Shown: piece by piece, positions 1 to 64,000 of the stretch | Layout of the letters: each line of letters begins with the position of its first letter | How positions within the stretch are numbered: the first letter of the stretch is position 1 | Assembly: GCA_005954745.1 (NCBI GenBank) | Contig: CP040678.1 | Span: forward strand, 1,550,001 to 1,614,000 | Origin: Halostella pelagica | Lineage (GTDB): Archaea > Halobacteriota > Halobacteria > Halobacteriales > Natronoarchaeaceae | Direction of reading: 5' to 3' | DNA length: 64,000 bases | Position numbers and translations under genes: made by a program | The notes under the pieces: generated by a model | What the model was told of the DNA's origin: nothing | The model's input: only the letters and a program-made list of their open reading frames with translations | Databases searched by the model: none

Positions 1-1
1 A

Positions 2-52
2 GACGAAAGCGTCGACGGGGCGAGCGGCGGGAGCGAGAGCGCGTCGGCCTGA
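2..52 (+). CDS. 3' end of an unidentified protein (partial)
   Basis: The first bases read in one open frame as an acidic Gly/Ser-rich tail (DESVDGASGGSESASA) ending in TGA at 50-52, the kind of C-terminus common in haloarchaeal proteins. The rest lies outside the window, so no function can be given. The stop codon overlaps the left end of an inverted-repeat element. It could be a chance frame; 17 codons are weak evidence. Confidence 0.4.
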   Translation, partial: DESVDGASGGSESASA

Positions 53-163
53 TACTGTCGGCTGTAATTCGTCGAACAGTGGTTCGACAGCAAACAGTGT
101 GTAAGCAAGTAACACGGCCATACTTGCCTCGCAGTCTTCACGTACTTACAGCCGACAGTGTGA
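51..163. repeat. Inverted-repeat element, copy 1 (113 bp)
   Basis: Left arm GATACTGTCGGCTGTAA at 51-67 is matched by the reverse complement at 146-162 (TTACAGCCGACAGTGTG). Inside is a second perfect hairpin, GTCGAAC/GTTCGAC with a 4-nt loop (about 71-88). The arms are those of the copies at 23736 and 35635, but the interior is longer and different. It lies between a probable stop codon at 50-52 and the 3' end of psmA. Confidence 0.75.
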
Positions 164-181
164 GTTCCCGACTCGGCCCGA

Positions 182-886
182 TTAGCTGCCGACGGCGTCG
201 CGTCGTTCGTCGAGGCTGAGGGCGTCGTACCCGTCCGCAGTCACCGTCGCGATGTCGAGGTTGACCGCCGACAGATCCGCTTCCGTACTCTCTCGAATAG
301 CCCCGAGCGCCGTATCGACAGCCGCGCTCTCGTCGAGTTCGTCGGCGTACTCCGTTTCGAGGTGGTCGATCAGTGTGCCGTCGCCGCCGACCGCTGTGGC
401 CCGCCACGCTGTCGGGGTCCCGGACGGGTCGACCTCGTACAACGCCGGGCCGTTCTCGTCGACGCCAGCGACCAGAAGCGCCGCACCGAACGGTCTCGCG
501 CCGCCGGTCTGGGTCGTCTCCTGGACGGCGTCCGCGAGCGATTTGGCGAGCGCTTCGACGGCCATCGGTTCGCCGTATCGCAGTCGTTCGCGCTGGGCGG
601 TAACGCGAGCCTGATCGACGAGGCGACGCGCGTCCGCGACGTGACCGGCAGTCGCGACTCCCACGTGGTCGTCGACGGCGTGCAGTTTTTCGATGCTATC
701 CGGTTCCTGTAGCGGCGAGCGACGCGCGCCGTTCGCGGCGAGGACGACACCGTCGCCGTGCGTGACGCCGACGACGGGTTGACCTCGGGTGACGGCCTCG
801 CGGGCGTACTCGACCTGGTAGAGGCGGCCGTCCGGCGAGAACACGGTCACGCCGCGGTCGTACGCGGTCTGTTCGTGTCCGTCCAT
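182..886 (-). CDS. psmA: Proteasome alpha subunit (divergent paralogue)
   Basis: 234 aa. It forms the outer seven-membered rings of the 20S proteasome and gates substrate entry. The N-terminus carries the alpha signature YDRGVTVFSPDGRLYQVEYA (residues about 9-28), the YDR gate and H0 helix region. It starts immediately after the psmB stop (TAG then ATG, no gap), so the two are co-transcribed. Compared with the usual haloarchaeal PsmA (about 250 aa) it is short and the middle is divergent (for example GVTHGDGVVLAANGARRSPL where a VDKR-like stretch is expected). Some haloarchaea carry two alpha and two beta genes, and this pair looks like the secondary set. Family assignment is certain; the paralogue status is inference. 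Confidence 0.95.
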   Translation of the reverse strand: MDGHEQTAYDRGVTVFSPDGRLYQVEYAREAVTRGQPVVGVTHGDGVVLAANGARRSPLQEPDSIEKLHAVDDHVGVATAGHVADARRLVDQARVTAQRERLRYGEPMAVEALAKSLADAVQETTQTGGARPFGAALLVAGVDENGPALYEVDPSGTPTAWRATAVGGDGTLIDHLETEYADELDESAAVDTALGAIRESTEADLSAVNLDIATVTADGYDALSLDERRDAVGS

Positions 887-1525
887 CTACGCCACCTCCG
901 CCGGGTCGTCGTAGGTCGCAGTCGCGACGCCGTCGGCCGTGACGCGAGCGACGAGGACGCCGTTGCCGCTGGCCGTATCGCGCTCGCTGGCGGCGGCGAC
1001 GGCGTTCGCGGCGACCGCGACTGCCTCCGAAACCGAGGCGTCCGGATCGTACTGCCGTTCCAATACGCCGTACGCGAGTTGCATCCCGCTCCCGGTCGAC
1101 GCGTACGCGTCTTCCATCACGCCACCGCCGCCATCCAGGTCGTAGACGTGTGCGCCGTCGTCGTCCACACCGCCGAGGACCGGTGTAACCGGGCGGCCGC
1201 GGAGCGTGTCGCCCGTAACCCGCGCCAGCGCGTCCATCGACAGGGGGCGTCCGCGTCGCGTCTCGTACAGCGACGCCTCGGCGCGGAGCTGTCGGAGGAC
1301 AGCCTGCGCGTCCCCGACGGACCCGGAGATGGTCATCGCGGCCGTCGGATGTACCTGTTCGATCTTCGATACGTCCTTGTTCGCCACGAACCGCCCGCCG
1401 AGACTCGCGCGTCGGTCAGCCGCCAGTACGACGCCGTCAGTCGCGGTCAAGCCGACGGTAGTCGTCCCGGTCTTTGCGATCTGGTTCTTCTCACCTGCGT
1501 CGGGTCCGTGCGACTGTCTTGCCAT
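887..1525 (-). CDS. psmB: Proteasome beta subunit (catalytic)
   Basis: 212 aa. Catalytic inner-ring subunit of the 20S proteasome, an N-terminal-threonine hydrolase. A propeptide of about 20 residues ends at the cleavage site TG|TTTVG, giving Thr21 as nucleophile. Asp (mature 17, LAADRRAS) and Lys (ANKDVSKIEQV) of the active site are present, as are GSVGDAQ and STGSGMQLAYGVLE. The propeptide is clearly shorter than the roughly 49 residues of the main Haloferax beta subunit. It is first in the psmB-psmA operon, and the likely promoter is the palindromic TATA element at 1561-1578. The beta-then-alpha order and the sequence divergence suggest an alternative proteasome. Confidence 0.95.
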   Translation of the reverse strand: MARQSHGPDAGEKNQIAKTGTTTVGLTATDGVVLAADRRASLGGRFVANKDVSKIEQVHPTAAMTISGSVGDAQAVLRQLRAEASLYETRRGRPLSMDALARVTGDTLRGRPVTPVLGGVDDDGAHVYDLDGGGGVMEDAYASTGSGMQLAYGVLERQYDPDASVSEAVAVAANAVAAASERDTASGNGVLVARVTADGVATATYDDPAEVA

Positions 1526-1560
1526 ACAGACGTCTCGGGGCCGGGCGGGGATATATGTTA

Positions 1561-1578
1561 GCTAAAATATATTTTAGC
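1561..1578. promoter_or_regulatory. Perfect 18-bp palindrome containing the TATA box of psmBA
   Basis: GCTAAAATATATTTTAGC reads the same on both strands. Its TATATTTT core sits about 44 nt upstream of the psmB start. It is probably the promoter, and the symmetry makes it a candidate operator for a dimeric repressor or a bidirectional TATA. This is seen directly; its function is inferred. Confidence 0.6.
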
Positions 1579-1606
1579 CGGCGAACCGCTCGCCGACCGT
1601 CGGCGC

Positions 1607-1795
1607 TCACATCACGAGCGGGACGATCATCGCTAGCAGGAACGCCGCGACGACGAGTCCCACCAGTACGCCGGACCACCTCGGGCCGTTGTCGTCGTCA
1701 CCGGCCGTGCCCGACAGCCCGAGAACGTACAGCAGTCCCGCTATCGCCAACAGCACGGCGAGGACACCCATCGCCTCCCAGATCACGCTCACCAT
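1607..1795 (-). CDS. Small two-helix membrane protein
   Basis: 62 aa. Two hydrophobic helices (about residues 7-28 and 42-61) are separated by a short acidic loop (GTAGDDDNGPRW). No family is recognised. It lies 58 bp downstream of the formate dehydrogenase cytochrome b gene on the same strand, so it may be the last gene of that operon or may stand alone ahead of psmBA. Its length, ATG start and membrane topology make it credible, but a function cannot be read from sequence. Confidence 0.6.
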   Translation of the reverse strand: MVSVIWEAMGVLAVLLAIAGLLYVLGLSGTAGDDDNGPRWSGVLVGLVVAAFLLAMIVPLVM

Positions 1796-1853
1796 CGGTC
1801 ACGTCACCCCCGTAGATCCGGTCGGAGACGCTCCGCCGGACGAGTGACGGCGG

Positions 1854-2861
1854 TCAGTCGTCACCGGCGTCACCTCCGTCCGTCGCGGTCGGGGGTTGGC
1901 GTCGCTCCTCGGCGATCTGGCGCTCGTACCGCCGGCGCATGACGTTTCCGTACATCGACAGTACGAGGCCGATGAACAGCACGAGAATGCCGATGTTGAT
2001 CCCGATAGTGAGCAACAGGTTCGTCGGACCGCCGCCGACTGCCAACTCCCTCGGTATGGGATACCCTTCGTCGAAGATGCTTCCGATCAGCACGCTGACG
2101 ATGCCGATGACGGTGAGGAGACCGAGCAGGTTGGCCGCCCAGTTCCACGTCGGCGAGAGTTCGAGGTTCTCGATGCCGGTGGTTTCGTGGTCCTCGTCGG
2201 CGTGATACTCCGGGGTGATGTCTTTCGGGAGGAACGCCTTGAGTTCGACCGGGTAGAACGCCGGGTGCGCGCCGTGTTCGAAGATGTGGAACATCACGCC
2301 CATCAGCATGATGATACCGAGGAGACCGTGGAACACGACGAACGCCATGGCCGACGCCTTCGTCTGGAAGAACCCGACGAGGCCGGTCTTGCTCCAGATG
2401 AGCAGGCCGGAGATCATGAGCAGGGTCAGTTCGACCGCGAATATCCAGACGACGCCTTTCCCGACGTACGACAGCAGCGGGACCTCGTCGGCCTTGTAGC
2501 CGGCGAACTGGCGGGCGTTGGGATGGCGCTCGTCCGCGTACCCCAGCGCGAATTTCACGTCCTGTACCGCGGCCTCGATATCGTCAGTTCCGGGGAGTAC
2601 AGCACCGAAGTTATCTCGACCGCCGGGCGTGATGAGAAGCAGCGTCATCCAGAATATAGTCAACGCGATCAGTCCGAGGCCGGCGATGCGATGTACCGCG
2701 ACCACGCCGCTGCTCCCGCCGGTCGCCTCGACCAGCCACCAGAGTTCGTCGTTGAACATGATGGCGTATCCGGTGAAAAACAGCAGGAACACGTCTAGCG
2801 CCAGCAGCGAGTGAAACAGGGTCGTGACCCGGGTGAACTTCCCGTGGTCGAGGCTGGTCAT
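1854..2861 (-). CDS. Formate dehydrogenase gamma subunit (cytochrome b)
   Basis: 335 aa. Membrane diheme cytochrome b of the FdnI/FdoI type, which takes electrons from the Fe-S subunit to quinone. It has four main hydrophobic helices: LFHSLLALDVFLLFFTGY near the N-terminus, the VHRIAGLGLIALTIFWM region, WIFAVELTLLMISGLLIW, and VVFHGLLGIIMLMGVMFH. These carry histidines suited to heme ligation. A haloarchaeal C-terminal extension adds two further helices and an acidic tail. Its ATG overlaps the stop of the upstream 192-aa gene (ATGA), so translation is coupled. It is the terminal membrane anchor of the operon. Confidence 0.9.
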   Translation of the reverse strand: MTSLDHGKFTRVTTLFHSLLALDVFLLFFTGYAIMFNDELWWLVEATGGSSGVVAVHRIAGLGLIALTIFWMTLLLITPGGRDNFGAVLPGTDDIEAAVQDVKFALGYADERHPNARQFAGYKADEVPLLSYVGKGVVWIFAVELTLLMISGLLIWSKTGLVGFFQTKASAMAFVVFHGLLGIIMLMGVMFHIFEHGAHPAFYPVELKAFLPKDITPEYHADEDHETTGIENLELSPTWNWAANLLGLLTVIGIVSVLIGSIFDEGYPIPRELAVGGGPTNLLLTIGINIGILVLFIGLVLSMYGNVMRRRYERQIAEERRQPPTATDGGDAGDD

Positions 2862-3436
2862 CCGGCGTCACCTCCGCGCTCACCGTCCGCCTCCGCACCG
2901 CCGTCGGCGGCGACGGCATCCGACCGGCGCGTTTCGCCGGGCTGGCGCATCTGCGACGCGAGGCGACGGAACGCGGCCCAGTGGAGAAACACTATCACGA
3001 GGATGCCGAGGCCCATGAGGGCGTCCGCCGCGTGGATGATGGCGATCATCGCGTCTAGCGCCGGGTCGGTGTTTCCCTGCACCCAGTCCGCGCCGATACC
3101 GCGCTCCTCAACCGTCGGCTGGACGCGGTACAGTTCCTCAGTGAATATCGCCTGCGACTGCGCCCACCAGTACGCGAGCCCGGTCACTATCAGGCCGACG
3201 AGGGCGCTGATGAGGACCGCAAGGCGGTCGGTCAGGCGACTGTCCGGGTCCGTGTAGTTCCGGGGCCGCTCCTTGTGCGGCATCTCCCGGACCGGTTCGC
3301 GCTCCGAGCGAGAGGACGGGTCGGTCCCCGCCTCTCGGTCCCGCTGGTCGGCCGCGTCGCTGTGCGGCGTCCCCCCTTCACGGTCGTCCGGTGGCCGGTC
3401 CGGATCCCGGTCCCGGTCGTCGGACGTCCCGCTCAT
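2858..3436 (-). CDS. Formate dehydrogenase-associated membrane protein
   Basis: 192 aa. A very acidic, Asp/Arg-rich N-terminal region of about 65 residues is followed by two hydrophobic helices (about 72-93, LAVLISALVGLIVTGLAYWW, and about 131-155, AADALMGLGILVIVFLHWAA) and a charged tail. There is no cofactor motif. The start was chosen at 3436 because its ATG overlaps the stop of the ferredoxin subunit (ATGA) and its stop overlaps the cytochrome b start in the same way. Bacterial fdn/fdo operons have no equivalent gene. I infer an assembly or anchoring subunit of the haloarchaeal enzyme. Confidence 0.8.
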   Translation of the reverse strand: MSGTSDDRDRDPDRPPDDREGGTPHSDAADQRDREAGTDPSSRSEREPVREMPHKERPRNYTDPDSRLTDRLAVLISALVGLIVTGLAYWWAQSQAIFTEELYRVQPTVEERGIGADWVQGNTDPALDAMIAIIHAADALMGLGILVIVFLHWAAFRRLASQMRQPGETRRSDAVAADGGAEADGERGGDAG

Positions 3437-4122
3437 CGGTCGAACGCCTCCGCGTCGTCGCCGAAGATGATCTCGAGCGCCTCGTCGTTGAAAAAGGACG
3501 CCTCGCCGCGGCGGTCGAGTTCCTCGGCGATCTGGTCGGCCGTCCCGACGAGAATGGCGTCGGTGGCGCACTCCTCCGCGCAGGCGGGGCCCTTTCCGGA
3601 CTCTAGCTGGCGCTCCTCGCACATGGTGCATTTGTCCATGATACCGCCGCTGCCCGCTAACTCGGCTCCCCCGTCGTTCGACTCCGGGAACTGCGGCGCG
3701 CCGAACGGACACCCCGAGAGACAGTACTGGCAGCCGATGCAGAGGTCGTCGCGTACCTCGACGAAATCGTTCTCGGGGTTCTTGAACAGCGAGTCCGTCG
3801 GGCAGACGGAGACGCAGGGCGCGTTGTCGCAGTGGTAACACTGCATCGGAACGCTGGTTTCGCCCGGGTCTTGCCCCTCGCTCATGGCCACCCCGCTCCG
3901 CGGGTTGTTCTCGGTGTCCTCTGCCATCTGGCCTTCCAGCATCGTCGAGATACTGATCCGTTGTTCGTCGCGCGGGATGTCCCACGTGCGCTTGCAGGCG
4001 ACGTAGCAACCGCCACAGTCGATACACGCCTCCACGTCCGGGAAGATTCGCGTCCCTTCGCCGGTGCTGAAGACGCTCTGTCTCATCACCTGTCGGTCCT
4101 GGGAGTCTTGGTCAGTTGACAT
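3433..4122 (-). CDS. Formate dehydrogenase beta subunit, four [4Fe-4S] clusters
   Basis: 229 aa. Electron-transfer subunit of the DmsB/FdnH type. Four cysteine groups are visible: CIDCGGCYVACK, CYHCDNAPCVSVCP, CIGCQYCLSGCP and CTMCEERQ...ACAEEC, each with the spacing expected to hold a [4Fe-4S] cluster. There is no signal peptide; it presumably leaves the cell in complex with the Tat-borne catalytic subunit. It starts 2 bp after the fdhA stop and overlaps the next gene by 4 bp. Confidence 0.93.
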   Translation of the reverse strand: MSTDQDSQDRQVMRQSVFSTGEGTRIFPDVEACIDCGGCYVACKRTWDIPRDEQRISISTMLEGQMAEDTENNPRSGVAMSEGQDPGETSVPMQCYHCDNAPCVSVCPTDSLFKNPENDFVEVRDDLCIGCQYCLSGCPFGAPQFPESNDGGAELAGSGGIMDKCTMCEERQLESGKGPACAEECATDAILVGTADQIAEELDRRGEASFFNDEALEIIFGDDAEAFDR

Positions 4123-4124
4123 TG

Positions 4125-7100
4125 TTAATGGCTGTCGTTCGGGCGGTCCCTGACGTCGTACGTCTTCTGTCGGCCGAGACCGGCTTCGTCCTGCGGGAAG
4201 CCCTCGTTAAGCAGGTGCGTGTCCATGTTCAGTTCGTTCAGCAGGTTCTCGGTCGCCTGACGGACGTTCACCAGCGCGGGTTTCGTCTCCTGCATCTGGG
4301 TTTCGGAGTCGTACCCGGGAGACGTGATGATGTTGACACTGTCGCCGATAGCCAGCGGCGTGAGGCCGTCCGGGTAGCGGTCCGAGAGGTCCTGCCCCTT
4401 GTAGACGCCGCCCCAGTGGTACGGGAGGAACACCTCGCGGTCGTTCACCCGCCGGGTGACGCGGGCCTTGACGAGGACGGACCCTCGGTTTGTCGTCGAG
4501 ACGACGACCAGGTCTCCGCCGTCGATGCCGTCGCCGATCTCCTCGGCGAGGTCCGGATGGATCTCCGCGTACATGTGCGGCTGCAGGTCGGCGGTGAAGA
4601 CGTTGTTCCGCGTCTCCGCGCCGCCGCCCTGGTGTTCGACCTGCCGGCCCGTCGTCATGATCGTCTCGAACCCCTGATCCTGTGCCTCTTGTGTGGCCTG
4701 CTCCTGAACGGCGCGGTTGTCCTGGTCGAGGCGATAGAGGTTCGTCTGCGGGCCGAACGCCGGCCACTCGTCGGCCAGATCGGGACGCGGGCTTTCGATC
4801 GGTTCGCGGTGGATCGGGACGGGGTCGTAGAAGTTCCACGCGACGGCACGCGCCCGACCGCGGCCGGTCGGCGGGTCGGGCTGTCGGTTCTGGTACTCCT
4901 CGTAGTCGGCGGGGTCGAGGTCAGTGATGAACCGGTCCTGGAAGTCCTGTGCGGCGTCGTACGGCGACCGCGCCGGGTTCAGCGCGTACCGGACCGGACC
5001 GGCCATCTGGTCGGAGTTCGATGGGTCCGCCGGAAGCGTGTTCGCGAACCCGGGGTACTGCGGGACGCCCTCGACCTCGCTATCCCACCAGTCGGGCTGG
5101 TAGGAACTCCGGAGCATGTCCAGCCCCTCGTCTCCCTGCTGGTCGTACGTCTCGCTGAGCGGGTACTCCTCGGCCGGGAACCCGCTTTCGCCGCGGACGG
5201 TCTCCCAGTCGTCTGGACTGGGGGCTTCAGTTCCCCACCGTGCGCGGAAGTCGTGGCCCCCCTCTCGCGGGTCCAACCGGTCGCGCCAGATGATTGGGGT
5301 GCCGGGGTGGTCGGGGACGTTTTCGTTCGGGCTGGTCCCCCAGCACGGCCACGGCAGTTGCCAGAACTCGCCCTCGTACGGCCCGGCTTTCGCCTGCAGA
5401 TCCTCGGTACTGAACACCTCGTCGTACTCCTGCTGGGCCTGCAACCGCTCGGGCGACATCTGGTAGCCGATGGTGCGGACACCCAGGTTGATCTCCCGCA
5501 TCACGTCCTCGTAGGACTCCGTGCCGTTGTACAGTTCCGGCCCCGGACCCCAGTTGAAGTGTTCGCCGAACCCGAGACGGTCGGCGAGTTGCTGGATGAT
5601 CTGGAGGTCGGGTCGGGTGTTGTGCCCCGGCGGCCGAACCGGCTCCTTCCACTGAACGGAGCGGTGGGAGTTGGTCACGCTACCGGCGTGTTCGTACGGA
5701 CTGGCACAGGGCAGGAAGATGACTCCGTCGTCCCGCTCGGCCATCACGGACGCCACCGACGGGAACATGTCGATGACGACGAGGAGGTCGAGCGCCTCCA
5801 TCGCCTGTTTCATCCGGTCCATCTCGGTCAGTGAGTTCGCCGAATGCCCCTGGAAGACGGCCATCTTCGTCTTCTCGGGCTGATAGAGCGTGGACTCGAT
5901 CAGGCGGTCCTCCTGGTCCAGCGCGGACTCGTACCACCGCGAGACGGTCAGACCGTTCTGGAACATCATCGAGGTGTCGTCCTCCTGATCGCCCGGGTCG
6001 CCGATGACGGCGTCGCCGCCGCCGGCCTGCTCCTGCCAGAGTTCCTCGGGCATGTGGTCGAACTTCTCGTACAGGTCCTCGAAGCTGACCTCCCCCTCCG
6101 TGTACGGGCTCTTCGTCCAGACGTTCGCCCAGTGCCGCCACGAGTCCACCGACGAGACGGAGTAGTACCCCGGCAGGATGTGAGCGTTCGGCCCGAGGTC
6201 GGTCGTCCCCTGGATGTTCGCGTGTCCCCGCATGACCTGCAATCCGCCGCCCGCACGGCCGATACCGCCCGTCGCCAGCGCAGTGATGGCGTGGGCGCGG
6301 ATGTTCTGCGTGCCGTTGGTGTGTTGGGTGCCGCCCATCGCCCACTCTATCTGGACGTTGGGCATGTTCTCGATGATGAGATCGCCGACCTCCTCGATCG
6401 ACTCCTCGCTGATCCAGGTGATGTCAGACACCGTTTCGAGGTCGTAGTTCTCCAGTTCGGCTTCGACGTCGGGCCACCCGTTGACCCGCCCCTCGATGTG
6501 GTTCCGGTCGAGCGCGTCGTTGTTGAGGAGGTAGTTGATCAGTCCGAGCATGAACGCCGTGTCAGTGCCGGACCGAAGCCGGTAGAACTGGTCGGCGTGG
6601 GCAGCGGTCTTGGTGAACCGCGGTTCCACGACGATCAGCGTCCCGCCGCGCTTTTGCCCTTCGAGGATGTGCTGCATCGCGATCGGGTGGGCCTCGGCGG
6701 GGTTCTGTCCGATGATGATGTCCAGGTCGTAGTTGCGGTAGTCGTTGATCGTGTTCGTCATCGCGCCGTAGCCCCACGTGTTCGCGAGGCCGGCGACAGT
6801 CGGCGAGTGGCAGATCCGCGCCTGATGGTCGACGTTGTTCGTCCCCATAAAGGAGATCAGTTTGCGAAGCGCGTACGCCTCCTCGTTGGAGTGGTGAGCG
6901 CTGCCGAGCCAGTAGATACTGTCTCGGCCGTACTCGTCCCAGATCCGCTCTATCTCGCCGACGATAGTGCTGTACGCCTGTTCCCACGTGATCTTCTGCC
7001 ACTCGCCGTCGACGCGCTGTAGCGGGTGTTTGACCCGCTTGTCGGAGTGTTCGGTTTCGTAGATGCTCGCCCCTTTCGCACAGACCGACCCGTTGTTGAT

Positions 7101-7361
7101 CGGGTTCTCGAACCAGGGCTCCTGACCGACGAACGCGTTCCCCCGTCGCTCGCCCTTGAAACCGCAGCCGACGGCGCAGTAGTTACACACCGAGTTAACG
7201 GTCTCGTTCTCGCCGAGGGCACCGTCCGGCGTCTCGTCTTCGCCCTCCTGAGCGAGAACGTGCCCCGCCGCTCCGCCACCGATGGCGACCGCTCCGGCGA
7301 GCGCGCTCGCCTTCATGAACGACCGTCGATCGAGGTCGAGTTGCACTGGTTCGTTGCTCAC
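4125..7361 (-). CDS. fdhA: Formate dehydrogenase alpha subunit (Mo/W-bis-MGD)
   Basis: 1078 aa. Oxidises formate to CO2 at a Mo or W bis-pyranopterin centre. A Tat signal (DRRSFMKASALAG, residues 11-23) predicts export outside the membrane. Cys59-x2-Cys62-x3-Cys66-x27-Cys94 binds the proximal [4Fe-4S] cluster. The motif ICHSPTVAGL places Cys184-His185 where bacterial FdhH has selenocysteine-His, so Cys is the probable metal ligand. The C-terminal molydopterin dinucleotide-binding domain is present. It is first of a four-gene operon, divergent from the HdrA/MvhD-like gene. The related nitrate reductases lack this Cys-His pair, which supports formate as substrate, though the true substrate is untested. 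Confidence 0.93.
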   Translation of the reverse strand: MSNEPVQLDLDRRSFMKASALAGAVAIGGGAAGHVLAQEGEDETPDGALGENETVNSVCNYCAVGCGFKGERRGNAFVGQEPWFENPINNGSVCAKGASIYETEHSDKRVKHPLQRVDGEWQKITWEQAYSTIVGEIERIWDEYGRDSIYWLGSAHHSNEEAYALRKLISFMGTNNVDHQARICHSPTVAGLANTWGYGAMTNTINDYRNYDLDIIIGQNPAEAHPIAMQHILEGQKRGGTLIVVEPRFTKTAAHADQFYRLRSGTDTAFMLGLINYLLNNDALDRNHIEGRVNGWPDVEAELENYDLETVSDITWISEESIEEVGDLIIENMPNVQIEWAMGGTQHTNGTQNIRAHAITALATGGIGRAGGGLQVMRGHANIQGTTDLGPNAHILPGYYSVSSVDSWRHWANVWTKSPYTEGEVSFEDLYEKFDHMPEELWQEQAGGGDAVIGDPGDQEDDTSMMFQNGLTVSRWYESALDQEDRLIESTLYQPEKTKMAVFQGHSANSLTEMDRMKQAMEALDLLVVIDMFPSVASVMAERDDGVIFLPCASPYEHAGSVTNSHRSVQWKEPVRPPGHNTRPDLQIIQQLADRLGFGEHFNWGPGPELYNGTESYEDVMREINLGVRTIGYQMSPERLQAQQEYDEVFSTEDLQAKAGPYEGEFWQLPWPCWGTSPNENVPDHPGTPIIWRDRLDPREGGHDFRARWGTEAPSPDDWETVRGESGFPAEEYPLSETYDQQGDEGLDMLRSSYQPDWWDSEVEGVPQYPGFANTLPADPSNSDQMAGPVRYALNPARSPYDAAQDFQDRFITDLDPADYEEYQNRQPDPPTGRGRARAVAWNFYDPVPIHREPIESPRPDLADEWPAFGPQTNLYRLDQDNRAVQEQATQEAQDQGFETIMTTGRQVEHQGGGAETRNNVFTADLQPHMYAEIHPDLAEEIGDGIDGGDLVVVSTTNRGSVLVKARVTRRVNDREVFLPYHWGGVYKGQDLSDRYPDGLTPLAIGDSVNIITSPGYDSETQMQETKPALVNVRQATENLLNELNMDTHLLNEGFPQDEAGLGRQKTYDVRDRPNDSH

Positions 7362-7399
7362 GGTACCGACCCCCGTCGCCCGGTCGTTCGGTTCGGCAC

Positions 7400-7645
7400 G
7401 GTAACTATGGGCATGACTTAGAAGATCAACTGGAGCGCGTAAGAGTCTTCACCAATTTTGTCGAGAGAATACGTGTTTGACCTTATTTATGTACGCTTTT
7501 GCCGAATTTATATAGAATAATATTAATTTATACCACTTCTCCCTTATCATTCTCATTTTTAAAATTCTGCCCGTTCGATCTATTGAGTTCTGATTTTTGA
7601 CCATTCGTAACATACTTGCCCTGAGAAGTAGTATCACTGTGGCAC
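7400..7645. promoter_or_regulatory. AT-rich divergent promoter region of the fdh operon and the HdrA/MvhD-like gene
   Basis: This 284-bp gap is strikingly AT-rich against its GC-rich surroundings, especially 7480-7570. It contains several TATA-like stretches such as AATTTATATAG and TTAATTTATACC. Divergent operons start at both sides. I see no intact gene in it. The low GC may reflect regulation of both operons, or an older acquired piece. Confidence 0.6.
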
Positions 7646-9796
7646 ATGAACACGGGGGCTTTCGTCTGCGCCTGCGGGGACGGGTGCGCCGTAGACCCGG
7701 AGGAAGCGCGGGACAGTGTCGAAGGCGTCGACGTAGTCGCGAGTTCGAGCCATCTCTGCGATGACGGCCTGCCAGCGATGTCGCAGGTGATAGACGAACA
7801 CGACCTGGACCAGTTGCTCGTCACCGCGGTCGACGACGGATGCAAGCGCCGGTTACGCGGCCTCGCTGACGAGCATGATCTCCACCCCGAAGCGGTCGAC
7901 TTCGTCGACCACCGCGAGAGCGCCGGATGGGTACACGGGAGAGACGCGGCGTCGGAGAAGACGGCGCGAATGCTGACCGCCCGTCACGCCGGCCTGCGAG
8001 AGGAACCGGTGTCCCGTTCGGTCTCTCGCGACGCCGGAAACGACGTGGTCGTCGTCGGCGACGCGAAAACCGCCAGCGCACTGGCGGGGGATACGGGGTC
8101 GACCGGTGACGCGGAGATAACGCTGATCGCAAACGGCGGCGAATACGCGGGAGTGGACGCAAACTTAGACGACGTGACTGTCGAACGAGGCCGGGTCACC
8201 CGCGTCGACGGCGAATACGGCGAGTTCGAGGTGACCGTCGAAGCCCGGGTCACCGAAGACTGCATCTCCTGTATGGACTGCGTCCGCGAAGGGCCGGACG
8301 GCATGGTCGCACGCGTTCCCGTCGACATCGTACCCGACGCCCCCGACGGAGAGTGGACGGAGTGCTGTCCGACGAACGCCATCGAGATGGACGGCGTCGA
8401 ACGCGCTATCGAAGCGGATCAGGTGATCTACCCCGCCGCGACGTCCGCCGACCGCGGCGGGCGTCTCGGGTTTTATACTGGTCCCGTCGACGCCGGGACC
8501 GTCGCGGCGGTCGAACGGCTACTCGGCGGCCTGGAAAAACCGCAGCATCTGGACATCGACATGGACGTCTGCGCGTCCGGGGCGTCGAGCAAGCGCGGAT
8601 GCAACGAGTGCGTAGAGGCCTGTCCGCACGGCGCGGTCGAACGGCCGCGCATCGACGAGGTCGAGTTCGACCCCGTCGCCTGCCAGGACTGCGGGGCCTG
8701 CACTAGTTCCTGTCCCACCGGCGCGGTCCGGTTGCGGGACCCCTCGAACGAACGGATCGCCCGCGAAGTCGAGGCGCTCGTCCGGCCCCGCGAATCCGGC
8801 GGTCTGTTCGGCGGCGACGACCCCATCGGTGAGCAGGTCGTCACGTTCGTCTGCTCGGAACGCGCCGACGACGCCGTTCGGGAGTACGGCCGCCTTTCCG
8901 CGGCGGGACGGGACCTCTCGTATCCGCCGGTGTTGCCGGTCCGGGTCGACTGTACGGACACGGTCGGCGAGGCCCACGCGCTCCACGCGCTCGCGAGCGG
9001 GGCCGACGGGGTTGCCGTCGTCGGATGCGGCGGATCCTGTCTCCACTCCGGCCCCGATCCGAAGGCGACACTGGTCGACAGCGTCAACGCAGCGTGTCGC
9101 GACCTCGGGCTGGGTGAACGCGTCGACTTCTTCGCGCCCGACCCCCGCGACCCAGACGGGTTCGTCGACGCCCTCTCCGCGTTCGTAAACGGGCTCGACG
9201 ACTCCCCGGTTCCCGCGGGCGAACACGTCGCGACCGGCGACGTAGACGACGGACGAGAGACGCCGCCGTTCGACAATCACGGGTGGGCGCTGGAGAGCGT
9301 CCGGGCGATAGTCGACCACACCGATCCTGACCGCGACGTGATCCGAGGGCTATCGGATTTCGGCTGGATGGAGGTCTCCGACGACTGCGCGCTGACGCCT
9401 ACATGTACGAACATGTGTCCGACGGACGCGATCCGCAGAGAGGGGAGTGACCTGCAGTTCGACCACGAACGCTGCGTGAACTGCGGGCTCTGCGAGGACG
9501 GCTGTCCGGAGGGAGCCATCACGATGCGCGACGGACTGGACCTGTCGTTGCTGCCCGAGAATCGAGAGGCCGTCACAGACGCGGACGCCGAATCGAACGA
9601 TCCGGCGTGGATGACGGTGTACGACGGTGAGATGCTGTCCTGTCGCCGCTGCGGTCGCGAGTTCACGAGCGTCGGCTCGGCCGAGAAGGTGAAGGCGGCG
9701 GTCGGCGAGCGGGTCGAGGGTATCGCGCCGGACTCGGAACACAGCGTGTTCGAGTACTGTAACGACTGCCGTGCCAGACTCCACTTCGACACATGA
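7646..9796 (+). CDS. HdrA/MvhD-like polyferredoxin electron-transfer protein
   Basis: 716 aa. The N-terminus (GAFVCACGDGC) resembles the first domain of heterodisulfide reductase subunit HdrA. It is followed by a Rossmann-like stretch (NDVVVVGDAKTASAL) that lacks the usual GxGxxG flavin motif. Next come ferredoxin Cys sets (CISCMDC; CNECVEACPHGAVE; CQDCGACTSSCPTGAV), then an MvhD-type domain (about residues 390-510, with TFVCSE, VDCTD and VGCGGSC), another ferredoxin (CTNMCPTDA, CVNCGLCEDGCP) and a final zinc-ribbon-like CRRCG/CNDC. It is likely cytoplasmic. Divergence from fdh and 4-bp overlap with the TorD-like gene tie it to formate or another Mo/W enzyme. Its electron partner is unknown. 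Confidence 0.85.
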   Translation: MNTGAFVCACGDGCAVDPEEARDSVEGVDVVASSSHLCDDGLPAMSQVIDEHDLDQLLVTAVDDGCKRRLRGLADEHDLHPEAVDFVDHRESAGWVHGRDAASEKTARMLTARHAGLREEPVSRSVSRDAGNDVVVVGDAKTASALAGDTGSTGDAEITLIANGGEYAGVDANLDDVTVERGRVTRVDGEYGEFEVTVEARVTEDCISCMDCVREGPDGMVARVPVDIVPDAPDGEWTECCPTNAIEMDGVERAIEADQVIYPAATSADRGGRLGFYTGPVDAGTVAAVERLLGGLEKPQHLDIDMDVCASGASSKRGCNECVEACPHGAVERPRIDEVEFDPVACQDCGACTSSCPTGAVRLRDPSNERIAREVEALVRPRESGGLFGGDDPIGEQVVTFVCSERADDAVREYGRLSAAGRDLSYPPVLPVRVDCTDTVGEAHALHALASGADGVAVVGCGGSCLHSGPDPKATLVDSVNAACRDLGLGERVDFFAPDPRDPDGFVDALSAFVNGLDDSPVPAGEHVATGDVDDGRETPPFDNHGWALESVRAIVDHTDPDRDVIRGLSDFGWMEVSDDCALTPTCTNMCPTDAIRREGSDLQFDHERCVNCGLCEDGCPEGAITMRDGLDLSLLPENREAVTDADAESNDPAWMTVYDGEMLSCRRCGREFTSVGSAEKVKAAVGERVEGIAPDSEHSVFEYCNDCRARLHFDT

Positions 9797-10419
9797 ACAC
9801 CGACTCCGTCTACGAGGCACGACTCGAACTGTTCGACTTCGCCGTCGACTCGCTTGGCGACGCGCCGAACGAGGCGTTCCTAACTGACCTGTTCTCTGGG
9901 GTGACGGTTCCCGACGACGAGGTCCACCCGTCGCTGGACGAGGGGTTCGCCGCGCTCGAACGGTTCGTCGAGGACAACGAGGACCGACCGATACGCGACG
10001 TGGAGGACGAGTTGACAACCGAGTACACGCGCCTGTTCGTCGGTCTCAGGCCCGTCATCACCCCCCACGAGACGTACTACCGCGACGACACGGAGTACAT
10101 CGGGGAGGGACTCGCCGAAGTCGAGGAGAGCTATCACGCCGTCGGGTGGGAACCGCCGGAGGACTACCCCGAGGAGAACGATTTCGTCGCGGTCGAACTC
10201 GCCTTTCTCAGACACCTGATCCGACGCCAGCGCCGCGGTGAGGCCGAGGCGTTCGGCTACGAACGGGTTTTCCTCGACGAACATCTACTGGAGTGGATAG
10301 ACGAGTTCGCCGCTGACGTGCGCGAGGCGACGGAGTCGGACCTCTACCTCGCCGCGGCGGACATCACCGAGGGCGTCGTCGCCTTCGAGGACGAACTCAC
10401 CGCACAGATGGCACCGTAG
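9793..10419 (+). CDS. TorD/DmsD-family molybdoenzyme chaperone
   Basis: 208 aa, all-helical. Chaperones of this family bind the Tat signal and apo-form of Mo enzymes until the cofactor is inserted. The family core is seen as EYTRLFVGLRPVITPHETYY (about residues 76-95), followed by ELAFLRHLIRR. Its ATG overlaps the upstream stop (ATGA). FdhA, the only Tat-dependent Mo/W enzyme nearby, is the obvious client. Confidence 0.88.
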   Translation: MNTDSVYEARLELFDFAVDSLGDAPNEAFLTDLFSGVTVPDDEVHPSLDEGFAALERFVEDNEDRPIRDVEDELTTEYTRLFVGLRPVITPHETYYRDDTEYIGEGLAEVEESYHAVGWEPPEDYPEENDFVAVELAFLRHLIRRQRRGEAEAFGYERVFLDEHLLEWIDEFAADVREATESDLYLAAADITEGVVAFEDELTAQMAP

Positions 10420-10754
10420 CGACAGCGGCGCAGTCCGCGAGTCACCGCTTTCGACCCGCGGCGGTGCGGAGGATACGCCCCAGACTGCCGGCCGCGAGAC
10501 GAAACGGGAGTCGCTCATACGGACTGTTGTAACTGTGAACCGGTATGCGTCGTTCCCGTGTCGGTGCCCTCCGGAAATGACTTACAACAGTTCGTACCAA
10601 ACGGCTCCGGAACTGGAGTGGGTTTCCTGACTGGACAGCCGTTTCGAAGCGCGGACCGGCGGTCAGACAACAGTTATCGACGCCGGTATCGGAAGAGAGC
10701 ACAAATCCCGTTCTTCCACGGCCCTTATTCTACTCGATACCGAACCCCGTGGAT
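10420..10754. other. 335-bp gap between the TorD-like gene and the HTH regulator
   Basis: No convincing gene. The gap holds the inverted-repeat element copy 4 (10514-10600) and, further right, TATA-like TTATTCTACTC about 25 nt before the regulator start. A 77- to 86-codon frame on the minus strand is Arg/Ser-rich and looks spurious. Confidence 0.6.
10514..10600. repeat. Inverted-repeat element, copy 4 (87 bp)
   Basis: Left arm CTCATACGGACTGTTGTAAC (10514-10533) is mirrored by CTTACAACAGTTCGTACC (10581-10598). Over 15 positions the arms differ once. The arms align without gaps to those of copies 1-3, but with GACTGTTG in place of GTCGGCTG on both sides, so the change is matched in the two arms. 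Confidence 0.7.
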
Positions 10755-11426
10755 ATGAGTGTCATCGCGGAGTTCACCGTTCCTTCAGACGACTTTGCGC
10801 TCCATCACACCCTGACGGCGGCACCGGAGATGATAGTCGAGATAGAGCGCGTCGTCGCGACGATGCAGGACAAAGTCATGCCGTACTTCTGGGTCAGCGG
10901 CCTCGAACAATCGGAGTTCGAAGACGCGTTCCGGGAGGACGAGTCGGTGAAGAACGTCGCCAAAATAGACGAGATCGACGACGGGAGGCTCTACCGCGCG
11001 GAGTGGACGGAAAACGTCGAGACGATCGTCTATGCGTACGTCGAGATCGGTGCGACGATCCTGCAGGCCGTCGCGAGAGACGAAACCTGGGAACTGCGGA
11101 TACGTTTCGACGACCGCAGTCGGCTCTCGGATTTCCAGGAGTACTGCGACGAGAACGACATCACCTTCGAACTCAACGAACTCAAGGAACAGGAACAGCC
11201 GATGGCGAGCGTCCAGTACGACCTGACGACGAAACAGCGCGAGACGCTGGTGACTGCGCTCGAAGAGGGGTACTACGAGGTGCCTCAACAGGTAACGATG
11301 AGCGAACTCGCGAACCGGATGGATCTCTCGCAGCAGGCGTTGTCGAAGCGGTTTCACACCGGCCACCGGAACCTGATTTCGAGTACGTTAACTATCAACT
11401 ACCCGTCGAGAGACGATCCACAGTAG
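10755..11426 (+). CDS. Bat-like HTH-10 transcription regulator
   Basis: 223 aa. The N-terminal sensor-like domain (residues 1-155) carries no recognisable cofactor motif. The C-terminal HTH-10 domain (LTTKQRETLVTALEEGYYEV then VTMSELANRMDLSQQALSKR) is typical of bacterio-opsin-activator family regulators. These haloarchaeal proteins act as one-component regulators. The ATG at 10755 fits a TATA-like TTATTCTACTC about 25 nt upstream (leaderless); an in-frame ATG two codons earlier is possible. The target is unknown, with the fdh-linked genes and the small membrane operon nearby as candidates. Confidence 0.88.
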   Translation: MSVIAEFTVPSDDFALHHTLTAAPEMIVEIERVVATMQDKVMPYFWVSGLEQSEFEDAFREDESVKNVAKIDEIDDGRLYRAEWTENVETIVYAYVEIGATILQAVARDETWELRIRFDDRSRLSDFQEYCDENDITFELNELKEQEQPMASVQYDLTTKQRETLVTALEEGYYEVPQQVTMSELANRMDLSQQALSKRFHTGHRNLISSTLTINYPSRDDPQ

Positions 11427-11502
11427 AGAGCGCTTTCGGACCGGTGAATGGGGTGAATATACAACCCTGGTTCTCTTGGGTTACGAGGAATTACCCAGTG
11501 AT

Positions 11503-11838
11503 ATGACGAACGTTTATCAATCACACGGAGACGTAGACGCGGTCTTCGAGTGCCTCTCTCACACCCGCCGCCGGTACGCGATCCGTTGTTTGCGGGAGTA
11601 CGAGGGACCGATGGCACTGGCCGACCTCGCTGACGAGATCGCCGTCCGGGAGAACGGGTCGCCGATCACCGAGATCCCCGCGGAGGACGTAAAGCGGATC
11701 TACCTCTCGCTCTACCACAATCATCTTCCGAAACTGGACAGTGCGGGAATAGCACGGTACGACCAAGAGGGCGATATGGTGCGACTCGCCGACGACGAGC
11801 GCCTGGAGCGGTTCACGGACCTCATCGAAGGTGGGTAG
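11503..11838 (+). CDS. DUF7344-type winged-HTH protein
   Basis: 111 aa. A single HTH domain of the haloarchaeal DUF7344 type: VFECLSHTRRRYAIRCL, MALADLADEI, then IYLSLYHNHLPKLDSAGI, ending MVRLADDERL. The ATG at 11503 is preferred to an upstream TTG. A paralogue sits at 46755 and a related C-terminal domain at 39242. It is probably a DNA-binding regulator; ligand and targets are unknown. Confidence 0.85.
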   Translation: MTNVYQSHGDVDAVFECLSHTRRRYAIRCLREYEGPMALADLADEIAVRENGSPITEIPAEDVKRIYLSLYHNHLPKLDSAGIARYDQEGDMVRLADDERLERFTDLIEGG

Positions 11839-11880
11839 CGCCGTCGAACGACTGGGTTCTGGCGGATAAGAGGTGGATAT

Positions 11881-12120
11881 CTATCCTGTCTCGTATCTCG
11901 CCGTCGCCACGGTGCCGAACAGAAATACGAACGACGAACCGAGCAGCCACATCGCGACGGGCGTCGCCGCCGAGATGGTCCGTTCCATGCGGAAGTACCA
12001 GGTCCACGTCGCGTGCATCTCCGCGACGAACGCGACGAGACCGACGAGGGCGACTACCAGCAACAGCGCCGTTGCCGAGAGAACGGTTCCCACCCGGCAG
12101 ACTCGCGTCAGGCTACGCAT
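11881..12120 (-). CDS. Small membrane protein, paralogue of its neighbour
   Basis: 79 aa. Two hydrophobic segments (about 12-34 and 52-73) flank AEMHATWTWYFRMERTISAA. The next gene upstream has the matching stretch AELKGTWHWAIHLQSTVSYV in the same position, so the pair arose by duplication. It overlaps that gene by 8 bp. Last of a three-gene operon of tiny membrane proteins. No family recognised. Confidence 0.75.
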   Translation of the reverse strand: MRSLTRVCRVGTVLSATALLLVVALVGLVAFVAEMHATWTWYFRMERTISAATPVAMWLLGSSFVFLFGTVATARYETG

Positions 12121-12394
12121 CGTCGACCCACCACCGCGAGACGAGCAAGAGGCCGAAAAGCGGGACGAGGGCGGTCAACAGGTACGAGATGAACAGTCCG
12201 ACGTAACTGACAGTCGACTGGAGGTGGATCGCCCAGTGCCAGGTCCCTTTCAGTTCCGCGATGATGGCGATGGTGCCGACGGTCAACAGCGATAGGGCAA
12301 GAAGCGTCGCGAGCACGTACACGGCGTATCCGAGGACCCTGACGACCCGCGTGCCGTCGAGACGCTCGCCGCGAGCAACGGTGCGCTCGGACAT
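12113..12394 (-). CDS. Small membrane protein
   Basis: 93 aa. Two long hydrophobic segments (about 20-47 and 61-85) surround AELKGTWHWAIHLQSTVSYV, which is shared with the downstream paralogue. It starts directly after the stop of a 45-aa gene (TAG then ATG). The conserved Trp/His loop between the helices might hold a heme or metal, but this is only a guess. Confidence 0.75.
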   Translation of the reverse strand: MSERTVARGERLDGTRVVRVLGYAVYVLATLLALSLLTVGTIAIIAELKGTWHWAIHLQSTVSYVGLFISYLLTALVPLFGLLLVSRWWVDDA

Positions 12395-12532
12395 CTACGC
12401 CCCCCAGTGGTACCTGTAGGCATCGTACGCGATGATGCCCAGGACGACTGATCCCACGAGCAGTACCGTCACGGCGTCGTCGGCCGGCAGCGGGAGTTCG
12501 GCCGATGAAAGTCCACTGCTAGCGTGTAACAT
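12395..12532 (-). CDS. 45-aa single-helix membrane protein (very short gene)
   Basis: The frame reads MLHASSGLSSAELPLP then DDAVTVLLVGSVVLGIIAYD and ends AYRYHWGA. It is one membrane helix (about residues 20-36) with a polar N-terminus. Its stop abuts the start of the 93-aa gene. A TATA-like GTTTATGC lies 28 nt upstream of the ATG, flanked by inverted-repeat arms, as expected for a leaderless, regulated first gene. It is easily missed because of its size. Function unknown. Confidence 0.7.
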   Translation of the reverse strand: MLHASSGLSSAELPLPADDAVTVLLVGSVVLGIIAYDAYRYHWGA

Positions 12533-12534
12533 GC

Positions 12535-12572
12535 GTAGTTGCAAGCAGTGAATTCGCATAAACGCTTGCTAC
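12535..12572. promoter_or_regulatory. Inverted repeat flanking the TATA box of the small membrane operon
   Basis: Arms GTAGTTGCAAGC (12535-12546) and GCTTGCTAC (12564-12572) lie around the sequence GCATAAAC. On the minus strand this is GTTTATGC, a TATA-like box 28 nt from the ATG at 12532. Such a layout would let a dimeric regulator block TBP/TFB binding. The same TTGC-based motif recurs at 12622. Confidence 0.6.
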
Positions 12573-12621
12573 TCTCGGAAAACGTGATACACGACGGGCT
12601 TATACGCCGAGATCCAGTACT

Positions 12622-12645
12622 CTTGCCAAGCGATAGCATGGCAAG
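12622..12645. promoter_or_regulatory. Palindrome CTTGCCA/TGGCAAG over the start codon of the DyP-like gene
   Basis: CTTGCCA (12622-12628) and TGGCAAG (12639-12645) are perfect complements with a 10-nt spacer; the ATG at 12638 lies inside. It could be a second operator for the regulator of the divergent operon, or an RNA hairpin hiding the start. Confidence 0.5.
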
Positions 12646-13870
12646 TCGACGCACACTCCTCGAACGGATCGCGGGTATCGCCGGAGCCGTCGGCCTGGCG
12701 GGGTGTTCGCAGTTCCTACGGCCGGCGCGGTCGGAGACCGACCTCGGATTAGACCCGAACCCGCACGCCGACGGGCTGCCGAACCGTCAGCACGCGCAGT
12801 CGTCGTTCGTCCGGCGAGACCGGCACGGCAATCCGCTGTTGCCCCGGCATCACCGGGTCCTGTTGCTCGACCTGAGCGCGTCGCCGTCGAAAGAAACGGG
12901 CCGCACGATAGAGCGCGCGATGCGAACTCTCGAAGGCGCGTACGAGTGGGGACCCGACGGGCTCTTTCACCTGCTCGCCTGGGGGCCGAACTACTTCGAG
13001 CGAGTGGGTGCACTGGACGCGACACCGGTTCGCCGGCCCGAGGTACTCTCGCGTACGGACGACCCGGACCTCCTCGACTTCGACGCCGCGCTCGCCCTGT
13101 CGAGCGACGTTCCGTCGCACCTCGACGACGCGGAGAACGCTCTGTTCGGTCCGAAGGACTCTCTCGGCGACGTTTCGGTCGACGACCGCCTCGGCGACGT
13201 GTTCTCGACCAGCGGTCGACGCACCGGGTTCATCGGCGAGGGGTTGCCGGTCGAGCACACGGACGCCGAAGGGCTCCCTGAGGACCCGCCGCTGTCCGAC
13301 TCCGACCGGATGTTCATGGGCTTTCGCTCGGGAATGCGCGGCACGCAGGCCAGCGAGGACCGCGTCACCATCGACTCCGGGTCGTTCGAGGGGGGGACGA
13401 CGATGCATCTGAGCCACCTGAGCCAGTCGCTCACTCGCTGGTTCGAGGGGTTCGACCGGAACGAGCGCGTCGCGCGGATGTTCTCCCCGGAGTTCTCCGA
13501 CGATGACGTAGACGAGTTCACCGACACCGTCCCGTTCAGCGACGCCGTCTCAGACCACGCGAGCGAACACGACGTCGTCGGCCACCACGAGAAAGTGGCC
13601 CGGGTCCGCGAGGACGGCGAACCGATCGTCCTTCGGCGGGACTTCAACACCGTCGACGGCAACCGGGCGGGCGTCCACTTCCTCTCATTCCAGGCGTCGC
13701 TCGACGACTTCGAGAAGACGCGAAAGGCGATGAACGGCTGGTACGTCCGCGACGACAGCACCGAAGTGCGTGACCGGCAGAACAACGGCATCCTGGAGTT
13801 CATCACCGTCGAGTCGCGGGCGAACTTCTACGTCCCGACCCGCGAGTACCGAGCGCTGCCGATGTTCTAA
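12638..13870 (+). CDS. Tat lipoprotein related to DyP-type peroxidases
   Basis: 410 aa. Tat/lipobox signal MASRRTLLERIAG...VGLAGCSQ (Cys24) predicts a lipid-anchored extracellular protein. The C-terminal half follows the DyP peroxidase order: FMGFRSGMRG, then EGGTTMHLSHLSQSLTRW with RVARMFSP, then HHEKVARV, VLRRDFNTVDG and GVHFLSFQASLDDFEK, ending GILEFITVESRANFYVP. The signature GxxDG is GFRSG here, so the catalytic Asp is Ser. A His (ASEHDVVGHH) for heme is retained. It may bind heme without normal peroxidase chemistry. Divergent from the tiny membrane genes. Confidence 0.75.
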   Translation: MASRRTLLERIAGIAGAVGLAGCSQFLRPARSETDLGLDPNPHADGLPNRQHAQSSFVRRDRHGNPLLPRHHRVLLLDLSASPSKETGRTIERAMRTLEGAYEWGPDGLFHLLAWGPNYFERVGALDATPVRRPEVLSRTDDPDLLDFDAALALSSDVPSHLDDAENALFGPKDSLGDVSVDDRLGDVFSTSGRRTGFIGEGLPVEHTDAEGLPEDPPLSDSDRMFMGFRSGMRGTQASEDRVTIDSGSFEGGTTMHLSHLSQSLTRWFEGFDRNERVARMFSPEFSDDDVDEFTDTVPFSDAVSDHASEHDVVGHHEKVARVREDGEPIVLRRDFNTVDGNRAGVHFLSFQASLDDFEKTRKAMNGWYVRDDSTEVRDRQNNGILEFITVESRANFYVPTREYRALPMF

Positions 13871-13971
13871 CTCCGGCGGGCGGCCCTTCGCGACGATATT
13901 CGACATCGCAGTGCGTCGAGGTTCTCCATCCGCCTCGGGCCGACAGCGTAACTCCGGCTGAGCGGGCGACG

Positions 13972-14319
13972 CTACGTCGGCGGCGCACCCGGCGGCCGCT
14001 TCTGGTCGTCGTCGAGGAAGACGCGGGCGAACAGGTCCACGTGGAGTTTCAGGACGCGCTCCGGCGGGAGGCCGCTCTCTTCGGCCTGGGCGTCGAGAAA
14101 TTCGGCGAGTTCCTCGCTCGGGTCGTGTCTGATCTCTGTCCCCTCGACCCCGAAGGCGATGTCGTCCGGGTCCTCGACGTCGCGGACCAGATGTTCGATC
14201 TCCAGCAACGCCTGTTCAGCCTTGGTTTCGATAGCCTGCTCGTGGTCCATCATCCGCTGGTCGCTCCAGTCGTCGACGGCCTCCAGAAAGCGGTCGCCGG
14301 GTTCGAACGCCAGCGTCAA
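13972..14319 (-). CDS. Conserved-looking acidic soluble protein
   Basis: 115 aa, helical and acidic, with a charged heptad-like stretch (EQAIETKAEQALLEIEHLV, about residues 28-46) and a C-terminal amphipathic segment (LPPERVLKLHVDLFARVFLD). No family recognised. Its ATG overlaps the stop of the 47-aa zinc-ribbon gene, so the two and the 175-aa gene form one operon. Confidence 0.7.
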   Translation of the reverse strand: MTLAFEPGDRFLEAVDDWSDQRMMDHEQAIETKAEQALLEIEHLVRDVEDPDDIAFGVEGTEIRHDPSEELAEFLDAQAEESGLPPERVLKLHVDLFARVFLDDDQKRPPGAPPT

Positions 14320-14459
14320 AACGACACCACCGCGTCCTCGTCGACGAAGGACTCCTCCCAGCGGGTCACCTTGTCGCAGACCGGGCAGGGTCGCACCTGC
14401 TCGCTCTCACCCAGCAACGACGCCATCGTCCCGCACTCGGCGCACTCGTAGTACGTCAC
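14316..14459 (-). CDS. Small zinc-ribbon protein (47 aa)
   Basis: Reads TYYECAECGTMASLLGESE then CPVCDKVTRWEESFVDED. Two CxxC knuckles make a rubredoxin-like zinc ribbon. The start chosen is GTG at 14459, which overlaps the upstream TGA (GTGA); longer starts run into the neighbour. It repeats the C-terminal domain of the upstream gene (TYYKCTQCGTVS...CEVCDAETEW), so it is a stand-alone duplicate of that domain. Confidence 0.7.
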   Translation of the reverse strand: MTYYECAECGTMASLLGESEQVRPCPVCDKVTRWEESFVDEDAVVSF

Positions 14460-14983
14460 GTCCTCGACCCCCCTTCGTCGACGGGACCGCTTCCCTCCGC
14501 AGGCACCCACTCAGTCTCCGCGTCGCAGACTTCGCAGTATCGCGCGTGCGGTTCAGCGACGGCTTCGTCGGACGCGGACACCGTTCCGCACTGGGTACAC
14601 TTGTAGTACGTCTTCGGTTCGACGTGGTCAGTTCGGGCTGAGGCCATCCGCTCGGACCGGTCGGTGTGACGGTGCACCCTCCTCCTCTGTCCGGCCCCGC
14701 CGCGCGCCGTCTCCGGCGGAAACGACTCGGGGAGCGGACCAGGCTCGCCCAGTTCCGAGTACAGGACGACGAGGAATCCGAGCAGCGCCACTATCACCGC
14801 CAGGCCGGCCCACCCGCTGGCCGGTGTGTGTCCGACGTACCCCTCGAACGGCCCCGTCTGACCCATCGAGACGAACACGTTCATCGCGGAGAGGAGCAGC
14901 CACGCACCGAGCAGCAACACGGCCGCCAGAAGCACCGGGTGCTGTCTGAGAGCGTATCGCTTCACCATGCGGTAGCGATCCAC
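14456..14983 (-). CDS. Two-helix membrane protein with C-terminal zinc ribbon
   Basis: 175 aa. Membrane helices at about 17-40 (PVLLAAVLLLGAWLLLSAM) and 58-77 (GWAGLAVIVALLGFLVVLYS), then an Arg-rich linker and a cytoplasmic CxxC-x19-CxxC zinc ribbon (YYKCTQCGTVS, ARYCEVCDAETEW). First gene of a three-gene operon with a free zinc ribbon and a helical protein. Function not known. Confidence 0.75.
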   Translation of the reverse strand: MDRYRMVKRYALRQHPVLLAAVLLLGAWLLLSAMNVFVSMGQTGPFEGYVGHTPASGWAGLAVIVALLGFLVVLYSELGEPGPLPESFPPETARGGAGQRRRVHRHTDRSERMASARTDHVEPKTYYKCTQCGTVSASDEAVAEPHARYCEVCDAETEWVPAEGSGPVDEGGSRT

Positions 14984-15026
14984 GCCGACTGTGAAAACGA
15001 TTCACCAACCTCTCCGAACGGCGACG

Positions 15027-15851
15027 TTACTCCGTCAGTTCCCAGTTCGCCTTCGCCGCCGCGTCTGCCACGGGGACGAACTCCCAGTCCGCCCGCTCGG
15101 CGATGTACTCGTCCTCGCCTTCGACGCCGACGACGACCATGCGCTCCGAGTAGAACATCGAGTGCACGTCGATCTCCGCCAGCCGTTCGCCCGGGCCCGT
15201 TCCCGTGCCGTTGAAGAAGTCGGCGTCGACGCCGTGGTTGCGCTGGAAGGTGCCGATGACGTGGGCTGGCACGTCGCCGACGATACCGATCCAGTCGGAC
15301 CAGACCTTCGCGTCGGCGACGGCCGCGGCGGGGTTCGCCAGGCGCTTCGCGGCCTCGTAGGTCAGCGCAGTCACCATGTCGTCGACACCGCCGCCGTGGG
15401 GGCCGCTCGCCTCCGCGTCCGGCGGTGCCGCGGCGGTCGCGTCAGACTCGCCCTCGCTCCCGGCACCTGCTCCGCCGGACCGCTTCGGGATCCCGACTGG
15501 ATCGCCCCGGTTCTCCCGCGGGACGTGCGGGACGCGCGCCTCGCCGCTGGCGTCAGAGGCCTGACCGGCATCGCGGTCGGAACCGTCCGCGACGTCTCGG
15601 ATCCTCGGCGACGGCACGCCGTCACCGCCCGCTTCGGATATCGGTTGGTCGTCCGTCGAGTCGCTGTCGGTAGCGTCTACGAAAGAGTCGCCCGAGGACG
15701 ACGGCCCGACCGGCGCGTCCTCGGCGGACTGCGTCGAGACGGGGGCGTCGTCGTCACCGTCGTCCCGCCAGATCCAGTCGCCCGGGCTCGGTTCGCCGTC
15801 TTCGGTCCCGTCGTCGGCGTCGATGTCGTCGAGGTCGATGCGTTCGGTCAT
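15027..15851 (-). CDS. Haloarchaeal DUF7124-type protein coupled to AOR
   Basis: 274 aa. The first 150 residues are low-complexity and Asp/Ser/Pro-rich. The conserved part is C-terminal (about 155-274), with MVTALTYEAAKRLANP, DAKVWSDWIGIVGDVPAHVI and IDVHSMFYSERMVVVGVEGE. The ATG at 15851 overlaps the AOR stop (ATGA), so the two are translationally coupled. DUF7124 is a haloarchaea-restricted family of unknown role; this context suggests a partner of the AOR-like enzyme. Confidence 0.8.
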   Translation of the reverse strand: MTERIDLDDIDADDGTEDGEPSPGDWIWRDDGDDDAPVSTQSAEDAPVGPSSSGDSFVDATDSDSTDDQPISEAGGDGVPSPRIRDVADGSDRDAGQASDASGEARVPHVPRENRGDPVGIPKRSGGAGAGSEGESDATAAAPPDAEASGPHGGGVDDMVTALTYEAAKRLANPAAAVADAKVWSDWIGIVGDVPAHVIGTFQRNHGVDADFFNGTGTGPGERLAEIDVHSMFYSERMVVVGVEGEDEYIAERADWEFVPVADAAAKANWELTE

Positions 15852-17614
15852 AGTTCTGGTGCCCCGGCGGGACCGTCCGCGAGGGGCGTGTCGTCGTCGA
15901 CCGCGTCTGTGAGATCCAACCGTTCGCACAGCGCTCGTGTGGGACGCCCGTCGAACCCCCAGTCGCGGGCCGCGTAATACCGCGTGAGGAGCCGGTCGAA
16001 CTCGTCCGGGTCGATACCGTCCGAGTCGTCGACTGGGCGCGTCAGTACCTCCGGGAGTTCGTCGTCCGAGCGGTCGAACCCCTCTCGCACGTTGAACAGG
16101 CGGACCAGAGTCCAGATCCGCTCGCCGGCGGCCCGCAGTTCGTCCGGCGTCCGGCTCTCGCCCGCGGCCGCGAACCACTCCGCGGCGAGGTCGTCGAGCA
16201 CCTCGCCGGCGAAGTCGTCCCCCACCAGGCTCCAGACGAGCGACCGGCGGTCCTGTTCAGCGACGACGGCGCGGACGCGGTCGGCGTCGGACCAGTCGCC
16301 GAACACCTCCTCCTCGACGGGGCGGGCGCGCCGGTGGCACGCGCCGCGGTCGCTGGTCGCGTACGCGAGCGCCATCGCTCTGGACCCGCGGGGGTCGTAC
16401 CCCGGTAGCTCCATCGCTTTCACGGTCGGGACGAGCCCCTCACCGCCGAACCGCTCTGCGGCCGCCGCGACGCCGTCAGCGAGCGCGTCGCCGAGCGGCG
16501 TCGACCGCGACGCTATTTCCTCTATCAGCACGCGGGCACCGTCCTCGTCCCCGAACGAGAGGTCGCGGTCGAGGACGCCCTCCTCGCTGGCGCGGACCGC
16601 CCATGCTACCGCGCTGCCGGCGCTGATGACGTCGACGCCCAAGCGGTCACAGGTTTCACCGAGCGTGGCGACGGCGTCGAACTCGCCGACGCCGAGTCCC
16701 GCGCCGAGCGACATCGCGGTCCCGCCGCGCGGGACGTACTCGCCGGACTCCGTCTCGACGCGGAAGCCGCCGGGCACGTCGTCGTCCTCGCGTTCGCGTC
16801 CGCTCGAAGCCTCGCGGACGGCCGCGACCCCGACCGCGTCCGCGCTCTCGAACTCGCTCTCTTGCCACCCGCGCGTGGAGAGGACGCCGACCTCGTCGGC
16901 GAACTCGACCGATTCGACGGTGCCGCTGGCGCGCTGCCACCGGCCGACATCCGCGTTCAGGTAGTCGTCGGTGTATCGCTCACGAAGGTCGCCGAACCCC
17001 TCGGGCGGGTCGCCCCGGGCGACGACGGCTTTCAGGCGCTTCGACCCCATGACTGCACCCGCGCCGCCCCTGCCCGCGTGGTGGTCGGCGTCGTCCGAAG
17101 CGATGGTCGCGTACTGGACTTCCTGTTCGCCCGCGGGGCCGACGCAGGCCACCGCGGCGTCCGGACGAGCGGTACACGTCTCGACCGCGTCTTCGCCCCA
17201 CTGGTCGCTCCGGGCGACCGTCGCATCGCCGTCCGCCACTTCGACCCTGACGGGGTCGTCGGCCCGCCCGGTGACGAGCAGTCCGAGATGGTCCTCAAGG
17301 GCACCCGAGAGCCGTTCGGCGAAGCCGCCGCCGCTGTACGAGTCCAGAAACGTGCCGGTCAGCGGCGATTTCGTGACCGCCGCATAGCGCGGTTCACCCG
17401 GCAACACCGCCGAGAGCGGGCCCTGCATGAACAGAAGCGCGTTCGCCGGACCGAGCGGGTCGGTTCCGGGGGCGAGTTCCTCGTAGAGGTAGCGGGCCCC
17501 GAGTCCTTTCCCGCCGACGTATCGGCGAAGCCACTCCGCCGGCACCCGTTCGCTACTCACGGTAGCCGCGGTGAGATCCACCCGTAAGAGGCGGTCGGGT
17601 AGGTCGTACTCCAT
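15848..17614 (-). CDS. Aldehyde ferredoxin oxidoreductase homologue lacking the Fe-S cluster ligands
   Basis: 588 aa. Tungsto-pterin enzymes of this family oxidise aldehydes and reduce ferredoxin. Family landmarks are present: RYVGGKGLGARYLYEEL, LTGTFLDSYSGGGFAERL, GRGGAGAVMGSKRLKAVV, KAMELPGYDPRG and ATSDRGACHRRA. The CxxCxxxC normally found in the middle is absent: that region reads EASSGREREDDDVPGGFRVE. The fourth Cys expected after the SLG-like motif is also missing (LVWSLVGDDFAG). The pterin/W site may be kept, but electron transfer to ferredoxin by the usual route cannot work. It is coupled to a DUF7124 gene. Confidence 0.85.
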   Translation of the reverse strand: MEYDLPDRLLRVDLTAATVSSERVPAEWLRRYVGGKGLGARYLYEELAPGTDPLGPANALLFMQGPLSAVLPGEPRYAAVTKSPLTGTFLDSYSGGGFAERLSGALEDHLGLLVTGRADDPVRVEVADGDATVARSDQWGEDAVETCTARPDAAVACVGPAGEQEVQYATIASDDADHHAGRGGAGAVMGSKRLKAVVARGDPPEGFGDLRERYTDDYLNADVGRWQRASGTVESVEFADEVGVLSTRGWQESEFESADAVGVAAVREASSGREREDDDVPGGFRVETESGEYVPRGGTAMSLGAGLGVGEFDAVATLGETCDRLGVDVISAGSAVAWAVRASEEGVLDRDLSFGDEDGARVLIEEIASRSTPLGDALADGVAAAAERFGGEGLVPTVKAMELPGYDPRGSRAMALAYATSDRGACHRRARPVEEEVFGDWSDADRVRAVVAEQDRRSLVWSLVGDDFAGEVLDDLAAEWFAAAGESRTPDELRAAGERIWTLVRLFNVREGFDRSDDELPEVLTRPVDDSDGIDPDEFDRLLTRYYAARDWGFDGRPTRALCERLDLTDAVDDDTPLADGPAGAPEL

Positions 17615-17690
17615 CTACATCCGGTACGTTGACGCTGCGCATAAGGATTATCGTAATCGATAACGCACTTCGCGAGAAAGGACGGGAGAG

Positions 17691-18335
17691 ATGCCGACCG
17701 GAGTGATAATCGCCGGCGGACGGTCGACCAGATTCGGCGAAGAAGACAAGGCCGTCGCGGAACTGGGCGGAACGCCGATGATCCGCCGGGTCGCCGACCG
17801 GATCACGGGCGTCGTCGAGTCGCTGGTCGTCAACTGCCGCGAGGACCAGGTCGAACCGATCCGCGAGGCGATGCGAGGCTACGATCACGACGTCTCCTTC
17901 GCCGTCGACCCGGATCCCAACCAGGGGCCGATGGCGGGTATCCGGAACGGCCTGCGCGCCGTCGACACCGAGTACGCCTTCGTCGTCGCCTGCGACATGC
18001 CCTTCGTCGACCCGGACATCGCGTCGTACCTGTTCGACCGCGCGGCGGACTACGACGCCGCCGTGGTACAACTCGACGACCAGTGGTACCAGACCACGCA
18101 GGCCGTCTACCGTGCGGAAGCGATGGCCGACGCGTGCGACGACGCGCTCGCGGCGGGAGAGCACAAGATACTCGAACCGCTGTTCGACCTGAACTACGTC
18201 GTCGTGGAGGGAACCGAGATAGAGTCGGTCGGGTCGACCGAGACGTTCGAGAACCTGAACACCCGCGAGGAGTTCGAGGCGGCGGCCGAGCGGTTCGCGG
18301 ACGGCGAGAGCGACTCGAACGATAGTAGCCACTGA
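17691..18335 (+). CDS. mobA: Molybdenum cofactor guanylyltransferase
   Basis: 214 aa. Joins GMP to molybdopterin to make the MGD form needed by fdhA-type enzymes. The nucleotide-binding start GVIIAGGRSTRFGEEDKAVA (residues 4-23) has the LAGGxSxRxGxDK pattern. The metal site is VVACDMPFVDPD (about 102-113) and GPMAGIRNGL is also typical. Divergent from the AOR-like gene 76 bp away, in an island of Mo/W genes. A strong hairpin follows the stop. Confidence 0.92.
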   Translation: MPTGVIIAGGRSTRFGEEDKAVAELGGTPMIRRVADRITGVVESLVVNCREDQVEPIREAMRGYDHDVSFAVDPDPNQGPMAGIRNGLRAVDTEYAFVVACDMPFVDPDIASYLFDRAADYDAAVVQLDDQWYQTTQAVYRAEAMADACDDALAAGEHKILEPLFDLNYVVVEGTEIESVGSTETFENLNTREEFEAAAERFADGESDSNDSSH

Positions 18336-18345
18336 CAGTCATTGC

Positions 18346-18381
18346 ACACCCGATCGCACGACGGTTGTGCGATCGGTGTGT
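18346..18381. terminator. Long hairpin 10 bp after mobA
   Basis: CACACCCGATCGCAC (18346-18360) pairs with GTGCGATCGGTGTG (18368-18381): 14 base pairs, one bulged C, a 7-nt loop. It is followed by TAAATCGTTTCAGTTGTT. It may end or protect the mobA transcript, but archaeal terminators do not need hairpins, and a DNA-level binding site is equally possible. Confidence 0.5.
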
Positions 18382-18526
18382 AAATCGTTTCAGTTGTTAC
18401 TACAACTCCGGAGACGGACCCCGAGCAGTGTTCCCCTGACCGCGGTTGAACGGCCGCCGGGCGCTCCCGCCGGCTGGTAACTAACCGGGACGTACCTTGA
18501 TTGGCGCGAACGTGGTACGGCGAGCG

Positions 18527-18748
18527 ATGAGCACAGACGATACGCCCGTACCAGTGGAAGAAGGAGAGGAGTACACCGTGGAAATAGCGGACACCGGGGA
18601 GGAAGGCGACGGCGTCGCCACGGTTCAGGACTTCGTCGTTCTCGTCCCCGACGCTGCCCTCGGCGAGCGGGTGACGGTCCGTATCGACGAGGTGCAGGAG
18701 GACTTCGCCCGCGGCGAGGCCGTCAAATCGGAGTCGGACGTGAGCTAG
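18527..18748 (+). CDS. TRAM-domain protein
   Basis: 73 aa. A stand-alone TRAM beta-barrel: PVPVEEGEEYTVEIADTGEE, GDGVATVQDFVVLVPDAALG, ERVTVRIDEVQEDFARGEAV. Single TRAM proteins of archaea bind RNA and act as general RNA chaperones, similar to cold-shock proteins. The ATG at 18527 follows a 178-bp leader region; an in-frame upstream start is unlikely from composition. Confidence 0.9.
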   Translation: MSTDDTPVPVEEGEEYTVEIADTGEEGDGVATVQDFVVLVPDAALGERVTVRIDEVQEDFARGEAVKSESDVS

Positions 18749-18864
18749 TCGACGGAAAAGCCCAATCGGCCGCGCGAACAAGACGGAGAACCCGGGAACT
18801 GTCGGCCGCGACGCAAGTGAACGGTTCGCAACCCTTATCGGCGTTTCCGCGCCTATCACCGGGC

Positions 18865-19896
18865 ATGAACGCAGACGACGTGCTCGACTTGCTGCGCGAG
18901 GTGGAGGACCCGGACCTCGGCGACGACATCGTCTCCCTGAACCTCGTCAACGACGTGACCGTCGAGGACGAGACGGCGCACGTCTCGCTGGCGCTCGGCG
19001 CGCCGTACTCGCCCAACGAGACGCGGATCGCGGAGCGCGTGCGCGAGGTGCTCGGCGATGCCGGCCTCGAAACGGACCTCTCGGCCGAGGTCGACTCGGG
19101 GCTCTCGCCAGAGGAGCAAGTGCTTCCCGACGTAGAGAACATCATCGCCGTCGCCAGCGGGAAAGGCGGCGTCGGCAAGAGCACCGTCGCGGTCAACCTC
19201 GCCGCCGGCCTCTCGCAGATGGGCGCGCGGGTCGGCCTGTTCGACGCGGACGTGTACGGGCCGAACGTCCCGCGGATGGTCGACGCCGAAGAGGTTCCGC
19301 AAGCCACCGCCGACGAGACGATCATCCCGCCCGAACAGTTCGGGATGAAGCTGATGAGCATGGCCTTTCTCGTCGGCGAGGACGACCCCGTCATCTGGCG
19401 CGGCCCGATGGTCCACAAGATCCTCACCCAACTCTGGGAGGACGTCGACTGGGGACACCTCGACTACATGGTCGTCGACCTGCCGCCGGGCACTGGTGAC
19501 ACGCAGTTGACCCTGCTCCAGAGCGTCCCCATCGCGGGGTCGGTCATCGTCACGACGCCCCAGGAGGTCGCGCTGGACGACGCCCGCAAAGGGCTGGAGA
19601 TGTTCGGCAAGCACGACACGCCCGTCCTCGGCATCGCCGAGAACATGGCGACGTTCAAATGTCCCGACTGCGGCAGCGACCACCCCATCTTCGGCGAGGG
19701 CGGCGGCGAGCGCTTCGCCGAGGAACACCAGATGCCGTTTCTCGGCTCCGTCCCGCTCGACCCCGAGGTTCGGACCGGTGGCGACGAGGGCGAACCCGTC
19801 GTCCTCGACGAGGACAGCGAGACGGGGCAGGCGTTCCGCGACATGACCGAGCGAGTCGCGAACAACGTCGGGATCGTCAAGCGGCGCACGCAGTAA
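18865..19896 (+). CDS. Mrp/ApbC (NBP35-type) Fe-S cluster carrier ATPase
   Basis: 343 aa. An N-terminal MIP18/DUF59 domain (residues 1-85; VEDPDLGDDIVSLNLV) is fused to a deviant-Walker P-loop ATPase (ASGKGGVGKST, about 97-107). Also present are DADVYGPNVPRM, DLPPGTGDTQLTL and, near the C-terminus, CPDC (about 267-270), the cluster-bridging pair of the dimer. It delivers [4Fe-4S] clusters to target proteins. The ATG at 18865 was chosen because upstream residues do not fit the family. Useful to the Fe-S-rich enzymes encoded nearby. Confidence 0.93.
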   Translation: MNADDVLDLLREVEDPDLGDDIVSLNLVNDVTVEDETAHVSLALGAPYSPNETRIAERVREVLGDAGLETDLSAEVDSGLSPEEQVLPDVENIIAVASGKGGVGKSTVAVNLAAGLSQMGARVGLFDADVYGPNVPRMVDAEEVPQATADETIIPPEQFGMKLMSMAFLVGEDDPVIWRGPMVHKILTQLWEDVDWGHLDYMVVDLPPGTGDTQLTLLQSVPIAGSVIVTTPQEVALDDARKGLEMFGKHDTPVLGIAENMATFKCPDCGSDHPIFGEGGGERFAEEHQMPFLGSVPLDPEVRTGGDEGEPVVLDEDSETGQAFRDMTERVANNVGIVKRRTQ

Positions 19897-20007
19897 ACGG
19901 GTTGGCTTTCGCCTCGCGACCGCTGTAACGCGGGGGGACTGCCGACCCCGACCGAACCGTTTTCCCGAGGCCCCGGAGTTTTCCGTTTCCGTTCCGCGAG
20001 ATAGAGC

Positions 20008-20736
20008 ATGGACATCGTCGACGCCCTCGACGCGGCAGGCGGGACGACCTGTCTCGTCGGCGCAGGCGGGAAGAAGACGACGCTGTACGCGCTCGCTGAC
20101 CGGATCGACCGCGCCGTCGTGACGGCGACGGTCCGGATCCCCATCTTCGACCGACACGTCGCGGAGGTCGTCGTGACCGACGATCCGGCCGATGCGGTCC
20201 GAACGGCCGACCGCTGGCCGCTCGGACTCGTCCCCGAACGAGAGCGCGAGGACCGGTACCCAGGCTACGATCCCGAGACAATCACGGCTATCGCGGCGGC
20301 GGACGCCGCTGACGCCGTTCTCGTCAAGGCCGACGGCGCGCGGACGAGGGAGTTCAAGGCTCCGAACGACCGGGAACCGCAGGTCCCGCCGTCGGCGGAT
20401 ACGGTCGTTCCCGTCGCGAGCGCCCACGCGGTCGGCAAGCCCCTGACGAGCGAGTACGTCCACCGACCCGAACGCGTCGCGGCGATCACCGGTCGCGACG
20501 AGGGCGACGAGATCCGGCCCGTCGACGTCGCGGCAGTGCTCGCCAGCGACGACGGCGGGATGCGGGGCGTTCCTGACGGAGCGAGGGCGATCCCGCTGAT
20601 AAACAAGGTCGACGACGAGGAACTGGCGGCGGTCGCGGGTGACATCGCGGCGGAGGTACTCGCCCGGAGCGACGTGCCGAAGGTCGTGCTCGCGCGGATG
20701 GCCGACCCCGACCCGCTCGTCGCCGTCGAGGAGTAG
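20008..20736 (+). CDS. YqeC-type Mo/Se hydroxylase accessory protein
   Basis: 242 aa. P-loop-like GAGGKKTT (residues about 18-25), then ADGARTREFKAPNDREPQVP and PLINKVDD typical of YqeC. In bacteria this family accompanies selenium- or Mo-dependent hydroxylases and MobA-like proteins; its reaction is not settled. Here it sits 2.4 kb from mobA, and no selenoprotein gene is visible, so a role in Mo/W cofactor maturation is more likely. It stands alone, 111 bp after apbC. Confidence 0.82.
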   Translation: MDIVDALDAAGGTTCLVGAGGKKTTLYALADRIDRAVVTATVRIPIFDRHVAEVVVTDDPADAVRTADRWPLGLVPEREREDRYPGYDPETITAIAAADAADAVLVKADGARTREFKAPNDREPQVPPSADTVVPVASAHAVGKPLTSEYVHRPERVAAITGRDEGDEIRPVDVAAVLASDDGGMRGVPDGARAIPLINKVDDEELAAVAGDIAAEVLARSDVPKVVLARMADPDPLVAVEE

Positions 20737-20862
20737 TCAGCGTTCGTCGGCCCAACCGCTGGGAGTCCGCCCGCTGCCGACGAAACTGCTGTCGGACGGC
20801 GCGGTATCGGTCCCCCCGCGTTCCCTCCTGCGGCCCGCTCGTCCCCGTCGTAGTCCCAGAGG

Positions 20863-22497
20863 TCACCGGATCCGATACTTACGGTATCGCCGGACAGCTA
20901 TCCGACGTGCGAACACAGAGAGACCGACCGCGACGAGTACGGTGAGACAGAGCGATCCAGTCCGGACGGCGACGGCCGGGACCCCGAGGGCTGACGCACC
21001 CCCATACACTGACGGAATATTCCCCAAAAACCCCGGGATGGCGGCGAGCAACACGACCACGAAGATCCCCCCGAGCCTGAGAAACGGTGCCGATCCTATC
21101 TCCGCGTACACCGGTACGTCAGTGAAGAAAAAGGGGATGGGGACGAACTCGGTGCGGTCGACACCCATTCCGACGGCGACACAGACCGCCGCGGAACACG
21201 CACAGACGGCAACGCCGACGAGGACCATCAGGACCGCCTCTACGACGCCGACGGGGCCAACTACTCCGAGCGGAAGGACGACGACCGTAACGACCGGAAC
21301 GCCGGCGACGAGCGCCGCCAGAACGAGTCCGTCGACGAACTGCCGCCCTCCGACCGTCGTTAACAGCGCGGGCAGGACGCGGTACTTGACTCCGATCGGA
21401 TCCGTACCGAAAGCGACGCCACCCGCGAGTCCGAGGGAGAACGCAACAAGCAACAGCATGGTGTTTGCCCCGCCGACGATAGCGACCGCCGGAAACAGAA
21501 CCAGGGCGGCGAAGACGAGGACGTATCCCGTGGTCAGAACCCCCCGTGGGACCCGTCGCTCCACGAGCAATCGCCCTCTGGCAACGGTGCGGACGGGCCG
21601 TGAAACGCGCTCTCCGAGGAACCGTTCCAGCCACCAGTCGTCAACGAGTGAGTACGAACCGCGGCCCTCCGTCGAACTTGCGGGGTCGGCCTCCCAGATA
21701 CGGCGGGCCAGAACGGTCGTCACGCCCGCGAGGAGCGGGACCGAGAGGAAAACGACTCCGAGCGCACTCAGACCGCGACGCACTGCGACACCTGCTTGGT
21801 GGCTCGCACCCGAGAGCGCGAGGTCGATCACCCACACCGCCGGCCGGAGTTCGCTCACCGCTATCGCCGGGACGACCGTCGCCAACGTGTCCTGAAAGAT
21901 AATAAAGACGACTAGCAGTATCGTCCAGCCAAAGACGGTGAACAGGTCCTTGTAGAACCCAAGCCGAACGATCCGCAGTCCGACGAGATGCGCGGCGAGT
22001 CTCCCCGCGGTGCCGACCGCGACGGCGAGCGCCGTCAAACTCGCGACTGCGGCGACGACCGTGAGAGCGACCATCGGCGACCGGAGGCCGAGCGCGGTCC
22101 CGACCGCAACGCCCAGCGACGGCAGGACGAGCACGGTGACCAGCCGGGCGTACCCGAAGAGGAGGAGGCCCGACGTGACCGTTCGTGCTGGTACAGTAGT
22201 CAGAAGCAAGTCGGCGTTCAGACGCTCGAATCGCGCATGCGTCAACGAAGAACTCCGCCACACCATCCAGACGAACAGCGCAGTGACGGCGGTCCACAGA
22301 CCGGCGGGCAGTGCCGTCTGGCCCGTAGCGAGGTCACGTCCGAGTCGGTAAGCGAACGCACCGAGCAAAACGCCGACACAGAGAAGCAAGCCGGAACGGA
22401 CGCGTCGCCCGAACCACCGCCCGTCGAATTCGCGCTGATGGCGCGTCAGTTCGGTCCGTGCGACTCTCGCGCTGTGGTGGATGCGAAATTCGACCAT
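20863..22497 (-). CDS. Large polytopic membrane protein, ABC-2-like permease
   Basis: 544 aa with roughly 12 hydrophobic segments in two halves joined by a hydrophilic stretch (about 255-310) containing DDWWLERFLGERVSRPVRTV. The N-terminus is cytoplasmic and charged (RIHHSARVARTELTRHQREF). It resembles haloarchaeal ABC-2-type permeases, but no ATPase gene lies next to it, so it may be an orphan or use a distant partner. The ATG at 22497 is preferred over a GTG two codons upstream. A TATA box at 22535-22545 fits. Confidence 0.75.
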   Translation of the reverse strand: MVEFRIHHSARVARTELTRHQREFDGRWFGRRVRSGLLLCVGVLLGAFAYRLGRDLATGQTALPAGLWTAVTALFVWMVWRSSSLTHARFERLNADLLLTTVPARTVTSGLLLFGYARLVTVLVLPSLGVAVGTALGLRSPMVALTVVAAVASLTALAVAVGTAGRLAAHLVGLRIVRLGFYKDLFTVFGWTILLVVFIIFQDTLATVVPAIAVSELRPAVWVIDLALSGASHQAGVAVRRGLSALGVVFLSVPLLAGVTTVLARRIWEADPASSTEGRGSYSLVDDWWLERFLGERVSRPVRTVARGRLLVERRVPRGVLTTGYVLVFAALVLFPAVAIVGGANTMLLLVAFSLGLAGGVAFGTDPIGVKYRVLPALLTTVGGRQFVDGLVLAALVAGVPVVTVVVLPLGVVGPVGVVEAVLMVLVGVAVCACSAAVCVAVGMGVDRTEFVPIPFFFTDVPVYAEIGSAPFLRLGGIFVVVLLAAIPGFLGNIPSVYGGASALGVPAVAVRTGSLCLTVLVAVGLSVFARRIAVRRYRKYRIR

Positions 22498-22534
22498 AGG
22501 CACTGTGGTCAGTGGTGAGTCCGTACGTCTGGCC

Positions 22535-22545
22535 GGTATTTATAC
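22535..22545 (-). promoter_or_regulatory. TATA box for the permease gene
   Basis: GGTATTTATAC on the plus strand gives GTATAAATACC on the minus strand, centred about 43 nt upstream of the ATG at 22497. It is the clearest TATA element in the 142-bp gap between the permease and the phosphodiesterase. Confidence 0.55.
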
Positions 22546-22639
22546 TTTCCAATAGAGTGATTATATTTTCCATCGACGCCGCCGAACCCGGGTGGCGGAA
22601 AGCCGAGCGTTCCGCCGCGGGATCACGGGCGGCATCCGC

Positions 22640-23311
22640 TCACCGACGTGAACAGCCGATATCAGAGATGTCCGCGATAGCTCCGTCCACACCGCACGTC
22701 TCTAACAGGCGCGCTACCGGTCGTCGCGTGACTGTCCAAGCGTTCACCGCGAGGTCGGACTCGTGGGCCCGTCGAACGGTGCGGGTCGTCAGGCAGAGGA
22801 GAGACGATGGATGAAGCGCGTCACAGCCGAGGTCCGTTGCCGTCCGCACCGGACGGTCGTACTCGTGCGTGCAGACGAACGCGGTCGACACGCCCGGGTC
22901 GACGTTCGCCACCTCTCGCAGGACGGCCGGCGAAAACGCGGAGACGAGCAGGTCGTTGTCGGCGGCGGTCGCGGCGGTGAGGGCGTCGGCCGCCAGACCG
23001 CCTTCCTTCAGTTCGATATTCACGGCGGTGTCGTCCGGGACCGACTCCAGGACGGCATGGAGCGTCGGGATAGTCTCGCCGGACCGAAGCACGTCGAGTC
23101 CGCGGAGTTGAGCCAGCGTCAGATCGCTGACGGCACCGCTCCCGTCCGTCACGCGGTCGACGGTCGCGTCGTGGACGACCACCAGTTCGCCGGACCCGCA
23201 CCGGCGGACATCCACCTCGATCATGTCCGCCCGGTCGGCCGCGCGACGCACCGCCGCGAGCGTGTTCTCGGGCGCTTCGGCGGCGAAGCCGCGATGAGCG
23301 ATGAGATCCAT
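22640..23311 (-). CDS. Glycerophosphodiester phosphodiesterase
   Basis: 223 aa. Hydrolyses glycerophosphodiesters to glycerol phosphate and an alcohol. Catalytic motifs: IAHRGFAAEAPENTLAAV (His6, Arg7), MIEVDVRRC (Glu32, Asp34), VVVHDATVDRVTDGSG (His47) and NIELKEGG. Near the C-terminus LAVNAWTVTRRP is typical. There is no signal peptide, so it acts in the cytoplasm, probably in recycling of lipid headgroups or glycerol phosphate. It stands alone. Confidence 0.92.
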   Translation of the reverse strand: MDLIAHRGFAAEAPENTLAAVRRAADRADMIEVDVRRCGSGELVVVHDATVDRVTDGSGAVSDLTLAQLRGLDVLRSGETIPTLHAVLESVPDDTAVNIELKEGGLAADALTAATAADNDLLVSAFSPAVLREVANVDPGVSTAFVCTHEYDRPVRTATDLGCDALHPSSLLCLTTRTVRRAHESDLAVNAWTVTRRPVARLLETCGVDGAIADISDIGCSRR

Positions 23312-23468
23312 ACCGCCCGTTCGCGTTCCCGGACAAAGTATCGTGGGCCTCTCGATACCGGAACTGCTCCCGTTCGGTCAGGTCCGGTCGCCGAGGATGT
23401 GCACGTCCTGTCCCGTCAGGACGAACCAACTATTTTGCCCGTAGATGTGGCAGTTCCAAACGATCACA

Positions 23469-23696
23469 ATGCCCCGTGACGCTGACGAGTCCGCACCAGA
23501 GGTCCCGATAGTCTGTACCGTGTGCGAAACGGAGAGCCGAGTCCCGCTTTCGGACGTCGCCGACGTCATCGAAAAACACAACGAGCAGATACACGACGGC
23601 GAGGAGGCCGCCGAAGTCGACCCGGCCCTCGCGGACCAACTCGCCGACCTCGTCGCGGAGGAGATGGGTCTCTACGACGAACCGTCGGAGGAGTGA
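23469..23696 (+). CDS. Small conserved haloarchaeal protein with one CxxC
   Basis: 75 aa. VPIVCTVCETESRVPLSD near the N-terminus, then a helical acidic region (DVADVIEKHNEQIHDGEEAA, ADQLADLVAEEMGLYDEP). One CxxC could make half of a zinc site in a dimer. The ATG at 23469 lies about 32 nt after the TATA-like CTATTTTG. Widespread in haloarchaea as far as I know; function unknown. Confidence 0.75.
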   Translation: MPRDADESAPEVPIVCTVCETESRVPLSDVADVIEKHNEQIHDGEEAAEVDPALADQLADLVAEEMGLYDEPSEE

Positions 23697-23735
23697 CCGA
23701 GACGGTTACCCCCACTTGACGGGGCATCCGGGCAT

Positions 23736-23820
23736 CTCATACTGTCGGCTGTAATCCCTTGGAGAATATCGAACCCACGGGGTCCGAGTATCGTTACGAA
23801 GTTACAGCCGACAGTATCAG
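23736..23820. repeat. Inverted-repeat element, copy 2 (85 bp)
   Basis: Arms CTCATACTGTCGGCTGTAAT (23736-23755) and GTTACAGCCGACAGTATCAG (23801-23820) are complementary over 18 of 19 positions. The interior has a hairpin (GAACCC/GGGTCC). The interior aligns closely with the inverted copy 3 at 35635, sharing GAGAATATCG-type, GGGGTCCG and TTACGAAGTTACAGCC blocks. It lies 40 bp after the stop of the 75-aa gene. Confidence 0.8.
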
Positions 23821-23989
23821 CGTCGCGTCGGTCGCAATGGCAGTGCGAGCAGTTCGCCACCGCGAAACACGGGTAACGGGACGGATGCGGGTCGACGAGT
23901 ACGGCCACGTGTTCGGAGTCAGCGCGTTCGGGACGCTCGACGGTCCCTGATCCTCCCGTTTTATTTTCGTCGCCGCCGTCGAACACGAT

Positions 23990-24700
23990 ATGTCTGTGAG
24001 TTTCGACTTCGACGGGAGCGTGGCGGTCGTCACCGGCGCGAGCGGTGCGCTCGGTAGCGCTATCGTCGACCGGTTTCGCGCCGCCGGTGCGACGGTGTGC
24101 GCCGTCGACATCGTCGCACCCCACGAGGACGGGTCACTGCTGGACCTCGACGAAGACACCCACTTCTACGAGGCGGACCTGACTGACGAGGGCGACGTCG
24201 CCGAAACCGTCGACGCCGTGGTCGACGACCACGGCCGCGTCGACCATCTGGCGAACATCGCCGGCACCTGGCGCGGCGGAACGCCCATCGAAGAGACCGA
24301 TATCGCGGAGTTCGAGTTCCTGATGGACGTGAATCTGAAGTCGGCGTTTCTCACTTCGAAGCATCTCGTCCCGCATCTCCGCGAGGCGGACGGCGCTATT
24401 GTCAGCGTCAGCGCCCGCTCCTCGCTGGAGGGCGGCGAGGGCGACGGTCCGTACCGCATTTCCAAGGCCGGAATCCGCCTACTCACAGAGACCCTCGCGG
24501 AGGAAAACGAGGGTGACCTCCGGGCCAACGCAATCATGCCCAGCGTCATCGACACGCCGATGAACCGCGAGATGATGCCCGACGCGGACCACGACGAGTG
24601 GGTCGACCCGGCAGACATCGCTGACGTCGTTGTGTTCCTCTGTAGTGAGTGCGCGAGCGTGACGAGCGGGGCGGCAGTGCCCGTGTACGGCGAGGCGTGA
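23990..24700 (+). CDS. Short-chain dehydrogenase/reductase
   Basis: 236 aa. Classical SDR: cofactor loop TGASGALG (residues 15-22), NIAGTW in place of the usual NNAG, catalytic Ser in IVSVSARSS, and Tyr-x3-Lys in YRISKAG. Asp after the second strand (AVDIVAP) favours NAD over NADP. The substrate is unknown. It is monocistronic, between repeat copy 2 and the transporter pair. Confidence 0.88.
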   Translation: MSVSFDFDGSVAVVTGASGALGSAIVDRFRAAGATVCAVDIVAPHEDGSLLDLDEDTHFYEADLTDEGDVAETVDAVVDDHGRVDHLANIAGTWRGGTPIEETDIAEFEFLMDVNLKSAFLTSKHLVPHLREADGAIVSVSARSSLEGGEGDGPYRISKAGIRLLTETLAEENEGDLRANAIMPSVIDTPMNREMMPDADHDEWVDPADIADVVVFLCSECASVTSGAAVPVYGEA

Positions 24701-24726
24701 TTCTCGCGGGAGAGGCGCCTATTTTC

Positions 24727-24795
24727 CGTAGAGAATCACGGCGAATGCTATCTATGTCCTCGTAGAAAATGACGGCGAGGGGTAGACGTATCTCT
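24727..24795. repeat. Two-unit imperfect direct repeat (period 34)
   Basis: CGTAGAGAATCACGGCGA at 24727 recurs as CGTAGAAAATGACGGCGA at 24761, 16 of 18 identical, and similarity continues more weakly to 24795. It lies in the 180-bp gap between the SDR gene and the first NSS transporter, upstream of the latter's promoter. Possible regulator sites. Confidence 0.6.
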
Positions 24796-24880
24796 CATCG
24801 CGTTATCCTGTGACATTACTTAACAATGTTGGAATGAAGGGCCAGATACTTTGGTAGCAACGGTGGTTTCACGCATAGAT

Positions 24881-26212
24881 ATGCCAGAAAGAGAAGTCTG
24901 GGGTACCCGGATCGGATTCATCCTTGCGGCGGTCGGCAGCGCCGTCGGGTTGGGCAACATCTGGCAGTTCCCCTTCAAGACGGCGACGTTCGGTGGGGCA
25001 GCGTTTCTGGTCGTGTACCTGCTCGCCGCGGTCGCGATCGGTCTCCCGGCGATGCTCGCGGAGTTCGTCATCGGCCGGCGGTCGAATCTGAACGTCGTGA
25101 GCGCGTTCCGAGGCCTGGGACGCCGAGAGTGGCGGTTCGTCGGGATATTCGGCTTGATAACCGGGTTCTGGATCCTATCGTACTACTCCGTCGTCGGCGG
25201 ATGGGTGATCCGCTACATGGTCGGGAGCGTGACCGGCGCGTACTTCGGCGACCCCGCCGGATACTTCACCACTATCAACGCGGGACTCGCGACCGTCGGC
25301 TTCCACGCCGTCTTCATGGCGATTACCGTCGGGATCGTCGCGTTCGGCATCGAGGACGGCATCGAGAAGGCGACGAAGGTGATGGTTCCGAGCATCATCC
25401 TGTTGCTCGTGGGTCTGGCCGTCTGGGCGACGACGCTGTCCGGCGGCGGCGAGGGGTACCAGTTCTTCCTCTCGCCGGATTTCGGCGACCTGCGTTCCAA
25501 CTGGACCGATATCGTTCCGTTCGCCGTGAGTCAGGCGTTCTTCTCGCTGTCGCTCGGGATGGGCGCGATGATCACCTACTCCTCGTATCTCGGCGCGGAC
25601 GACAACCTCGGACAGGACGGCATCTCGATCGTCGTGCTCAACACGTTCGTCGGCGTGCTGGCGGGGCTGGTCGTCTTCCCCCTGCTGTTCGCACAGGGCG
25701 TCGAACCGGGCGAAGGGGGTGCCGGCGCGGTGTTCATCAGCATTGCACAGGCGTTCTCTGAGCTGCCGGCCGGCCGGGCACTCGGCGTCATCTTCTTCGG
25801 CGTCGTGCTCATCGCCGCGCTCTCGTCGGCCATCAGTCTGCTCGAAGTCGTCACCGCCTACGTCGTGGACAACTACGACATCTCGCGGCCGTCGACGGCG
25901 GTCGGACTCGGTCTCGTGCTGTTTCTCCTCGGCGTTCCGTCGGCGCTCGACATCGCGATGTTCACGTGGTTCGACGCTGTCGCGTACGGGGCGCTTCTGC
26001 CGCTTTCGGTCCTGCTGATCCTCGTCTTCGTCGGCTGGGTGCTCGCCGACGAGGCGCTCGACGAACTCCGCAAGGGGACGAACGGCATCCCCACGCTCGG
26101 CCCAGTCTGGCTGTGGACGGTGCGCGTCGTCGTGCTCGTCGCCGTGCTGGCGACGCTGATTCTCGGCGTGCAGGGACTCGCCGAAGACCCCGGAATACTG
26201 CCGCCGGTCTGA
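24881..26212 (+). CDS. NSS-family sodium:solute symporter 1
   Basis: 443 aa, about 11-12 membrane helices. Neurotransmitter:sodium symporters of the LeuT/SNF type import amino acids or similar solutes with sodium. TM1 has the hallmark GSAVGLGNIWQFPFKTATFGG that lines the sodium and substrate site. The ATG at 24881 begins MPEREVWGTRIGFILAAVGS; an in-frame earlier start has no family support. A paralogue follows 121 bp downstream. Confidence 0.93.
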   Translation: MPEREVWGTRIGFILAAVGSAVGLGNIWQFPFKTATFGGAAFLVVYLLAAVAIGLPAMLAEFVIGRRSNLNVVSAFRGLGRREWRFVGIFGLITGFWILSYYSVVGGWVIRYMVGSVTGAYFGDPAGYFTTINAGLATVGFHAVFMAITVGIVAFGIEDGIEKATKVMVPSIILLLVGLAVWATTLSGGGEGYQFFLSPDFGDLRSNWTDIVPFAVSQAFFSLSLGMGAMITYSSYLGADDNLGQDGISIVVLNTFVGVLAGLVVFPLLFAQGVEPGEGGAGAVFISIAQAFSELPAGRALGVIFFGVVLIAALSSAISLLEVVTAYVVDNYDISRPSTAVGLGLVLFLLGVPSALDIAMFTWFDAVAYGALLPLSVLLILVFVGWVLADEALDELRKGTNGIPTLGPVWLWTVRVVVLVAVLATLILGVQGLAEDPGILPPV

Positions 26213-26333
26213 GTCGCCTCGGCCGCCGCTTTTCGACCGTCTCCGGGCGGGATCTGCGGTGATGTGACATCGGTTTTCGGCTACTGTTCTCGGTTCGCAA
26301 CCCTCTTTTGCGCTCTCGTGAGACTGTTCCCCA

Positions 26334-27734
26334 GTGACGCGTGAATCCTGGACGACGCGAACCGGTTTCATCCTCGCCGCTGCGGGAAGCGCAGTGGGCC
26401 TCGGGAACGTCTGGCGGTTCCCCTGGATGACGGCCCAGAACGGCGGCAGCGCCTTCCTGATGCTGTACCTCGCACTGGTACTGATCGTGGGCGTCCCCGG
26501 ACTCCTCGCGGAGTTCGTCATCGGACGCAGGGCGCGACGGAACCCGGTCGGCGCGCTCTCGTCGCTCTCCGAGTCGGACCGGTGGGGCGTCGTCGGTCTG
26601 ATCCCGGTCGTTACGACGGTGTTTCTCCTCTCGTTCTACAGCGTCGTCGGCGGGTGGATACTCCGGTATCTCGTCGGAAGCGCGACCGGCGCGTATTTCG
26701 ACGCGCCGGGGGCGTACTTCGATTCGATCGCCTTCGGCCCCGAGGCAGTCGCCTTTCAAGCCGTCTTCCTGGCGGCTACGGCGGCCATCGTCTTCGGCGG
26801 CGTCCGGCGGGGGATCGAAGCCGCGACGAAGGTGATGATGCCCGCGATAGTCGTGTTGCTCGTGGGACTCGCCGCCTGGGGAACGACACTTTCCGGCGCA
26901 GGGGACGGCCTCAGTTTCTTCCTGTCGTTCGACGCGGCGTACCTGCGCGAGAACTTCTTCGACGTGCTCGGAGCCGCCACGGGGCAGGCGCTTTTTACCC
27001 TCTCTGTCGGTGCCGGAACGATGATCACCTACGCCTCCTACCTCGGCGAGGACCGGTCGCTGGCAGCGGACGGCGCGACCATCGCCGTGTTCAACACGCT
27101 CATCGGCGTCGTCGCTGGACTCGTCGTGTTCCCGTTGCTGTTCGCACAGGACCTGCCGGTCGGCGAGAGCGGACCGGGCGCGCTGTTTGTCAGCCTCGCG
27201 GGCGCGTTCTCGACGCTCCCCGCCGGTCGCCTCGTCGGCGTGGTCTTTTTCGGCGTGATGACGCTCGCGGCCCTGTCGAGTTCGATCAGCATGCTCGAAC
27301 TCCCCGTCGCCTTCCTGGTCGACGAGTACGACGTGGAACGGCGGCGGGCCACGGCCGGACTCGCCGGCCTCTTTCTCGTCTTCGGGGCGGTGAACGCGCT
27401 CCGACCGGCGGTGTTCGACTTCGTCGCGTCGACACTGGTCGACCTGCTGCTCTCTCTCGGTCTGCTCTGTTTCCTGCTGTTCACCGGCTGGGTGCTGGGG
27501 ACGGACGCGACAGAGGAGTTCCGTAACGGCGCAGGGTCGCTCGGCCGGGTACTCGCGTTACCGTGGTTGTACGTCGTTGGCGTCGTCCTTCCGCTTGGCC
27601 TCACTTTCACCGTAACGACGGGAGTTCTCGGGGTAGCGAACGTTTCGTTACCGTCGGCCGCGGTCGCCGCGCTGTCTGTCACAGCGGCGGTCGCCGCGTT
27701 CGTCGGTCTCCGCCGGTCCCGGTCGGTGCTGTAG
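26334..27734 (+). CDS. NSS-family sodium:solute symporter 2
   Basis: 466 aa, 11-12 helices, GTG start (MTRESWTTRTGFILAAAGSA). TM1 reads GSAVGLGNVWRFPWMTAQNG. It is clearly a paralogue of the preceding gene (shared TTRTGFILAA, LLAEFVIGRR, SFYSVVGGW, VVFPLLFAQ and AALSS blocks), but with Arg in TM1 where the first has Gln, so substrates may differ. Confidence 0.93.
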   Translation: MTRESWTTRTGFILAAAGSAVGLGNVWRFPWMTAQNGGSAFLMLYLALVLIVGVPGLLAEFVIGRRARRNPVGALSSLSESDRWGVVGLIPVVTTVFLLSFYSVVGGWILRYLVGSATGAYFDAPGAYFDSIAFGPEAVAFQAVFLAATAAIVFGGVRRGIEAATKVMMPAIVVLLVGLAAWGTTLSGAGDGLSFFLSFDAAYLRENFFDVLGAATGQALFTLSVGAGTMITYASYLGEDRSLAADGATIAVFNTLIGVVAGLVVFPLLFAQDLPVGESGPGALFVSLAGAFSTLPAGRLVGVVFFGVMTLAALSSSISMLELPVAFLVDEYDVERRRATAGLAGLFLVFGAVNALRPAVFDFVASTLVDLLLSLGLLCFLLFTGWVLGTDATEEFRNGAGSLGRVLALPWLYVVGVVLPLGLTFTVTTGVLGVANVSLPSAAVAALSVTAAVAAFVGLRRSRSVL

Positions 27735-27827
27735 TCGAACGCCGGACGCGACCTCCGCCTTACAGGAAACCTTTTCCATCTTCTGGTAGTGGGATCGGTC
27801 AACGATGAGACACGGGTGGTTCCGACC

Positions 27828-29378
27828 ATGACGATGGAGGACCGCATCGAGGAACTTAGCGAACTCCAAGAGGAGGCTCGAAAAGGCGGCGGCGAGGCCC
27901 GGATCGAGTCCCAGCACGAGAAGGGCAAGATGACGGCCCGCGAACGGATCGAATACTTCCTCGACGACGGGACGTTCAACGAGTTCGACCAGTTCCGAAC
28001 CCATCGCTCGCACAACTTCGGGATGGAGGAAAAGCAGATCCTCACCGACGGCGTTGTGACGGGCTACGGGGAGGTCAACGGCCGGAAGACGTTCGTTTTC
28101 GCGCACGACTTCACCGTCTTCGGCGGGTCGCTTGGTGAGGTGTTCGCCGAGAAGATATGTAAAGTCATGGACATGGCTATGGAGGTGGGCGCGCCTATCG
28201 TCGGTCTGAACGATTCGGCCGGCGCACGCATCCAGGAGGGCGTCGCCAGCCTCGGCGGGTTCACGGACATCTTCCACCGCAACCAGAAAGCCAGCGGCGT
28301 GATCCCCCAGATATCCGGCATCATGGGCCCGTGTGCGGGAGGTGCAGTCTACTCCCCGTCGATCACCGACTTCGTCTTCATGGTAAAAGACACGAGCCAC
28401 ATGTACATCACCGGGCCGGGCGTCACGAAGACGGTCACCGGCGAAGACGTGACCCACGAGGAACTCGGGGGTGCGATGACCCACTCGTCTGAGACCGGGA
28501 TCGCCCAGTTCGCCTGCGAGGACGACGAGGACGCGCTCGACCGGATCCGTCAGCTGTTGTCGTATCTCCCGCAGAACAACGTCGAAGACCCACCCCGGGT
28601 CGAACCGTGGGACGACCCCGAACGCCGCGACGATGACCTGAAAGACATCGTCCCCGACAGCCCGCAGAAGCCGTACGACATGACGAACGTCGTCGACTCG
28701 GTCGTCGACGAGGGGTCGTTCTTCGAGGTGAACGCGAACTTCGCGAAGAACATCGTCGTCGGCTTCGGCCGGCTAGACGGCCGCTCCGTCGGCGTCGTCG
28801 CCAACCAGCCCCGGGTCAACGCCGGCACGCTCACCGTCAACTCCTCGATGAAGGCCTCGCGGTTCGTGCGCTTTTGCGACTCGTTCAACGTCCCCATCGT
28901 CACGTTCGTCGACGTTCCGGGCTACATGCCTGGCACCGACCAGGAGCACCGCGGCATCATCCGCCACGGCGCGAAACTGCTGTACGCCTACAGCGAGGCA
29001 ACGGTGCCGCTTCTGACCGTCATCACGCGGAAAGCCTACGGCGGCGCGTACTGTGTCATGGCGTCGAAGAACCTCGGCGCGGACGTCAACTACGCCTGGC
29101 CCACGGCCGAGATCGCGGTCATGGGGCCACAGGGGGCCGTGAACCTGCTGTACGACGACGAACTCGCAGAGGCAGAAGACACCGAGGCGCTCCGCCAGGA
29201 ACTCATCGACGAGTACCGCGAGGAGTTCGCCAACCCGTACACCGCGGCGGACCGCGGGTTCCTAGACGACGTTATCGAACCGACCGAGACGCGGCCGCGA
29301 CTCATCCAGGACTTAGAGATGCTCAGATCGAAACGCGAGGACCAACCCGACAAGAAACATGGTAACATCCCACTCTGA
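27828..29378 (+). CDS. pccB: Propionyl/acyl-CoA carboxylase, carboxyltransferase subunit
   Basis: 516 aa. Transfers CO2 from carboxybiotin to propionyl-CoA (or acetyl-CoA) to give methylmalonyl-CoA. Family blocks: [39 protein letters not shown] and, in the C-terminal half, [20 protein letters not shown] and [13 protein letters not shown]. The start [10 protein letters not shown] at 27828 agrees with haloarchaeal homologues. The stop overlaps pccX by 20 bp. Substrate choice by homology with the Haloferax mediterranei PccB-PccX-PccA enzyme. Confidence 0.93.
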
Positions 29379-29679
29379 GGCGGCGACCGCGGAAGAGGCC
29401 AACGGGGAGGTGCCGGACCTGCTCCCGGAGGACGTGTCGATAGACATCCCCGACGACGCCTCCGAACAGGAGGCCGCGGCCATCGTCGCGGCAGTGGGCG
29501 CACACATGCACGACCAGGAGCGTGCGGCCGCCGCCGCGGCCGAGAGCGATCCGACCTGGGAGGGCAAGCGCTGGACGTTCGCCGGACGTATCGAGGCGAT
29601 GCAGGATCGAAACGTCCGCGTCCCGACCGAGGCCCCGACTGACGAGTGGACGGCCGCAGCACGGGCCGACCGGTTCTGA
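29359..29679 (+). CDS. pccX: Small third subunit of propionyl-CoA carboxylase
   Basis: 106 aa. Acidic N-terminus ([20 protein letters not shown]), a helical Ala-rich middle ([20 protein letters not shown]), then the conserved-looking [20 protein letters not shown] and [19 protein letters not shown]. It sits between pccB (overlapping) and pccA, exactly as in Haloferax mediterranei, where a PccX subunit is needed for activity. It is somewhat like the epsilon subunits of actinobacterial acyl-CoA carboxylases in placement and size. Confidence 0.85.
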
Positions 29680-29698
29680 CCCACGTCGTTGGTCGCCG

Positions 29699-29900
29699 TT
29701 ACGTCTCGCGACGCCGAACGCGCAACCGAACCTCTTCGGGGCGAAGCGTCACGTTCATCACCGGGTCAAGGGCCTCCGTGGCGCTCTCGACTGCTCGGAG
29801 GACACGGCATCCGTGCTGTTTTGCAAGCCCGGGCGGCGCTCGTCGACGCTGCGATCAGCGTGATGGGGCGGGCGACACGTCCGCCCATCTGATTCGTCAT
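29699..29900 (-). pseudogene. Possible frameshifted small gene between pccX and pccA
   Basis: From an ATG at 29900 one frame reads MTNQMGGRVARPITLIAAST and ends prematurely. The neighbouring frame carries KQHGCRVLRAVESATEALDP then VMNVTLRPEEVRLRVRRRET and a stop at 29699-29701. Joined by one frameshift they would give a protein of roughly 65 aa with plausible haloarchaeal codon use. No family recognised. It could also be chance frames in a 281-bp gap. Confidence 0.3.
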
Positions 29901-29960
29901 CGCCGCGAACGGGAAGTTGCGAAAAAGTAAGGTACCCGCCTATTGAGGTTTCGTGTAGGA

Positions 29961-31805
29961 ATGTTCAGGAAGGTTCTGGTCGCGAACCGCGGCGAGATCG
30001 CGGTTCGAGTAATGCGAGCGTGCGAGGAACTGAACATCGGGACAGTCGCCATCTACAGCGACGCCGACAAGAACGGCGGTCACGTCCGCTACGCCGACGA
30101 AGCGTACAACGTGGGGCCGGCGAAGGCGAGCGAATCGTATCTGGACCAGGAGGCGATCCTGGATGCCGCCCGGAAAGCCGACGCCGACGCCGTTCACCCG
30201 GGCTACGGATTCCTGGCCGAGAACGCCGAGTTCGCGGCGCGCGTCGAGGAGAGCGAGTTCACCTGGATCGGCCCGTCGAGCGAAGCGATGGAGCGGATGG
30301 GCGAGAAGACGGAGGCGAGAAAGGCGATGCAGGCGGCCGACGTCCCGATCGTTCCGGGGACCACCGACCCGGTCGAGAGCGTCGATGAAGTCACGGACTT
30401 CGGCGACGAACACGGCTACCCCATCGCGATCAAGGCCGAAGGCGGCGGCGGCGGCCGCGGCATGAAAGTCGTTCAGAGCGAGAGCGAGGCCGAAGACCAA
30501 CTGGAGAGCGCCAAACGCGAGGGCGAGGCATACTTCTCCAACGACTCCGTCTACCTGGAGCGCTATCTGGAGAACCCGCGCCACATCGAGGTGCAGATCA
30601 TCGCGGACGAGGAGGGGAACGTCCGCCACCTCGGCGAACGCGACTGCTCGCTCCAGCGCCGACACCAGAAAGTCATCGAGGAGGGACCGAGCCCCGCGCT
30701 CTCGGACGAACTCCGCGAGAAGATCGGCGAATCCGCCCGCCGCGGGGTTAGCGAAGCGGGATACACGAACGCGGGGACCGTCGAGTTCCTCGTCGAGGAG
30801 GAAGAGCGCCACCCCGACGAACCGCTCGGTCCGGACGCGAACTTCTACTTCCTCGAAGTGAACACGCGGATACAGGTCGAACACACCGTCACCGAGGAGA
30901 TAACGAACATCGACATCGTCAAGTGGCAGATCCGGGTCGCCGCGGGCCAGGAACTCGGCTTCTCGCAGGACGACATCACCTTCGACGGCCACGCGATCGA
31001 GTTCCGCATCAACGCCGAGAACGCCGCGAACGACTTCGCGCCCGCCCAGGGCGGCGAACTTGAGACGTACGACCCGCCGGGCGGTATCGGCGTCCGGATG
31101 GACGACGCCCTGCGCCAAGGCGACGAGATCGTCACCGACTACGATTCGATGATCGCTAAACTGATCGTTCATGGGTCGGACCGCGACGAGTGCATCGCAC
31201 GAAGCCTCCGGGCGCTCCGCGAGTACGAGATAGACGGCGTCGTGACGATCATCCCGTTCCACCGCCTGATGCTCACTGACGAGCGGTTCACGAACGGGAC
31301 GCACACGACGAAGTATCTGGACGAGCATATCGACAAGAGTCGGATCGAGGACGCCCAGAATCAGTGGGGCCCCGAGGACATCAGCGGTGCCGGTGCCGAA
31401 GACGAAGAGGTCGTCGAGCGCGAGTTCACCGTCGAGGTCAACGGCAAGCGGTTCGAGGTCAACCTCGAAGAGCGCGGTGCGCCGCCCATCGCCGCCTCCG
31501 GCGGCGGAGGCGCTGGCGGCGCGACCGCCGAACGCCCCGATTCGGCCGGGGGGAGCGACGGTGACTCCGGCGGCACCGAGATAACGGGCGAGGGCGAACA
31601 GGTCGCCGCGGAGATGCAGGGAACGATCCTCGAAGTGAACGTCGCCGAAGGGGACGAAGTCGCTGCCGGCGACGTGATCTGCGTGCTAGAAGCGATGAAG
31701 ATGGAGAACGACGTCGTCGCCGAACGGGGCGGCACCGTCACGCAAGTCGCCATCAGCGAAGGCGAGAGCGTCGACATGGGCGACGTGCTGGTCGTGATGG
31801 ACTGA
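29961..31805 (+). CDS. pccA: Biotin carboxylase/biotin carrier subunit of propionyl/acyl-CoA carboxylase
   Basis: 614 aa. Carboxylates biotin with ATP and bicarbonate and carries it to PccB. Domains: biotin carboxylase (1-450) with [20 protein letters not shown], the ATP-grasp loop [12 protein letters not shown] and [16 protein letters not shown]; then a Gly/Ser linker (about 515-545); then the carrier domain with EAMKMEN near residue 575, whose Lys is biotinylated. The ATG at 29961 begins directly with the family start. Separated from pccX by a 281-bp gap, so it may have its own promoter. Confidence 0.95.
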
Positions 31806-31999
31806 TAGAGAACGCCCGGCGACCGACCCCCACCCGACTGTGCCGTCACCTTCGGGAACCGTCAGCGCGGCGGGATCTCGGCATTCTCAACCAGGCCTGC
31901 TCGCGAGAACTCCGTCCGAGAGTATCCGAACCGACAAACCGGATTTAGCTCGGCGAGCGGCACGGAACGCGTCGCTACGCGAAGTTGCGTCGACAGAAA

Positions 32000-32074
32000 T
32001 GCTCCGGCAGGGATTCGAACCCTGGTCCTTGCCGTGAGAGGGCAAGATGATTGGCCGGACTACACCACCAGAGC
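32000..32074 (-). tRNA. tRNA-Glu (anticodon CTC)
   Basis: 75 nt on the minus strand. Acceptor stem GCTCTGG/CCGGAGC with discriminator A, anticodon stem TTGCC/GGCAA enclosing the loop CTCTCAC (anticodon CTC), and T-loop GGTTCGAATCC. No intron; CCA is not encoded. Only tRNA gene I find in the window. Confidence 0.96.
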
Positions 32075-32097
32075 GCATTAAATTGTAGGAGGCGTGG

Positions 32098-32107
32098 GTA
32101 TTTTAAC
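32098..32107 (-). promoter_or_regulatory. TATA box of the tRNA-Glu gene
   Basis: GTATTTTAAC on the plus strand reads GTTAAAATAC on the minus strand, about 28 nt upstream of the tRNA 5' end, the usual archaeal spacing. Confidence 0.65.
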
Positions 32108-32145
32108 GGTTGCGTTTTAGTCACGCCGTGAGGCGGTTTCTCGTA

Positions 32146-33351
32146 TCACTCATCGTCAAACGGTGACCCGGCGGCTTCGGGTTCGTCGCCGTCGAGGCTG
32201 ATGATGTTTTCCCTGCCGACGCGGAGTTTGCTGATAGTCCCTTCCTCTTCCATGTCCGAGAGAAGCATACTGACTTTCGATTTCGACCATCCCGTCCGTT
32301 CGACGATCTTGACCTGCTTCAACCGGCCGTCGTTCTCAGTGAGGAGTTTGACGACTCGGTCCTCGTCAGAGAGGAACTCCTCGTTGTCGACGGGAGCGTC
32401 CGACGCCCCCGTGGTTCGCGTCCTACCCGTTTCGTCGTCCTCGGACTGGTCCCCGCCCTCGGCGGACTCACCGAATAACGCGTCCCCGCGACGAAGCGCC
32501 ACGACCGCGACGGCACCGACCAGAAGGATGGCGAGCGCGGCGGCGATAGTGAGGTCACTGCTCAGGACAGTACTTTCGTCCTCGTCGGGCGAGTCGGTGT
32601 TGCCCCCATCATCGGCGACGTTCTCCGTCGTGGGTGTCGCTGTCGTTTTGACGGCGCTCGGAGGGGCAAGGACGACGCGCGGGCGGTTGTCCGTGAACCG
32701 CCGTTCGCCGCGCCAGGTCACCGAATCGCTTTCGGACGGCGCTCCGTCAGACAGTTCGCCGTCCGGCGAGACGGACTCGAAGGTCAGGTCGTCGCTCGTC
32801 TCGATGACGAGCGCCTGCTCCGGGCCGATGTAGAGGCCGCTTTCGAACACGTCGCCGACGATAACGCGGTCACCGTCTCGCTCGGCAAACCCGCGCCAGG
32901 TGAACGACATTTCCACGACGCCCGTCGTGTCAGTCCCGAGTTCCTCGGCCACCTCGGCGTGCCGTGAAAACGCCGTGGCGTTCATCGACCGGCCGGTCGC
33001 GTTCGTGCCCTTGTCCGCTAGCGCCACACCTTGTTGCCGGAAGTCCGTGAACAGTTGCGTCTCGTTCTCTTCGAACTCCTCGGCGAACTCCCGGAATTGT
33101 CTTTCTTCTGAACTGTTACCCAGTCGGCGCTCGAAGTGGAACGTCCACCGCGCTGACCCGTTCGACAGCATCTCGATCCGGAACTCCGTGTAATCGAACT
33201 GCTGGGTTCCGATCACGTTCGACTCTTCGGCCCGCGCAACGTCGGAACTGACGACGCCGCGTTCCTGCCCTCCGGAACCCGGATCGTACACGGCCGCTCC
33301 GGCGAGTGCGGCCACGCTGATCAGGAGAGCGATACCGAGCGCCCGATTCAT
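32146..33351 (-). CDS. Membrane-anchored winged-HTH protein with extracellular domain
   Basis: 401 aa. N-terminal signal or anchor helix (LGIALLISVAALAGAAVY), an extracellular domain (about 40-255; YTEFRIEMLSNGSARWTFHF, FTWRGFAERDGDRVIVGDVF), a Thr/Pro/Asp-rich spacer, a membrane helix (about 270-290, LTIAAALAILLVGAVAVVAL) and a cytoplasmic winged HTH (DRVVKLLTENDGRLKQVKIV, TGWSKSKVSMLLSDMEEEG). The layout matches haloarchaeal DUF7345/DUF7343 proteins, thought to sense outside signals and bind DNA. Target unknown. Confidence 0.88.
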   Translation of the reverse strand: MNRALGIALLISVAALAGAAVYDPGSGGQERGVVSSDVARAEESNVIGTQQFDYTEFRIEMLSNGSARWTFHFERRLGNSSEERQFREFAEEFEENETQLFTDFRQQGVALADKGTNATGRSMNATAFSRHAEVAEELGTDTTGVVEMSFTWRGFAERDGDRVIVGDVFESGLYIGPEQALVIETSDDLTFESVSPDGELSDGAPSESDSVTWRGERRFTDNRPRVVLAPPSAVKTTATPTTENVADDGGNTDSPDEDESTVLSSDLTIAAALAILLVGAVAVVALRRGDALFGESAEGGDQSEDDETGRTRTTGASDAPVDNEEFLSDEDRVVKLLTENDGRLKQVKIVERTGWSKSKVSMLLSDMEEEGTISKLRVGRENIISLDGDEPEAAGSPFDDE

Positions 33352-33452
33352 TCGTGTAAGTGAAATCGGGGCGTTGTCAAAGGCTTTGCGACGTGCTTTG
33401 TATGAGAATTACTACATTTTAACCGCCTCTTTCCGACCGTGATCGCTCGGGG

Positions 33453-34196
33453 TTACGGTGCGAGACGGTTCTTCCGGTTTTTCATGTTCTCTTCGTAGTA
33501 CTCGAACGTGATCGGACACCACTCCGCCGCGAGATCGAGAATGCGTTCTGTCATGTCTCGTATCTCCCACTGGCTATCGGCGGCGGCCCGCATATCAGCC
33601 ACGTGCATCAACATCCTGGCGTTCATACTCATTACCATGTTCACCTCCGTCCCGATCGGGAGAACGAATCGTGCGTCCTCGGGCGGCATTCCCAGATCGA
33701 GCAGTTCCTGGTAATCCTCGACTGACTGACGGACGGACCGCTGGAACAGTTCTTCGCGCTTCGCGACGGTGTCTTCGTCGACGGAGCCCGACTGCTGATT
33801 CCGCCCGACCCAGTCCGGGTCCGACGCAGAGGGCGGCGTGACCACCATCTCCCCCTCCTCGACATCGGCGGGGTCGACATCGTCGAAGGAGACGTACCGC
33901 ATCGACTGCACGTCGAAACTGACGTGGCGGTGCCGAGTGATCTGGGCCATGCAGGAACGGCTGATTCCCTTGATGGCGAACGTCACCTGCGGGTGCTCGA
34001 ACGGACCGAAGTGACCGTGGTCGAGGAGGTGGCCGATGAGCGTCCGCTTTCGCTCGTCCATCGTCTCACCCTCGACGGTAGACATGATCGTTTCGAACGA
34101 CTGATCGCCGACGAACTCGCCCATGTAGTCGTTTCGCGCCGCCGTACAGATCACGCGCTCCGGGTCCTCAGTCGCCTCGAGGAGTTCGACTTTCAT
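33453..34196 (-). CDS. thyX: Flavin-dependent thymidylate synthase
   Basis: 247 aa. Makes dTMP from dUMP with methylene-tetrahydrofolate, FAD and NADPH. The ThyX motif RHRxxS is present as RHRHVSFDVQSMRY (about residues 84-97), with Asp where Asn is common. Other blocks: LGHLLDHGHFGPFEHP-like (IGHLLDHGHFGPFEHPQVTF) and the C-terminal REIRD-type helix region. ATG at 34196 chosen: upstream frame is Arg-rich and lacks family sequence. Works with the pterin genes at 44.5-46.5 kb. Confidence 0.93.
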   Translation of the reverse strand: MKVELLEATEDPERVICTAARNDYMGEFVGDQSFETIMSTVEGETMDERKRTLIGHLLDHGHFGPFEHPQVTFAIKGISRSCMAQITRHRHVSFDVQSMRYVSFDDVDPADVEEGEMVVTPPSASDPDWVGRNQQSGSVDEDTVAKREELFQRSVRQSVEDYQELLDLGMPPEDARFVLPIGTEVNMVMSMNARMLMHVADMRAAADSQWEIRDMTERILDLAAEWCPITFEYYEENMKNRKNRLAP

Positions 34197-34438
34197 TACA
34201 GGGTTTCCACTCGTACTCTGCTGGTAAATGTTTCCTTCGGCACTCCTGGCCCACGCTCGCCGTGCAGACTGCGGTTCGCGAGCGGACGGGAGGAATGGTC
34301 GCGGACGCATCTCTCGCGGACTGATGAAGTGGTCACGGATGGCCCCCGCGGATCGGCGAGCGATCCACAGCCGTCTCGGGCGAGGAGAACCGGTACGCAA
34401 TAAGAAGTCCCAAGCATCGGTGACGAGTAGTGGTGGAC

Positions 34439-35038
34439 ATGATATCTAATCTGGCTGCCGACACGCAGGCGTTTACGAGCAACGCGTTCCTCGTCTCCGG
34501 CGACCGAACGGTACTCGTAGATACCGGGTCGAACTTCGATGTCGTTTCGAAGGTCAGAGAGCGCGTCGACGGACTGGATGCCGTCGTACTGACACACACC
34601 CATCCCGACCACATCGGTAACCTCTCCGAGGTCGTCGCCGCCTTCGACGACGGTCCGGACGGTGACGGGATCGAGGTGTGGGGGTACGACGGTTCGCGGG
34701 ACGACGTGGACCGCGCCATCGCCGACGAGGAAACGGTCCGTCTGGGCGATGACGAGTACGTCGCCTTGCACACGCCGGGGCACAAGGACGACCACCTGTG
34801 TTTCTACTCACCGGACGCCGACGTGCTGTTCGCCGGGGACCTGGTTTTCCAGAACGGGAGTTTCGGCCGCACGGATCTGGAGGAGGGAGACAGGGAAACC
34901 CTGATAGAAAGCATCGATCGTGTGGCCGACCGCGTGAACGGGACGCTTCGGGAGATGCACACCGGTCACGGGCCGAGCGTCAGCAATGACCCGTACTCGC
35001 ACATCGAACTCGCGGCGAAGATGGCGAGACAGGCCTGA
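34439..35038 (+). CDS. Metallo-beta-lactamase-fold hydrolase
   Basis: 199 aa. Metal-binding motif THTHPDHIG (about residues 54-62), then HTPGHKDDH (third His), AGDLVF (bridging Asp) and HTGHGP (last His). Glyoxalase II-like layout with two metal ions. The substrate is unknown. ATG at 34439 chosen; a GTG lies three codons upstream. Divergent from thyX across a 242-bp gap that shows no other gene. Confidence 0.9.
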   Translation: MISNLAADTQAFTSNAFLVSGDRTVLVDTGSNFDVVSKVRERVDGLDAVVLTHTHPDHIGNLSEVVAAFDDGPDGDGIEVWGYDGSRDDVDRAIADEETVRLGDDEYVALHTPGHKDDHLCFYSPDADVLFAGDLVFQNGSFGRTDLEEGDRETLIESIDRVADRVNGTLREMHTGHGPSVSNDPYSHIELAAKMARQA

Positions 35039-35110
35039 TTCCCGTCGGAAACTGAGAACCGAACGAGACGACAGGAACGTCAAGATGCGAGCAAACAGGT
35101 GATCGAGGAG

Positions 35111-35413
35111 CTATTGTGGGGCGTCTTCGACGACGACCGTCCCGTCGCCGTACACGGTGACGGCGTATCCGACGTGCGTGAACGAGATGTGATCTGGCCC
35201 GTCTCCGGTTGACGGACGAAACAGCGAGTCGAGCGTGTCAGGGTCGATAGTCTCGTAGAGCGGCGGTAGTTCGAGCGGTTGAACGCCGGCGCTATCAGCG
35301 ACGGCGGAGATCACGGTAGTACTCAGTAACTGGTCGCCCTCGAAATCGTGTTCGACCGCGTAGTCGGGCGTGTCCTTCGAGGACAGTGAAAGTGAGTTGC
35401 TTTTCGACGTCAT
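35111..35413 (-). CDS. HalOD1-type output-domain protein
   Basis: 100 aa. STTVISAVADSAGVQPLELP, PLYETIDPDTLDSLF and ISFTHVGYAVTVYGDGTVVV follow the haloarchaeal HalOD1 domain, which occurs alone or at the C-terminus of signalling proteins. The start at 35413 has a TATA box 28 nt upstream, as for a leaderless transcript. Function unknown. Confidence 0.87.
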   Translation of the reverse strand: MTSKSNSLSLSSKDTPDYAVEHDFEGDQLLSTTVISAVADSAGVQPLELPPLYETIDPDTLDSLFRPSTGDGPDHISFTHVGYAVTVYGDGTVVVEDAPQ

Positions 35414-35435
35414 CAAACTGTATCCCAACCTTACC

Positions 35436-35446
35436 GATTATAAACC
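35436..35446 (-). promoter_or_regulatory. TATA box of the HalOD1 gene
   Basis: GATTATAAACC on the plus strand is GGTTTATAATC on the minus strand, centred 28 nt upstream of the ATG at 35413, which indicates a leaderless transcript and supports that start. Confidence 0.65.
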
Positions 35447-35447
35447 T

Positions 35448-35634
35448 ACGTCACTGTTTTTCTTTCAGAAGGGAAGCTCCGGCAGATTTTACCGCCGCAA
35501 GGTATGCTTGAAGGAAGTGTTTCGAGGGCTCTCGGGTAAAACGTCGATCTGCGGTTGAACTGGTGTTCGACGCCGGTTTCGGGTGGTACAACAGTGCTTG
35601 AACGCTGATCGACCGCCGCTGACGCTGTGGGTAT
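35448..35634. other. Gap with a possible coding remnant
   Basis: No intact gene. On the plus strand a stop-bounded frame (about 35509-35602) reads KCFEGSRVKRRSAVELVFDA then GFGWYNSA, which looks coding-like but has no start and no family I recognise. It may be a relic of a gene or mobile element. Confidence 0.25.
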
Positions 35635-35718
35635 CTCATACCGGTGGCTGTAACTTCGTAAAGATAACCGGACCCCGAAGGTCCGATATTCTTCAAGGAA
35701 TTACAGCCGATATATCAG
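35635..35718. repeat. Inverted-repeat element, copy 3 (84 bp)
   Basis: Opposite orientation to copy 2. On the minus strand it starts CTGATATATCGGCTGTAATT and ends TTACAGCCACCGGTATGAG. The interior has a perfect hairpin CGGACC/GGTCCG and matches copy 2 closely. Its TGA is the stop codon of the DUF5827 gene (35715-35717). Confidence 0.8.
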
Positions 35719-35990
35719 TCTTCAGTCTGTTTTAACCCGTAGTACCCCGGTTCCTCTTCCTCGCGCGGTTGCGCGACGACGAGATCGTCCGAATTGCGCA
35801 TGATCCAGGGGATCGCCCAGTCGAGCAGGACGTTCTCGGTCTCCACGTCGATCTCTGCGTCCGGGTCGAGTTCCTGAAGCATTCGTGCGATCTCGTAGAC
35901 GGTGTACATCTGCCCCGGTGCCAGCAGTTCGTCCGGCGTGTAGAAGTCACAGGGGTGTAACTGGTCGAACTCGTCTTTCGGAACGGGCAT
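35715..35990 (-). CDS. DUF5827 haloarchaeal protein
   Basis: 91 aa. Acidic, conserved throughout haloarchaea: FDQLHPCDFYTPDELLAPGQ, YTVYEIARMLQELDPDAEID, NVLLDWAIPWIMRNSDDLVV, then EPGYYGLK. The start at 35990 follows the family N-terminus (MPVPKDEF). The stop codon is part of repeat copy 3. Function unknown. Confidence 0.88.
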   Translation of the reverse strand: MPVPKDEFDQLHPCDFYTPDELLAPGQMYTVYEIARMLQELDPDAEIDVETENVLLDWAIPWIMRNSDDLVVAQPREEEEPGYYGLKQTED

Positions 35991-36177
35991 ACGGACGACT
36001 ACGGCGGAGGTGGGGGTAAATCGCACGATGTCGAGAGGCGGGTATCGAGGGTCTTTCGCGCCGTCGTATTCCCTCTGCGCTGTCGGACGATTATCAGAAC
36101 GGACCGATCGCTCCGGCGTACGGTCACGAACGCGATAAAAATTCGAAGGTGAACGACTCGTCGCTACGCGGCGACGG

Positions 36178-36780
36178 TTACTCGAACAGCTGAACGACGT
36201 CCTGGTAGTTCTCGGCGGCCGCGTCCCAGTCAACTACGTCGAAGAACCCGTCGATGAAGCTACCGCGGTCCGGACCGTAGTCGTAGTAGTAGGAGTGCTC
36301 CCAGACGTCGAGCGCGAGGATCGGGTGACTACCCCACAGCGCGCCCTGGTCGTGCTTATCGACCGCGATGTTGCGCAGTTGCTTGGCGACCGGGTCGTAG
36401 ACGAGAAGGGCCCAGCCACCCGCGGCGCTCGCGGCGGCCTCGAACTCACCCTTCCAGCCTTCGTAGGAACCGAAGTCCTCCTCGATGCGGTCGGCGAGTT
36501 CGCCTTCCGGCTCGCCTCCCCCGTTCGGATCCATGTTCTCCCAGAAGAGCGTGTGGAGGTAATGTCCACAGCCGTTGTGCGTGACGTTGCCGAGCGCGCC
36601 CGCAGTGCCGTCGTAGTCGCCGGACTCGCGGTTCTCCGCGAGCGTCTCCTCGGCGCTGTTCAGGCCGTTGACGTACCCCTGGTGGTGCGTGTCGTGGTGC
36701 CAGGTGAGTACCTGTTCGCTAAGAGCCGGTTCGAGCGCGTCGTAGTCGTACGGAAGTGGTGGGAGTTCGTGGTCTGCCAT
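36178..36780 (-). CDS. sod: Superoxide dismutase (Mn/Fe)
   Basis: 200 aa. Converts superoxide to peroxide and oxygen. Metal ligands: His28 in LTWHHDTHHQGYVNGL, the His in HYLHTLFWENM, and Asp/His in LDVWEHSYYYDYG. Length matches archaeal SODs. The start at 36780 has a Shine-Dalgarno GGAGG 8 nt upstream, unusual in this largely leaderless genome, and a TATA box at 36818. Confidence 0.96.
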   Translation of the reverse strand: MADHELPPLPYDYDALEPALSEQVLTWHHDTHHQGYVNGLNSAEETLAENRESGDYDGTAGALGNVTHNGCGHYLHTLFWENMDPNGGGEPEGELADRIEEDFGSYEGWKGEFEAAASAAGGWALLVYDPVAKQLRNIAVDKHDQGALWGSHPILALDVWEHSYYYDYGPDRGSFIDGFFDVVDWDAAAENYQDVVQLFE

Positions 36781-36788
36781 AGTAAATT

Positions 36789-36825
36789 CCTCCAGAGAGA
36801 CGTTCGCTAGGATCGTAGTTAAAAC
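36789..36825 (-). promoter_or_regulatory. Promoter and Shine-Dalgarno of sod
   Basis: Minus-strand TATA element GTTTTAAC at 36818-36825 and GGAGG at 36789-36793, 8 nt before the ATG. Predicts a short leader with a real ribosome-binding site. Confidence 0.6.
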
Positions 36826-36904
36826 CACACGAACCGGTCAACGAACCCGGAAGCAGATTAAAGTAAGGATTGTTACATTAACCAGGCGGCCGTACATCCG
36901 CACG

Positions 36905-37597
36905 TTACTCGCTCGATTCCGAGGTTTTCGATCGAAGTAGCCGGGTCGCTACTCCGCCAGCGATACCAGTCCCCGCGACCAGCGCACCGAACCCGGACAG
37001 GCCGTCGCCAGTATCGGTGTTCGTTCCGTTCTCGTCAGGTTCACCCTCGACCGTGGGGCCGCTCCCGGTCGCTACCTCCCCGCGGTCCGGCGGGACCGTC
37101 TCTATCGTGAGGCGGATGAACTCGTCCGTGCAATCGCTCTTTCGAGTGATGATAAACGGCGTTCCCTGTTCGGTCTCCCAGGTGGTCCCGTCAACGTACA
37201 TTTCGACTTCCCGTCGCTGGGGGTCGTCCCGGATGCGGTCGACGAGCATACCGTTGTACCGCAGCGCCTCGTTTACCCCCCAGTCCATCTCGCAGTCACC
37301 CACGGCCGCCGGGATCGACCCCTGATCGTCCGGACGGTACGTGGCGATCATGAACTGTCCGACGTAGTTTCCGGTCCAGGGATCACCCTGTTCCTGCAAA
37401 ACGATCTCCCGCGTCGCTTGGACTTCTCCCTCCTCCTCAGTTCCCTGCCCGTCGTCAGTCTCTTGACCGTCTTCCTCCGTTTCCTGTGCGGCGGCGCTAG
37501 TCCCCGTCCCGAAACTATACGCGATCCCGCTAACGCCGGCCAGAAACGTCCGCCGGCGGATCCGTAGCCGCCGTCGCTGGTGATGGTTTCCCGTCAT
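36905..37597 (-). CDS. Tat-exported surface protein with C-terminal anchor
   Basis: 230 aa. Tat signal RIRRRTFLAGVSGIAYSFG, then a Glu/Asp/Gln-rich linker (QETEEDGQETDDGQGTEEEG), a beta-rich domain with two Cys (VGDCEMDWG, RKSDCTDEF; likely a disulfide) and, near the end, GLSGFGALVAGTGIAGGVAT followed by a basic tail. The last part resembles the PGF-CTERM/archaeosortase sorting pattern, but the PGF triplet is SGF. ATG at 37597 chosen just before the Tat motif. Function unknown. Confidence 0.75.
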   Translation of the reverse strand: MTGNHHQRRRLRIRRRTFLAGVSGIAYSFGTGTSAAAQETEEDGQETDDGQGTEEEGEVQATREIVLQEQGDPWTGNYVGQFMIATYRPDDQGSIPAAVGDCEMDWGVNEALRYNGMLVDRIRDDPQRREVEMYVDGTTWETEQGTPFIITRKSDCTDEFIRLTIETVPPDRGEVATGSGPTVEGEPDENGTNTDTGDGLSGFGALVAGTGIAGGVATRLLRSKTSESSE

Positions 37598-37679
37598 TAG
37601 AATCACCCAGTGGTAGTACGACAACGACCCCCCTAACCGTTCGCATAACTACGGTTTCGGAGAGGAACGCGACAGCCGT

Positions 37680-39077
37680 TCACTCGCCGCGCGCGGCCTC
37701 GAACATCGCTACCGCGGCTTCGCGCCGTTCGCCGTGGTCGACGATAGGCTCGGGATAGCCCGGCGCGGTGCGGTGCCGTTCAGTCAGAGTCAGGTCGGGC
37801 CAGTCGTGGATCTGTTCGGCGGTCGCGTTGCCGAGTTCGGGGACGTACTCGCGGACGTACTCGCCGTCGGGGTCGTACCGCTCGCCCTGCGTCATCGGGT
37901 TGAATATCCGGAAATATGGTTGTGCGTCAGTTCCGGTGGACGCGGCCCACTGCCAGCCGCCGTTGTCGTTTGCGGTGTCGTGGTCGACGAGTTTTTCGCG
38001 GAACCAGTCGTACCCCTCACGCCAGTCTATCAGCAGATCCTTCGTGAGGAAGGCGGCGACGAGCATTCGGACGCGGTTGTGCATCCACCCCTCCGCCCGC
38101 AACTGTCGCATCCCCGCGTCGACGATAGGGTACCCCGTCTCGCCGTTCTTCCAGGCGCGAAGCGCGTCCGGGTCGTCGCGCCAAGCGATGTCGTTCTCGT
38201 ACGACTTGTAGTTCGACCGCACCACGTCCGGATGGAAATAGAGGACGTGCGTGTAGAACTCGCGCCAGGCGAGTTGCGACCGGAACTCCTCGACGGAGTC
38301 TCGTTCCGCCTCGGTCTCGGCTTCTGCGAGCGCGTCCGTCGTCGCGTCGTACACCTCGCGAACGCCGATGGTGCCCCACTTGAGATGGGGCGAGAGGCGG
38401 GACGTAGCCTCGTCCGCCGGGTAGTCACGGCGCTCCTCGTATCGGTAGATGTCTGACTCGCAGAACGCCCGGAGACGTTCGCGGGCGGGGGCCGTACCCG
38501 CCGGTGAGATGTCGGCCTCCGGGTCGTCGAATCCGAGGTCGTCTAGCGTCGGCAGTGCGTCGCCCTCTACGTCGGCGAACGCGCCCGCATCCGGCACGTC
38601 GTACGGCGCTCCCTTCTCGCGGTCGAGCCACTTTCGTCCGAAGTACGTAAACACCGAGTACGGGTCGCCGTCCGCGGTGGTGATAGCCCCGGGCTCGTGG
38701 AAGATTCCGTCGCGGACTGCCTCGCAGGAGAACCCGGCCTCGTCGAGCGAGCGCCGGACGGCGGCATCGCGTTCCTGCGCCAGGCCCGAGTAGTCTTTCG
38801 CCCAGAACACCGCTTCCGCCTCGTACGTCTCGGCCAGTTCGGGGAGGACCACTTCGGGTTCGCCGTGTCGGACCAACAGGTCAGTCCCGCGGTCGCGATA
38901 TCGCTCGCGAAGCGATGACAACGCGTCCAACAGAAACTCGACCCGTGGCGGCGACCCGTGTTCGAGCACGGCGGGATCGAACACGAACACCGGAACGACC
39001 GGACCGTCAGTGGTCGCCCGTGAAAGCGCCCGGTTGTCCGCCGTTCGGAGGTCCCGCCGGTGCCAGTGGAGCTGCAT
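37680..39077 (-). CDS. phr: Deoxyribodipyrimidine photolyase (CPD, class I)
   Basis: 465 aa. Light-driven repair of cyclobutane pyrimidine dimers. An N-terminal antenna domain (LHWHRRDLRTADNRAL, residues 3-18) and a C-terminal FAD domain: LSPHLKWGTIGVREVY, QLAWREFYTHVLYFHP, PIVDAGMRQLRAEGWMHNRV, DLLIDWREGY, and DHDTANDNGGWQWAASTGTD (Asn of DNGGWQW binds FAD). The start at 39077 matches the family. Important for salt-lake organisms under strong sun. Confidence 0.96.
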   Translation of the reverse strand: MQLHWHRRDLRTADNRALSRATTDGPVVPVFVFDPAVLEHGSPPRVEFLLDALSSLRERYRDRGTDLLVRHGEPEVVLPELAETYEAEAVFWAKDYSGLAQERDAAVRRSLDEAGFSCEAVRDGIFHEPGAITTADGDPYSVFTYFGRKWLDREKGAPYDVPDAGAFADVEGDALPTLDDLGFDDPEADISPAGTAPARERLRAFCESDIYRYEERRDYPADEATSRLSPHLKWGTIGVREVYDATTDALAEAETEAERDSVEEFRSQLAWREFYTHVLYFHPDVVRSNYKSYENDIAWRDDPDALRAWKNGETGYPIVDAGMRQLRAEGWMHNRVRMLVAAFLTKDLLIDWREGYDWFREKLVDHDTANDNGGWQWAASTGTDAQPYFRIFNPMTQGERYDPDGEYVREYVPELGNATAEQIHDWPDLTLTERHRTAPGYPEPIVDHGERREAAVAMFEAARGE

Positions 39078-39241
39078 ACGTACCGTGAGGACGGTGGGGA
39101 GAAAAATCCCGGGCCGCCATTCATGTAACACATATAACACCCACCAGTCATGTGCGTCCGCTGTTGGTTCAAATTGTAGTTCTATACAAAGTTTTATGTC
39201 ATATCATCGTGAACAGAAATCGCGTTTCAGTGGCTGGGAAA

Positions 39242-40135
39242 ATGTCGATAACAAGAGGTGTACTCTCGAACGCGAATTCACACACCGTAATACTGACCAG
39301 ACGGTTGAACACCGCTTCGCGGGAGACCTGTCTCAATATTGTCAGTGGACACCGTCCGACGGAGCGAAACGTGGTGGCAGTCACCTGTGACCTGTCTGCG
39401 GAACGCTTCGTCGATCGGTGGAGCGACTACGTCGGCGCGCCGCCTCTCACGTGTGGCATCGTCGACGTGGGAGAGCGGACGCGACCGACTGTTTCGGGAG
39501 TAGACCCAGACCAAGTCCGGACCGTCTCCGATCCGGGGAACCTGCAGCACCTCCACGATGCCGTCGAGGCGCATCTCAACGAACTGCCCGACGCGGATCG
39601 TACCGTCGTCTACCTCGATACGGTGAACGCCCTATTAGATCACGTTCCGATCCCGTCAGTAACCGGCTTTCTCGACAGACTCACGTCGTCACTGTCGGCG
39701 CTCGGAGCGGTCAGTTGTGCGTCGTTCGAAACTGGCAAACGCGGCGAGCGGATGATCCGACCCGTCACGGAGACGTTCGGCACGGTGTTCGAACTGGGGC
39801 GACTCGGCCGAAGCCTCGAACCGACTGACGACCAACTGTCCTCCGACGACGTGTTCGATGTACTTTCCTCTCGCTCACAACGGCTCGTACTGCGTAGTCT
39901 CCTGCGAGCGGAGGGAACGCTCCACGTGCGCGAACTCGCACAGCGTATCGCGGCCGCGCAGACGACCGAGCAACCGGATATCGAACAGATCGTCACCAGA
40001 CTCCACCACATCGATCTGCCGAAACTCCGAGAGACCGGGCTGGTCGCCGTCGAGGACCGAATCGTCTCCGCGACCGAGGTGGTCACCGAGGTGGAACCGT
40101 ATCTCGCGCTGGCGCACCCGGACGAACGGAACTAA
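39242..40135 (+). CDS. Degenerate RecA/KaiC-like protein with C-terminal HTH
   Basis: 297 aa. The N-terminal part (1-200) follows haloarchaeal DUF7504-type RecA-like domains (VVAVTCDLSAERFVDRW, DRTVVYLDTVNALLDHVPIP, FLDRLTSSLSALGAVSCASF) but has no Walker A motif. The C-terminus (215-297; DVFDVLSSRSQRLVLRSLLR, LHHIDLPKLRETGLV) is a DUF7344-like winged HTH. ATG at 39242 chosen; an earlier in-frame ATG would add 30 residues without family support. Probably a regulator. Confidence 0.75.
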   Translation: MSITRGVLSNANSHTVILTRRLNTASRETCLNIVSGHRPTERNVVAVTCDLSAERFVDRWSDYVGAPPLTCGIVDVGERTRPTVSGVDPDQVRTVSDPGNLQHLHDAVEAHLNELPDADRTVVYLDTVNALLDHVPIPSVTGFLDRLTSSLSALGAVSCASFETGKRGERMIRPVTETFGTVFELGRLGRSLEPTDDQLSSDDVFDVLSSRSQRLVLRSLLRAEGTLHVRELAQRIAAAQTTEQPDIEQIVTRLHHIDLPKLRETGLVAVEDRIVSATEVVTEVEPYLALAHPDERN

Positions 40136-40291
40136 GCCGTAGCGGGCAGTCAGCGGTCGGTTCCCCGCCGAGACCGCCAGCGCATCAGCGACACTCGGCC
40201 GCGCGTTTCCAGTCTGAACTGCGCGGCATCCGTACAACTTTATGAGAGTTGATCGTGTATTATCGGATATGCGCTCAGGAGAGGGTCAAAC

Positions 40292-41068
40292 GTGACGGTC
40301 GAACAGTTCCACGTCGACGGCGAGACGGCGGTAGTAACGGGGGCGTCAAGCGGCATCGGAAAGTCCATCGCCGAGCGGTTCGCGGACGACGGCGTCGACG
40401 TCGTCGTCTGCTCCCGCGACATCGACAACGTCGAACCGATCGCTGACGGGATCGCCGAGAGCAACCGTCCAGGCGATGCGCTGGCTGTCGAATGCGACGT
40501 GACAGAGCGAGACGCCGTGGAGGCGCTGATAGCGGCGACCGTCGAGGAGTTCGGTGGGATAGACGTGCTGGTGAACAACGCCGGGGCGAGTTTTATGGCG
40601 AACTTCGACGACATCACGCCGAACGGGTGGGGGACCGTCGTCGACATCAACCTCACCGGAACGTATCACTGCACGCAGGTCGCCGGCGAACACCTGAAAG
40701 ACGGCGGCGGTGTCGTCGTCAACCTCGCCAGCGTGGCCGGTGAGCAGGGCGCACCGTACATGAGTCACTACGGTGCGGCGAAAGCGGGCGTGATCAACCT
40801 CACTCGGACGCTCGCCTTCGAGTGGGCGAGCGAGAACGTTCGCGTCAACTGCATCTCGCCGGGATACGTCGCTACGCCCGGCGTCGAGGCACAGATGGGC
40901 GTGTCCGCCGACGAGGTCGACAGGGAGACGGTCAAGCGGCGACTCGGAACTAGCGAGGAGATCGCCGACATCGCGCAGTTCCTCGCCAGTCCCGCCGCCT
41001 CGTACCTCGTCGGACAGTCGATCGCTCCGGCCGGCGTCCCCGACATCAAGGAGGATCCCGAGATATGA
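40292..41068 (+). CDS. Short-chain dehydrogenase (FabG-like)
   Basis: 258 aa, GTG start. TGASSGIGKS (residues 17-26), NNAGAS, catalytic Ser in VNLASVAGEQG, YGAAKAG with Tyr/Lys, and SPGYVATPG. Typical NAD(P)-dependent oxidoreductase of the 3-oxoacyl reductase group. Its stop overlaps the next ATG by 4 bp, so it forms an operon with an F420-dependent oxidoreductase. Substrate unknown. Confidence 0.9.
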   Translation: MTVEQFHVDGETAVVTGASSGIGKSIAERFADDGVDVVVCSRDIDNVEPIADGIAESNRPGDALAVECDVTERDAVEALIAATVEEFGGIDVLVNNAGASFMANFDDITPNGWGTVVDINLTGTYHCTQVAGEHLKDGGGVVVNLASVAGEQGAPYMSHYGAAKAGVINLTRTLAFEWASENVRVNCISPGYVATPGVEAQMGVSADEVDRETVKRRLGTSEEIADIAQFLASPAASYLVGQSIAPAGVPDIKEDPEI

Positions 41069-42081
41069 CGGACGAACCGACGGCGGCCGACCGGACCGTC
41101 CACCTGCCCGTCGCGGCCCAGCCGAGCGTCGAGACGCTCGTCGACCTTACTCAACGGGCCGAAGACCTGGGATACGAGCGGGCATGGCTCCCCGAAACCT
41201 GGGGCCGGGACGCCGTCACGACGCTTACGAGTATGGCACACGGCACTGAACGGATCGGCATCGGACCGAGCGTTCTCAACGTCTATTCGCGGTCGCCGGC
41301 GCTTATCGCCCAGAGCGCGGCGACGCTTCAGGAGGTCGCGGACGGACGACTCCGGGTGGCTGTCGGTCCGAGCGGCCCCGCCGTCATCGAAGGCTGGCAC
41401 GGCGTCGACTTCGACCGCCCCCTCAGGCGGACCCGAGAGTACATCGACGTGTACCGCACCGTTCTCGACGGGGAGACGCTGAACTACGACGGCGACGTGT
41501 TCGATCTCGCCGGCTTTCGTCTGCGCTGTGACCCGCCGGAACAGGTGCCGCCCATCGACGCTGCAGGAATGGGGCCGAAGGCGGTGGAACTCTGCGGACG
41601 CTTCGCGGACGGGTGGCACGCGATCGTTTTCACTCCCGAGGGACTCCGGGACCGACTCGGGGACCTCCGTCGCGGCGTCGAACTGGGCGGTCGCGACATC
41701 GACGACGTGCGCGTGACGCTCTCTCTCCCTTGCTGTGCGCTTGACGACGGCGAGCGGGCGCGGGAACTCGGCGCTGAACACTGCGCGTTCTACATCGGCG
41801 GGATGGGGACGTACTACCGCGACTCGCTGGCCCGGCAGGGGTACGAGGACACCGCCCACGACGTCGCCACGGCGTGGGCGAACGGCGACCGCGACCGTGC
41901 CGTGGAACTCGTCGACGACGCGCTCCTCGACGACCTCGCCGCGGTCGGGACACCTGACGAGGTTCGTGACCGGATCCGGACGTTCGAGAGCATAGACGGA
42001 GTCGATGCCGTCGCCGTCAGCTTCCCGCGCGGTGCGACGGTCGATGATGCGCGGCAGACGCTCGACGCGCTAGAACCGTAG
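41065..42081 (+). CDS. Coenzyme F420-dependent (LLM-class) oxidoreductase
   Basis: 338 aa. Luciferase-like TIM barrel. Blocks: VHLPVAAQPSVETLVDLTQR, AEDLGYERAWLPETWGRDAV, IGIGPSVLNVYSRSPALIAQ, PIDAAGMGPKAVELCGRFAD and VGTPDEVRDRIRTFE. It resembles the NP1902A family of haloarchaeal F420 enzymes. It is translationally coupled to the SDR, so the two likely act on one substrate path. Confidence 0.9.
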   Translation: MTDEPTAADRTVHLPVAAQPSVETLVDLTQRAEDLGYERAWLPETWGRDAVTTLTSMAHGTERIGIGPSVLNVYSRSPALIAQSAATLQEVADGRLRVAVGPSGPAVIEGWHGVDFDRPLRRTREYIDVYRTVLDGETLNYDGDVFDLAGFRLRCDPPEQVPPIDAAGMGPKAVELCGRFADGWHAIVFTPEGLRDRLGDLRRGVELGGRDIDDVRVTLSLPCCALDDGERARELGAEHCAFYIGGMGTYYRDSLARQGYEDTAHDVATAWANGDRDRAVELVDDALLDDLAAVGTPDEVRDRIRTFESIDGVDAVAVSFPRGATVDDARQTLDALEP

Positions 42082-42182
42082 GAAACGACCGCTTTCGTCG
42101 TGGTTCGCCGGCAGTCCCGGAGAACGAACGGCAATCTATTCTGGACGGTGCTACGCTTCCGGTGAAACGGCGATACGGCCGC

Positions 42183-42425
42183 TTAGAGGTCTCGCCTCAG
42201 ACGGATCTCGTCGTCAGTCACCGCGTCGACGTTCGCCTCCTGAAGGGGGTATGTGTCCTCGTTCGTGTCACCCCAGCCGAGTTTCGATTTGATCTTGTCG
42301 GTGACTCCGGGGTGGGGGTCGACGTGGGCCGTCCCACCGCGTACCTCCGTGACCATTCCAACTGTCTCGCCGTCGGCGTTGACGACGCTTTTGCCCTCGT
42401 CATCGTCCGTGATGTTCGATCTCAT
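42183..42425 (-). CDS. PRC-barrel domain protein
   Basis: 80 aa. GKSVVNADGETVGMVTEVRG then GTAHVDPHPGVTDKIKSKLG: the PRC-barrel fold found in photosynthetic reaction centres and RimM, common as small haloarchaeal proteins of unknown function. ATG at 42425 chosen because the family begins there. Monocistronic. Confidence 0.88.
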   Translation of the reverse strand: MRSNITDDDEGKSVVNADGETVGMVTEVRGGTAHVDPHPGVTDKIKSKLGWGDTNEDTYPLQEANVDAVTDDEIRLRRDL

Positions 42426-42666
42426 TCCGGTTTTACCGGCGACGGAAGACGCAATAAGAGGACAGAATCGTTTCGTGAACTTGCCGGAGGAAATGACTAC
42501 TTTCCGAAAACCCCCACCCCTCATCAGCCCGGTTTTGCAAGTAACGCCGGCTTACGCCGCCAGGCTGCTGGATATCAGTACAGGTTCGGAGGGCCGCAGA
42601 TCGTAATTCCCGCTTACTGAAGGAAAGCAAGCGTTATCAACTTCCGGTCGTAGTCGGTGGTAGCGA

Positions 42667-43404
42667 ATGGCTGCCCCGACCGACGACCCCCGCGTTCACG
42701 ACGACTACGTCGAAACAATTCCCTCCGACGCGTCTGCAAACGACCAGGCCGGCGACATCACCCTCGTCGGCGTCGTTCACGACCATCCCGCGAGCGTCCA
42801 TCGGGTTCGTTCGCTGATCGGATCGAACGACCCCGCGACAGTTGCCCTCGAACTGTCGCCGCTTGCGATCCCCCTCTTCGAGGCGTACGCGACCGGAGAG
42901 CGAGACGAGGCTCCGCCCGAGTTCGGCGGCGAGATGAGCGCGGCGATTCAGGCCGCAGACTGCGAGGTCGTCGGCGTAGACGCGCCGAACGCCGCGTTCG
43001 TCGTTCGCCTCGCGGCGCGGATACTGGACGAACGGCCGGATCCCCGGACCGTCTACCGCGTCCTCCGCGGCACGCTCAGCGTGTCGCGTCACGCCCTACA
43101 GTGCCGCGTGGGTGCGGTCGTTGCCCGACTCACTGGACGGACTATCGAACTCGACCGCCCCCTCGACCACGAGTGCACTCGCCGGGATCCCCCCGCGGAG
43201 CAAGCGACCGACGAGAAACGACAGGCGAATCAGAGCCTCTCGCTCCTCCGAGCCTTCGAAACCCCGGAGCCGATGCATCTCCGGGACGCGACACGCGAAG
43301 AGTGCATGGCCGCTAAACTCGCTGACCTCCGGACGGCGGGAGACGTTCTCGCGGTCGTCGGCATCGACCACCTCGACGGTGTCACGGCTGCACTCGACAG
43401 CTGA
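42667..43404 (+). CDS. Short TraB/PrgY-like protein
   Basis: 245 aa. LVGVVHDHPASVHRVRSLIG with GxxH (GVVH), VALELSPL with the conserved Glu, and at the end VVGIDHLDGV with a second GxxH. These are the metal-site motifs of the TraB/TIKI family. Unlike typical archaeal TraB (about 400-500 aa) it lacks the C-terminal membrane helices, so it would be soluble. Divergent from the PRC-barrel gene. Confidence 0.78.
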   Translation: MAAPTDDPRVHDDYVETIPSDASANDQAGDITLVGVVHDHPASVHRVRSLIGSNDPATVALELSPLAIPLFEAYATGERDEAPPEFGGEMSAAIQAADCEVVGVDAPNAAFVVRLAARILDERPDPRTVYRVLRGTLSVSRHALQCRVGAVVARLTGRTIELDRPLDHECTRRDPPAEQATDEKRQANQSLSLLRAFETPEPMHLRDATREECMAAKLADLRTAGDVLAVVGIDHLDGVTAALDS

Positions 43405-43506
43405 GCCCCTTCCGTAGTCGGCTGACGCGCGGGCTATCGAGCGCAACTCCTCCGTAGTTTGTCACCGTTTACCGCCATTTATCGGCGATCCCGCCCTAGC
43501 AGTAAC

Positions 43507-44514
43507 ATGGACGTTGTTCAGGTCCAAGAGTTCGGGTCTAGTGACGTATTGAGTCTCGTCGAGCGGGAGCGTCCGGAACCCGACGAGGGCGAGGTGCGCG
43601 TCGCGGTCGAGGCGGCCGGGATCAACTTCGCCGACATCATGCAGCGTCGCGGACACTACCACGGCGGCCCGGAACCGCCGTTCATCCCTGGAATGGAGGC
43701 GGCGGGCACCGTCGATGCCGTCGGCGAGGGCGTCGACCTGGACGAGGGACAGCGCGTGGTCGCGATGACTGACGGCGAGGCGTACGCCGAATACGTCACC
43801 ACCGATGCGCAGTCGCTGTTTCCCGTCCCTGAGGGTATGTCGTTCGCGGAGGCCGCCGGCTTTCCGGTCCAGTTCCTCACCGCGCACAGTTGTCTGTTCG
43901 AGTGGGGCAGTCTGGACCCGGACGGCGGAGCGTCCGGCGACGGTTCGGACGAGCAGGCGGACCGCGTCCTGATCCACGCCGCCGCGGGCGGCGTGGGCAC
44001 AGCGGCGGTACAGCTTGCACACCGCGCGGGTGCCGAGGTGTTCGGCACTGCCAGCACGCAGGAGAAACGGTCACTCGCGGAACGGCTGGGCTGTGACCAC
44101 CCCATCGACTACACGTCAGAGGATTTCGTCGACCGGGTCAACGAGATAACGGACGGCGAGGGCGTCGGCCTGGTGTTAGACGGCGTGGGCGGTGACACGT
44201 TCCGAAAGAGCGTCGACGCAGTCCCACAGTTCGGTCAGATCGTCGCCTACGGCGCTGCGAGCGGCGAACCGGGACAGGTCGACACGGCAACGCTCCTGTT
44301 CGGCAATAAGACCGTGACCGGTTTCCATCTCGGCCGGGCCATGGTCGAGGACCCCGACCGCGTGCTCCGCGCCGTCCCCGACCTACAGCGCGGGTTACAG
44401 GCCGGCGAACTCGAAGTGGTCGTCGGTGAGGAGTTCGCCCTCGAAAACGCCGCCGAGGCCCACGAGTTCATCGAGGGTCGGAACTCCACCGGGAAAGTCG
44501 TCCTGCGCACCTGA
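43507..44514 (+). CDS. NADPH:quinone reductase (zinc-free MDR family)
   Basis: 335 aa. GroES-like fold then Rossmann domain: VEAAGINFADIMQRRGHYHG, PPFIPGMEAAGTVDAVGEGV, HAAAGGVGTAAVQLAHRAGA (cofactor motif AAGGVG) and VLDGVGGDTF. The cysteines of zinc-dependent alcohol dehydrogenases are absent. A short insertion (DPDGGASGDGSDEQADR) before the cofactor motif is haloarchaeal low-complexity. ATG at 43507 chosen. Confidence 0.92.
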   Translation: MDVVQVQEFGSSDVLSLVERERPEPDEGEVRVAVEAAGINFADIMQRRGHYHGGPEPPFIPGMEAAGTVDAVGEGVDLDEGQRVVAMTDGEAYAEYVTTDAQSLFPVPEGMSFAEAAGFPVQFLTAHSCLFEWGSLDPDGGASGDGSDEQADRVLIHAAAGGVGTAAVQLAHRAGAEVFGTASTQEKRSLAERLGCDHPIDYTSEDFVDRVNEITDGEGVGLVLDGVGGDTFRKSVDAVPQFGQIVAYGAASGEPGQVDTATLLFGNKTVTGFHLGRAMVEDPDRVLRAVPDLQRGLQAGELEVVVGEEFALENAAEAHEFIEGRNSTGKVVLRT

Positions 44515-44522
44515 ATCGGTCG

Positions 44523-45206
44523 TCACTCCGGGACCGGGTCGATCCCGTCCCGCCGCCCGTCGAGCACGTCGAATCGCTCCTCCCGCCGACGTTCTAACCA
44601 ACGGAGCAGTCGCTCCGCCCAGTCGAGTTTCTTCGCCTTCACGGGATCGACGGCGTCGTCGTCGAAGTCCCACCCCGGAAACCGGAGTTCGGCCGCACCG
44701 AAGTGGTCCGCGAGGAAAGCACCCCGGTCGCCGTCGGTGAACCCCCCGAAGTTCCGTACCGGACCGGCCGGTTTCGCCTGCGTCGTCGGGAGAAGGAAAT
44801 CGGGGTCGAACGAGGGGACGAACGACCGGACCGCCGGGCCGTTGTCGCCGTGGGCGTGGACGGCCACGGGAACGCCGCGTTCGGAGAGGTCGACCGCCGT
44901 TCCGACGTTTTTGTCGAGGTCCGTCACCATCAGATCGACGGCTACATTATGCGCTCGGAGTACGTCCGCGGCCGTGGAAGCCGCCACGACCACGTCAGCC
45001 TCCCGCGCGACGGAGGTTTCCGCAGAGAGCGACGGCCCCGCACCGGCGACGGCGACAGTCGACCCGTCGAACTCAGGGAGTCGGTCCGTATCGAACGGTG
45101 ACACTAGTTCGGCGAGGCGGTCTCGGACGCGCTCGTCCGCCGACCGCTCGAAACCGAAATCGGCCAGGATCGCCTCGTAAACCGGGTTCCATTCGTCGAA
45201 ATTCAT
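44523..45206 (-). CDS. mptE: 6-hydroxymethylpterin diphosphokinase MptE-type
   Basis: 227 aa. Archaeal enzyme that activates 6-hydroxymethyl-7,8-dihydropterin with ATP for folate/pterin synthesis. Family blocks: FDEWNPVYEAILADFGFERS, VAVAGAGPSLSAE, VDLMVTDLDKNVGTAVDLSE, VAVHAHGDNGPAVRSFVP, NFGGFTDGDRGAFLADHFGA. It lies downstream of the DHPS-like gene with a 134-bp spacer that contains a 32-codon frame. The two enzymes act in sequence. Confidence 0.93.
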   Translation of the reverse strand: MNFDEWNPVYEAILADFGFERSADERVRDRLAELVSPFDTDRLPEFDGSTVAVAGAGPSLSAETSVAREADVVVAASTAADVLRAHNVAVDLMVTDLDKNVGTAVDLSERGVPVAVHAHGDNGPAVRSFVPSFDPDFLLPTTQAKPAGPVRNFGGFTDGDRGAFLADHFGAAELRFPGWDFDDDAVDPVKAKKLDWAERLLRWLERRREERFDVLDGRRDGIDPVPE

Positions 45207-45231
45207 AGCAGTAGCTGGACGTTAACCATCC

Positions 45232-45330
45232 TTAGGAACGCGTGATTTCGTGAGCCGGAATGGCTCCTCCAAGTACCCCTACCCGAGGGCCCTTCCGGCT
45301 ACCAAGCGGGGCTACACATCCATCCGGCAT
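45232..45330 (-). CDS. 32-codon frame/structured RNA insert between the DHPS-like gene and mptE
   Basis: ATG 10 nt after the DHPS-like stop, reading MPDGCVAPLGSRKGPRVGVL and GGAIPAHEITRS, stop 25 nt before mptE. The same DNA folds: AGCCGGAA pairs with TTCCGGCT (8 bp), or GAGCC with GGCTC across ATTCC, which are mutually exclusive. It could be a small protein, a leader peptide or a regulatory RNA. No family recognised. Confidence 0.4.
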   Translation of the reverse strand: MPDGCVAPLGSRKGPRVGVLGGAIPAHEITRS

Positions 45331-45340
45331 AAGTTTTCTC

Positions 45341-46531
45341 TTACCCAAGGATGTCACGCAGTTGTCGTTCCGTCGGTCCGAACTCGGGGGCGCGCTCCGC
45401 AGTAACGGCCGCGATAGCTGATAGATCTGCGGGCTTACCGGCCAGAAGCACCCCGTCTCCGCCCGTTTCGAACACGGCGTTCCGGTCGGCCGCGGCCGAC
45501 GCGAGGGCGCGCCGCGCATCGCGTGTCAGTCCTGTCAGTTCGAACACCCGCATCGTACACGCCGTTGCCGCGTCCGGGTCTCCGCCGAGACGTTCGATGT
45601 GTCGCCGCGCCTCGTCGGTCGTCGTCACGTCCAGTTCCTCGATGCGGATGCCGTCGCCGTCGCGGATGCGCTCGCGAGCGAACGTGTCACCGACGAGCGC
45701 GGCGTCGCGTGTCTCTGCCACGTCGTGGGTCCGGACGATGTGTGCGCCTCGCTCGACGGCCATCGACGTTGCGGCGAGGCTCACCGGTAACGCCTCCTCC
45801 GTCGAACGGTCGTTGATACTCCGCAGGAAGTTCTTCCGGTTGATCGAGACGAGCATCGGACGGTCGAGTCCACGGAACTCGCGGAGGCGGCGGAACGTCT
45901 CGCGGTCGTCCTCTAGCGTCTTCTCCTCGCTCCACCCGCCGAAGGCGGGGTCGACGATGGTCTTGTCCGTGAGACCGTTTTGCTTCAGCGCGTCGTAGAT
46001 ATAGTCCGCGTAGCTGGCGTTGCGCTCCCATTCGGCGGACCGTCGCTCCGCCCAGTCTACGTCTTCGAGGGCACCGGGTCGTTCCAGATCCGGCGGGCTA
46101 GCCATCTTGGCGACGGCCACATCGTACTCCCGGCACACGTTCGGCATCTCGGGGTCGGCGAATCCGCAGATGTCGTTGACCATATCGAACCCGCGCGAGA
46201 GCGCTTCGTCGGCTACCTCGGCGTAGCGGGTTTCGATCGAGAAGACTGCGTCGCCGCTCACACTCTCGATGGCGTTGACGGCGGTGTCTAGACGGTCCAG
46301 TTCCTCCTCTGCCGAGAGTACACTGAAGTTCTTGTTCGCCGATTCCAGGCCCACGTCGACGATGTCCGCACCTTCGCCGATCAGGTCCTCGTCCACGTAC
46401 GCGGCCGCTTCACCGGGGTCGTCGTAGACGCTCGGGTCGTACGGCGACTCCTCGCTGACGTTTAACACGCCCATGATCCGCGGCGGGTAGTCGTCGCCGA
46501 TCCCCAGCCCCGCGGCGTCAACGTTTCGCAT
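45341..46531 (-). CDS. Dihydropteroate synthase-family protein
   Basis: 396 aa. Pterin-binding TIM barrel: RIMGVLNVSEESPYDPSVYD, GEGADIVDVGLESANKNF, FDMVNDICGF, DPAFGGW, LVSINRKNFLRSIN and ERGAHIVRTHDVAETRDA. A C-terminal domain of about 110 residues (from about 285) is extra to bacterial FolP (about 280 aa). Likely condenses the MptE product with an aryl amine. The start at 46531 is placed just before the conserved region. First gene of the pterin operon. Confidence 0.85.
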   Translation of the reverse strand: MRNVDAAGLGIGDDYPPRIMGVLNVSEESPYDPSVYDDPGEAAAYVDEDLIGEGADIVDVGLESANKNFSVLSAEEELDRLDTAVNAIESVSGDAVFSIETRYAEVADEALSRGFDMVNDICGFADPEMPNVCREYDVAVAKMASPPDLERPGALEDVDWAERRSAEWERNASYADYIYDALKQNGLTDKTIVDPAFGGWSEEKTLEDDRETFRRLREFRGLDRPMLVSINRKNFLRSINDRSTEEALPVSLAATSMAVERGAHIVRTHDVAETRDAALVGDTFARERIRDGDGIRIEELDVTTTDEARRHIERLGGDPDAATACTMRVFELTGLTRDARRALASAAADRNAVFETGGDGVLLAGKPADLSAIAAVTAERAPEFGPTERQLRDILG

Positions 46532-46754
46532 GGCTGTACTGCGGGACCACGGAACCAAAAGGAGTGCGTTCCGAGCGAACCGCTCCCCTGATGTGACCGT
46601 TTGAGTCCCGGTCCGAGCCGTTGGGGGATGACCGCCCCCGTCCGAGAGAAGGTTCCAAGGGCCGGCGTGCGAAGCCGAAACGCGCATCGGTTGGCCGTAG
46701 GGTTAACGCCGTGGTCATACGGAAAACGACGAATTCACCCGGGAAACATCGTAT

Positions 46755-47105
46755 TTACGCGAACTCTTCTAGGTCGAGGTCGGTGAACTCGTACTTGAGA
46801 CGCACCGTATCGTCGGACTGGCTGTATTCGACCACGCCCGCGTCGTCCATCTTCGGGACGTGCGAGTGATACAGGTCCATGTAGATCGATTTGACGGCTG
46901 ATCCGGGGATCTGAGTGAGGTTCTGCTCGTCGTGTTCGATTCGAGCGACTTCGTCAGCCAGGTCGGCGAGCGCCAGCGGGTTCCGGTACTGCTTGAGGCA
47001 GTAAAGAGCGTACCGACGGCGTTCGCGCGACAGAATCGAGAAGAGAACATCCGTTTCCACCGTTTCGGTTCCACTGTCGTCTTCTTTCACGGGTTTCTGA
47101 TTCAT
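46755..47105 (-). CDS. DUF7344-type winged-HTH protein
   Basis: 116 aa. VLFSILSRERRRYALYCLKQ, NPLALADLADEVARIEHDEQ, AVKSIYMDLYHSHVPKMDDA and YSQSDDTVRLKYEF. Paralogue of the gene at 11503. ATG at 47105 chosen because the longer frame is Arg-rich and has no family match. Probable transcription regulator. Divergent from the gene at 47287. Confidence 0.85.
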   Translation of the reverse strand: MNQKPVKEDDSGTETVETDVLFSILSRERRRYALYCLKQYRNPLALADLADEVARIEHDEQNLTQIPGSAVKSIYMDLYHSHVPKMDDAGVVEYSQSDDTVRLKYEFTDLDLEEFA

Positions 47106-47286
47106 AGATAGCTGGAATATACGAGGCAGAGAATATCGGAGTGACGCCAAACCCTTTGGGTCTACCGAACCGCGGAACCGTTCTACGTCCGCATACGAGC
47201 CGTTACTGACCCGACCGTCACGGTCCCACGACCGGCCGCTCAGTTGTTTCAATCGCTTTTTACGCCGCGGACGGATAGCATCACGT

Positions 47287-47835
47287 ATGGCAAAGGTCAG
47301 CGTCGGACTCCGCGGATGGCGTTTCGAGGAGTCGGAAATATTCACCGAGGACGGCAACTGGCGGCCGTTCGACGAGATGCACGACGAGGACCGCGAACGT
47401 CTCCTTCGTCTGCGAACGCTCGTCACCAAACCGTGTGACGCGTGCTTCCTGGTCCACGGCGAGGAGGATATCGAACGGTGTCGCGAGGCCGAGATAGTCT
47501 ACGGCGAACCGAAGTCGGAAGTCGTGCTCTGCGACGAACACGAAGCCGATTTCCGTTACTGGTTCAGCGAGGCCGGCGGGGACGACTACCGCGGTGAGGA
47601 CGAACTGCAGGACGCGTTCCACGGCTGGTTCGACGACGGCAATCGCGCGCCGGAGGCGTTCGGCGGCGTCGACCACGTCGACACCGACCCCGAGGCGCTG
47701 CCGGACCCGCCAAACCCCAACGACGACGAGGACCGCTATCGCATCACCCTCCGCGACGCTATGGAACCGGAAGAAACCGACCTCGACGAGGACGCTCTGG
47801 ATGACATCGACCTCTCCGCGGACTACCCGTCGTGA
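47287..47835 (+). CDS. Conserved haloarchaeal Cys-containing acidic protein
   Basis: 182 aa. GLRGWRFEESEIFTEDGNWR, then KPCDACFLVHGEEDIERCRE and EVVLCDEHEADFRYWFSEAG. CxxC...C and CDEH suggest a zinc site. The C-terminal part is Asp/Glu/Pro-rich. It sits 7 bp ahead of trmJ, so the two are probably co-transcribed, perhaps hinting at RNA metabolism. Function unknown. Confidence 0.8.
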   Translation: MAKVSVGLRGWRFEESEIFTEDGNWRPFDEMHDEDRERLLRLRTLVTKPCDACFLVHGEEDIERCREAEIVYGEPKSEVVLCDEHEADFRYWFSEAGGDDYRGEDELQDAFHGWFDDGNRAPEAFGGVDHVDTDPEALPDPPNPNDDEDRYRITLRDAMEPEETDLDEDALDDIDLSADYPS

Positions 47836-47842
47836 GACGACG

Positions 47843-48565
47843 ATGACTGCGCCCTCGATCGTCGTCGTGGACGCGGAGACGCCGGGAAACGTCGGCACTA
47901 TCGCTCGCGCGATGAAGAATTTCGGGTTCTCTGACCTGAAACTGGTGAACCCGCCGGAACTCGACCGGGACGGCGAGGCGTACGGCTTCGCCGGTCAGGC
48001 GCGCGAAGACATCCTACCGAACGCCGACACCGTCACCTTCGACGAGGTGGTCGAGAACTACCACACCGTCGGAATGACCGCAACCACCAACGAAGACTGC
48101 CGAAAGCACACCCGGTTTCCGTTCTCGACGCCGGACGAACTGGCCGAGGACCTGATCACCGTCGAAACGGACACCGCCATCCTGTTCGGCCGCGAGGACA
48201 ACGGGTTCACCAACGACGAACTCGAACGCGTCGACCAGATCGGATCGATCCCCGCCAGCGCCGACTACTCTTCGCTGAATCTCGGACAGGCGGCGACGGT
48301 GACGCTGTACGAGCTACGGGATCTAGCGATGGCAGAGACGCAGCTACCGGACCGCGAACGGGAGCGCGCCGCCCAACCGGCTATCGAGCGCCTGCACGAC
48401 GAGTTCTCGGCGTTCCTCGTCGCTGTGGGTCACCCAGAGGTCAAACGGTCGAAAACCGAGCGGATGCTCCGTCGCCTCGTCGGCCGCGCCCACCCCACCG
48501 AGCGCGAGGCGTCGCGTCTGACAGGTATTTTCCGTCGCGCGACATCGAGCCTGAACGAGGAGTAA
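47843..48565 (+). CDS. trmJ: tRNA 2'-O-methyltransferase (TrmJ, position 32)
   Basis: 240 aa. SPOUT-fold: SIVVVDAETPGNVGTIARAM (motif 1), ILFGREDNGFTNDELERVDQ (motif 2, knot) and PASADYSSLNLGQAATVTLY (motif 3), then a helical C-terminal extension. Methylates the ribose at tRNA position 32. The start at 47843 excludes a spurious longer frame. Second gene of a pair with the acidic protein. Confidence 0.93.
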   Translation: MTAPSIVVVDAETPGNVGTIARAMKNFGFSDLKLVNPPELDRDGEAYGFAGQAREDILPNADTVTFDEVVENYHTVGMTATTNEDCRKHTRFPFSTPDELAEDLITVETDTAILFGREDNGFTNDELERVDQIGSIPASADYSSLNLGQAATVTLYELRDLAMAETQLPDRERERAAQPAIERLHDEFSAFLVAVGHPEVKRSKTERMLRRLVGRAHPTEREASRLTGIFRRATSSLNEE

Positions 48566-48595
48566 TGGCGCGGTCGGCATTCATGGCAATACAGT

Positions 48596-48609
48596 ATAAT
48601 TATATATTT
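48596..48609 (+). promoter_or_regulatory. TATA box of the Tat lipoprotein gene
   Basis: TATAATTATATATT is centred about 27 nt upstream of the ATG at 48630, the spacing of a leaderless transcript, which supports that start over a GTG three codons earlier. Confidence 0.65.
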
Positions 48610-48629
48610 CCAGGCCACTCGTGTATCGT

Positions 48630-49634
48630 ATGGTTAACACGAATAGACGAACGGTTCTCAAGACGGTCGGCGCGAGCAGCGCTGCCCTTCTCAGCGGTTG
48701 TAGCGGAGTCCTAGACGGTGGAAGCGACGACGACAGTTCGTCGGGCGGTGCGCCCGACTACCGGGACTGGTTCCCGACCGCGTCCAAACTCGAAGGCGGA
48801 AGCGCGGGGTATCTCTACGGCGTGTTCGACATGTCGGCGCTTGCCGAACTGGAAGACGATTCGGAGGACCAATCGGATTCGGACTCCGGTCAGCCGACGG
48901 ACCCGCTCGTCGCGAACCCGCTCGGGATCTACCTCGCCGCCGCGTTCCTCTCGCTCAGTTACAGTCAGATGGGCCTCTCCTCGGTCATGGAGGGGATAGA
49001 CAAGAGTTCTAACCCGATAGACCGCTGGATACTCGTCGGCGGGTACAGCGTCTTCGAGGGGTCGTTCGACACGGAGAAACTCGAATCGAACTTCGACCAG
49101 ATGGGCTACGACGACCCGAGCGAGGTGGGGGACTTCTCCCTGTACGAACATCCCGATAACCCCTACGCCGTGGGGATTCGGAGCGACACTATCGTCGCCG
49201 TCTCCGGAAACGACCTGGAGGACCCCGGAAGCGTCGCAACGGCCATCATCGACGCCGAGCGCGGCGAAGTAACCCGAGAGCACGAGGACAACGACACGTT
49301 CGACAAAGTAACGAAGGCCGTGACTGACGGCGAGATACTCTACGGCGTGTTGCCCGAGTCGGGGACGTTCGAGGCGGAAAGTGAGTCGAACGACCTCGGA
49401 GTCAACATAAGGCCGTTCGCCAATGCGACCGGTCTCTCGCAGTCGCTAGCGATCGACTCGGACACGAACGAGGCGACTGCCCGGGCCGGCGTGGTGTACG
49501 ACAGCGAGGACGACGTCGATACGGACAAGTTAGAGTCCGGACTCGGAGCCGAAGCGAGCGAGTTCGACCTCCAACAGGACGGCAGCGAAGTGTCTATCGA
49601 GGCGACGTACGAAGAAGACGACGTGAGCGGCTAG
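48630..49634 (+). CDS. Tat lipoprotein of unknown function
   Basis: 334 aa. Signal NRRTVLKTVGASSAALLSGC with RR (residues 5-7) and lipobox LSGC. The mature part is acidic, with DYRDWFPTASKLEGGSAGYL, IDRWILVGGYSVFEGSFDTE and PYAVGIRSDTIVAVSGNDLE. It is predicted outside the membrane, lipid-anchored. No enzyme motif. Convergent with gatE (2-bp gap). Confidence 0.85.
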   Translation: MVNTNRRTVLKTVGASSAALLSGCSGVLDGGSDDDSSSGGAPDYRDWFPTASKLEGGSAGYLYGVFDMSALAELEDDSEDQSDSDSGQPTDPLVANPLGIYLAAAFLSLSYSQMGLSSVMEGIDKSSNPIDRWILVGGYSVFEGSFDTEKLESNFDQMGYDDPSEVGDFSLYEHPDNPYAVGIRSDTIVAVSGNDLEDPGSVATAIIDAERGEVTREHEDNDTFDKVTKAVTDGEILYGVLPESGTFEAESESNDLGVNIRPFANATGLSQSLAIDSDTNEATARAGVVYDSEDDVDTDKLESGLGAEASEFDLQQDGSEVSIEATYEEDDVSG

Positions 49635-49635
49635 A

Positions 49636-51597
49636 TCACGCCCGCTGCTGTATCTCTTCTCTAAGGATCTCGCTCACGAGGTCGCCGTCCGCCTTGCCGC
49701 GGAGCGCGCCCATCGCCTCGCCCATCAGTCCGGAGAACGCGCCCATACCCTCCGCTTCGACCTGGTCGGCGTTGCGTTCGACGACCTCGGCGACGGCCTC
49801 CCGGACCTCGCTCTCGTCGACGCCGCCCAGTCCTTCCTCTTCGACGGCTTCCTCGGCGGTTAGCTCCGGGGTTTCCGCGAGTGCGGTCAGCAGGTCCTCT
49901 AACCCCTCGTTCGGAACGTCGCCGCCGTCGACGAGCGTAATCGCGTCGCGCAGGTGCGTCTCCGTGAGGTTCTCGACCGGCACGCCGTCCCGGTCGAGGG
50001 CAGTCAACGTGGATTCCAGCGTCCCGGCGGCCAGCGTCGGGTCGACGCCGTCCGACGGTCCCCCGCTCGAATCACTCACAGCGACGCCGTCACCGACCAG
50101 ATCCTCGAACAGGGGCATCCGGCGGCCGAACGCGACCTGTTCCGCGAGACCCTCGTCGAGGCCGTGTTCGTCCTGATAGCGCTCTACCTTCTCGGTGAGC
50201 AGTTCGGGCGTCTCGACCTCGGTGACGTCCGGTTCGACGGGCGGCACGTCCGTTTCGGGGTACATCCGGGCCGCGCCGGGCAGCGGACGAAGGTAGCGGG
50301 AGGTACCGTCGTCGTTCGCGCCGCGTGTCTCCTCCGGGACGTCCTCTATGGCGACCGCCGCGCGCTCCGCGGCGGCCTCGATGGCGGCGGCGGCCGTCTC
50401 CTCGTCGTCGGCGACGATGGCGACGGCGTCTTCGGGCCCGGCATCCACCGCGTCTCGGAGCGCGGACACCTCGTCCTCGGTGACGCCGTAGGCGGGGAGT
50501 TCGTCGGTGTGGAAGATGCCGCCAGCGCCGTGGCGCTTGGCGTGGTCCGACAGTTCGGTTCCGAGGCGGCGGTCAGGCTGGATCTCGCGGCCGACGAGGC
50601 CGTCGAAGCCGTACAGCGGGACGGCTGTGACCGCGCCGCCCGAACTGAGTGCGCCCTGAATTACGTCGCTGTCCGTGTCTGCTTGCGGGCTTTGCCCGCT
50701 CGCATGGTCCGAGGCGCTCTGCGCCTCGCTATCCTCGAACACGCTGGTCACGTCCTGCACGTCGCCGACGCTCGCGTCACGCGCTTGCAGTTCCTCGGCG
50801 ATGTCGAGCAGTTCGACCTGTCTCCGGACCTCGTTGCGGACGAGGTCGTCGATGTCGTCGAGGCTCTGGACGCCTTTCATCTCGACGCGGGCCCCCTCGG
50901 CGATGGAGACGTTCACGTCCTGGCGGATGGTGCCGAGGCCGCGCTTGACCGCGCCGGTCGAGCGCAGGAGCATGCCGATCCGTTCGGCCGCGGCGCGGGC
51001 CTGCTCCGGCGAGCGGATGTCGGGCTTGGTGCCTATCTCGACGAGCGGAATTCCCAGCCTGTCTAGCGAGTAGCGGACGCCGTCGTCGGTCTCCTCGACG
51101 CGCTGGGCGCTTTCCTCTTCGAGCATGAGGTCCTCGATCCCGACGGTCCCGGCGTCGGTTTCGATCTCGCCCTCGCTCGCGACCTTGGTCGTCCGCTGGA
51201 ATCCGGACGTGTTCGACCCGTCAACGACGATCTTCCGCATGACGTGGGCCTGGTCGACCACGTTCATGTCGAGCAGTTGCGCTATCTCGAGTGCGACCTC
51301 CGTCGCCTCGGCGTCGAGGCGGTGGGGCGGTTCGTCGTCCTCTTCGACGAGACAGGTAGTGTCGTAGGCCAGATACTCGAACTCCCGTTCGACCTGGCTC
51401 TCCTCCAGTGCGGCCTCGTCTATCTCGCCCAGTTCGCTCTTCGTCGGATGGAGATAGCGGGTGAACGACCGCACCGACTGGTCCGGTTCGCGTAGTTCCG
51501 TCGGACACTCGCAGAACAGCTTCGCCTCCGTATCGAGTTGCTGGTGGATTTCCAGCCCAGCCACGAGCCCCAGTTCCTCGTAGTCGTACTCGGTCAT
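49636..51597 (-). CDS. gatE: Glu-tRNA(Gln) amidotransferase subunit E
   Basis: 653 aa. With GatD it converts Glu-tRNA(Gln) to Gln-tRNA(Gln); archaea-specific. N-terminal GatB-like kinase: LVAGLEIHQQLDTEAKLFCE, RYLHPTKSELGEIDEAA, MRKIVVDGSNTSGFQRTTKV, then a central GAD-type insert (about 310-420) and a C-terminal YqeY-like tail domain (GMGAFSGLMGEAMGALRGKA). A haloarchaeal insert (SEAQSASDHASGQSPQADTD) is low-complexity. The gatD gene is not in this window. Confidence 0.95.
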   Translation of the reverse strand: MTEYDYEELGLVAGLEIHQQLDTEAKLFCECPTELREPDQSVRSFTRYLHPTKSELGEIDEAALEESQVEREFEYLAYDTTCLVEEDDEPPHRLDAEATEVALEIAQLLDMNVVDQAHVMRKIVVDGSNTSGFQRTTKVASEGEIETDAGTVGIEDLMLEEESAQRVEETDDGVRYSLDRLGIPLVEIGTKPDIRSPEQARAAAERIGMLLRSTGAVKRGLGTIRQDVNVSIAEGARVEMKGVQSLDDIDDLVRNEVRRQVELLDIAEELQARDASVGDVQDVTSVFEDSEAQSASDHASGQSPQADTDSDVIQGALSSGGAVTAVPLYGFDGLVGREIQPDRRLGTELSDHAKRHGAGGIFHTDELPAYGVTEDEVSALRDAVDAGPEDAVAIVADDEETAAAAIEAAAERAAVAIEDVPEETRGANDDGTSRYLRPLPGAARMYPETDVPPVEPDVTEVETPELLTEKVERYQDEHGLDEGLAEQVAFGRRMPLFEDLVGDGVAVSDSSGGPSDGVDPTLAAGTLESTLTALDRDGVPVENLTETHLRDAITLVDGGDVPNEGLEDLLTALAETPELTAEEAVEEEGLGGVDESEVREAVAEVVERNADQVEAEGMGAFSGLMGEAMGALRGKADGDLVSEILREEIQQRA

Positions 51598-51633
51598 TGC
51601 TGATGACTCCGGGTGCGAGGGGTAAAAAACCGT

Positions 51634-53394
51634 TCAGTTCGGCCGCGACTCGTCGTCGCGCTCCGACGGTCCGTCGTCTGTGTCGGCATCGCGGTTCACT
51701 GTTCTCTCATCGGTGTCGTCGTCCCGACCAGGCGTTCCGTCGTCGTTCGCCGTCCCGATGCCGTCGGCGGCGTCGGTCCCGCGTTCGGCCACCCGTCCAT
51801 CGGTCCGGCTACTGGGCTCCGTACGGTCCCGCAGACGCCGCTTCCGCAAGCTCTCCTGCAGACGGTCCCGGAGTACACCGCGGATCCGGGCGGCGTCATC
51901 GGCGTCGATATCGATCGCCGTCGCGTCGCGCTGGCGGATGCTAAACGCCCCCGCGGTGTCGGCAGTGAGATTCGCCAGGTCCCGGCGACGCTGGAAGACG
52001 GTCCGCTGCCGGACTACAGTCTGAAGTCGGTAGTACGGCACGACCTTCGTCGTCCGGGTCCAGAACCCCGACCGGGTGAGGACGTGGCCGTCCTGGGTCT
52101 GGTAGCCCCGGTGCAGCCAGGTCAGGTGTGCGGCGACAGGGACGACTGCGAGCAAGGCGAGCGCCGCGTACCACTGGTCCGGCCCGCCGAGCGTCAGGTC
52201 CGCCGCGTACAGCGTCGCGGTCAACGCGCCGACGACGAGCGAGTACCGAACCGCGTACCGTTCCCGGGCGCGCTTCGGCGACCGGGTGAACGACGGATCC
52301 TCGAACGTTTCCACGGACTGTGCCAGTTCGTAGACGCGCTCGCGAGCGGCGAGCGGTATCGCCGACTCCGTTCCGGCGGACTGGCCGGCGGTGTACCCCG
52401 CCGTCTCGACGACGAGGGTCGCGTAGCCCGCGGTGCGCGTGACCGGGTTGTCCGTGACCGTGATCGTCTGGACCTTTTCCAGCGGGATCGAACCGCTGTA
52501 CCGCTGGATCAGGCCGCGCTCGTACTGAAGTTCGTCGCCGACGCGCGTGAGCTTGAAGCCGTAGTAGCGCGCGAGCGTCATGCCGGCGCTGATGATCCAG
52601 GCTCCGAGAACGAGCGCACCGAGTTTCGGAAGGACGAGAGTGATGTCAGGCCGAGCCCCGCCCGGAATGGCGAAGGCCAGAAGCGTCGACACGTCGATGA
52701 GTTCGACGTACGGGAAAAAGAGGACCGAGAGAACGAGCGCCCCGGGGTTGACGGACGCGATGCTGAGCAAAACGAGCTCGTAGGGTCGGATCGAAAACAG
52801 CAGTTCCTCCGTCGCATCGGTAGAGCGTCTTCGGTCCGTCGAGCCGGCGGTCGGTATCGGGTGTGAGGTCCCGTCTTCGGCGGCAGCGGTTCCATCCACG
52901 GCGGTTTCGGCGCTCGTCTCGCCTACCGTGGTGTCGGCGGCGCGGTCGGCCTCCACGCGGTCCGCTCTCCGGCGAAGTTCGTCCTGCAGTCGTTTCGCCT
53001 CGTCGTAGCCGACGTACTGCAGCGACGCCTCGGTTTCGCCCCCGCCCGCGGTTTCGATGGTCAGCGTCGCGATGTCGAACGCGCGCTGGACGAGGTTCTG
53101 GCTAATGTCGACGTTCTGGATCCGGTGGAGCGGGATCTCGCGTTCGCGGCGGCCGAACACGCCGGACCGGATGTCGAACGTGTCCCCCGTCAGTTCGTAC
53201 TCGAAGCGCCGGTAGTACGCCAGTTCGTAAGCTCCGCCGAGCAAGGCACCGAGGACGAGCAGGGGGACGGTCAGGGCCGCGCTCACCAGATCGAGCGTCC
53301 CAGACGCCATAACGCCGGCGAAAAACAGCATGGACGCACCGGTGATGCCGCGAGAGAGCGCGCGGTACGGCAGCGAGATTGGATGGAGTTTCAT
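51634..53394 (-). CDS. Multi-PH-domain membrane protein (YdbT-like)
   Basis: 586 aa. Three bacterial PH (DUF304/bPH2) modules with membrane helices between: RREREIPLHRIQNVDISQNL (about 75), YSGSIPLEKVQTITVTDNPV (about 290) and TTKVVPYYRLQTVVRQRTVF (about 475). The C-terminal tail is Asp/Arg-rich. Bacterial YdbS/YdbT pairs have this layout. The ATG at 53394 overlaps the upstream stop (ATGA). Likely a membrane homeostasis or assembly pair; role unproven. Confidence 0.87.
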   Translation of the reverse strand: MKLHPISLPYRALSRGITGASMLFFAGVMASGTLDLVSAALTVPLLVLGALLGGAYELAYYRRFEYELTGDTFDIRSGVFGRREREIPLHRIQNVDISQNLVQRAFDIATLTIETAGGGETEASLQYVGYDEAKRLQDELRRRADRVEADRAADTTVGETSAETAVDGTAAAEDGTSHPIPTAGSTDRRRSTDATEELLFSIRPYELVLLSIASVNPGALVLSVLFFPYVELIDVSTLLAFAIPGGARPDITLVLPKLGALVLGAWIISAGMTLARYYGFKLTRVGDELQYERGLIQRYSGSIPLEKVQTITVTDNPVTRTAGYATLVVETAGYTAGQSAGTESAIPLAARERVYELAQSVETFEDPSFTRSPKRARERYAVRYSLVVGALTATLYAADLTLGGPDQWYAALALLAVVPVAAHLTWLHRGYQTQDGHVLTRSGFWTRTTKVVPYYRLQTVVRQRTVFQRRRDLANLTADTAGAFSIRQRDATAIDIDADDAARIRGVLRDRLQESLRKRRLRDRTEPSSRTDGRVAERGTDAADGIGTANDDGTPGRDDDTDERTVNRDADTDDGPSERDDESRPN

Positions 53395-53876
53395 ACTGCG
53401 TCTTGCTGTTCGCTCTCTCTGGCGAGTTCGCGCAGTTCGGACTGTAGTCGCTGCGCGCGGTCCGGCGTCAGTCCCGGAATTGTCACGTCCGCGCCGCGGG
53501 ATCCGGCGGTGTAGACGACGACGCTCGCGAGTCCCGTCGCGCGTTCGACCGGTCCCCGCTGTGTGTCGACGTGCTGGACGCGGACGAACGGGACTACGGT
53601 GTCGATCCGTGTGATGACCCCGCGTTCGAGATACAGCGCGTCCTCTTGGATCTCGAACTGCCAGATCCGGAAGCGGGCGAGTGCGTGGACGAGTCCGAGA
53701 ACGAACACGACGACGCTGATTCCGAGCGGGAGTTCGATACCGGCGGTTACCCCATCGACGACGGCGACACGCTCGCCGAGGACAGTTCCGACCGCGACGA
53801 CGAGTGCGACCACTGCCGCCGTGACGGCCGCACCGATGCCCCAGACGAACCGCACGCGGGGATGAAGCTTCTCCAT
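53391..53876 (-). CDS. PH-domain membrane protein (YdbS-like)
   Basis: 161 aa. Two membrane helices (about 8-35 and 45-65), then one PH module: LYLERGVITRIDTVVPFVRV, QHVDTQRGPVERATGLASVV and VYTAGSRGADVTIPGL. It is the short partner of the downstream YdbT-like gene, which it overlaps by 4 bp. An in-frame ATG 15 nt upstream (53891) is possible. Confidence 0.87.
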   Translation of the reverse strand: MEKLHPRVRFVWGIGAAVTAAVVALVVAVGTVLGERVAVVDGVTAGIELPLGISVVVFVLGLVHALARFRIWQFEIQEDALYLERGVITRIDTVVPFVRVQHVDTQRGPVERATGLASVVVYTAGSRGADVTIPGLTPDRAQRLQSELRELARESEQQDAV

Positions 53877-54042
53877 GCGGAGGTATGGCATCCGACGGGT
53901 CAAGAAACCGTCCCTTCCGTCTGGGACAAACGCGGTCGATCCGGAGCCGACACGCGGCGGGAGCGTGCGATGACGTGCAGTACTCAGCGTGTACGAACGC
54001 TGACACGGGCGTTTATTCGCCCGGACGGAATAACAACGGTGT

Positions 54043-54792
54043 ATGAACGTACGCGAACCCGACTCCGTCGACGGGGAAGCCATTAGAGACATCGCAGGGA
54101 GGTCGCTGCGGGCGTCGTACGGTCTGAGCCCGGAGACTATCGAGGTGCTCGTCGAGGAGTACCACGCCGACGAGCGCCTCGATGAGTTAGCGAGCGACGA
54201 CAACAGCGTCCTCATCGTCGCGGAGGACGACGACGAACCGATCGGGTTCGCTGAAGGGGAGGTCGGCGACGAGTACGGTGAGGTCCACTGGCATCACGTC
54301 GCGCCGGAGGGCAGGGGGCGAGGTGCCGGCACCTCGCTCTTCGAACGGATGGAGGAAACACTCCAGGAGCGCGGCGCTGAGCGCGTCCAGGCGAACGTCC
54401 TCTCCGACAACATGGAGGGCGCACAGTTCTTCGAGAAGTTCGGCTACGGGGAGGCGGGAACGGACCAAGTCGAGATAAACGGCGAGGAACACGCGGTCAA
54501 CGTGTTCGTTCCGGAGGCGGACGCGGAGACAGAGCGGACTGACCCAGGGTCGGTTCCGGAAACGGTCGAGGACGAGGGCGAGACGCTGTACGTCGCCAGA
54601 GACGAGGAGATGGGTGGCGAGAAGGGACCGTTCTACCCGCTGTTTTCGGACAGGGAGGAAGAGAACCCCTACGCGTTCTGGTGTTCGCACTCCGAGACGG
54701 TCGTCGCGGCCGGCGACGACCTGGGGCGGCTAGAGTGCTCCGAGTGCGGCAACGTCCACCGCGCCGACGACTGGGACGCGGGCTACCTCTGA
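54043..54792 (+). CDS. GNAT acetyltransferase fused to a zinc-ribbon domain (DUF5816-like)
   Basis: 249 aa. N-terminal GNAT (1-155): VLIVAEDDDEPIGFAEGEVG, HHVAPEGRGRGAGTSLFERM (acetyl-CoA loop), ANVLSDNMEGAQFFEKFGYG. The C-terminal part (about 175-249) has FYPLFSDREEENPYAFWCSH and LECSECGNVHRADDWDAGYL, a Cys/His metal site. The fusion is haloarchaeal; the substrate is unknown. The stop codon opens repeat copy 5. Confidence 0.85.
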   Translation: MNVREPDSVDGEAIRDIAGRSLRASYGLSPETIEVLVEEYHADERLDELASDDNSVLIVAEDDDEPIGFAEGEVGDEYGEVHWHHVAPEGRGRGAGTSLFERMEETLQERGAERVQANVLSDNMEGAQFFEKFGYGEAGTDQVEINGEEHAVNVFVPEADAETERTDPGSVPETVEDEGETLYVARDEEMGGEKGPFYPLFSDREEENPYAFWCSHSETVVAAGDDLGRLECSECGNVHRADDWDAGYL

Positions 54793-54875
54793 TAGGGACT
54801 GCCGTGAGTCGGTTCGGTAGTTCGCCGACGCGTGGTCGGCGACATCCCGAGGCGGAGGTACGACAGTCCCTCTGA
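54789..54875. repeat. Inverted-repeat element, copy 5 (87 bp)
   Basis: Starts CTGATAGGGACTGCCGT at the stop codon of the GNAT gene and ends ACGACAGTCCCTCTGA; arms AGGGACTGCCGT/ACGACAGTCCCT differ once. Interior hairpin TCGCCGAC/GTCGGCGA is perfect. Much of the sequence is shared with copy 6 at 56730. It fills the gap to the convergent zinc-finger gene. Confidence 0.72.
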
Positions 54876-54881
54876 CGGCGT

Positions 54882-55115
54882 TTACTGGGTCAGTACTTTC
54901 GCGTCCTCGACGGAGAACAGGTCGTCGTCTCGGCCCTCGCCGTCGCAGTCCTCGTTCGGGCATCGATAGTGCCAGCCGTCCCGCGTGGCCGCGCCCTCCC
55001 GGAAGCGCTCGCCGCAAACCTGACAGAACAGGTCGGCGTCGGCGCAGGTGTCGCGGTGTAGGTCGAGGGCGAGTTCCGTTGTGAAGCTCTGATTACAGTT
55101 CCGACAGGTATGCAT
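54882..55115 (-). CDS. Zinc-finger protein, haloarchaeal
   Basis: 77 aa. CRNCNQSFTTELALDLHRDTC is a C2H2-like finger (residues 4-24, ending in Cys), then CQVCGERFREG and HYRCPNEDCDGEG make a second zinc ribbon. ATG at 55115 preferred; an upstream ATG would add nine residues. A widely conserved small haloarchaeal protein; possible RNA or DNA binding, unproven. Confidence 0.88.
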   Translation of the reverse strand: MHTCRNCNQSFTTELALDLHRDTCADADLFCQVCGERFREGAATRDGWHYRCPNEDCDGEGRDDDLFSVEDAKVLTQ

Positions 55116-55232
55116 ACTTGAAATCACTACGTCATCACTCAAAACTACACCTGTTCGTTTACGCTTCGTGAACGGCTAGCACGGGTCGTGTACGTCCCGA
55201 TCTGAAAGGATCCGCGGTGATCCCACCAGGAC

Positions 55233-56642
55233 CTACTCGTCGTCGCCCAAGATACCGCGATGCGTCATTTTCTCGGGATCTAACACGTCGTCCGCTTCCG
55301 CCTCGCTGAGATAGCCTTTCTCGATCGCGACTTCGCGGACGGTCTTGCCCTCTTTCAGCGCCGTCTTGGCCGCGTCGCTGGCTTTGTCGTAGCCGATCTG
55401 GGGGTTCAGCGCGGTCGCGAGCGCCATGCTCTGTTCGACCTGGGTCTCGCAGTGTTTCTGGTTCGCTTCGAGTTCCCGGACGAACTTCTCCGCGAACGTC
55501 TCGCTCGCGTTCGCGAGCATCTCGGCGGACTGGAGGAAGTTGTAGGCGAGAACGGGCTTGTATAGGTTCAGGTCGATCTGGCCCTCGGCAGCGCCGGCGG
55601 AGACGGCGGCGTCGTTGCCGACGACCTGCTTGTGGACCTGATTGACCGCCTCGGCGACGACGGGGTTGATCTTGCCGGGCATGATCGAGGAGCCGGGCTG
55701 GTTCTCTGGCTGTTCTATCTCGCCGAGGCCGTTTCGCGGGCCGGAGGCGAGCAGGCGGAGGTCGTTAGCGATCTTGTTGAGCGAGCCGGCAACCGTCCGA
55801 AGCGCGCCGTGGGCCTCGCTCATCGCGTCGTGGGCGGCCTGGGCTTCGAAGTGGTTGTCCGCCTCGCGGAACTGGACGCCGGTTTCTTTCGTGATGTACT
55901 CCGCGGCGACGCCGGGGAAGTCCTCGTGGGTGTTCAGCCCCGTGCCGACGGCGGTGCCGCCGAGTGCGAGTTCCGCCAGATGCTCGCGGGTCTTGTCCAC
56001 TCGGGCGAGGCCCTTCGCGACCTGCGTTCGGTAGCCGCCGAACTCCTGGCCGAGGCGGACGGGCGTCGCGTCCTGCAGGTGGGTCCGACCGGTCTTGACG
56101 ACGTCGTCGAACTCTTCTTCTTTCGCTTCGAGCGCCTCGCGGAGCGTATCGAGCGCCGGGATCAGGTCCTTTTCGACGGCTTCCAGCGCGGCGACGTGCA
56201 TCGCCGTCGGGATCACGTCGTTGCTGGACTGGCCGAAGTTGACGTGGTCGTTAGGGTGGATATCGCGGGTCCCGACTTCACCGCCGTAGATCTCGGTCGC
56301 CCGGTTGGCGATGACCTCGTTGGCGTTCATGTTCGTCGAGGTGCCCGAGCCGGTCTGGAACACGTCGACGGGGAACTGGTCGTCGTGCTTCCCGGCGATG
56401 ACCTCGTCTGCGGCTTCGACGATGGCCTCGCCTTTGTCCGCCGGGATCAGGTCGAGGTCGAGGTTGGCCTGGGCGGCGGCTTTCTTCACGACCCCGAGCG
56501 CGCGGACGAACCGCCGTCCGAACGTCAGGCCGCTGATCGGGAAGTTCTCGACCGCGCGCTGGGTCTGTGCGCCCCAGTAGGCGTCCGCGGGTACGCGCAT
56601 TTCCCCGAGGCTGTCCTGCTCAGTGCGGTAATCATCGGACAT
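55233..56642 (-). CDS. fumC: Class II fumarate hydratase
   Basis: 469 aa. Interconverts fumarate and malate in the citric acid cycle. Signature GSSIMPGKINPVVAEAVNQV (about residues 320-339), SGTSTNMNANEVIANRA, HPNDHVNFGQSSNDVIPTAM, GRTHLQDATPVRLGQEFGGY. Full length, iron-free class. Monocistronic. Confidence 0.96.
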   Translation of the reverse strand: MSDDYRTEQDSLGEMRVPADAYWGAQTQRAVENFPISGLTFGRRFVRALGVVKKAAAQANLDLDLIPADKGEAIVEAADEVIAGKHDDQFPVDVFQTGSGTSTNMNANEVIANRATEIYGGEVGTRDIHPNDHVNFGQSSNDVIPTAMHVAALEAVEKDLIPALDTLREALEAKEEEFDDVVKTGRTHLQDATPVRLGQEFGGYRTQVAKGLARVDKTREHLAELALGGTAVGTGLNTHEDFPGVAAEYITKETGVQFREADNHFEAQAAHDAMSEAHGALRTVAGSLNKIANDLRLLASGPRNGLGEIEQPENQPGSSIMPGKINPVVAEAVNQVHKQVVGNDAAVSAGAAEGQIDLNLYKPVLAYNFLQSAEMLANASETFAEKFVRELEANQKHCETQVEQSMALATALNPQIGYDKASDAAKTALKEGKTVREVAIEKGYLSEAEADDVLDPEKMTHRGILGDDE

Positions 56643-56729
56643 ACCTGAGTGAGGGACCGGTGAGCGGTAAAAGCCACCGAAACGGTACGGCCGACCAGCC
56701 GTTTTGGCCGCCCCGTTCCGTGGGTCGCT

Positions 56730-56817
56730 CTCGTAGGGACTGCCAGTAATGCAGTCCGGTAGTTGGTCGATTCGGGGTCGGCGAAACCGGGGAAACAGCT
56801 ACAACAATCCCACTCAG
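56730..56817. repeat. Inverted-repeat element, copy 6 (88 bp)
   Basis: Left end CTCGTAGGGACTGCCAGTAA; right end (minus strand) CTGAGTGGGATTGTTGTAGC, more decayed. It aligns over its length with copy 5 (shared TAGGGACTGCC, CGGTAGTT, GGTCGGCGA, TAC-ACA-TCCC). The TGA of its right end is the stop codon of the FEN1 gene. Confidence 0.65.
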
Positions 56818-57794
56818 GTCCAGCGGTCCAGACCCGCCTGCGTGACCGACTCCTCTATCCGCTCGAACCCGCGCTCGACCTCGGCGGCGGCGACGCCCCA
56901 CTCTTCGGTGACGTACTCGCGAGCGGCCGTCAGGTCCGGGTCCAGAGCGGTGTCGAACTCGTACTCGTCGGTGACGGTCGGGTCCAGAAACAGCGTCCGC
57001 ACCGCGTCGGCGTTTTCCACGTAGGCGTCCCTGGCCTCCAGTACGCCCCAGAGGTCGCCGTGTTCCTTGATAGCGGTGACGGCGGTTTTCGGGCCGATGC
57101 CCGTGACGCCGTCGTTGAAGTCCGTCCCGCAGAGGATCCCCACGTCGACGAGTTGCTCCCAGGTGAGGTCGTGGCGGTCGAGCGTCGCCTGAAAGTCCAT
57201 TCGCTCGGGGTCGCCTTTGCTCGTTAGCTGCCGGAGCGTCACGGGGGCACCGAACAGCAACGCGTCGTAATCCTCGGTTCCCACGGCGTCTATCGCGCCC
57301 TGTCGAGCCATGTGGGCGGCCTGCGCCTCGCCCTCAGCGGGGGCCTCGACGATCGGAACGTCGAGACGGCGAAGCAACTCGCGCGTCGTCCGGTGGATGG
57401 TGTCGGTGAGACGCTGCGTCTGCGAGTCGAGGCGGGCCGTCTCGACCGCGTCACCCTGTTCTTTCGCCTCTTCCAGTTGCTCCTCCCGGTCCGACCTGGC
57501 CTCGCGGCGCTTCTCTATCTCCGCCTGCTTTAGTTCGGACGGCCCACCGTCGAAGACGAACACCGGCGTCACGTCGTGCTCGAAGAACTTCGGCAGGCCC
57601 TGTACGACGCCGATGAGGTTCGCCACTTCGGTTCCCTCGGCGGTGGTGTACGCCTGGTCGTTCGTCCACCGCACCGTGGTCGTCAGATACCTGTACAGCC
57701 AGTTGTGCGCGTCGACGCCGACGACGTCCCCAGCCAGATCGTCGAACGGCACCTCCTCGATAGCGGCGAGGTCGCGTAGATCGGAGTTTCCCAT
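56814..57794 (-). CDS. fen: Flap endonuclease 1
   Basis: 326 aa. Structure-specific 5' nuclease for Okazaki fragments and base-excision repair. N domain: [41 protein letters not shown] domain: [60 protein letters not shown]. The last residues QAGLDRWT form a PCNA-interacting peptide. ATG at 57794 follows the family start. The stop overlaps repeat copy 6. Confidence 0.95.
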
Positions 57795-57863
57795 TGGAGA
57801 GGTGTAGGGGACGGACCGCTTTGAAACGTGGCAATTCGGACCGGATCGCTCCCGGCGGCGATG

Positions 57864-57873
57864 GGTATATACG
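57864..57873 (+). promoter_or_regulatory. TATA box of the cold-shock gene
   Basis: GGTATATACG lies about 36 nt upstream of the ATG at 57905, in the gap between divergent FEN1 and the cold-shock gene. Confidence 0.55.
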
Positions 57874-57904
57874 CTTGTGGCGAGAACCCGTGAGTGAAGT
57901 TCAC

Positions 57905-58099
57905 ATGCCACAAGGAACGGTGGCCTTCTTCCACGACCGGAAGGGGTACGGGTTCATCGAGACGGACGAGGCGGACGACGATATTTTCTTTCACATGGAG
58001 GACGTCGGCGGCCCGGACCTGGAGGAGGGACAGGAGGTCGAGTTCGAAATCGAGCAGGCCGAAAAGGGGCCGCGAGCGATCAACCTGACGCGTCTCTGA
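57905..58099 (+). CDS. cspA: Cold-shock protein
   Basis: 64 aa. [20 protein letters not shown] (RNP1-like KGYGFI), [20 protein letters not shown] (RNP2-like), [19 protein letters not shown]. Five-stranded OB fold binding single-stranded RNA or DNA. ATG at 57905 matches the family. The gap from 58100 to 58242 shows no gene. Confidence 0.95.
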
Positions 58100-58242
58100 G
58101 CGGACCGCGTAGACGGTCCGACGAGGTTGAACGGGGCAACTAACACGGGAGGGTGGCCGCGGTGAGCAGTGGGTACGGACGGCAGTGCGCCGAGAGTTCA
58201 CGAACAGTTACGTTCGCATCGGCGCTCGATACAGTCGATCGC

Positions 58243-58755
58243 TCACAGCGTTTCCGGGGGTGCTTCAGCGTCCGCCAGAAACGCCCGCTCCGCGTCGCTC
58301 AGGTTCTCCCGGCCGCGGAACTCGGTCAAACCCGCACGGTAGCGCTCACCGCTCCGATCCCCCGGTCGTTCGAGCACTAACTCCGCGATGCCTGTCGTCT
58401 CGCCCGTGTAGCCGAATCCGGCTTTGTACAGCGCCTCGAAGGCGAACGGGTTGTTGACCGCGATTCGGATGCGCTCGTAGCCTCGCTCGCTCGCTCGCTC
58501 CGCGACGAATTCGGCCAGATGCGGGCCGAGTCCCTCGCCGCGGCGGTCGTTTCTCGCGGTGATGTAGCGGATCCAGAGCGCGCCGTCGTCCGTTCGGTCC
58601 TCGTTGAACGCCGCGGCGGCGACGATGTCGTCTCCCTCCCGGATCACCGCTTTCCCCGTGTTCGACATGACGAACTTCCCGGCGTAGCTGAACCGCTCGT
58701 GGTCGAGGCGGAGCGTCGGCCCGTCCAGCGGCCAGCCGAGGAGTTCGGGGTCCAT
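58243..58755 (-). CDS. GNAT-family N-acetyltransferase
   Basis: 170 aa. LWIRYITARNDRRGEGLGPH (acetyl-CoA loop RRGEGLG), YERIRIAVNNPFAFEALYKA, GFGYTGETTGIAELVLERP. The C-terminal tail RGRENLSDAERAFLADAEAP is extra. Substrate unknown. Divergent from the KaiC-like gene at 58913 with 157 bp between. Confidence 0.88.
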   Translation of the reverse strand: MDPELLGWPLDGPTLRLDHERFSYAGKFVMSNTGKAVIREGDDIVAAAAFNEDRTDDGALWIRYITARNDRRGEGLGPHLAEFVAERASERGYERIRIAVNNPFAFEALYKAGFGYTGETTGIAELVLERPGDRSGERYRAGLTEFRGRENLSDAERAFLADAEAPPETL

Positions 58756-58912
58756 AGGTCGACTTCGTTCGCCGGTCGTTTCACCTTGGCGCTACACCGT
58801 CGGTGGTGCCGGTAGCCCGCGGAGTTGTTGGAAGAAAAACGTCTCGCGAAGCCAGAGATAGTCCGGTAGCGACCGCGTAACAATATCCAGTGATACCGAC
58901 ACTTTGTCCGAG

Positions 58913-59530
58913 ATGGGACTTCGATTCACGACCGGTATCGAACGGCTGGACCGGGAACTCGACGGGGGGATCCAGGGGGGCAGTCTCGTCGCGCTGGCAG
59001 CGCCGCCGGCGAGTCAGTCCGAGCGGTTGCTGTACGAACTCGCGACGCAGCAGCGGACGCTGTACGTCACGACCGAGCGGACGACCGACGCCGTCGAAAC
59101 GGCGCTCCACGACGCTGCAGACCCGGGACGAGTCCGGGTTCACGAGCTAGGCGGGTCCGACCCGCTCGACGACTTGCTGGAGATGGTCAGCGCGCTCGCC
59201 GAGGGGACGTTCGTCGTCGTCGACCCCGCGGCACCGCTGGAACGAAACGCCGACTACCGCACGGGGCTGTCGGAACTCCGGTCGCGGCTCCGCGAGAAGG
59301 GAAGCGTCGCCGTCTTCCACTGCGTCGACGGCCGCACAGTTCCTGACGGACGCGACGTAACCGAGTACATGGCGGACGTCATCTTCGACCTCTCGGTCGA
59401 CCTGCACCGGGACCGGCTTCGAACCAGATTGACGGTTCCGAAGTGCCGGCGCGGCGACGCGCCCTGCGACGCGCTCAAACTGGACTTCAGTCCACGCATA
59501 ACTGTCGACAACAGCCGCGATATCGCCTGA
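58913..59530 (+). CDS. RAD55/KaiC-like protein with degenerate P-loop
   Basis: 205 aa. LRFTTGIERLDRELDGGIQG, GSLVALAAPPASQSERLLYE (Walker A position has no GK[ST]), RTLYVTTERT, GTFVVVDPAAPLERN (Walker B-like), and MADVIFDLSVDLHRDRLRTR. A KaiC-like fold that probably cannot hydrolyse ATP normally. ATG at 58913 preferred over TTG three codons upstream. Role likely regulatory. Confidence 0.82.
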   Translation: MGLRFTTGIERLDRELDGGIQGGSLVALAAPPASQSERLLYELATQQRTLYVTTERTTDAVETALHDAADPGRVRVHELGGSDPLDDLLEMVSALAEGTFVVVDPAAPLERNADYRTGLSELRSRLREKGSVAVFHCVDGRTVPDGRDVTEYMADVIFDLSVDLHRDRLRTRLTVPKCRRGDAPCDALKLDFSPRITVDNSRDIA

Positions 59531-59606
59531 GTCGCCGATAAACGGGGTCCGGATTCGGACGCGTAGACACACTATAACAATGGGGAAAAGCAATGCCGAC
59601 GCTCGT

Positions 59607-59987
59607 ATGGGTGCTACGAATAACTCCCGAACAGACCTGACGTACGCAGCGGATCCCGCAGTGTCGATCTCAGTCGTCGTCGCGGGCGTACGCGTCGAGA
59701 AGACAGTCGTCACGGACGCGTTTCCGGTTCCGGCGGTGGCGCTGTCCGTGGATTCGCTCCACGACGAGCCCGTGACCGTTCGCATCGAGGACGAGGTCCC
59801 GGCGAGCGTACCGCTCGCGGACCTCGGCACCGACGGCTGGGAAACGGTCGACGACGAGCGGATCGCCTGGACCGGTCGCCTGGAAAGCGGCGCTGAGCGG
59901 GTGACGACGTACGGAATCGACGCCGACCCGAAGGCCGTCGAAGACCTGCAGACGCCGCCGACAGTCGAGACGGTCATGCCGGAGTGA
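59607..59987 (+). CDS. Small beta-rich haloarchaeal protein
   Basis: 126 aa. VSISVVVAGVRVEKTVVTDA, VALSVDSLHDEPVTVRIEDE, WETVDDERIAWTGRLESGAE. Predicted immunoglobulin-like beta sandwich, acidic. The ATG at 59607 fits the TATA-like ACTATAAC (about 59571), which lies too close to an earlier ATG at 59580. No family recognised with certainty. Confidence 0.7.
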   Translation: MGATNNSRTDLTYAADPAVSISVVVAGVRVEKTVVTDAFPVPAVALSVDSLHDEPVTVRIEDEVPASVPLADLGTDGWETVDDERIAWTGRLESGAERVTTYGIDADPKAVEDLQTPPTVETVMPE

Positions 59988-60012
59988 GCGGTCGGTCAGC
60001 CGGGGACTGGCC

Positions 60013-60396
60013 TCAGTCCAGCATGTCGCCCGTGATCGTGTTCGGCAGCAACTCACCGAGCGCGTACTCCGTCGCACCGTCGCCCTCGTCACAGACGACG
60101 GTCAGGTCGTCGCAGAACTCGGCGAGCGTCTGCCGGCACATCCCGCAGGGGGTAACGCCGTCCCGGCTGTCGGATGTGACAGCGAGACGGACGAACTCGC
60201 TGTGGCCGTCCCTGACCGCTGACCCGATAGCCACTTCCTCGGCGTGGAGGCTGTTGCTGTAGTTCGCGTTCTCGATGTTACAACCGGTGTACACCGTTCC
60301 GTCGCTCGTCCGGATCGCCGCGCCGACGCGGTACTCCGAGTACGGTGCGTACGCCTCCGCCATAGCCTCGCGTGCGGCTTCGACAAGTTCGTCCAT
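60013..60396 (-). CDS. cdd: Cytidine deaminase
   Basis: 127 aa. Deaminates cytidine and deoxycytidine. Zinc motif: NANYSNSLHAEEVAIGSAV with HAE (His/Glu) and GVTPCGMCRQTLAEF with PCxxC. AYAPYSEYRVGAAI at the N-terminus binds the nucleoside. Full length for the tetrameric class. Confidence 0.95.
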   Translation of the reverse strand: MDELVEAAREAMAEAYAPYSEYRVGAAIRTSDGTVYTGCNIENANYSNSLHAEEVAIGSAVRDGHSEFVRLAVTSDSRDGVTPCGMCRQTLAEFCDDLTVVCDEGDGATEYALGELLPNTITGDMLD

Positions 60397-60478
60397 GCAC
60401 CGAGGTTCGAACCCGGGGGAAAAGTAAGCACCGGCGTCTGCGCTGCTTTCCTGCTGTCGTCAGGCGGGTTTACCGCGC

Positions 60479-61840
60479 TCACTGACCGACGGCGTTCTCG
60501 ACCGCTTCGACCGCTGTCTCCACGAGCGCGTCGACCTCGTCGCTCTCCGCGTAGACGCGGATGTACGGTTCCGTGCCGCTGGGTCGGACGAGCACCCAGG
60601 AGCTGTCAGGGAGTTCGACACGGACGCCGTAATCCGTGTCGACATCTGCGTCGGGGTACTGCTCGGGCAGGCTGACGGCGAGATACTCCATGGCGTCGCT
60701 CTTTCGCTCGTCAGGGCACTCGACGCTGACTTTCCTGTACGGTCGTTCGGTGACCGGTTCACGGAGCGGTTCAGTGCCGCCCGCTTCGGCGACCAGCCCC
60801 GAGACGACTGCGGCGCTCGCCACGCCGTCTATCCATCCGCCGAAGTTCGTGTGTATGTGTTTCCACGGTTCGGCGGCGAAGACGATCTCCGTGTCGGCGT
60901 CGCCGGCCGCTCGTTCCCGGGCGATACCCTCGTGCAGCGACCCGAGGCGGACTCGTTCGACGCGCCCGCCCTCGGCCCGGACCCGCTCGTCGATGCGGGC
61001 CGAGGCGTTCGGCGTCGTCACGACGACCGGGTCGCCGGCGTCGCTCGCAGCGGTGTAGTGACTCGCCAGAACCGCCAGGATCGTGTCTTCGTGGATCACG
61101 TCGCCGTCCGGACCGACGATCACGATGCGGTCCGCGTCGCCGTCGTGGCCGATACCCAGGTCGGCGTCGCCCTGGACGAACTCGCGGAGGTCGGTGAGCG
61201 TTTCCGGCGTGGGCTTGCTCTCGCGGCCCGGGAAGTGGCCGTCGACGTTTGCGTTCAGCGCCACGACGTCGGCTCCGAGTCGCCGGAGAACCTGCGGTGT
61301 GGCGAGACTCGCCATCCCGTTGCCGCAGTCTACGGCGACCGACAGCCCCGAGAGCGGCCGCTCAGCCCCAGTTCCGGTTTCGCGGGCGTACGTCGCGACG
61401 GCGTCGCAGTAGGCCTCGGTCACGTCGAGTTCCTCGCCGTCTCCCCACTCGCCCCACGGCGCGGGAGAGAGTCCGTCGTCGACGCGGCGTTCGACTGCCT
61501 TCTCCGCCTCGCGGTCGTACTCGACGCCGTCGTCGAACAGTTTGATCCCGTTGTCTTGCGGGGGGTTGTGGCTCGCGGTGATCATCGCTCCGCGTCGACC
61601 TCGGGACGCGAACGCGAGCGTCGGCGTCGGGACCTGGCCGACTCGCCTGACATCCGCACCGGCACTCTCAAGTCCTGCCTCCATCGCGGCAGCGAGCGCC
61701 GGACCCGTGACGCGGCCGTCGCGTCCGACCACGAACGTCTCGCCGTCCTGCCCGGCCGCCCGCCCGACTGCGAGTGCGAGTTCGGGCGTCACGTCGTCGC
61801 GGACGGGACCGCGGATACCTGCGGTTCCGAAGAGGGTCAT
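60479..61840 (-). CDS. glmM: Phosphoglucosamine/phosphohexomutase
   Basis: 453 aa. Alpha-D-phosphohexomutase: FGTAGIRGPVRDDVTPELAL at the N-terminus, active-site ITASHNPPQDNGIKLFDDG (phospho-Ser in ASHNP), metal loop IGHDGDADRIVIV and the phosphate-binding end RPSGTEPYIRVYAES. Substrate (glucosamine-, gluco- or mannose-phosphate) cannot be fixed from sequence; the symbol is by best resemblance. Confidence 0.88.
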   Translation of the reverse strand: MTLFGTAGIRGPVRDDVTPELALAVGRAAGQDGETFVVGRDGRVTGPALAAAMEAGLESAGADVRRVGQVPTPTLAFASRGRRGAMITASHNPPQDNGIKLFDDGVEYDREAEKAVERRVDDGLSPAPWGEWGDGEELDVTEAYCDAVATYARETGTGAERPLSGLSVAVDCGNGMASLATPQVLRRLGADVVALNANVDGHFPGRESKPTPETLTDLREFVQGDADLGIGHDGDADRIVIVGPDGDVIHEDTILAVLASHYTAASDAGDPVVVTTPNASARIDERVRAEGGRVERVRLGSLHEGIARERAAGDADTEIVFAAEPWKHIHTNFGGWIDGVASAAVVSGLVAEAGGTEPLREPVTERPYRKVSVECPDERKSDAMEYLAVSLPEQYPDADVDTDYGVRVELPDSSWVLVRPSGTEPYIRVYAESDEVDALVETAVEAVENAVGQ

Positions 61841-61863
61841 ACGGTGGCGTTTACCCTCCGAGC

Positions 61864-61945
61864 ACTTATACTGCTGGTTGTAGCTGCCGGAGCGAATTCG
61901 CCGTCGTTATCCGGTGAATTCGCGCGGTGCGTTACAACTGCATCG
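61864..61945. repeat. Possible degenerate inverted-repeat element, copy 7, with inner palindrome
   Basis: Left end CTTATACTGCTGGTTGTAGC aligns with the family arm; the right end (CGTTACAACTGCATCGG) is weak. Inside, GCGAATTCGCCG (61892-61903) and CGGTGAATTCGC (61912-61923) form a near-perfect hairpin with an 8-nt spacer. It lies in the 179-bp divergent gap between glmM and the KaiC-like gene. Confidence 0.45.
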
Positions 61946-62019
61946 GATTTCGGGAGAGTTTAACCGAAGGAGGTGTGAACAGGAGTAAACACAGACAACG
62001 GATCAAGTTGACGTAACAC

Positions 62020-62664
62020 ATGTATTCTATCGACACCGACTTTCCGGTCGATTCGATCCCATCCGGCACGAACCTGCTGATCACGGGTCCGCCGATGACG
62101 GGGAAGTACGACCTGCTCGTCGAACTCCTCGCCGACAGCTATCGATACGACGAGCGTGCCGTCTTCATCACAACCCAGAAGAGCCCGGACCAGATTCACG
62201 CTGATTTCGCTGCCGGACTCGGAGTCGACTCTGTGACTGATCTCGGAATCGTCGACTGCGCGGGGCAGGAACGGTCAGGGAAACATGCCGACGACGAGCA
62301 TATCCGCTCCGTCTCCTCGCCCGCAGACCTCACCGGCATCGGGATGGCGAGTTCGGAACTGATAGAAACGTTCGGCGACCGGGGCCACAGAGTTCGGACG
62401 GGACTGTCGTCGCTGTCGCAGTTGCTGATGTACGCCGACGTGAAGACGGTGTTTCGCTTCCTGCACATCCTCACCGGTCGGATAAGTTCGGCTGACGGGC
62501 TGGGACTGTGTACGTTAGACAGCGATGTCCACGACGACCAGACGGTCAACACGGTCAAACAGTTGTTCGACGGAGCGATCGAGACGAGAAACGAGGGGGA
62601 CGATTCACGGGCGTTCCGCGTTCTCGGCCTCCCGGACGCCGACGACCGCTGGATCGACTTTTAA
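62020..62664 (+). CDS. RecA/KaiC-like haloarchaeal protein
   Basis: 214 aa. Walker A-like LLITGPPMTGKYDLLVELLA (GPPMTGKY: Lys kept, Ser/Thr lost), RAVFITTQKSPDQIHADFAA, RVRTGLSSLSQLLMYADVKT, and LGLCTLDSDVHDDQTVNTVK. Related to the haloarchaeal DUF7504-type signalling ATPase family. May bind nucleotide; regulatory role inferred. Divergent from glmM. Confidence 0.8.
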   Translation: MYSIDTDFPVDSIPSGTNLLITGPPMTGKYDLLVELLADSYRYDERAVFITTQKSPDQIHADFAAGLGVDSVTDLGIVDCAGQERSGKHADDEHIRSVSSPADLTGIGMASSELIETFGDRGHRVRTGLSSLSQLLMYADVKTVFRFLHILTGRISSADGLGLCTLDSDVHDDQTVNTVKQLFDGAIETRNEGDDSRAFRVLGLPDADDRWIDF

Positions 62665-62682
62665 GCCGGAACCGTAACGCCG

Positions 62683-63156
62683 TTACAGTTCGACGCCGCT
62701 CGGAATGAGACTGTGCTGTCGGAGCAGGTTTCCTTCGCTGTTGTACACGAGAAACGTCCGCTTGTCGTAGACGACGAGTTCCTCGCCGTCGACGTAGATG
62801 CGGACTTCGTAGCGGCCGTCCGAGTCGGACGCCTCCTCGCCGTACCGTCTGGCGGCCCGAATGAAGGCGAGTACGTTGTCTGCCTCCTCGTTGAGTTCGA
62901 TGATGAAATCTCCCGTGACCCGGTTAGTGACGCTGACGACGCCCGTGGCGTCCGGGTCATCGAGCGCTGATTGAAGCCGGTACGCGACGTCAGTGCCCTC
63001 CGTTTCGAGGAAGTCGCCTTCCGGGCCTGTGAGGCGCTCTTTGAGCGTCGATGCAGGCCCCTCGAAGTCGATCTCGACGGTCGGTTTCGCGGGCTCGCCG
63101 TCCTCGTCCACCCAGTCTACGTTGCTCACGTCAAGCGTGAAATAGTCGCGCCTCAT
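62683..63156 (-). CDS. DUF5793 haloarchaeal protein
   Basis: 157 aa. MRRDYFTLDVSNVDWVDEDG, KPTVEIDFEGPASTLKERLT, GVVSVTNRVTGDFIIELNEE, LAFIRAARRYGEEASD, and DGEELVVYDKRTFLVYNSEG. Conserved across haloarchaea; function unknown. Convergent with the KaiC-like gene (18-bp gap). Confidence 0.88.
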   Translation of the reverse strand: MRRDYFTLDVSNVDWVDEDGEPAKPTVEIDFEGPASTLKERLTGPEGDFLETEGTDVAYRLQSALDDPDATGVVSVTNRVTGDFIIELNEEADNVLAFIRAARRYGEEASDSDGRYEVRIYVDGEELVVYDKRTFLVYNSEGNLLRQHSLIPSGVEL

Positions 63157-63278
63157 TCCCTATGATACGCTACGTTCTCACCGAGTATGAACGTAACGCC
63201 CGGGGCGGGAACGGCCCGAGTCGGCAGGAGCGCGTCAGTCTTCGATAGCTTTTAGACCTACCGCTTTCCCCACCAACC

Positions 63279-63905
63279 ATGGACCTGGTTCGATCCGAGT
63301 ACGCCGAGGAGGCCGCCGTACTTTTCGCCTGGCTATCGGCGCTACTCCCCTGGTCGCTGACGTACGGGACGCCCGCAGGCTCCCGGTATGTCGTCATCAG
63401 GTTCCCTTTCCTGATGTACGAAAACCTCGCCGGATTGGCGGAGGAACTGGACGGGACCCGACTCGTCACGCCCATCGACGCGCTCGAACGAAGCGTCTCG
63501 CTCGGCCTGACACAGACGTTTTCGAGCGCCGAACTGGAATCGCGCTACGGGACGACGGACGTTTCGCTCACTATCGAGACGGTCAGCGACGCGCTGGCCA
63601 CGTCCAACGGGGGGCAGGTGCTGGCGTATCTCACCTGGACGTTCGGCGTCGTCGTCCTGTTCCTCGCCGTGGCACTCAGCGTTCTGATGTACGTCGAGGC
63701 GGACGTTCTCGACACCGCCCCAGTCGACGCCGTCAGACTGATGGGTCTGTTACTTGGCGTCGTCGCCGTCTCGTACGTCGCCGCGACAGTTCTGCTTTAC
63801 CGGAACTTCCCCGGAACGTTGCTTAACCTCGACCAGTTGTTTCTCCCGCTCGGACCGATGATTTACGTCGTCTTCGCCGGCGTCTTGCTGACAGTCGACC
63901 GATGA
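63279..63905 (+). CDS. Multi-helix membrane protein (DUF7549-like)
   Basis: 208 aa. Starts MDLVRSEYAEEAAVLFAWLS; hydrophobic helices at about 10-28, 108-132, 145-167 and 183-205 with an extracellular loop (about 45-105) between the first two. Haloarchaeal conserved protein, no enzymatic motif. Divergent from DUF5793 across 122 bp. Confidence 0.78.
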   Translation: MDLVRSEYAEEAAVLFAWLSALLPWSLTYGTPAGSRYVVIRFPFLMYENLAGLAEELDGTRLVTPIDALERSVSLGLTQTFSSAELESRYGTTDVSLTIETVSDALATSNGGQVLAYLTWTFGVVVLFLAVALSVLMYVEADVLDTAPVDAVRLMGLLLGVVAVSYVAATVLLYRNFPGTLLNLDQLFLPLGPMIYVVFAGVLLTVDR

Positions 63906-63961
63906 CCGAATCGGCCGCCTGATTTAAGTCCGGTCGACTGATATCCGGTAAGTGAAACGTA

Positions 63962-63981
63962 CCGGTCCCGCTCGGGACCGG
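63962..63981 (+). promoter_or_regulatory. Hairpin just ahead of the next start codon
   Basis: CCGGTCCC and GGGACCGG form a perfect 8-bp stem with loop GCTC, ending 8 nt before an ATG at 63990. A TATA-like GATTTAAGT lies near 63920, so the hairpin would be in the 5' leader of the transcript. Confidence 0.5.
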
Positions 63982-63989
63982 AGATACCA

Positions 63990-64000
63990 ATGGTAGGAAA
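63990..64000 (+). CDS. Start of a gene cut by the window end
   Basis: ATG GTA GGA at 63990 after a TATA-like box and a leader hairpin. Only three full codons are in view (MVG), so nothing can be said of the product, and the start itself is tentative. Confidence 0.3.

Follow-up and report, generated by a model that had tools for sequence, protein, structure and literature searches.

A haloarchaeal clade of the aldehyde oxidoreductase family without the [4Fe-4S] cysteines and its association with YqeC and formate dehydrogenases

Large subunits of the aldehyde oxidoreductase family (AOR/WOR) vary little in the way they coordinate their metallopterin and their [4Fe-4S] cluster, as set out in a 2025 review and a 2026 classification (PMC12096430; PMC13328260). 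In AORs, catalysis involves Thr243, Glu313, Tyr427 and His448 (P. furiosus numbering), while Tyr312 and Glu311 lie close to the metal (PMC12096430; PMC13328260); a bridging Mg is ligated by the main chain of residues 93 and 183 (PMC12096430). In BamB and YdhV the usual second-shell residues are missing, but W/Mo is still bound (PMC12096430). This E. coli YdhV/BamB branch, whose roles are non-aldehyde or unknown, resembles the protein described here in that loss; unlike it, the branch has a Cys ligand to the metal and Fe-S electron-transfer partners.

A second described system centers on YqeC, a protein for which we know of no established function. Haft and Self proposed that it is an accessory protein of molybdenum hydroxylases (PMC2276186), and C. 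difficile showed no clear phenotype when yqeC was deleted (PMC11448449). In the selenium-cofactor trait of molybdenum hydroxylases, YqeC is joined by YqeB and SelD. The locus reported here likewise has a YqeC family member and a MobA-type enzyme close together. Unlike in that trait, however, YqeC is found with a formate dehydrogenase (FDH) and an AOR-like protein, and mostly without SelD.

The AOR-like protein is encoded in a 64-kb stretch of the Halostella pelagica genome, hereafter the window (Table 1). It belongs to the AOR/WOR family by descent: both AFOR domains are present over nearly its full length (Pfam AFOR_N, 198 bits, residues 8-201; AFOR_C, 285 bits, residues 220-568). Its best solved relatives are AORs, and alignments with them run over its entire length (P. 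furiosus 1aor, E 1.3e-68; 9mqx, E 2.8e-79). With these enzymes it shares the whole fold, as judged by profile. The domain profile search found no DNA-binding or signalling domain, and public records label members of the clade aldehyde ferredoxin oxidoreductase domain proteins. The same genome also encodes two canonical AORs with the cysteines in place, L001 and L002. The former is of the type of Haloferax volcanii WOR83 (9q1t), likewise a haloarchaeal family member; WOR83 has a canonical cluster and active site, and L001 is about 33% identical to the AOR-like protein.

Table 1. Features of the AOR-like gene and its neighbourhood (positions in the window)
Feature	Position	Strand	Basis or remark
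FDH gamma-type cytochrome b subunit, weak match	1854..2861	-	TIGR01583, E 4e-4
FDH beta-type Fe-S subunit	3433..4122	-	
FDH-like catalytic subunit, Cys-His active-site pair, Tat-like signal	4125..7361	-	TIGR01591, 449 bits, below cut-off of 666
HdrA-like polyferredoxin protein, 716 aa	7646..9796	+	Beside membrane-type FDH
TorD/DmsD-type molybdoenzyme chaperone	9793..10419	+	PF02613
DUF7124 protein, 274 aa, no Cys	15027..15851	-	Start overlaps AOR-like stop (ATGA)
Cys-less AOR-family protein, 588 aa	15848..17614	-	ATG start; ORF, Pfam and alignment
Asp466 at fourth cluster ligand, Cys494	16217..16219	-	Asp in 62/62
Arg-Gly-Gly (residues 296-298) replacing catalytic Glu311-Tyr312-Glu313 of P. 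furiosus AOR	16721..16729	-	Clade alignment; roles from PMC12096430
Ser/Glu/Asp-rich stretch (residues 268-286) replacing CxxCxxxC	16757..16813	-	Alignment to 1AOR and paralogs
MobA-like molybdopterin guanylyltransferase, divergent from AOR-like gene	17691..18335	+	PF12804, 131 bits; TIGR02665, 110 bits, below cut-off
ApbC/Mrp Fe-S carrier	18817..19896	+	Neighbour within same genus only
YqeC-family protein	20008..20736	+	TIGR03172, 173 bits; PF19842

What sets the protein apart is the absence of the cluster ligands. In alignments with the P. furiosus enzyme and with paralogs from this and related genomes, ASSGREREDDDVPGGF stands in place of the CxxCxxxC stretch, and positions 288, 291, 295 and 494 are occupied by D277, V280, F284 and D466. 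All four ligand cysteines expected of a functional ferredoxin-linked AOR (288, 291, 295 and 494) are absent from 62 of 62 clade sequences, the query included (50-80% identity to the query). They are kept in 20 canonical AORs and in the five closest paralogs, which are sister sequences; gaps at Cys288 in some of these are alignment shifts, for their sequences show CxxCxxxC. An earlier, sequence-only reading of this DNA had noted the missing cysteines and their Ser/Glu/Asp-rich replacement, and had asked whether the loss is conserved among haloarchaea. The observation holds, and the loss is conserved. The same reading allowed for a sequencing error in this segment, which the agreement of the 62 sequences excludes. 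The gene is under purifying selection: comparison with two orthologs from the same genus gives a dN of 0.14 against a dS of 0.64-0.72 (dN/dS about 0.2). Together with the 62 agreeing sequences, this rules out a pseudogene. We found no argument in favour of sequencing error or gene decay, and the chance that either explains the missing cysteines is negligible.

Could other residues take over from the lost ligands? Across the clade, cysteine is conserved in three columns only (157, 322 and 426). Because Cys322 and Cys426 align with Cys337 and Cys447, which are present in canonical AORs too, no replacement four-cysteine site is evident. A cluster held by other cysteines was rejected because the clade has no four conserved ones. 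A new metal site built from Cys322, Cys426, His427, His178, His179 and Asp466, replacing both the tungstopterin and the cluster, is a highly improbable alternative. Each of its residues is kept in 61-62 of 62 sequences, and in the alignment they lie at or beside positions of the old cofactor site. Most of them, however, also occur in relatives that have the cysteines: the paired histidines recur in the sister clade, and canonical enzymes have Cys337 and Cys447. An AlphaFold2 model built from four sequences is too poor for use (mean pLDDT 39, pTM 0.32).

The claim of the sequence-only reading that all pterin and tungsten landmarks are present proves right only in part. Thr243 and His448 are kept in 62 of 62 sequences and Tyr427 in 58 of 62; Arg76 and the first pterin motif (DxxGxD343) also persist. 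On the other hand, Glu311 has become Arg, Tyr312 Gly and Glu313 Ala, Gly or Ser; none of these three proton-relay residues survives in any of the 62 sequences, and the second-shell set of Thr243, Glu313, Tyr427 and His448 is broken throughout by the loss of Glu313. The second pterin motif is not intact either. Asp489, a residue that contacts one pterin in 1AOR, is Trp in 62 of 62, and Cys494 is Asp. With Asp489 replaced, binding of a bis-pterin cofactor by the AOR-like protein is not assured; as the same residue is also replaced in relatives that keep the cysteines, its loss is not diagnostic of cofactor loss. Asn93 has become Tyr and Ala183 His, changes that main-chain ligation of the Mg could survive. 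The invariant residues of the clade include Tyr93, His178, His179, Arg182, Arg296, His427, Arg428, Arg429, Trp461 and Asp466. We consider the canonical ferredoxin-linked mechanism very unlikely, and ordinary aldehyde oxidation with ferredoxin equally so; the site appears to be selected for something else.

How did this clade arise? In a maximum-likelihood tree, the sequences without the cysteines are monophyletic (SH-aLRT 100). Their sister is a haloarchaeal clade with the cysteines (96), followed by L130, a Halobacteriota sequence from outside the haloarchaea (99). The closest sequences outside the clade have all four cysteines in place, so the cluster was lost once. The sister clade (L074, L077, L079 and L080) is about 43% identical to the AOR-like protein and has Tyr93, His-His at 182/183, Arg450 and an aromatic residue at 489 in common with it; unlike the AOR-like protein, it keeps the four cysteines, Glu311 and Glu313. 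Tyr93 and the aromatic residue at 489 are already found in L130 and the sister clade, which argues that the pocket changed stepwise and the cluster was lost last. A side observation concerns L074, L075, L077, L079, L080 and L130, all of which have the cysteines, Tyr93 and an aromatic residue at position 489, where canonical AORs have Asp. They are an uncharacterised type of AOR whose neighbours, judged by sequence, look catabolic (oxidoreductases and transporters in the sister clade). The Natrialba magadii plasmid NC_013923 has a match at the same place as L080.

The AOR-like protein is widespread in haloarchaea. Matches at E <= 1e-70 occur in 211 of 392 genomes of the order, most at 59-80% identity, a few of them being the paralog with the cysteines. 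Weak order-wide matches (E 1e-100 to 1e-150) were examined in 14 genomes. Some were true orthologs, the match having been split by the search or the gene being cut or frameshifted, and others belonged to the sister clade; elsewhere, weak matches were counted as orthologs only within genomes G000-G194. On the strength of this check, G072 and G154 were left out of the ortholog-bearing set. Orthologs are found in roughly half of the 392 haloarchaeal genomes. No close relative was seen outside the haloarchaea in 247 genomes across the phylum, and the five best non-haloarchaeal matches all carry the cysteines; a scan of viral contigs found no relative. A description of a cluster-less AOR clade was not found in the open-access literature searched. 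The tree of Schut 2021 reportedly has 92 clades, and this one may sit in it unremarked.

Gene context is the strongest clue to function. In the window, the AOR-like gene diverges from mobA, which is followed by apbC and yqeC; torD, the HdrA-like gene and the fdhA-fdhB-cytochrome b set lie farther off. It is doubtful that apbC belongs to the module. The window YqeC has a P-loop-like stretch, GAGGKKTT, at its N-terminus. The HdrA-like polyferredoxin is a possible electron acceptor of the neighbouring FDH. A DUF7405 protein with a lipoprotein-like N-terminus (12539-13870, + strand) is conserved beside the FDH/HdrA/TorD set in several loci.

The sequence-only reading had suggested that the DUF7124 gene may supply the missing partner. 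The overlap of the two genes is real, but a protein without a single cysteine is a poor candidate for carrying electrons. Furthermore, the DUF7124 domain is near-universal in haloarchaea (193 of 195 genomes), its gene adjoins the AOR-like gene in only about half of 22 loci, and a second copy is absent from 32 of the 96 ortholog-bearing genomes. We rejected this partner.

The 22 flanked loci were chosen from the better matches across many families rather than at random. An FDH alpha gene lies within 10 kb in 14 of them, and an FDH-linked HdrA-like gene in three more; among the remainder are loci with C1 genes, for instance those for a dimethylglycine dehydrogenase/GcvT-type protein and FolD. 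In L056, L057 and L061, fdhA is directly adjacent to the AOR-like gene; in L104 and L105 the two genes are arranged tail to tail. In L109, a single run comprises the AOR-like gene, yqeC, moaA, moaE, moaC, a mog/moaB-like gene, mobA, moeA and moeA. On annotated plasmids of Haloterrigena turkmenica and Halomicrococcus, the AOR-like gene is found by fdhF, with glyA or a formamidase gene. The type of FDH nearby differs between loci. In L054 (8492-8791, + strand), L052 and L111, the space between the AOR-like gene and NAD-type FDH genes encodes an acidic protein of about 100 residues that belongs to no known family.

No partner is more closely tied to the AOR-like gene than YqeC. A YqeC gene (TIGR03172) is present in 95 of the 96 ortholog-bearing genomes and in 23 of 99 others, 118 of 195 in all (Fisher p 5e-32, a test that ignores phylogeny); the one exception is a genome only 77% complete. 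Contrasts within one genus agree: G000, G001 and G004 have both genes together, G003 has neither, and in G002 the sole YqeC is the one linked to SelD. At 48 of 76 mapped places, the AOR-like gene has YqeC within 15 kb, and at 25 or more of the 76 it has a listed FDH within that distance; for one gene in 3.5 Mb, simple arithmetic predicts about 1%. The FDH figure is a lower bound in that it counts the best FDH matches and the window-type FDH scores low. From the side of YqeC, 42 of 133 places are within 15 kb of a listed FDH.

Does selenium explain this association? SelD exceeds the cut-off in 17 of 195 genomes, 15 of them with the AOR-like gene. The pairing of SelD with YqeC that marks the selenium-dependent molybdenum hydroxylase trait is thus found in only 15 of 96 ortholog-bearing genomes, and 80 of these have YqeC with no SelD over the cut-off, so we rejected selenium as a general explanation. 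In several of those 15 genomes, SelD adjoins an additional YqeC that lies on another contig. The genome studied here is one of them (G000 contig C2:250086-252069, outside the window); its SelD-YqeC pair probably represents the selenium-cofactor trait and is separate from the window's FDH-linked YqeC. Genomes with two copies, one by SelD and one by the AOR-like gene, indicate that YqeC cannot simply be equated with selenium in haloarchaea. We doubt that 'selenium cofactor biosynthesis protein' is a fitting family name for most haloarchaeal members.

Every ortholog-bearing genome among the 195 has an FDH match. In a tree of 48 FDH sequences, hand-picked from the top matches with other copies from the same genomes left out, two clades come from genomes that nearly all have YqeC and mostly have the AOR-like gene. 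The genomes of a third clade mostly lack both, and none of its sequences is from a genome with the AOR-like gene. The window's own FDH is too distant to be placed. All FDH sequences carry the Cys-His pair of Cys-type FDHs. We regard the apparent split of FDH clades by presence of the AOR-like gene as a lead. Many genomes have FDH without the AOR-like protein, and some YqeC-FDH loci also lack the gene; thus it is not a general requirement for FDH.

Neighbouring FDH, YqeC and molybdenum cofactor genes point to a role in building or delivering the FDH cofactor. We propose, at a little less than even confidence, that the AOR fold now serves to bind the metallopterin of YqeC-associated FDHs, or to pass it on, rather than to oxidise aldehydes. 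The old site, now lined by the invariant residues listed above, would still bind molybdo- or tungstopterin or the nucleotide form of this cofactor. Working with YqeC and MobA, the AOR-like protein would mature or protect this cofactor or hand it to those FDHs, and would not itself pass electrons through a cluster. Work in E. coli shows that the nucleotides of bis-MGD have a part in its insertion into a target enzyme (PMC9103625), and this insertion is a known step at which the protein could act. The sequence-only reading had offered another acceptor, a non-redox reaction or a scaffold; the last of these, in the sense of binding, fits the gene context best.

An unlikely but serious competitor is a genuine metallopterin enzyme of C1 metabolism, making or using formate, for example. 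YqeC would then mature its cofactor, and electrons would go directly to the HdrA-like protein or FDH, or the reaction would be non-redox. Such an enzyme would explain the retention of Arg76, Thr243, Tyr427, His448 and DxxGxD343, and, as a client of YqeC, it would almost never occur without it, as is observed. BamB and YdhV, too, bind W/Mo without the usual second-shell residues (PMC12096430). The C1 genes found in several loci beside FDH (dimethylglycine dehydrogenase/GcvT, FolD, GlyA and formamidase) would suit a metabolic enzyme equally well. However, Glu311 and Glu313 are gone in 62 of 62 sequences, there is no cluster to draw electrons from a buried pterin, and an FDH type that varies by locus leaves no fixed redox partner. 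We prefer cofactor handling because loss of the cluster and of the catalytic Glu contrasts with a cofactor-site neighbourhood that is kept and rebuilt with basic residues, because YqeC is the closest partner, and because molybdenum cofactor genes accompany the AOR-like gene in several loci.

We find it improbable that the protein is a pseudoenzyme with no metal cofactor of its own, acting as a sensor of formate, pterin or metal that regulates FDH or makes it more stable. The loss of catalytic and cluster residues and the gain of many clade-specific invariant ones would fit this role, but the lack of a DNA-binding or signalling domain speaks against it, and a pseudoenzyme would have no need to keep pocket residues such as His448 and Arg76.

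We give somewhat less credence to a fuller account: the entire AOR fold may have been converted once, in an event so far seen in haloarchaea alone, into a carrier or insertase for metallopterin that has no cluster and that matures specific FDHs in concert with MobA and a SelD-independent YqeC. A large, conserved clade without the cluster breaks the rule that [4Fe-4S] coordination is nearly invariant in the AOR/WOR family. The link between the AOR-like protein and YqeC in genomes without SelD bears on the function of YqeC, which has so far been tied to a selenium cofactor.
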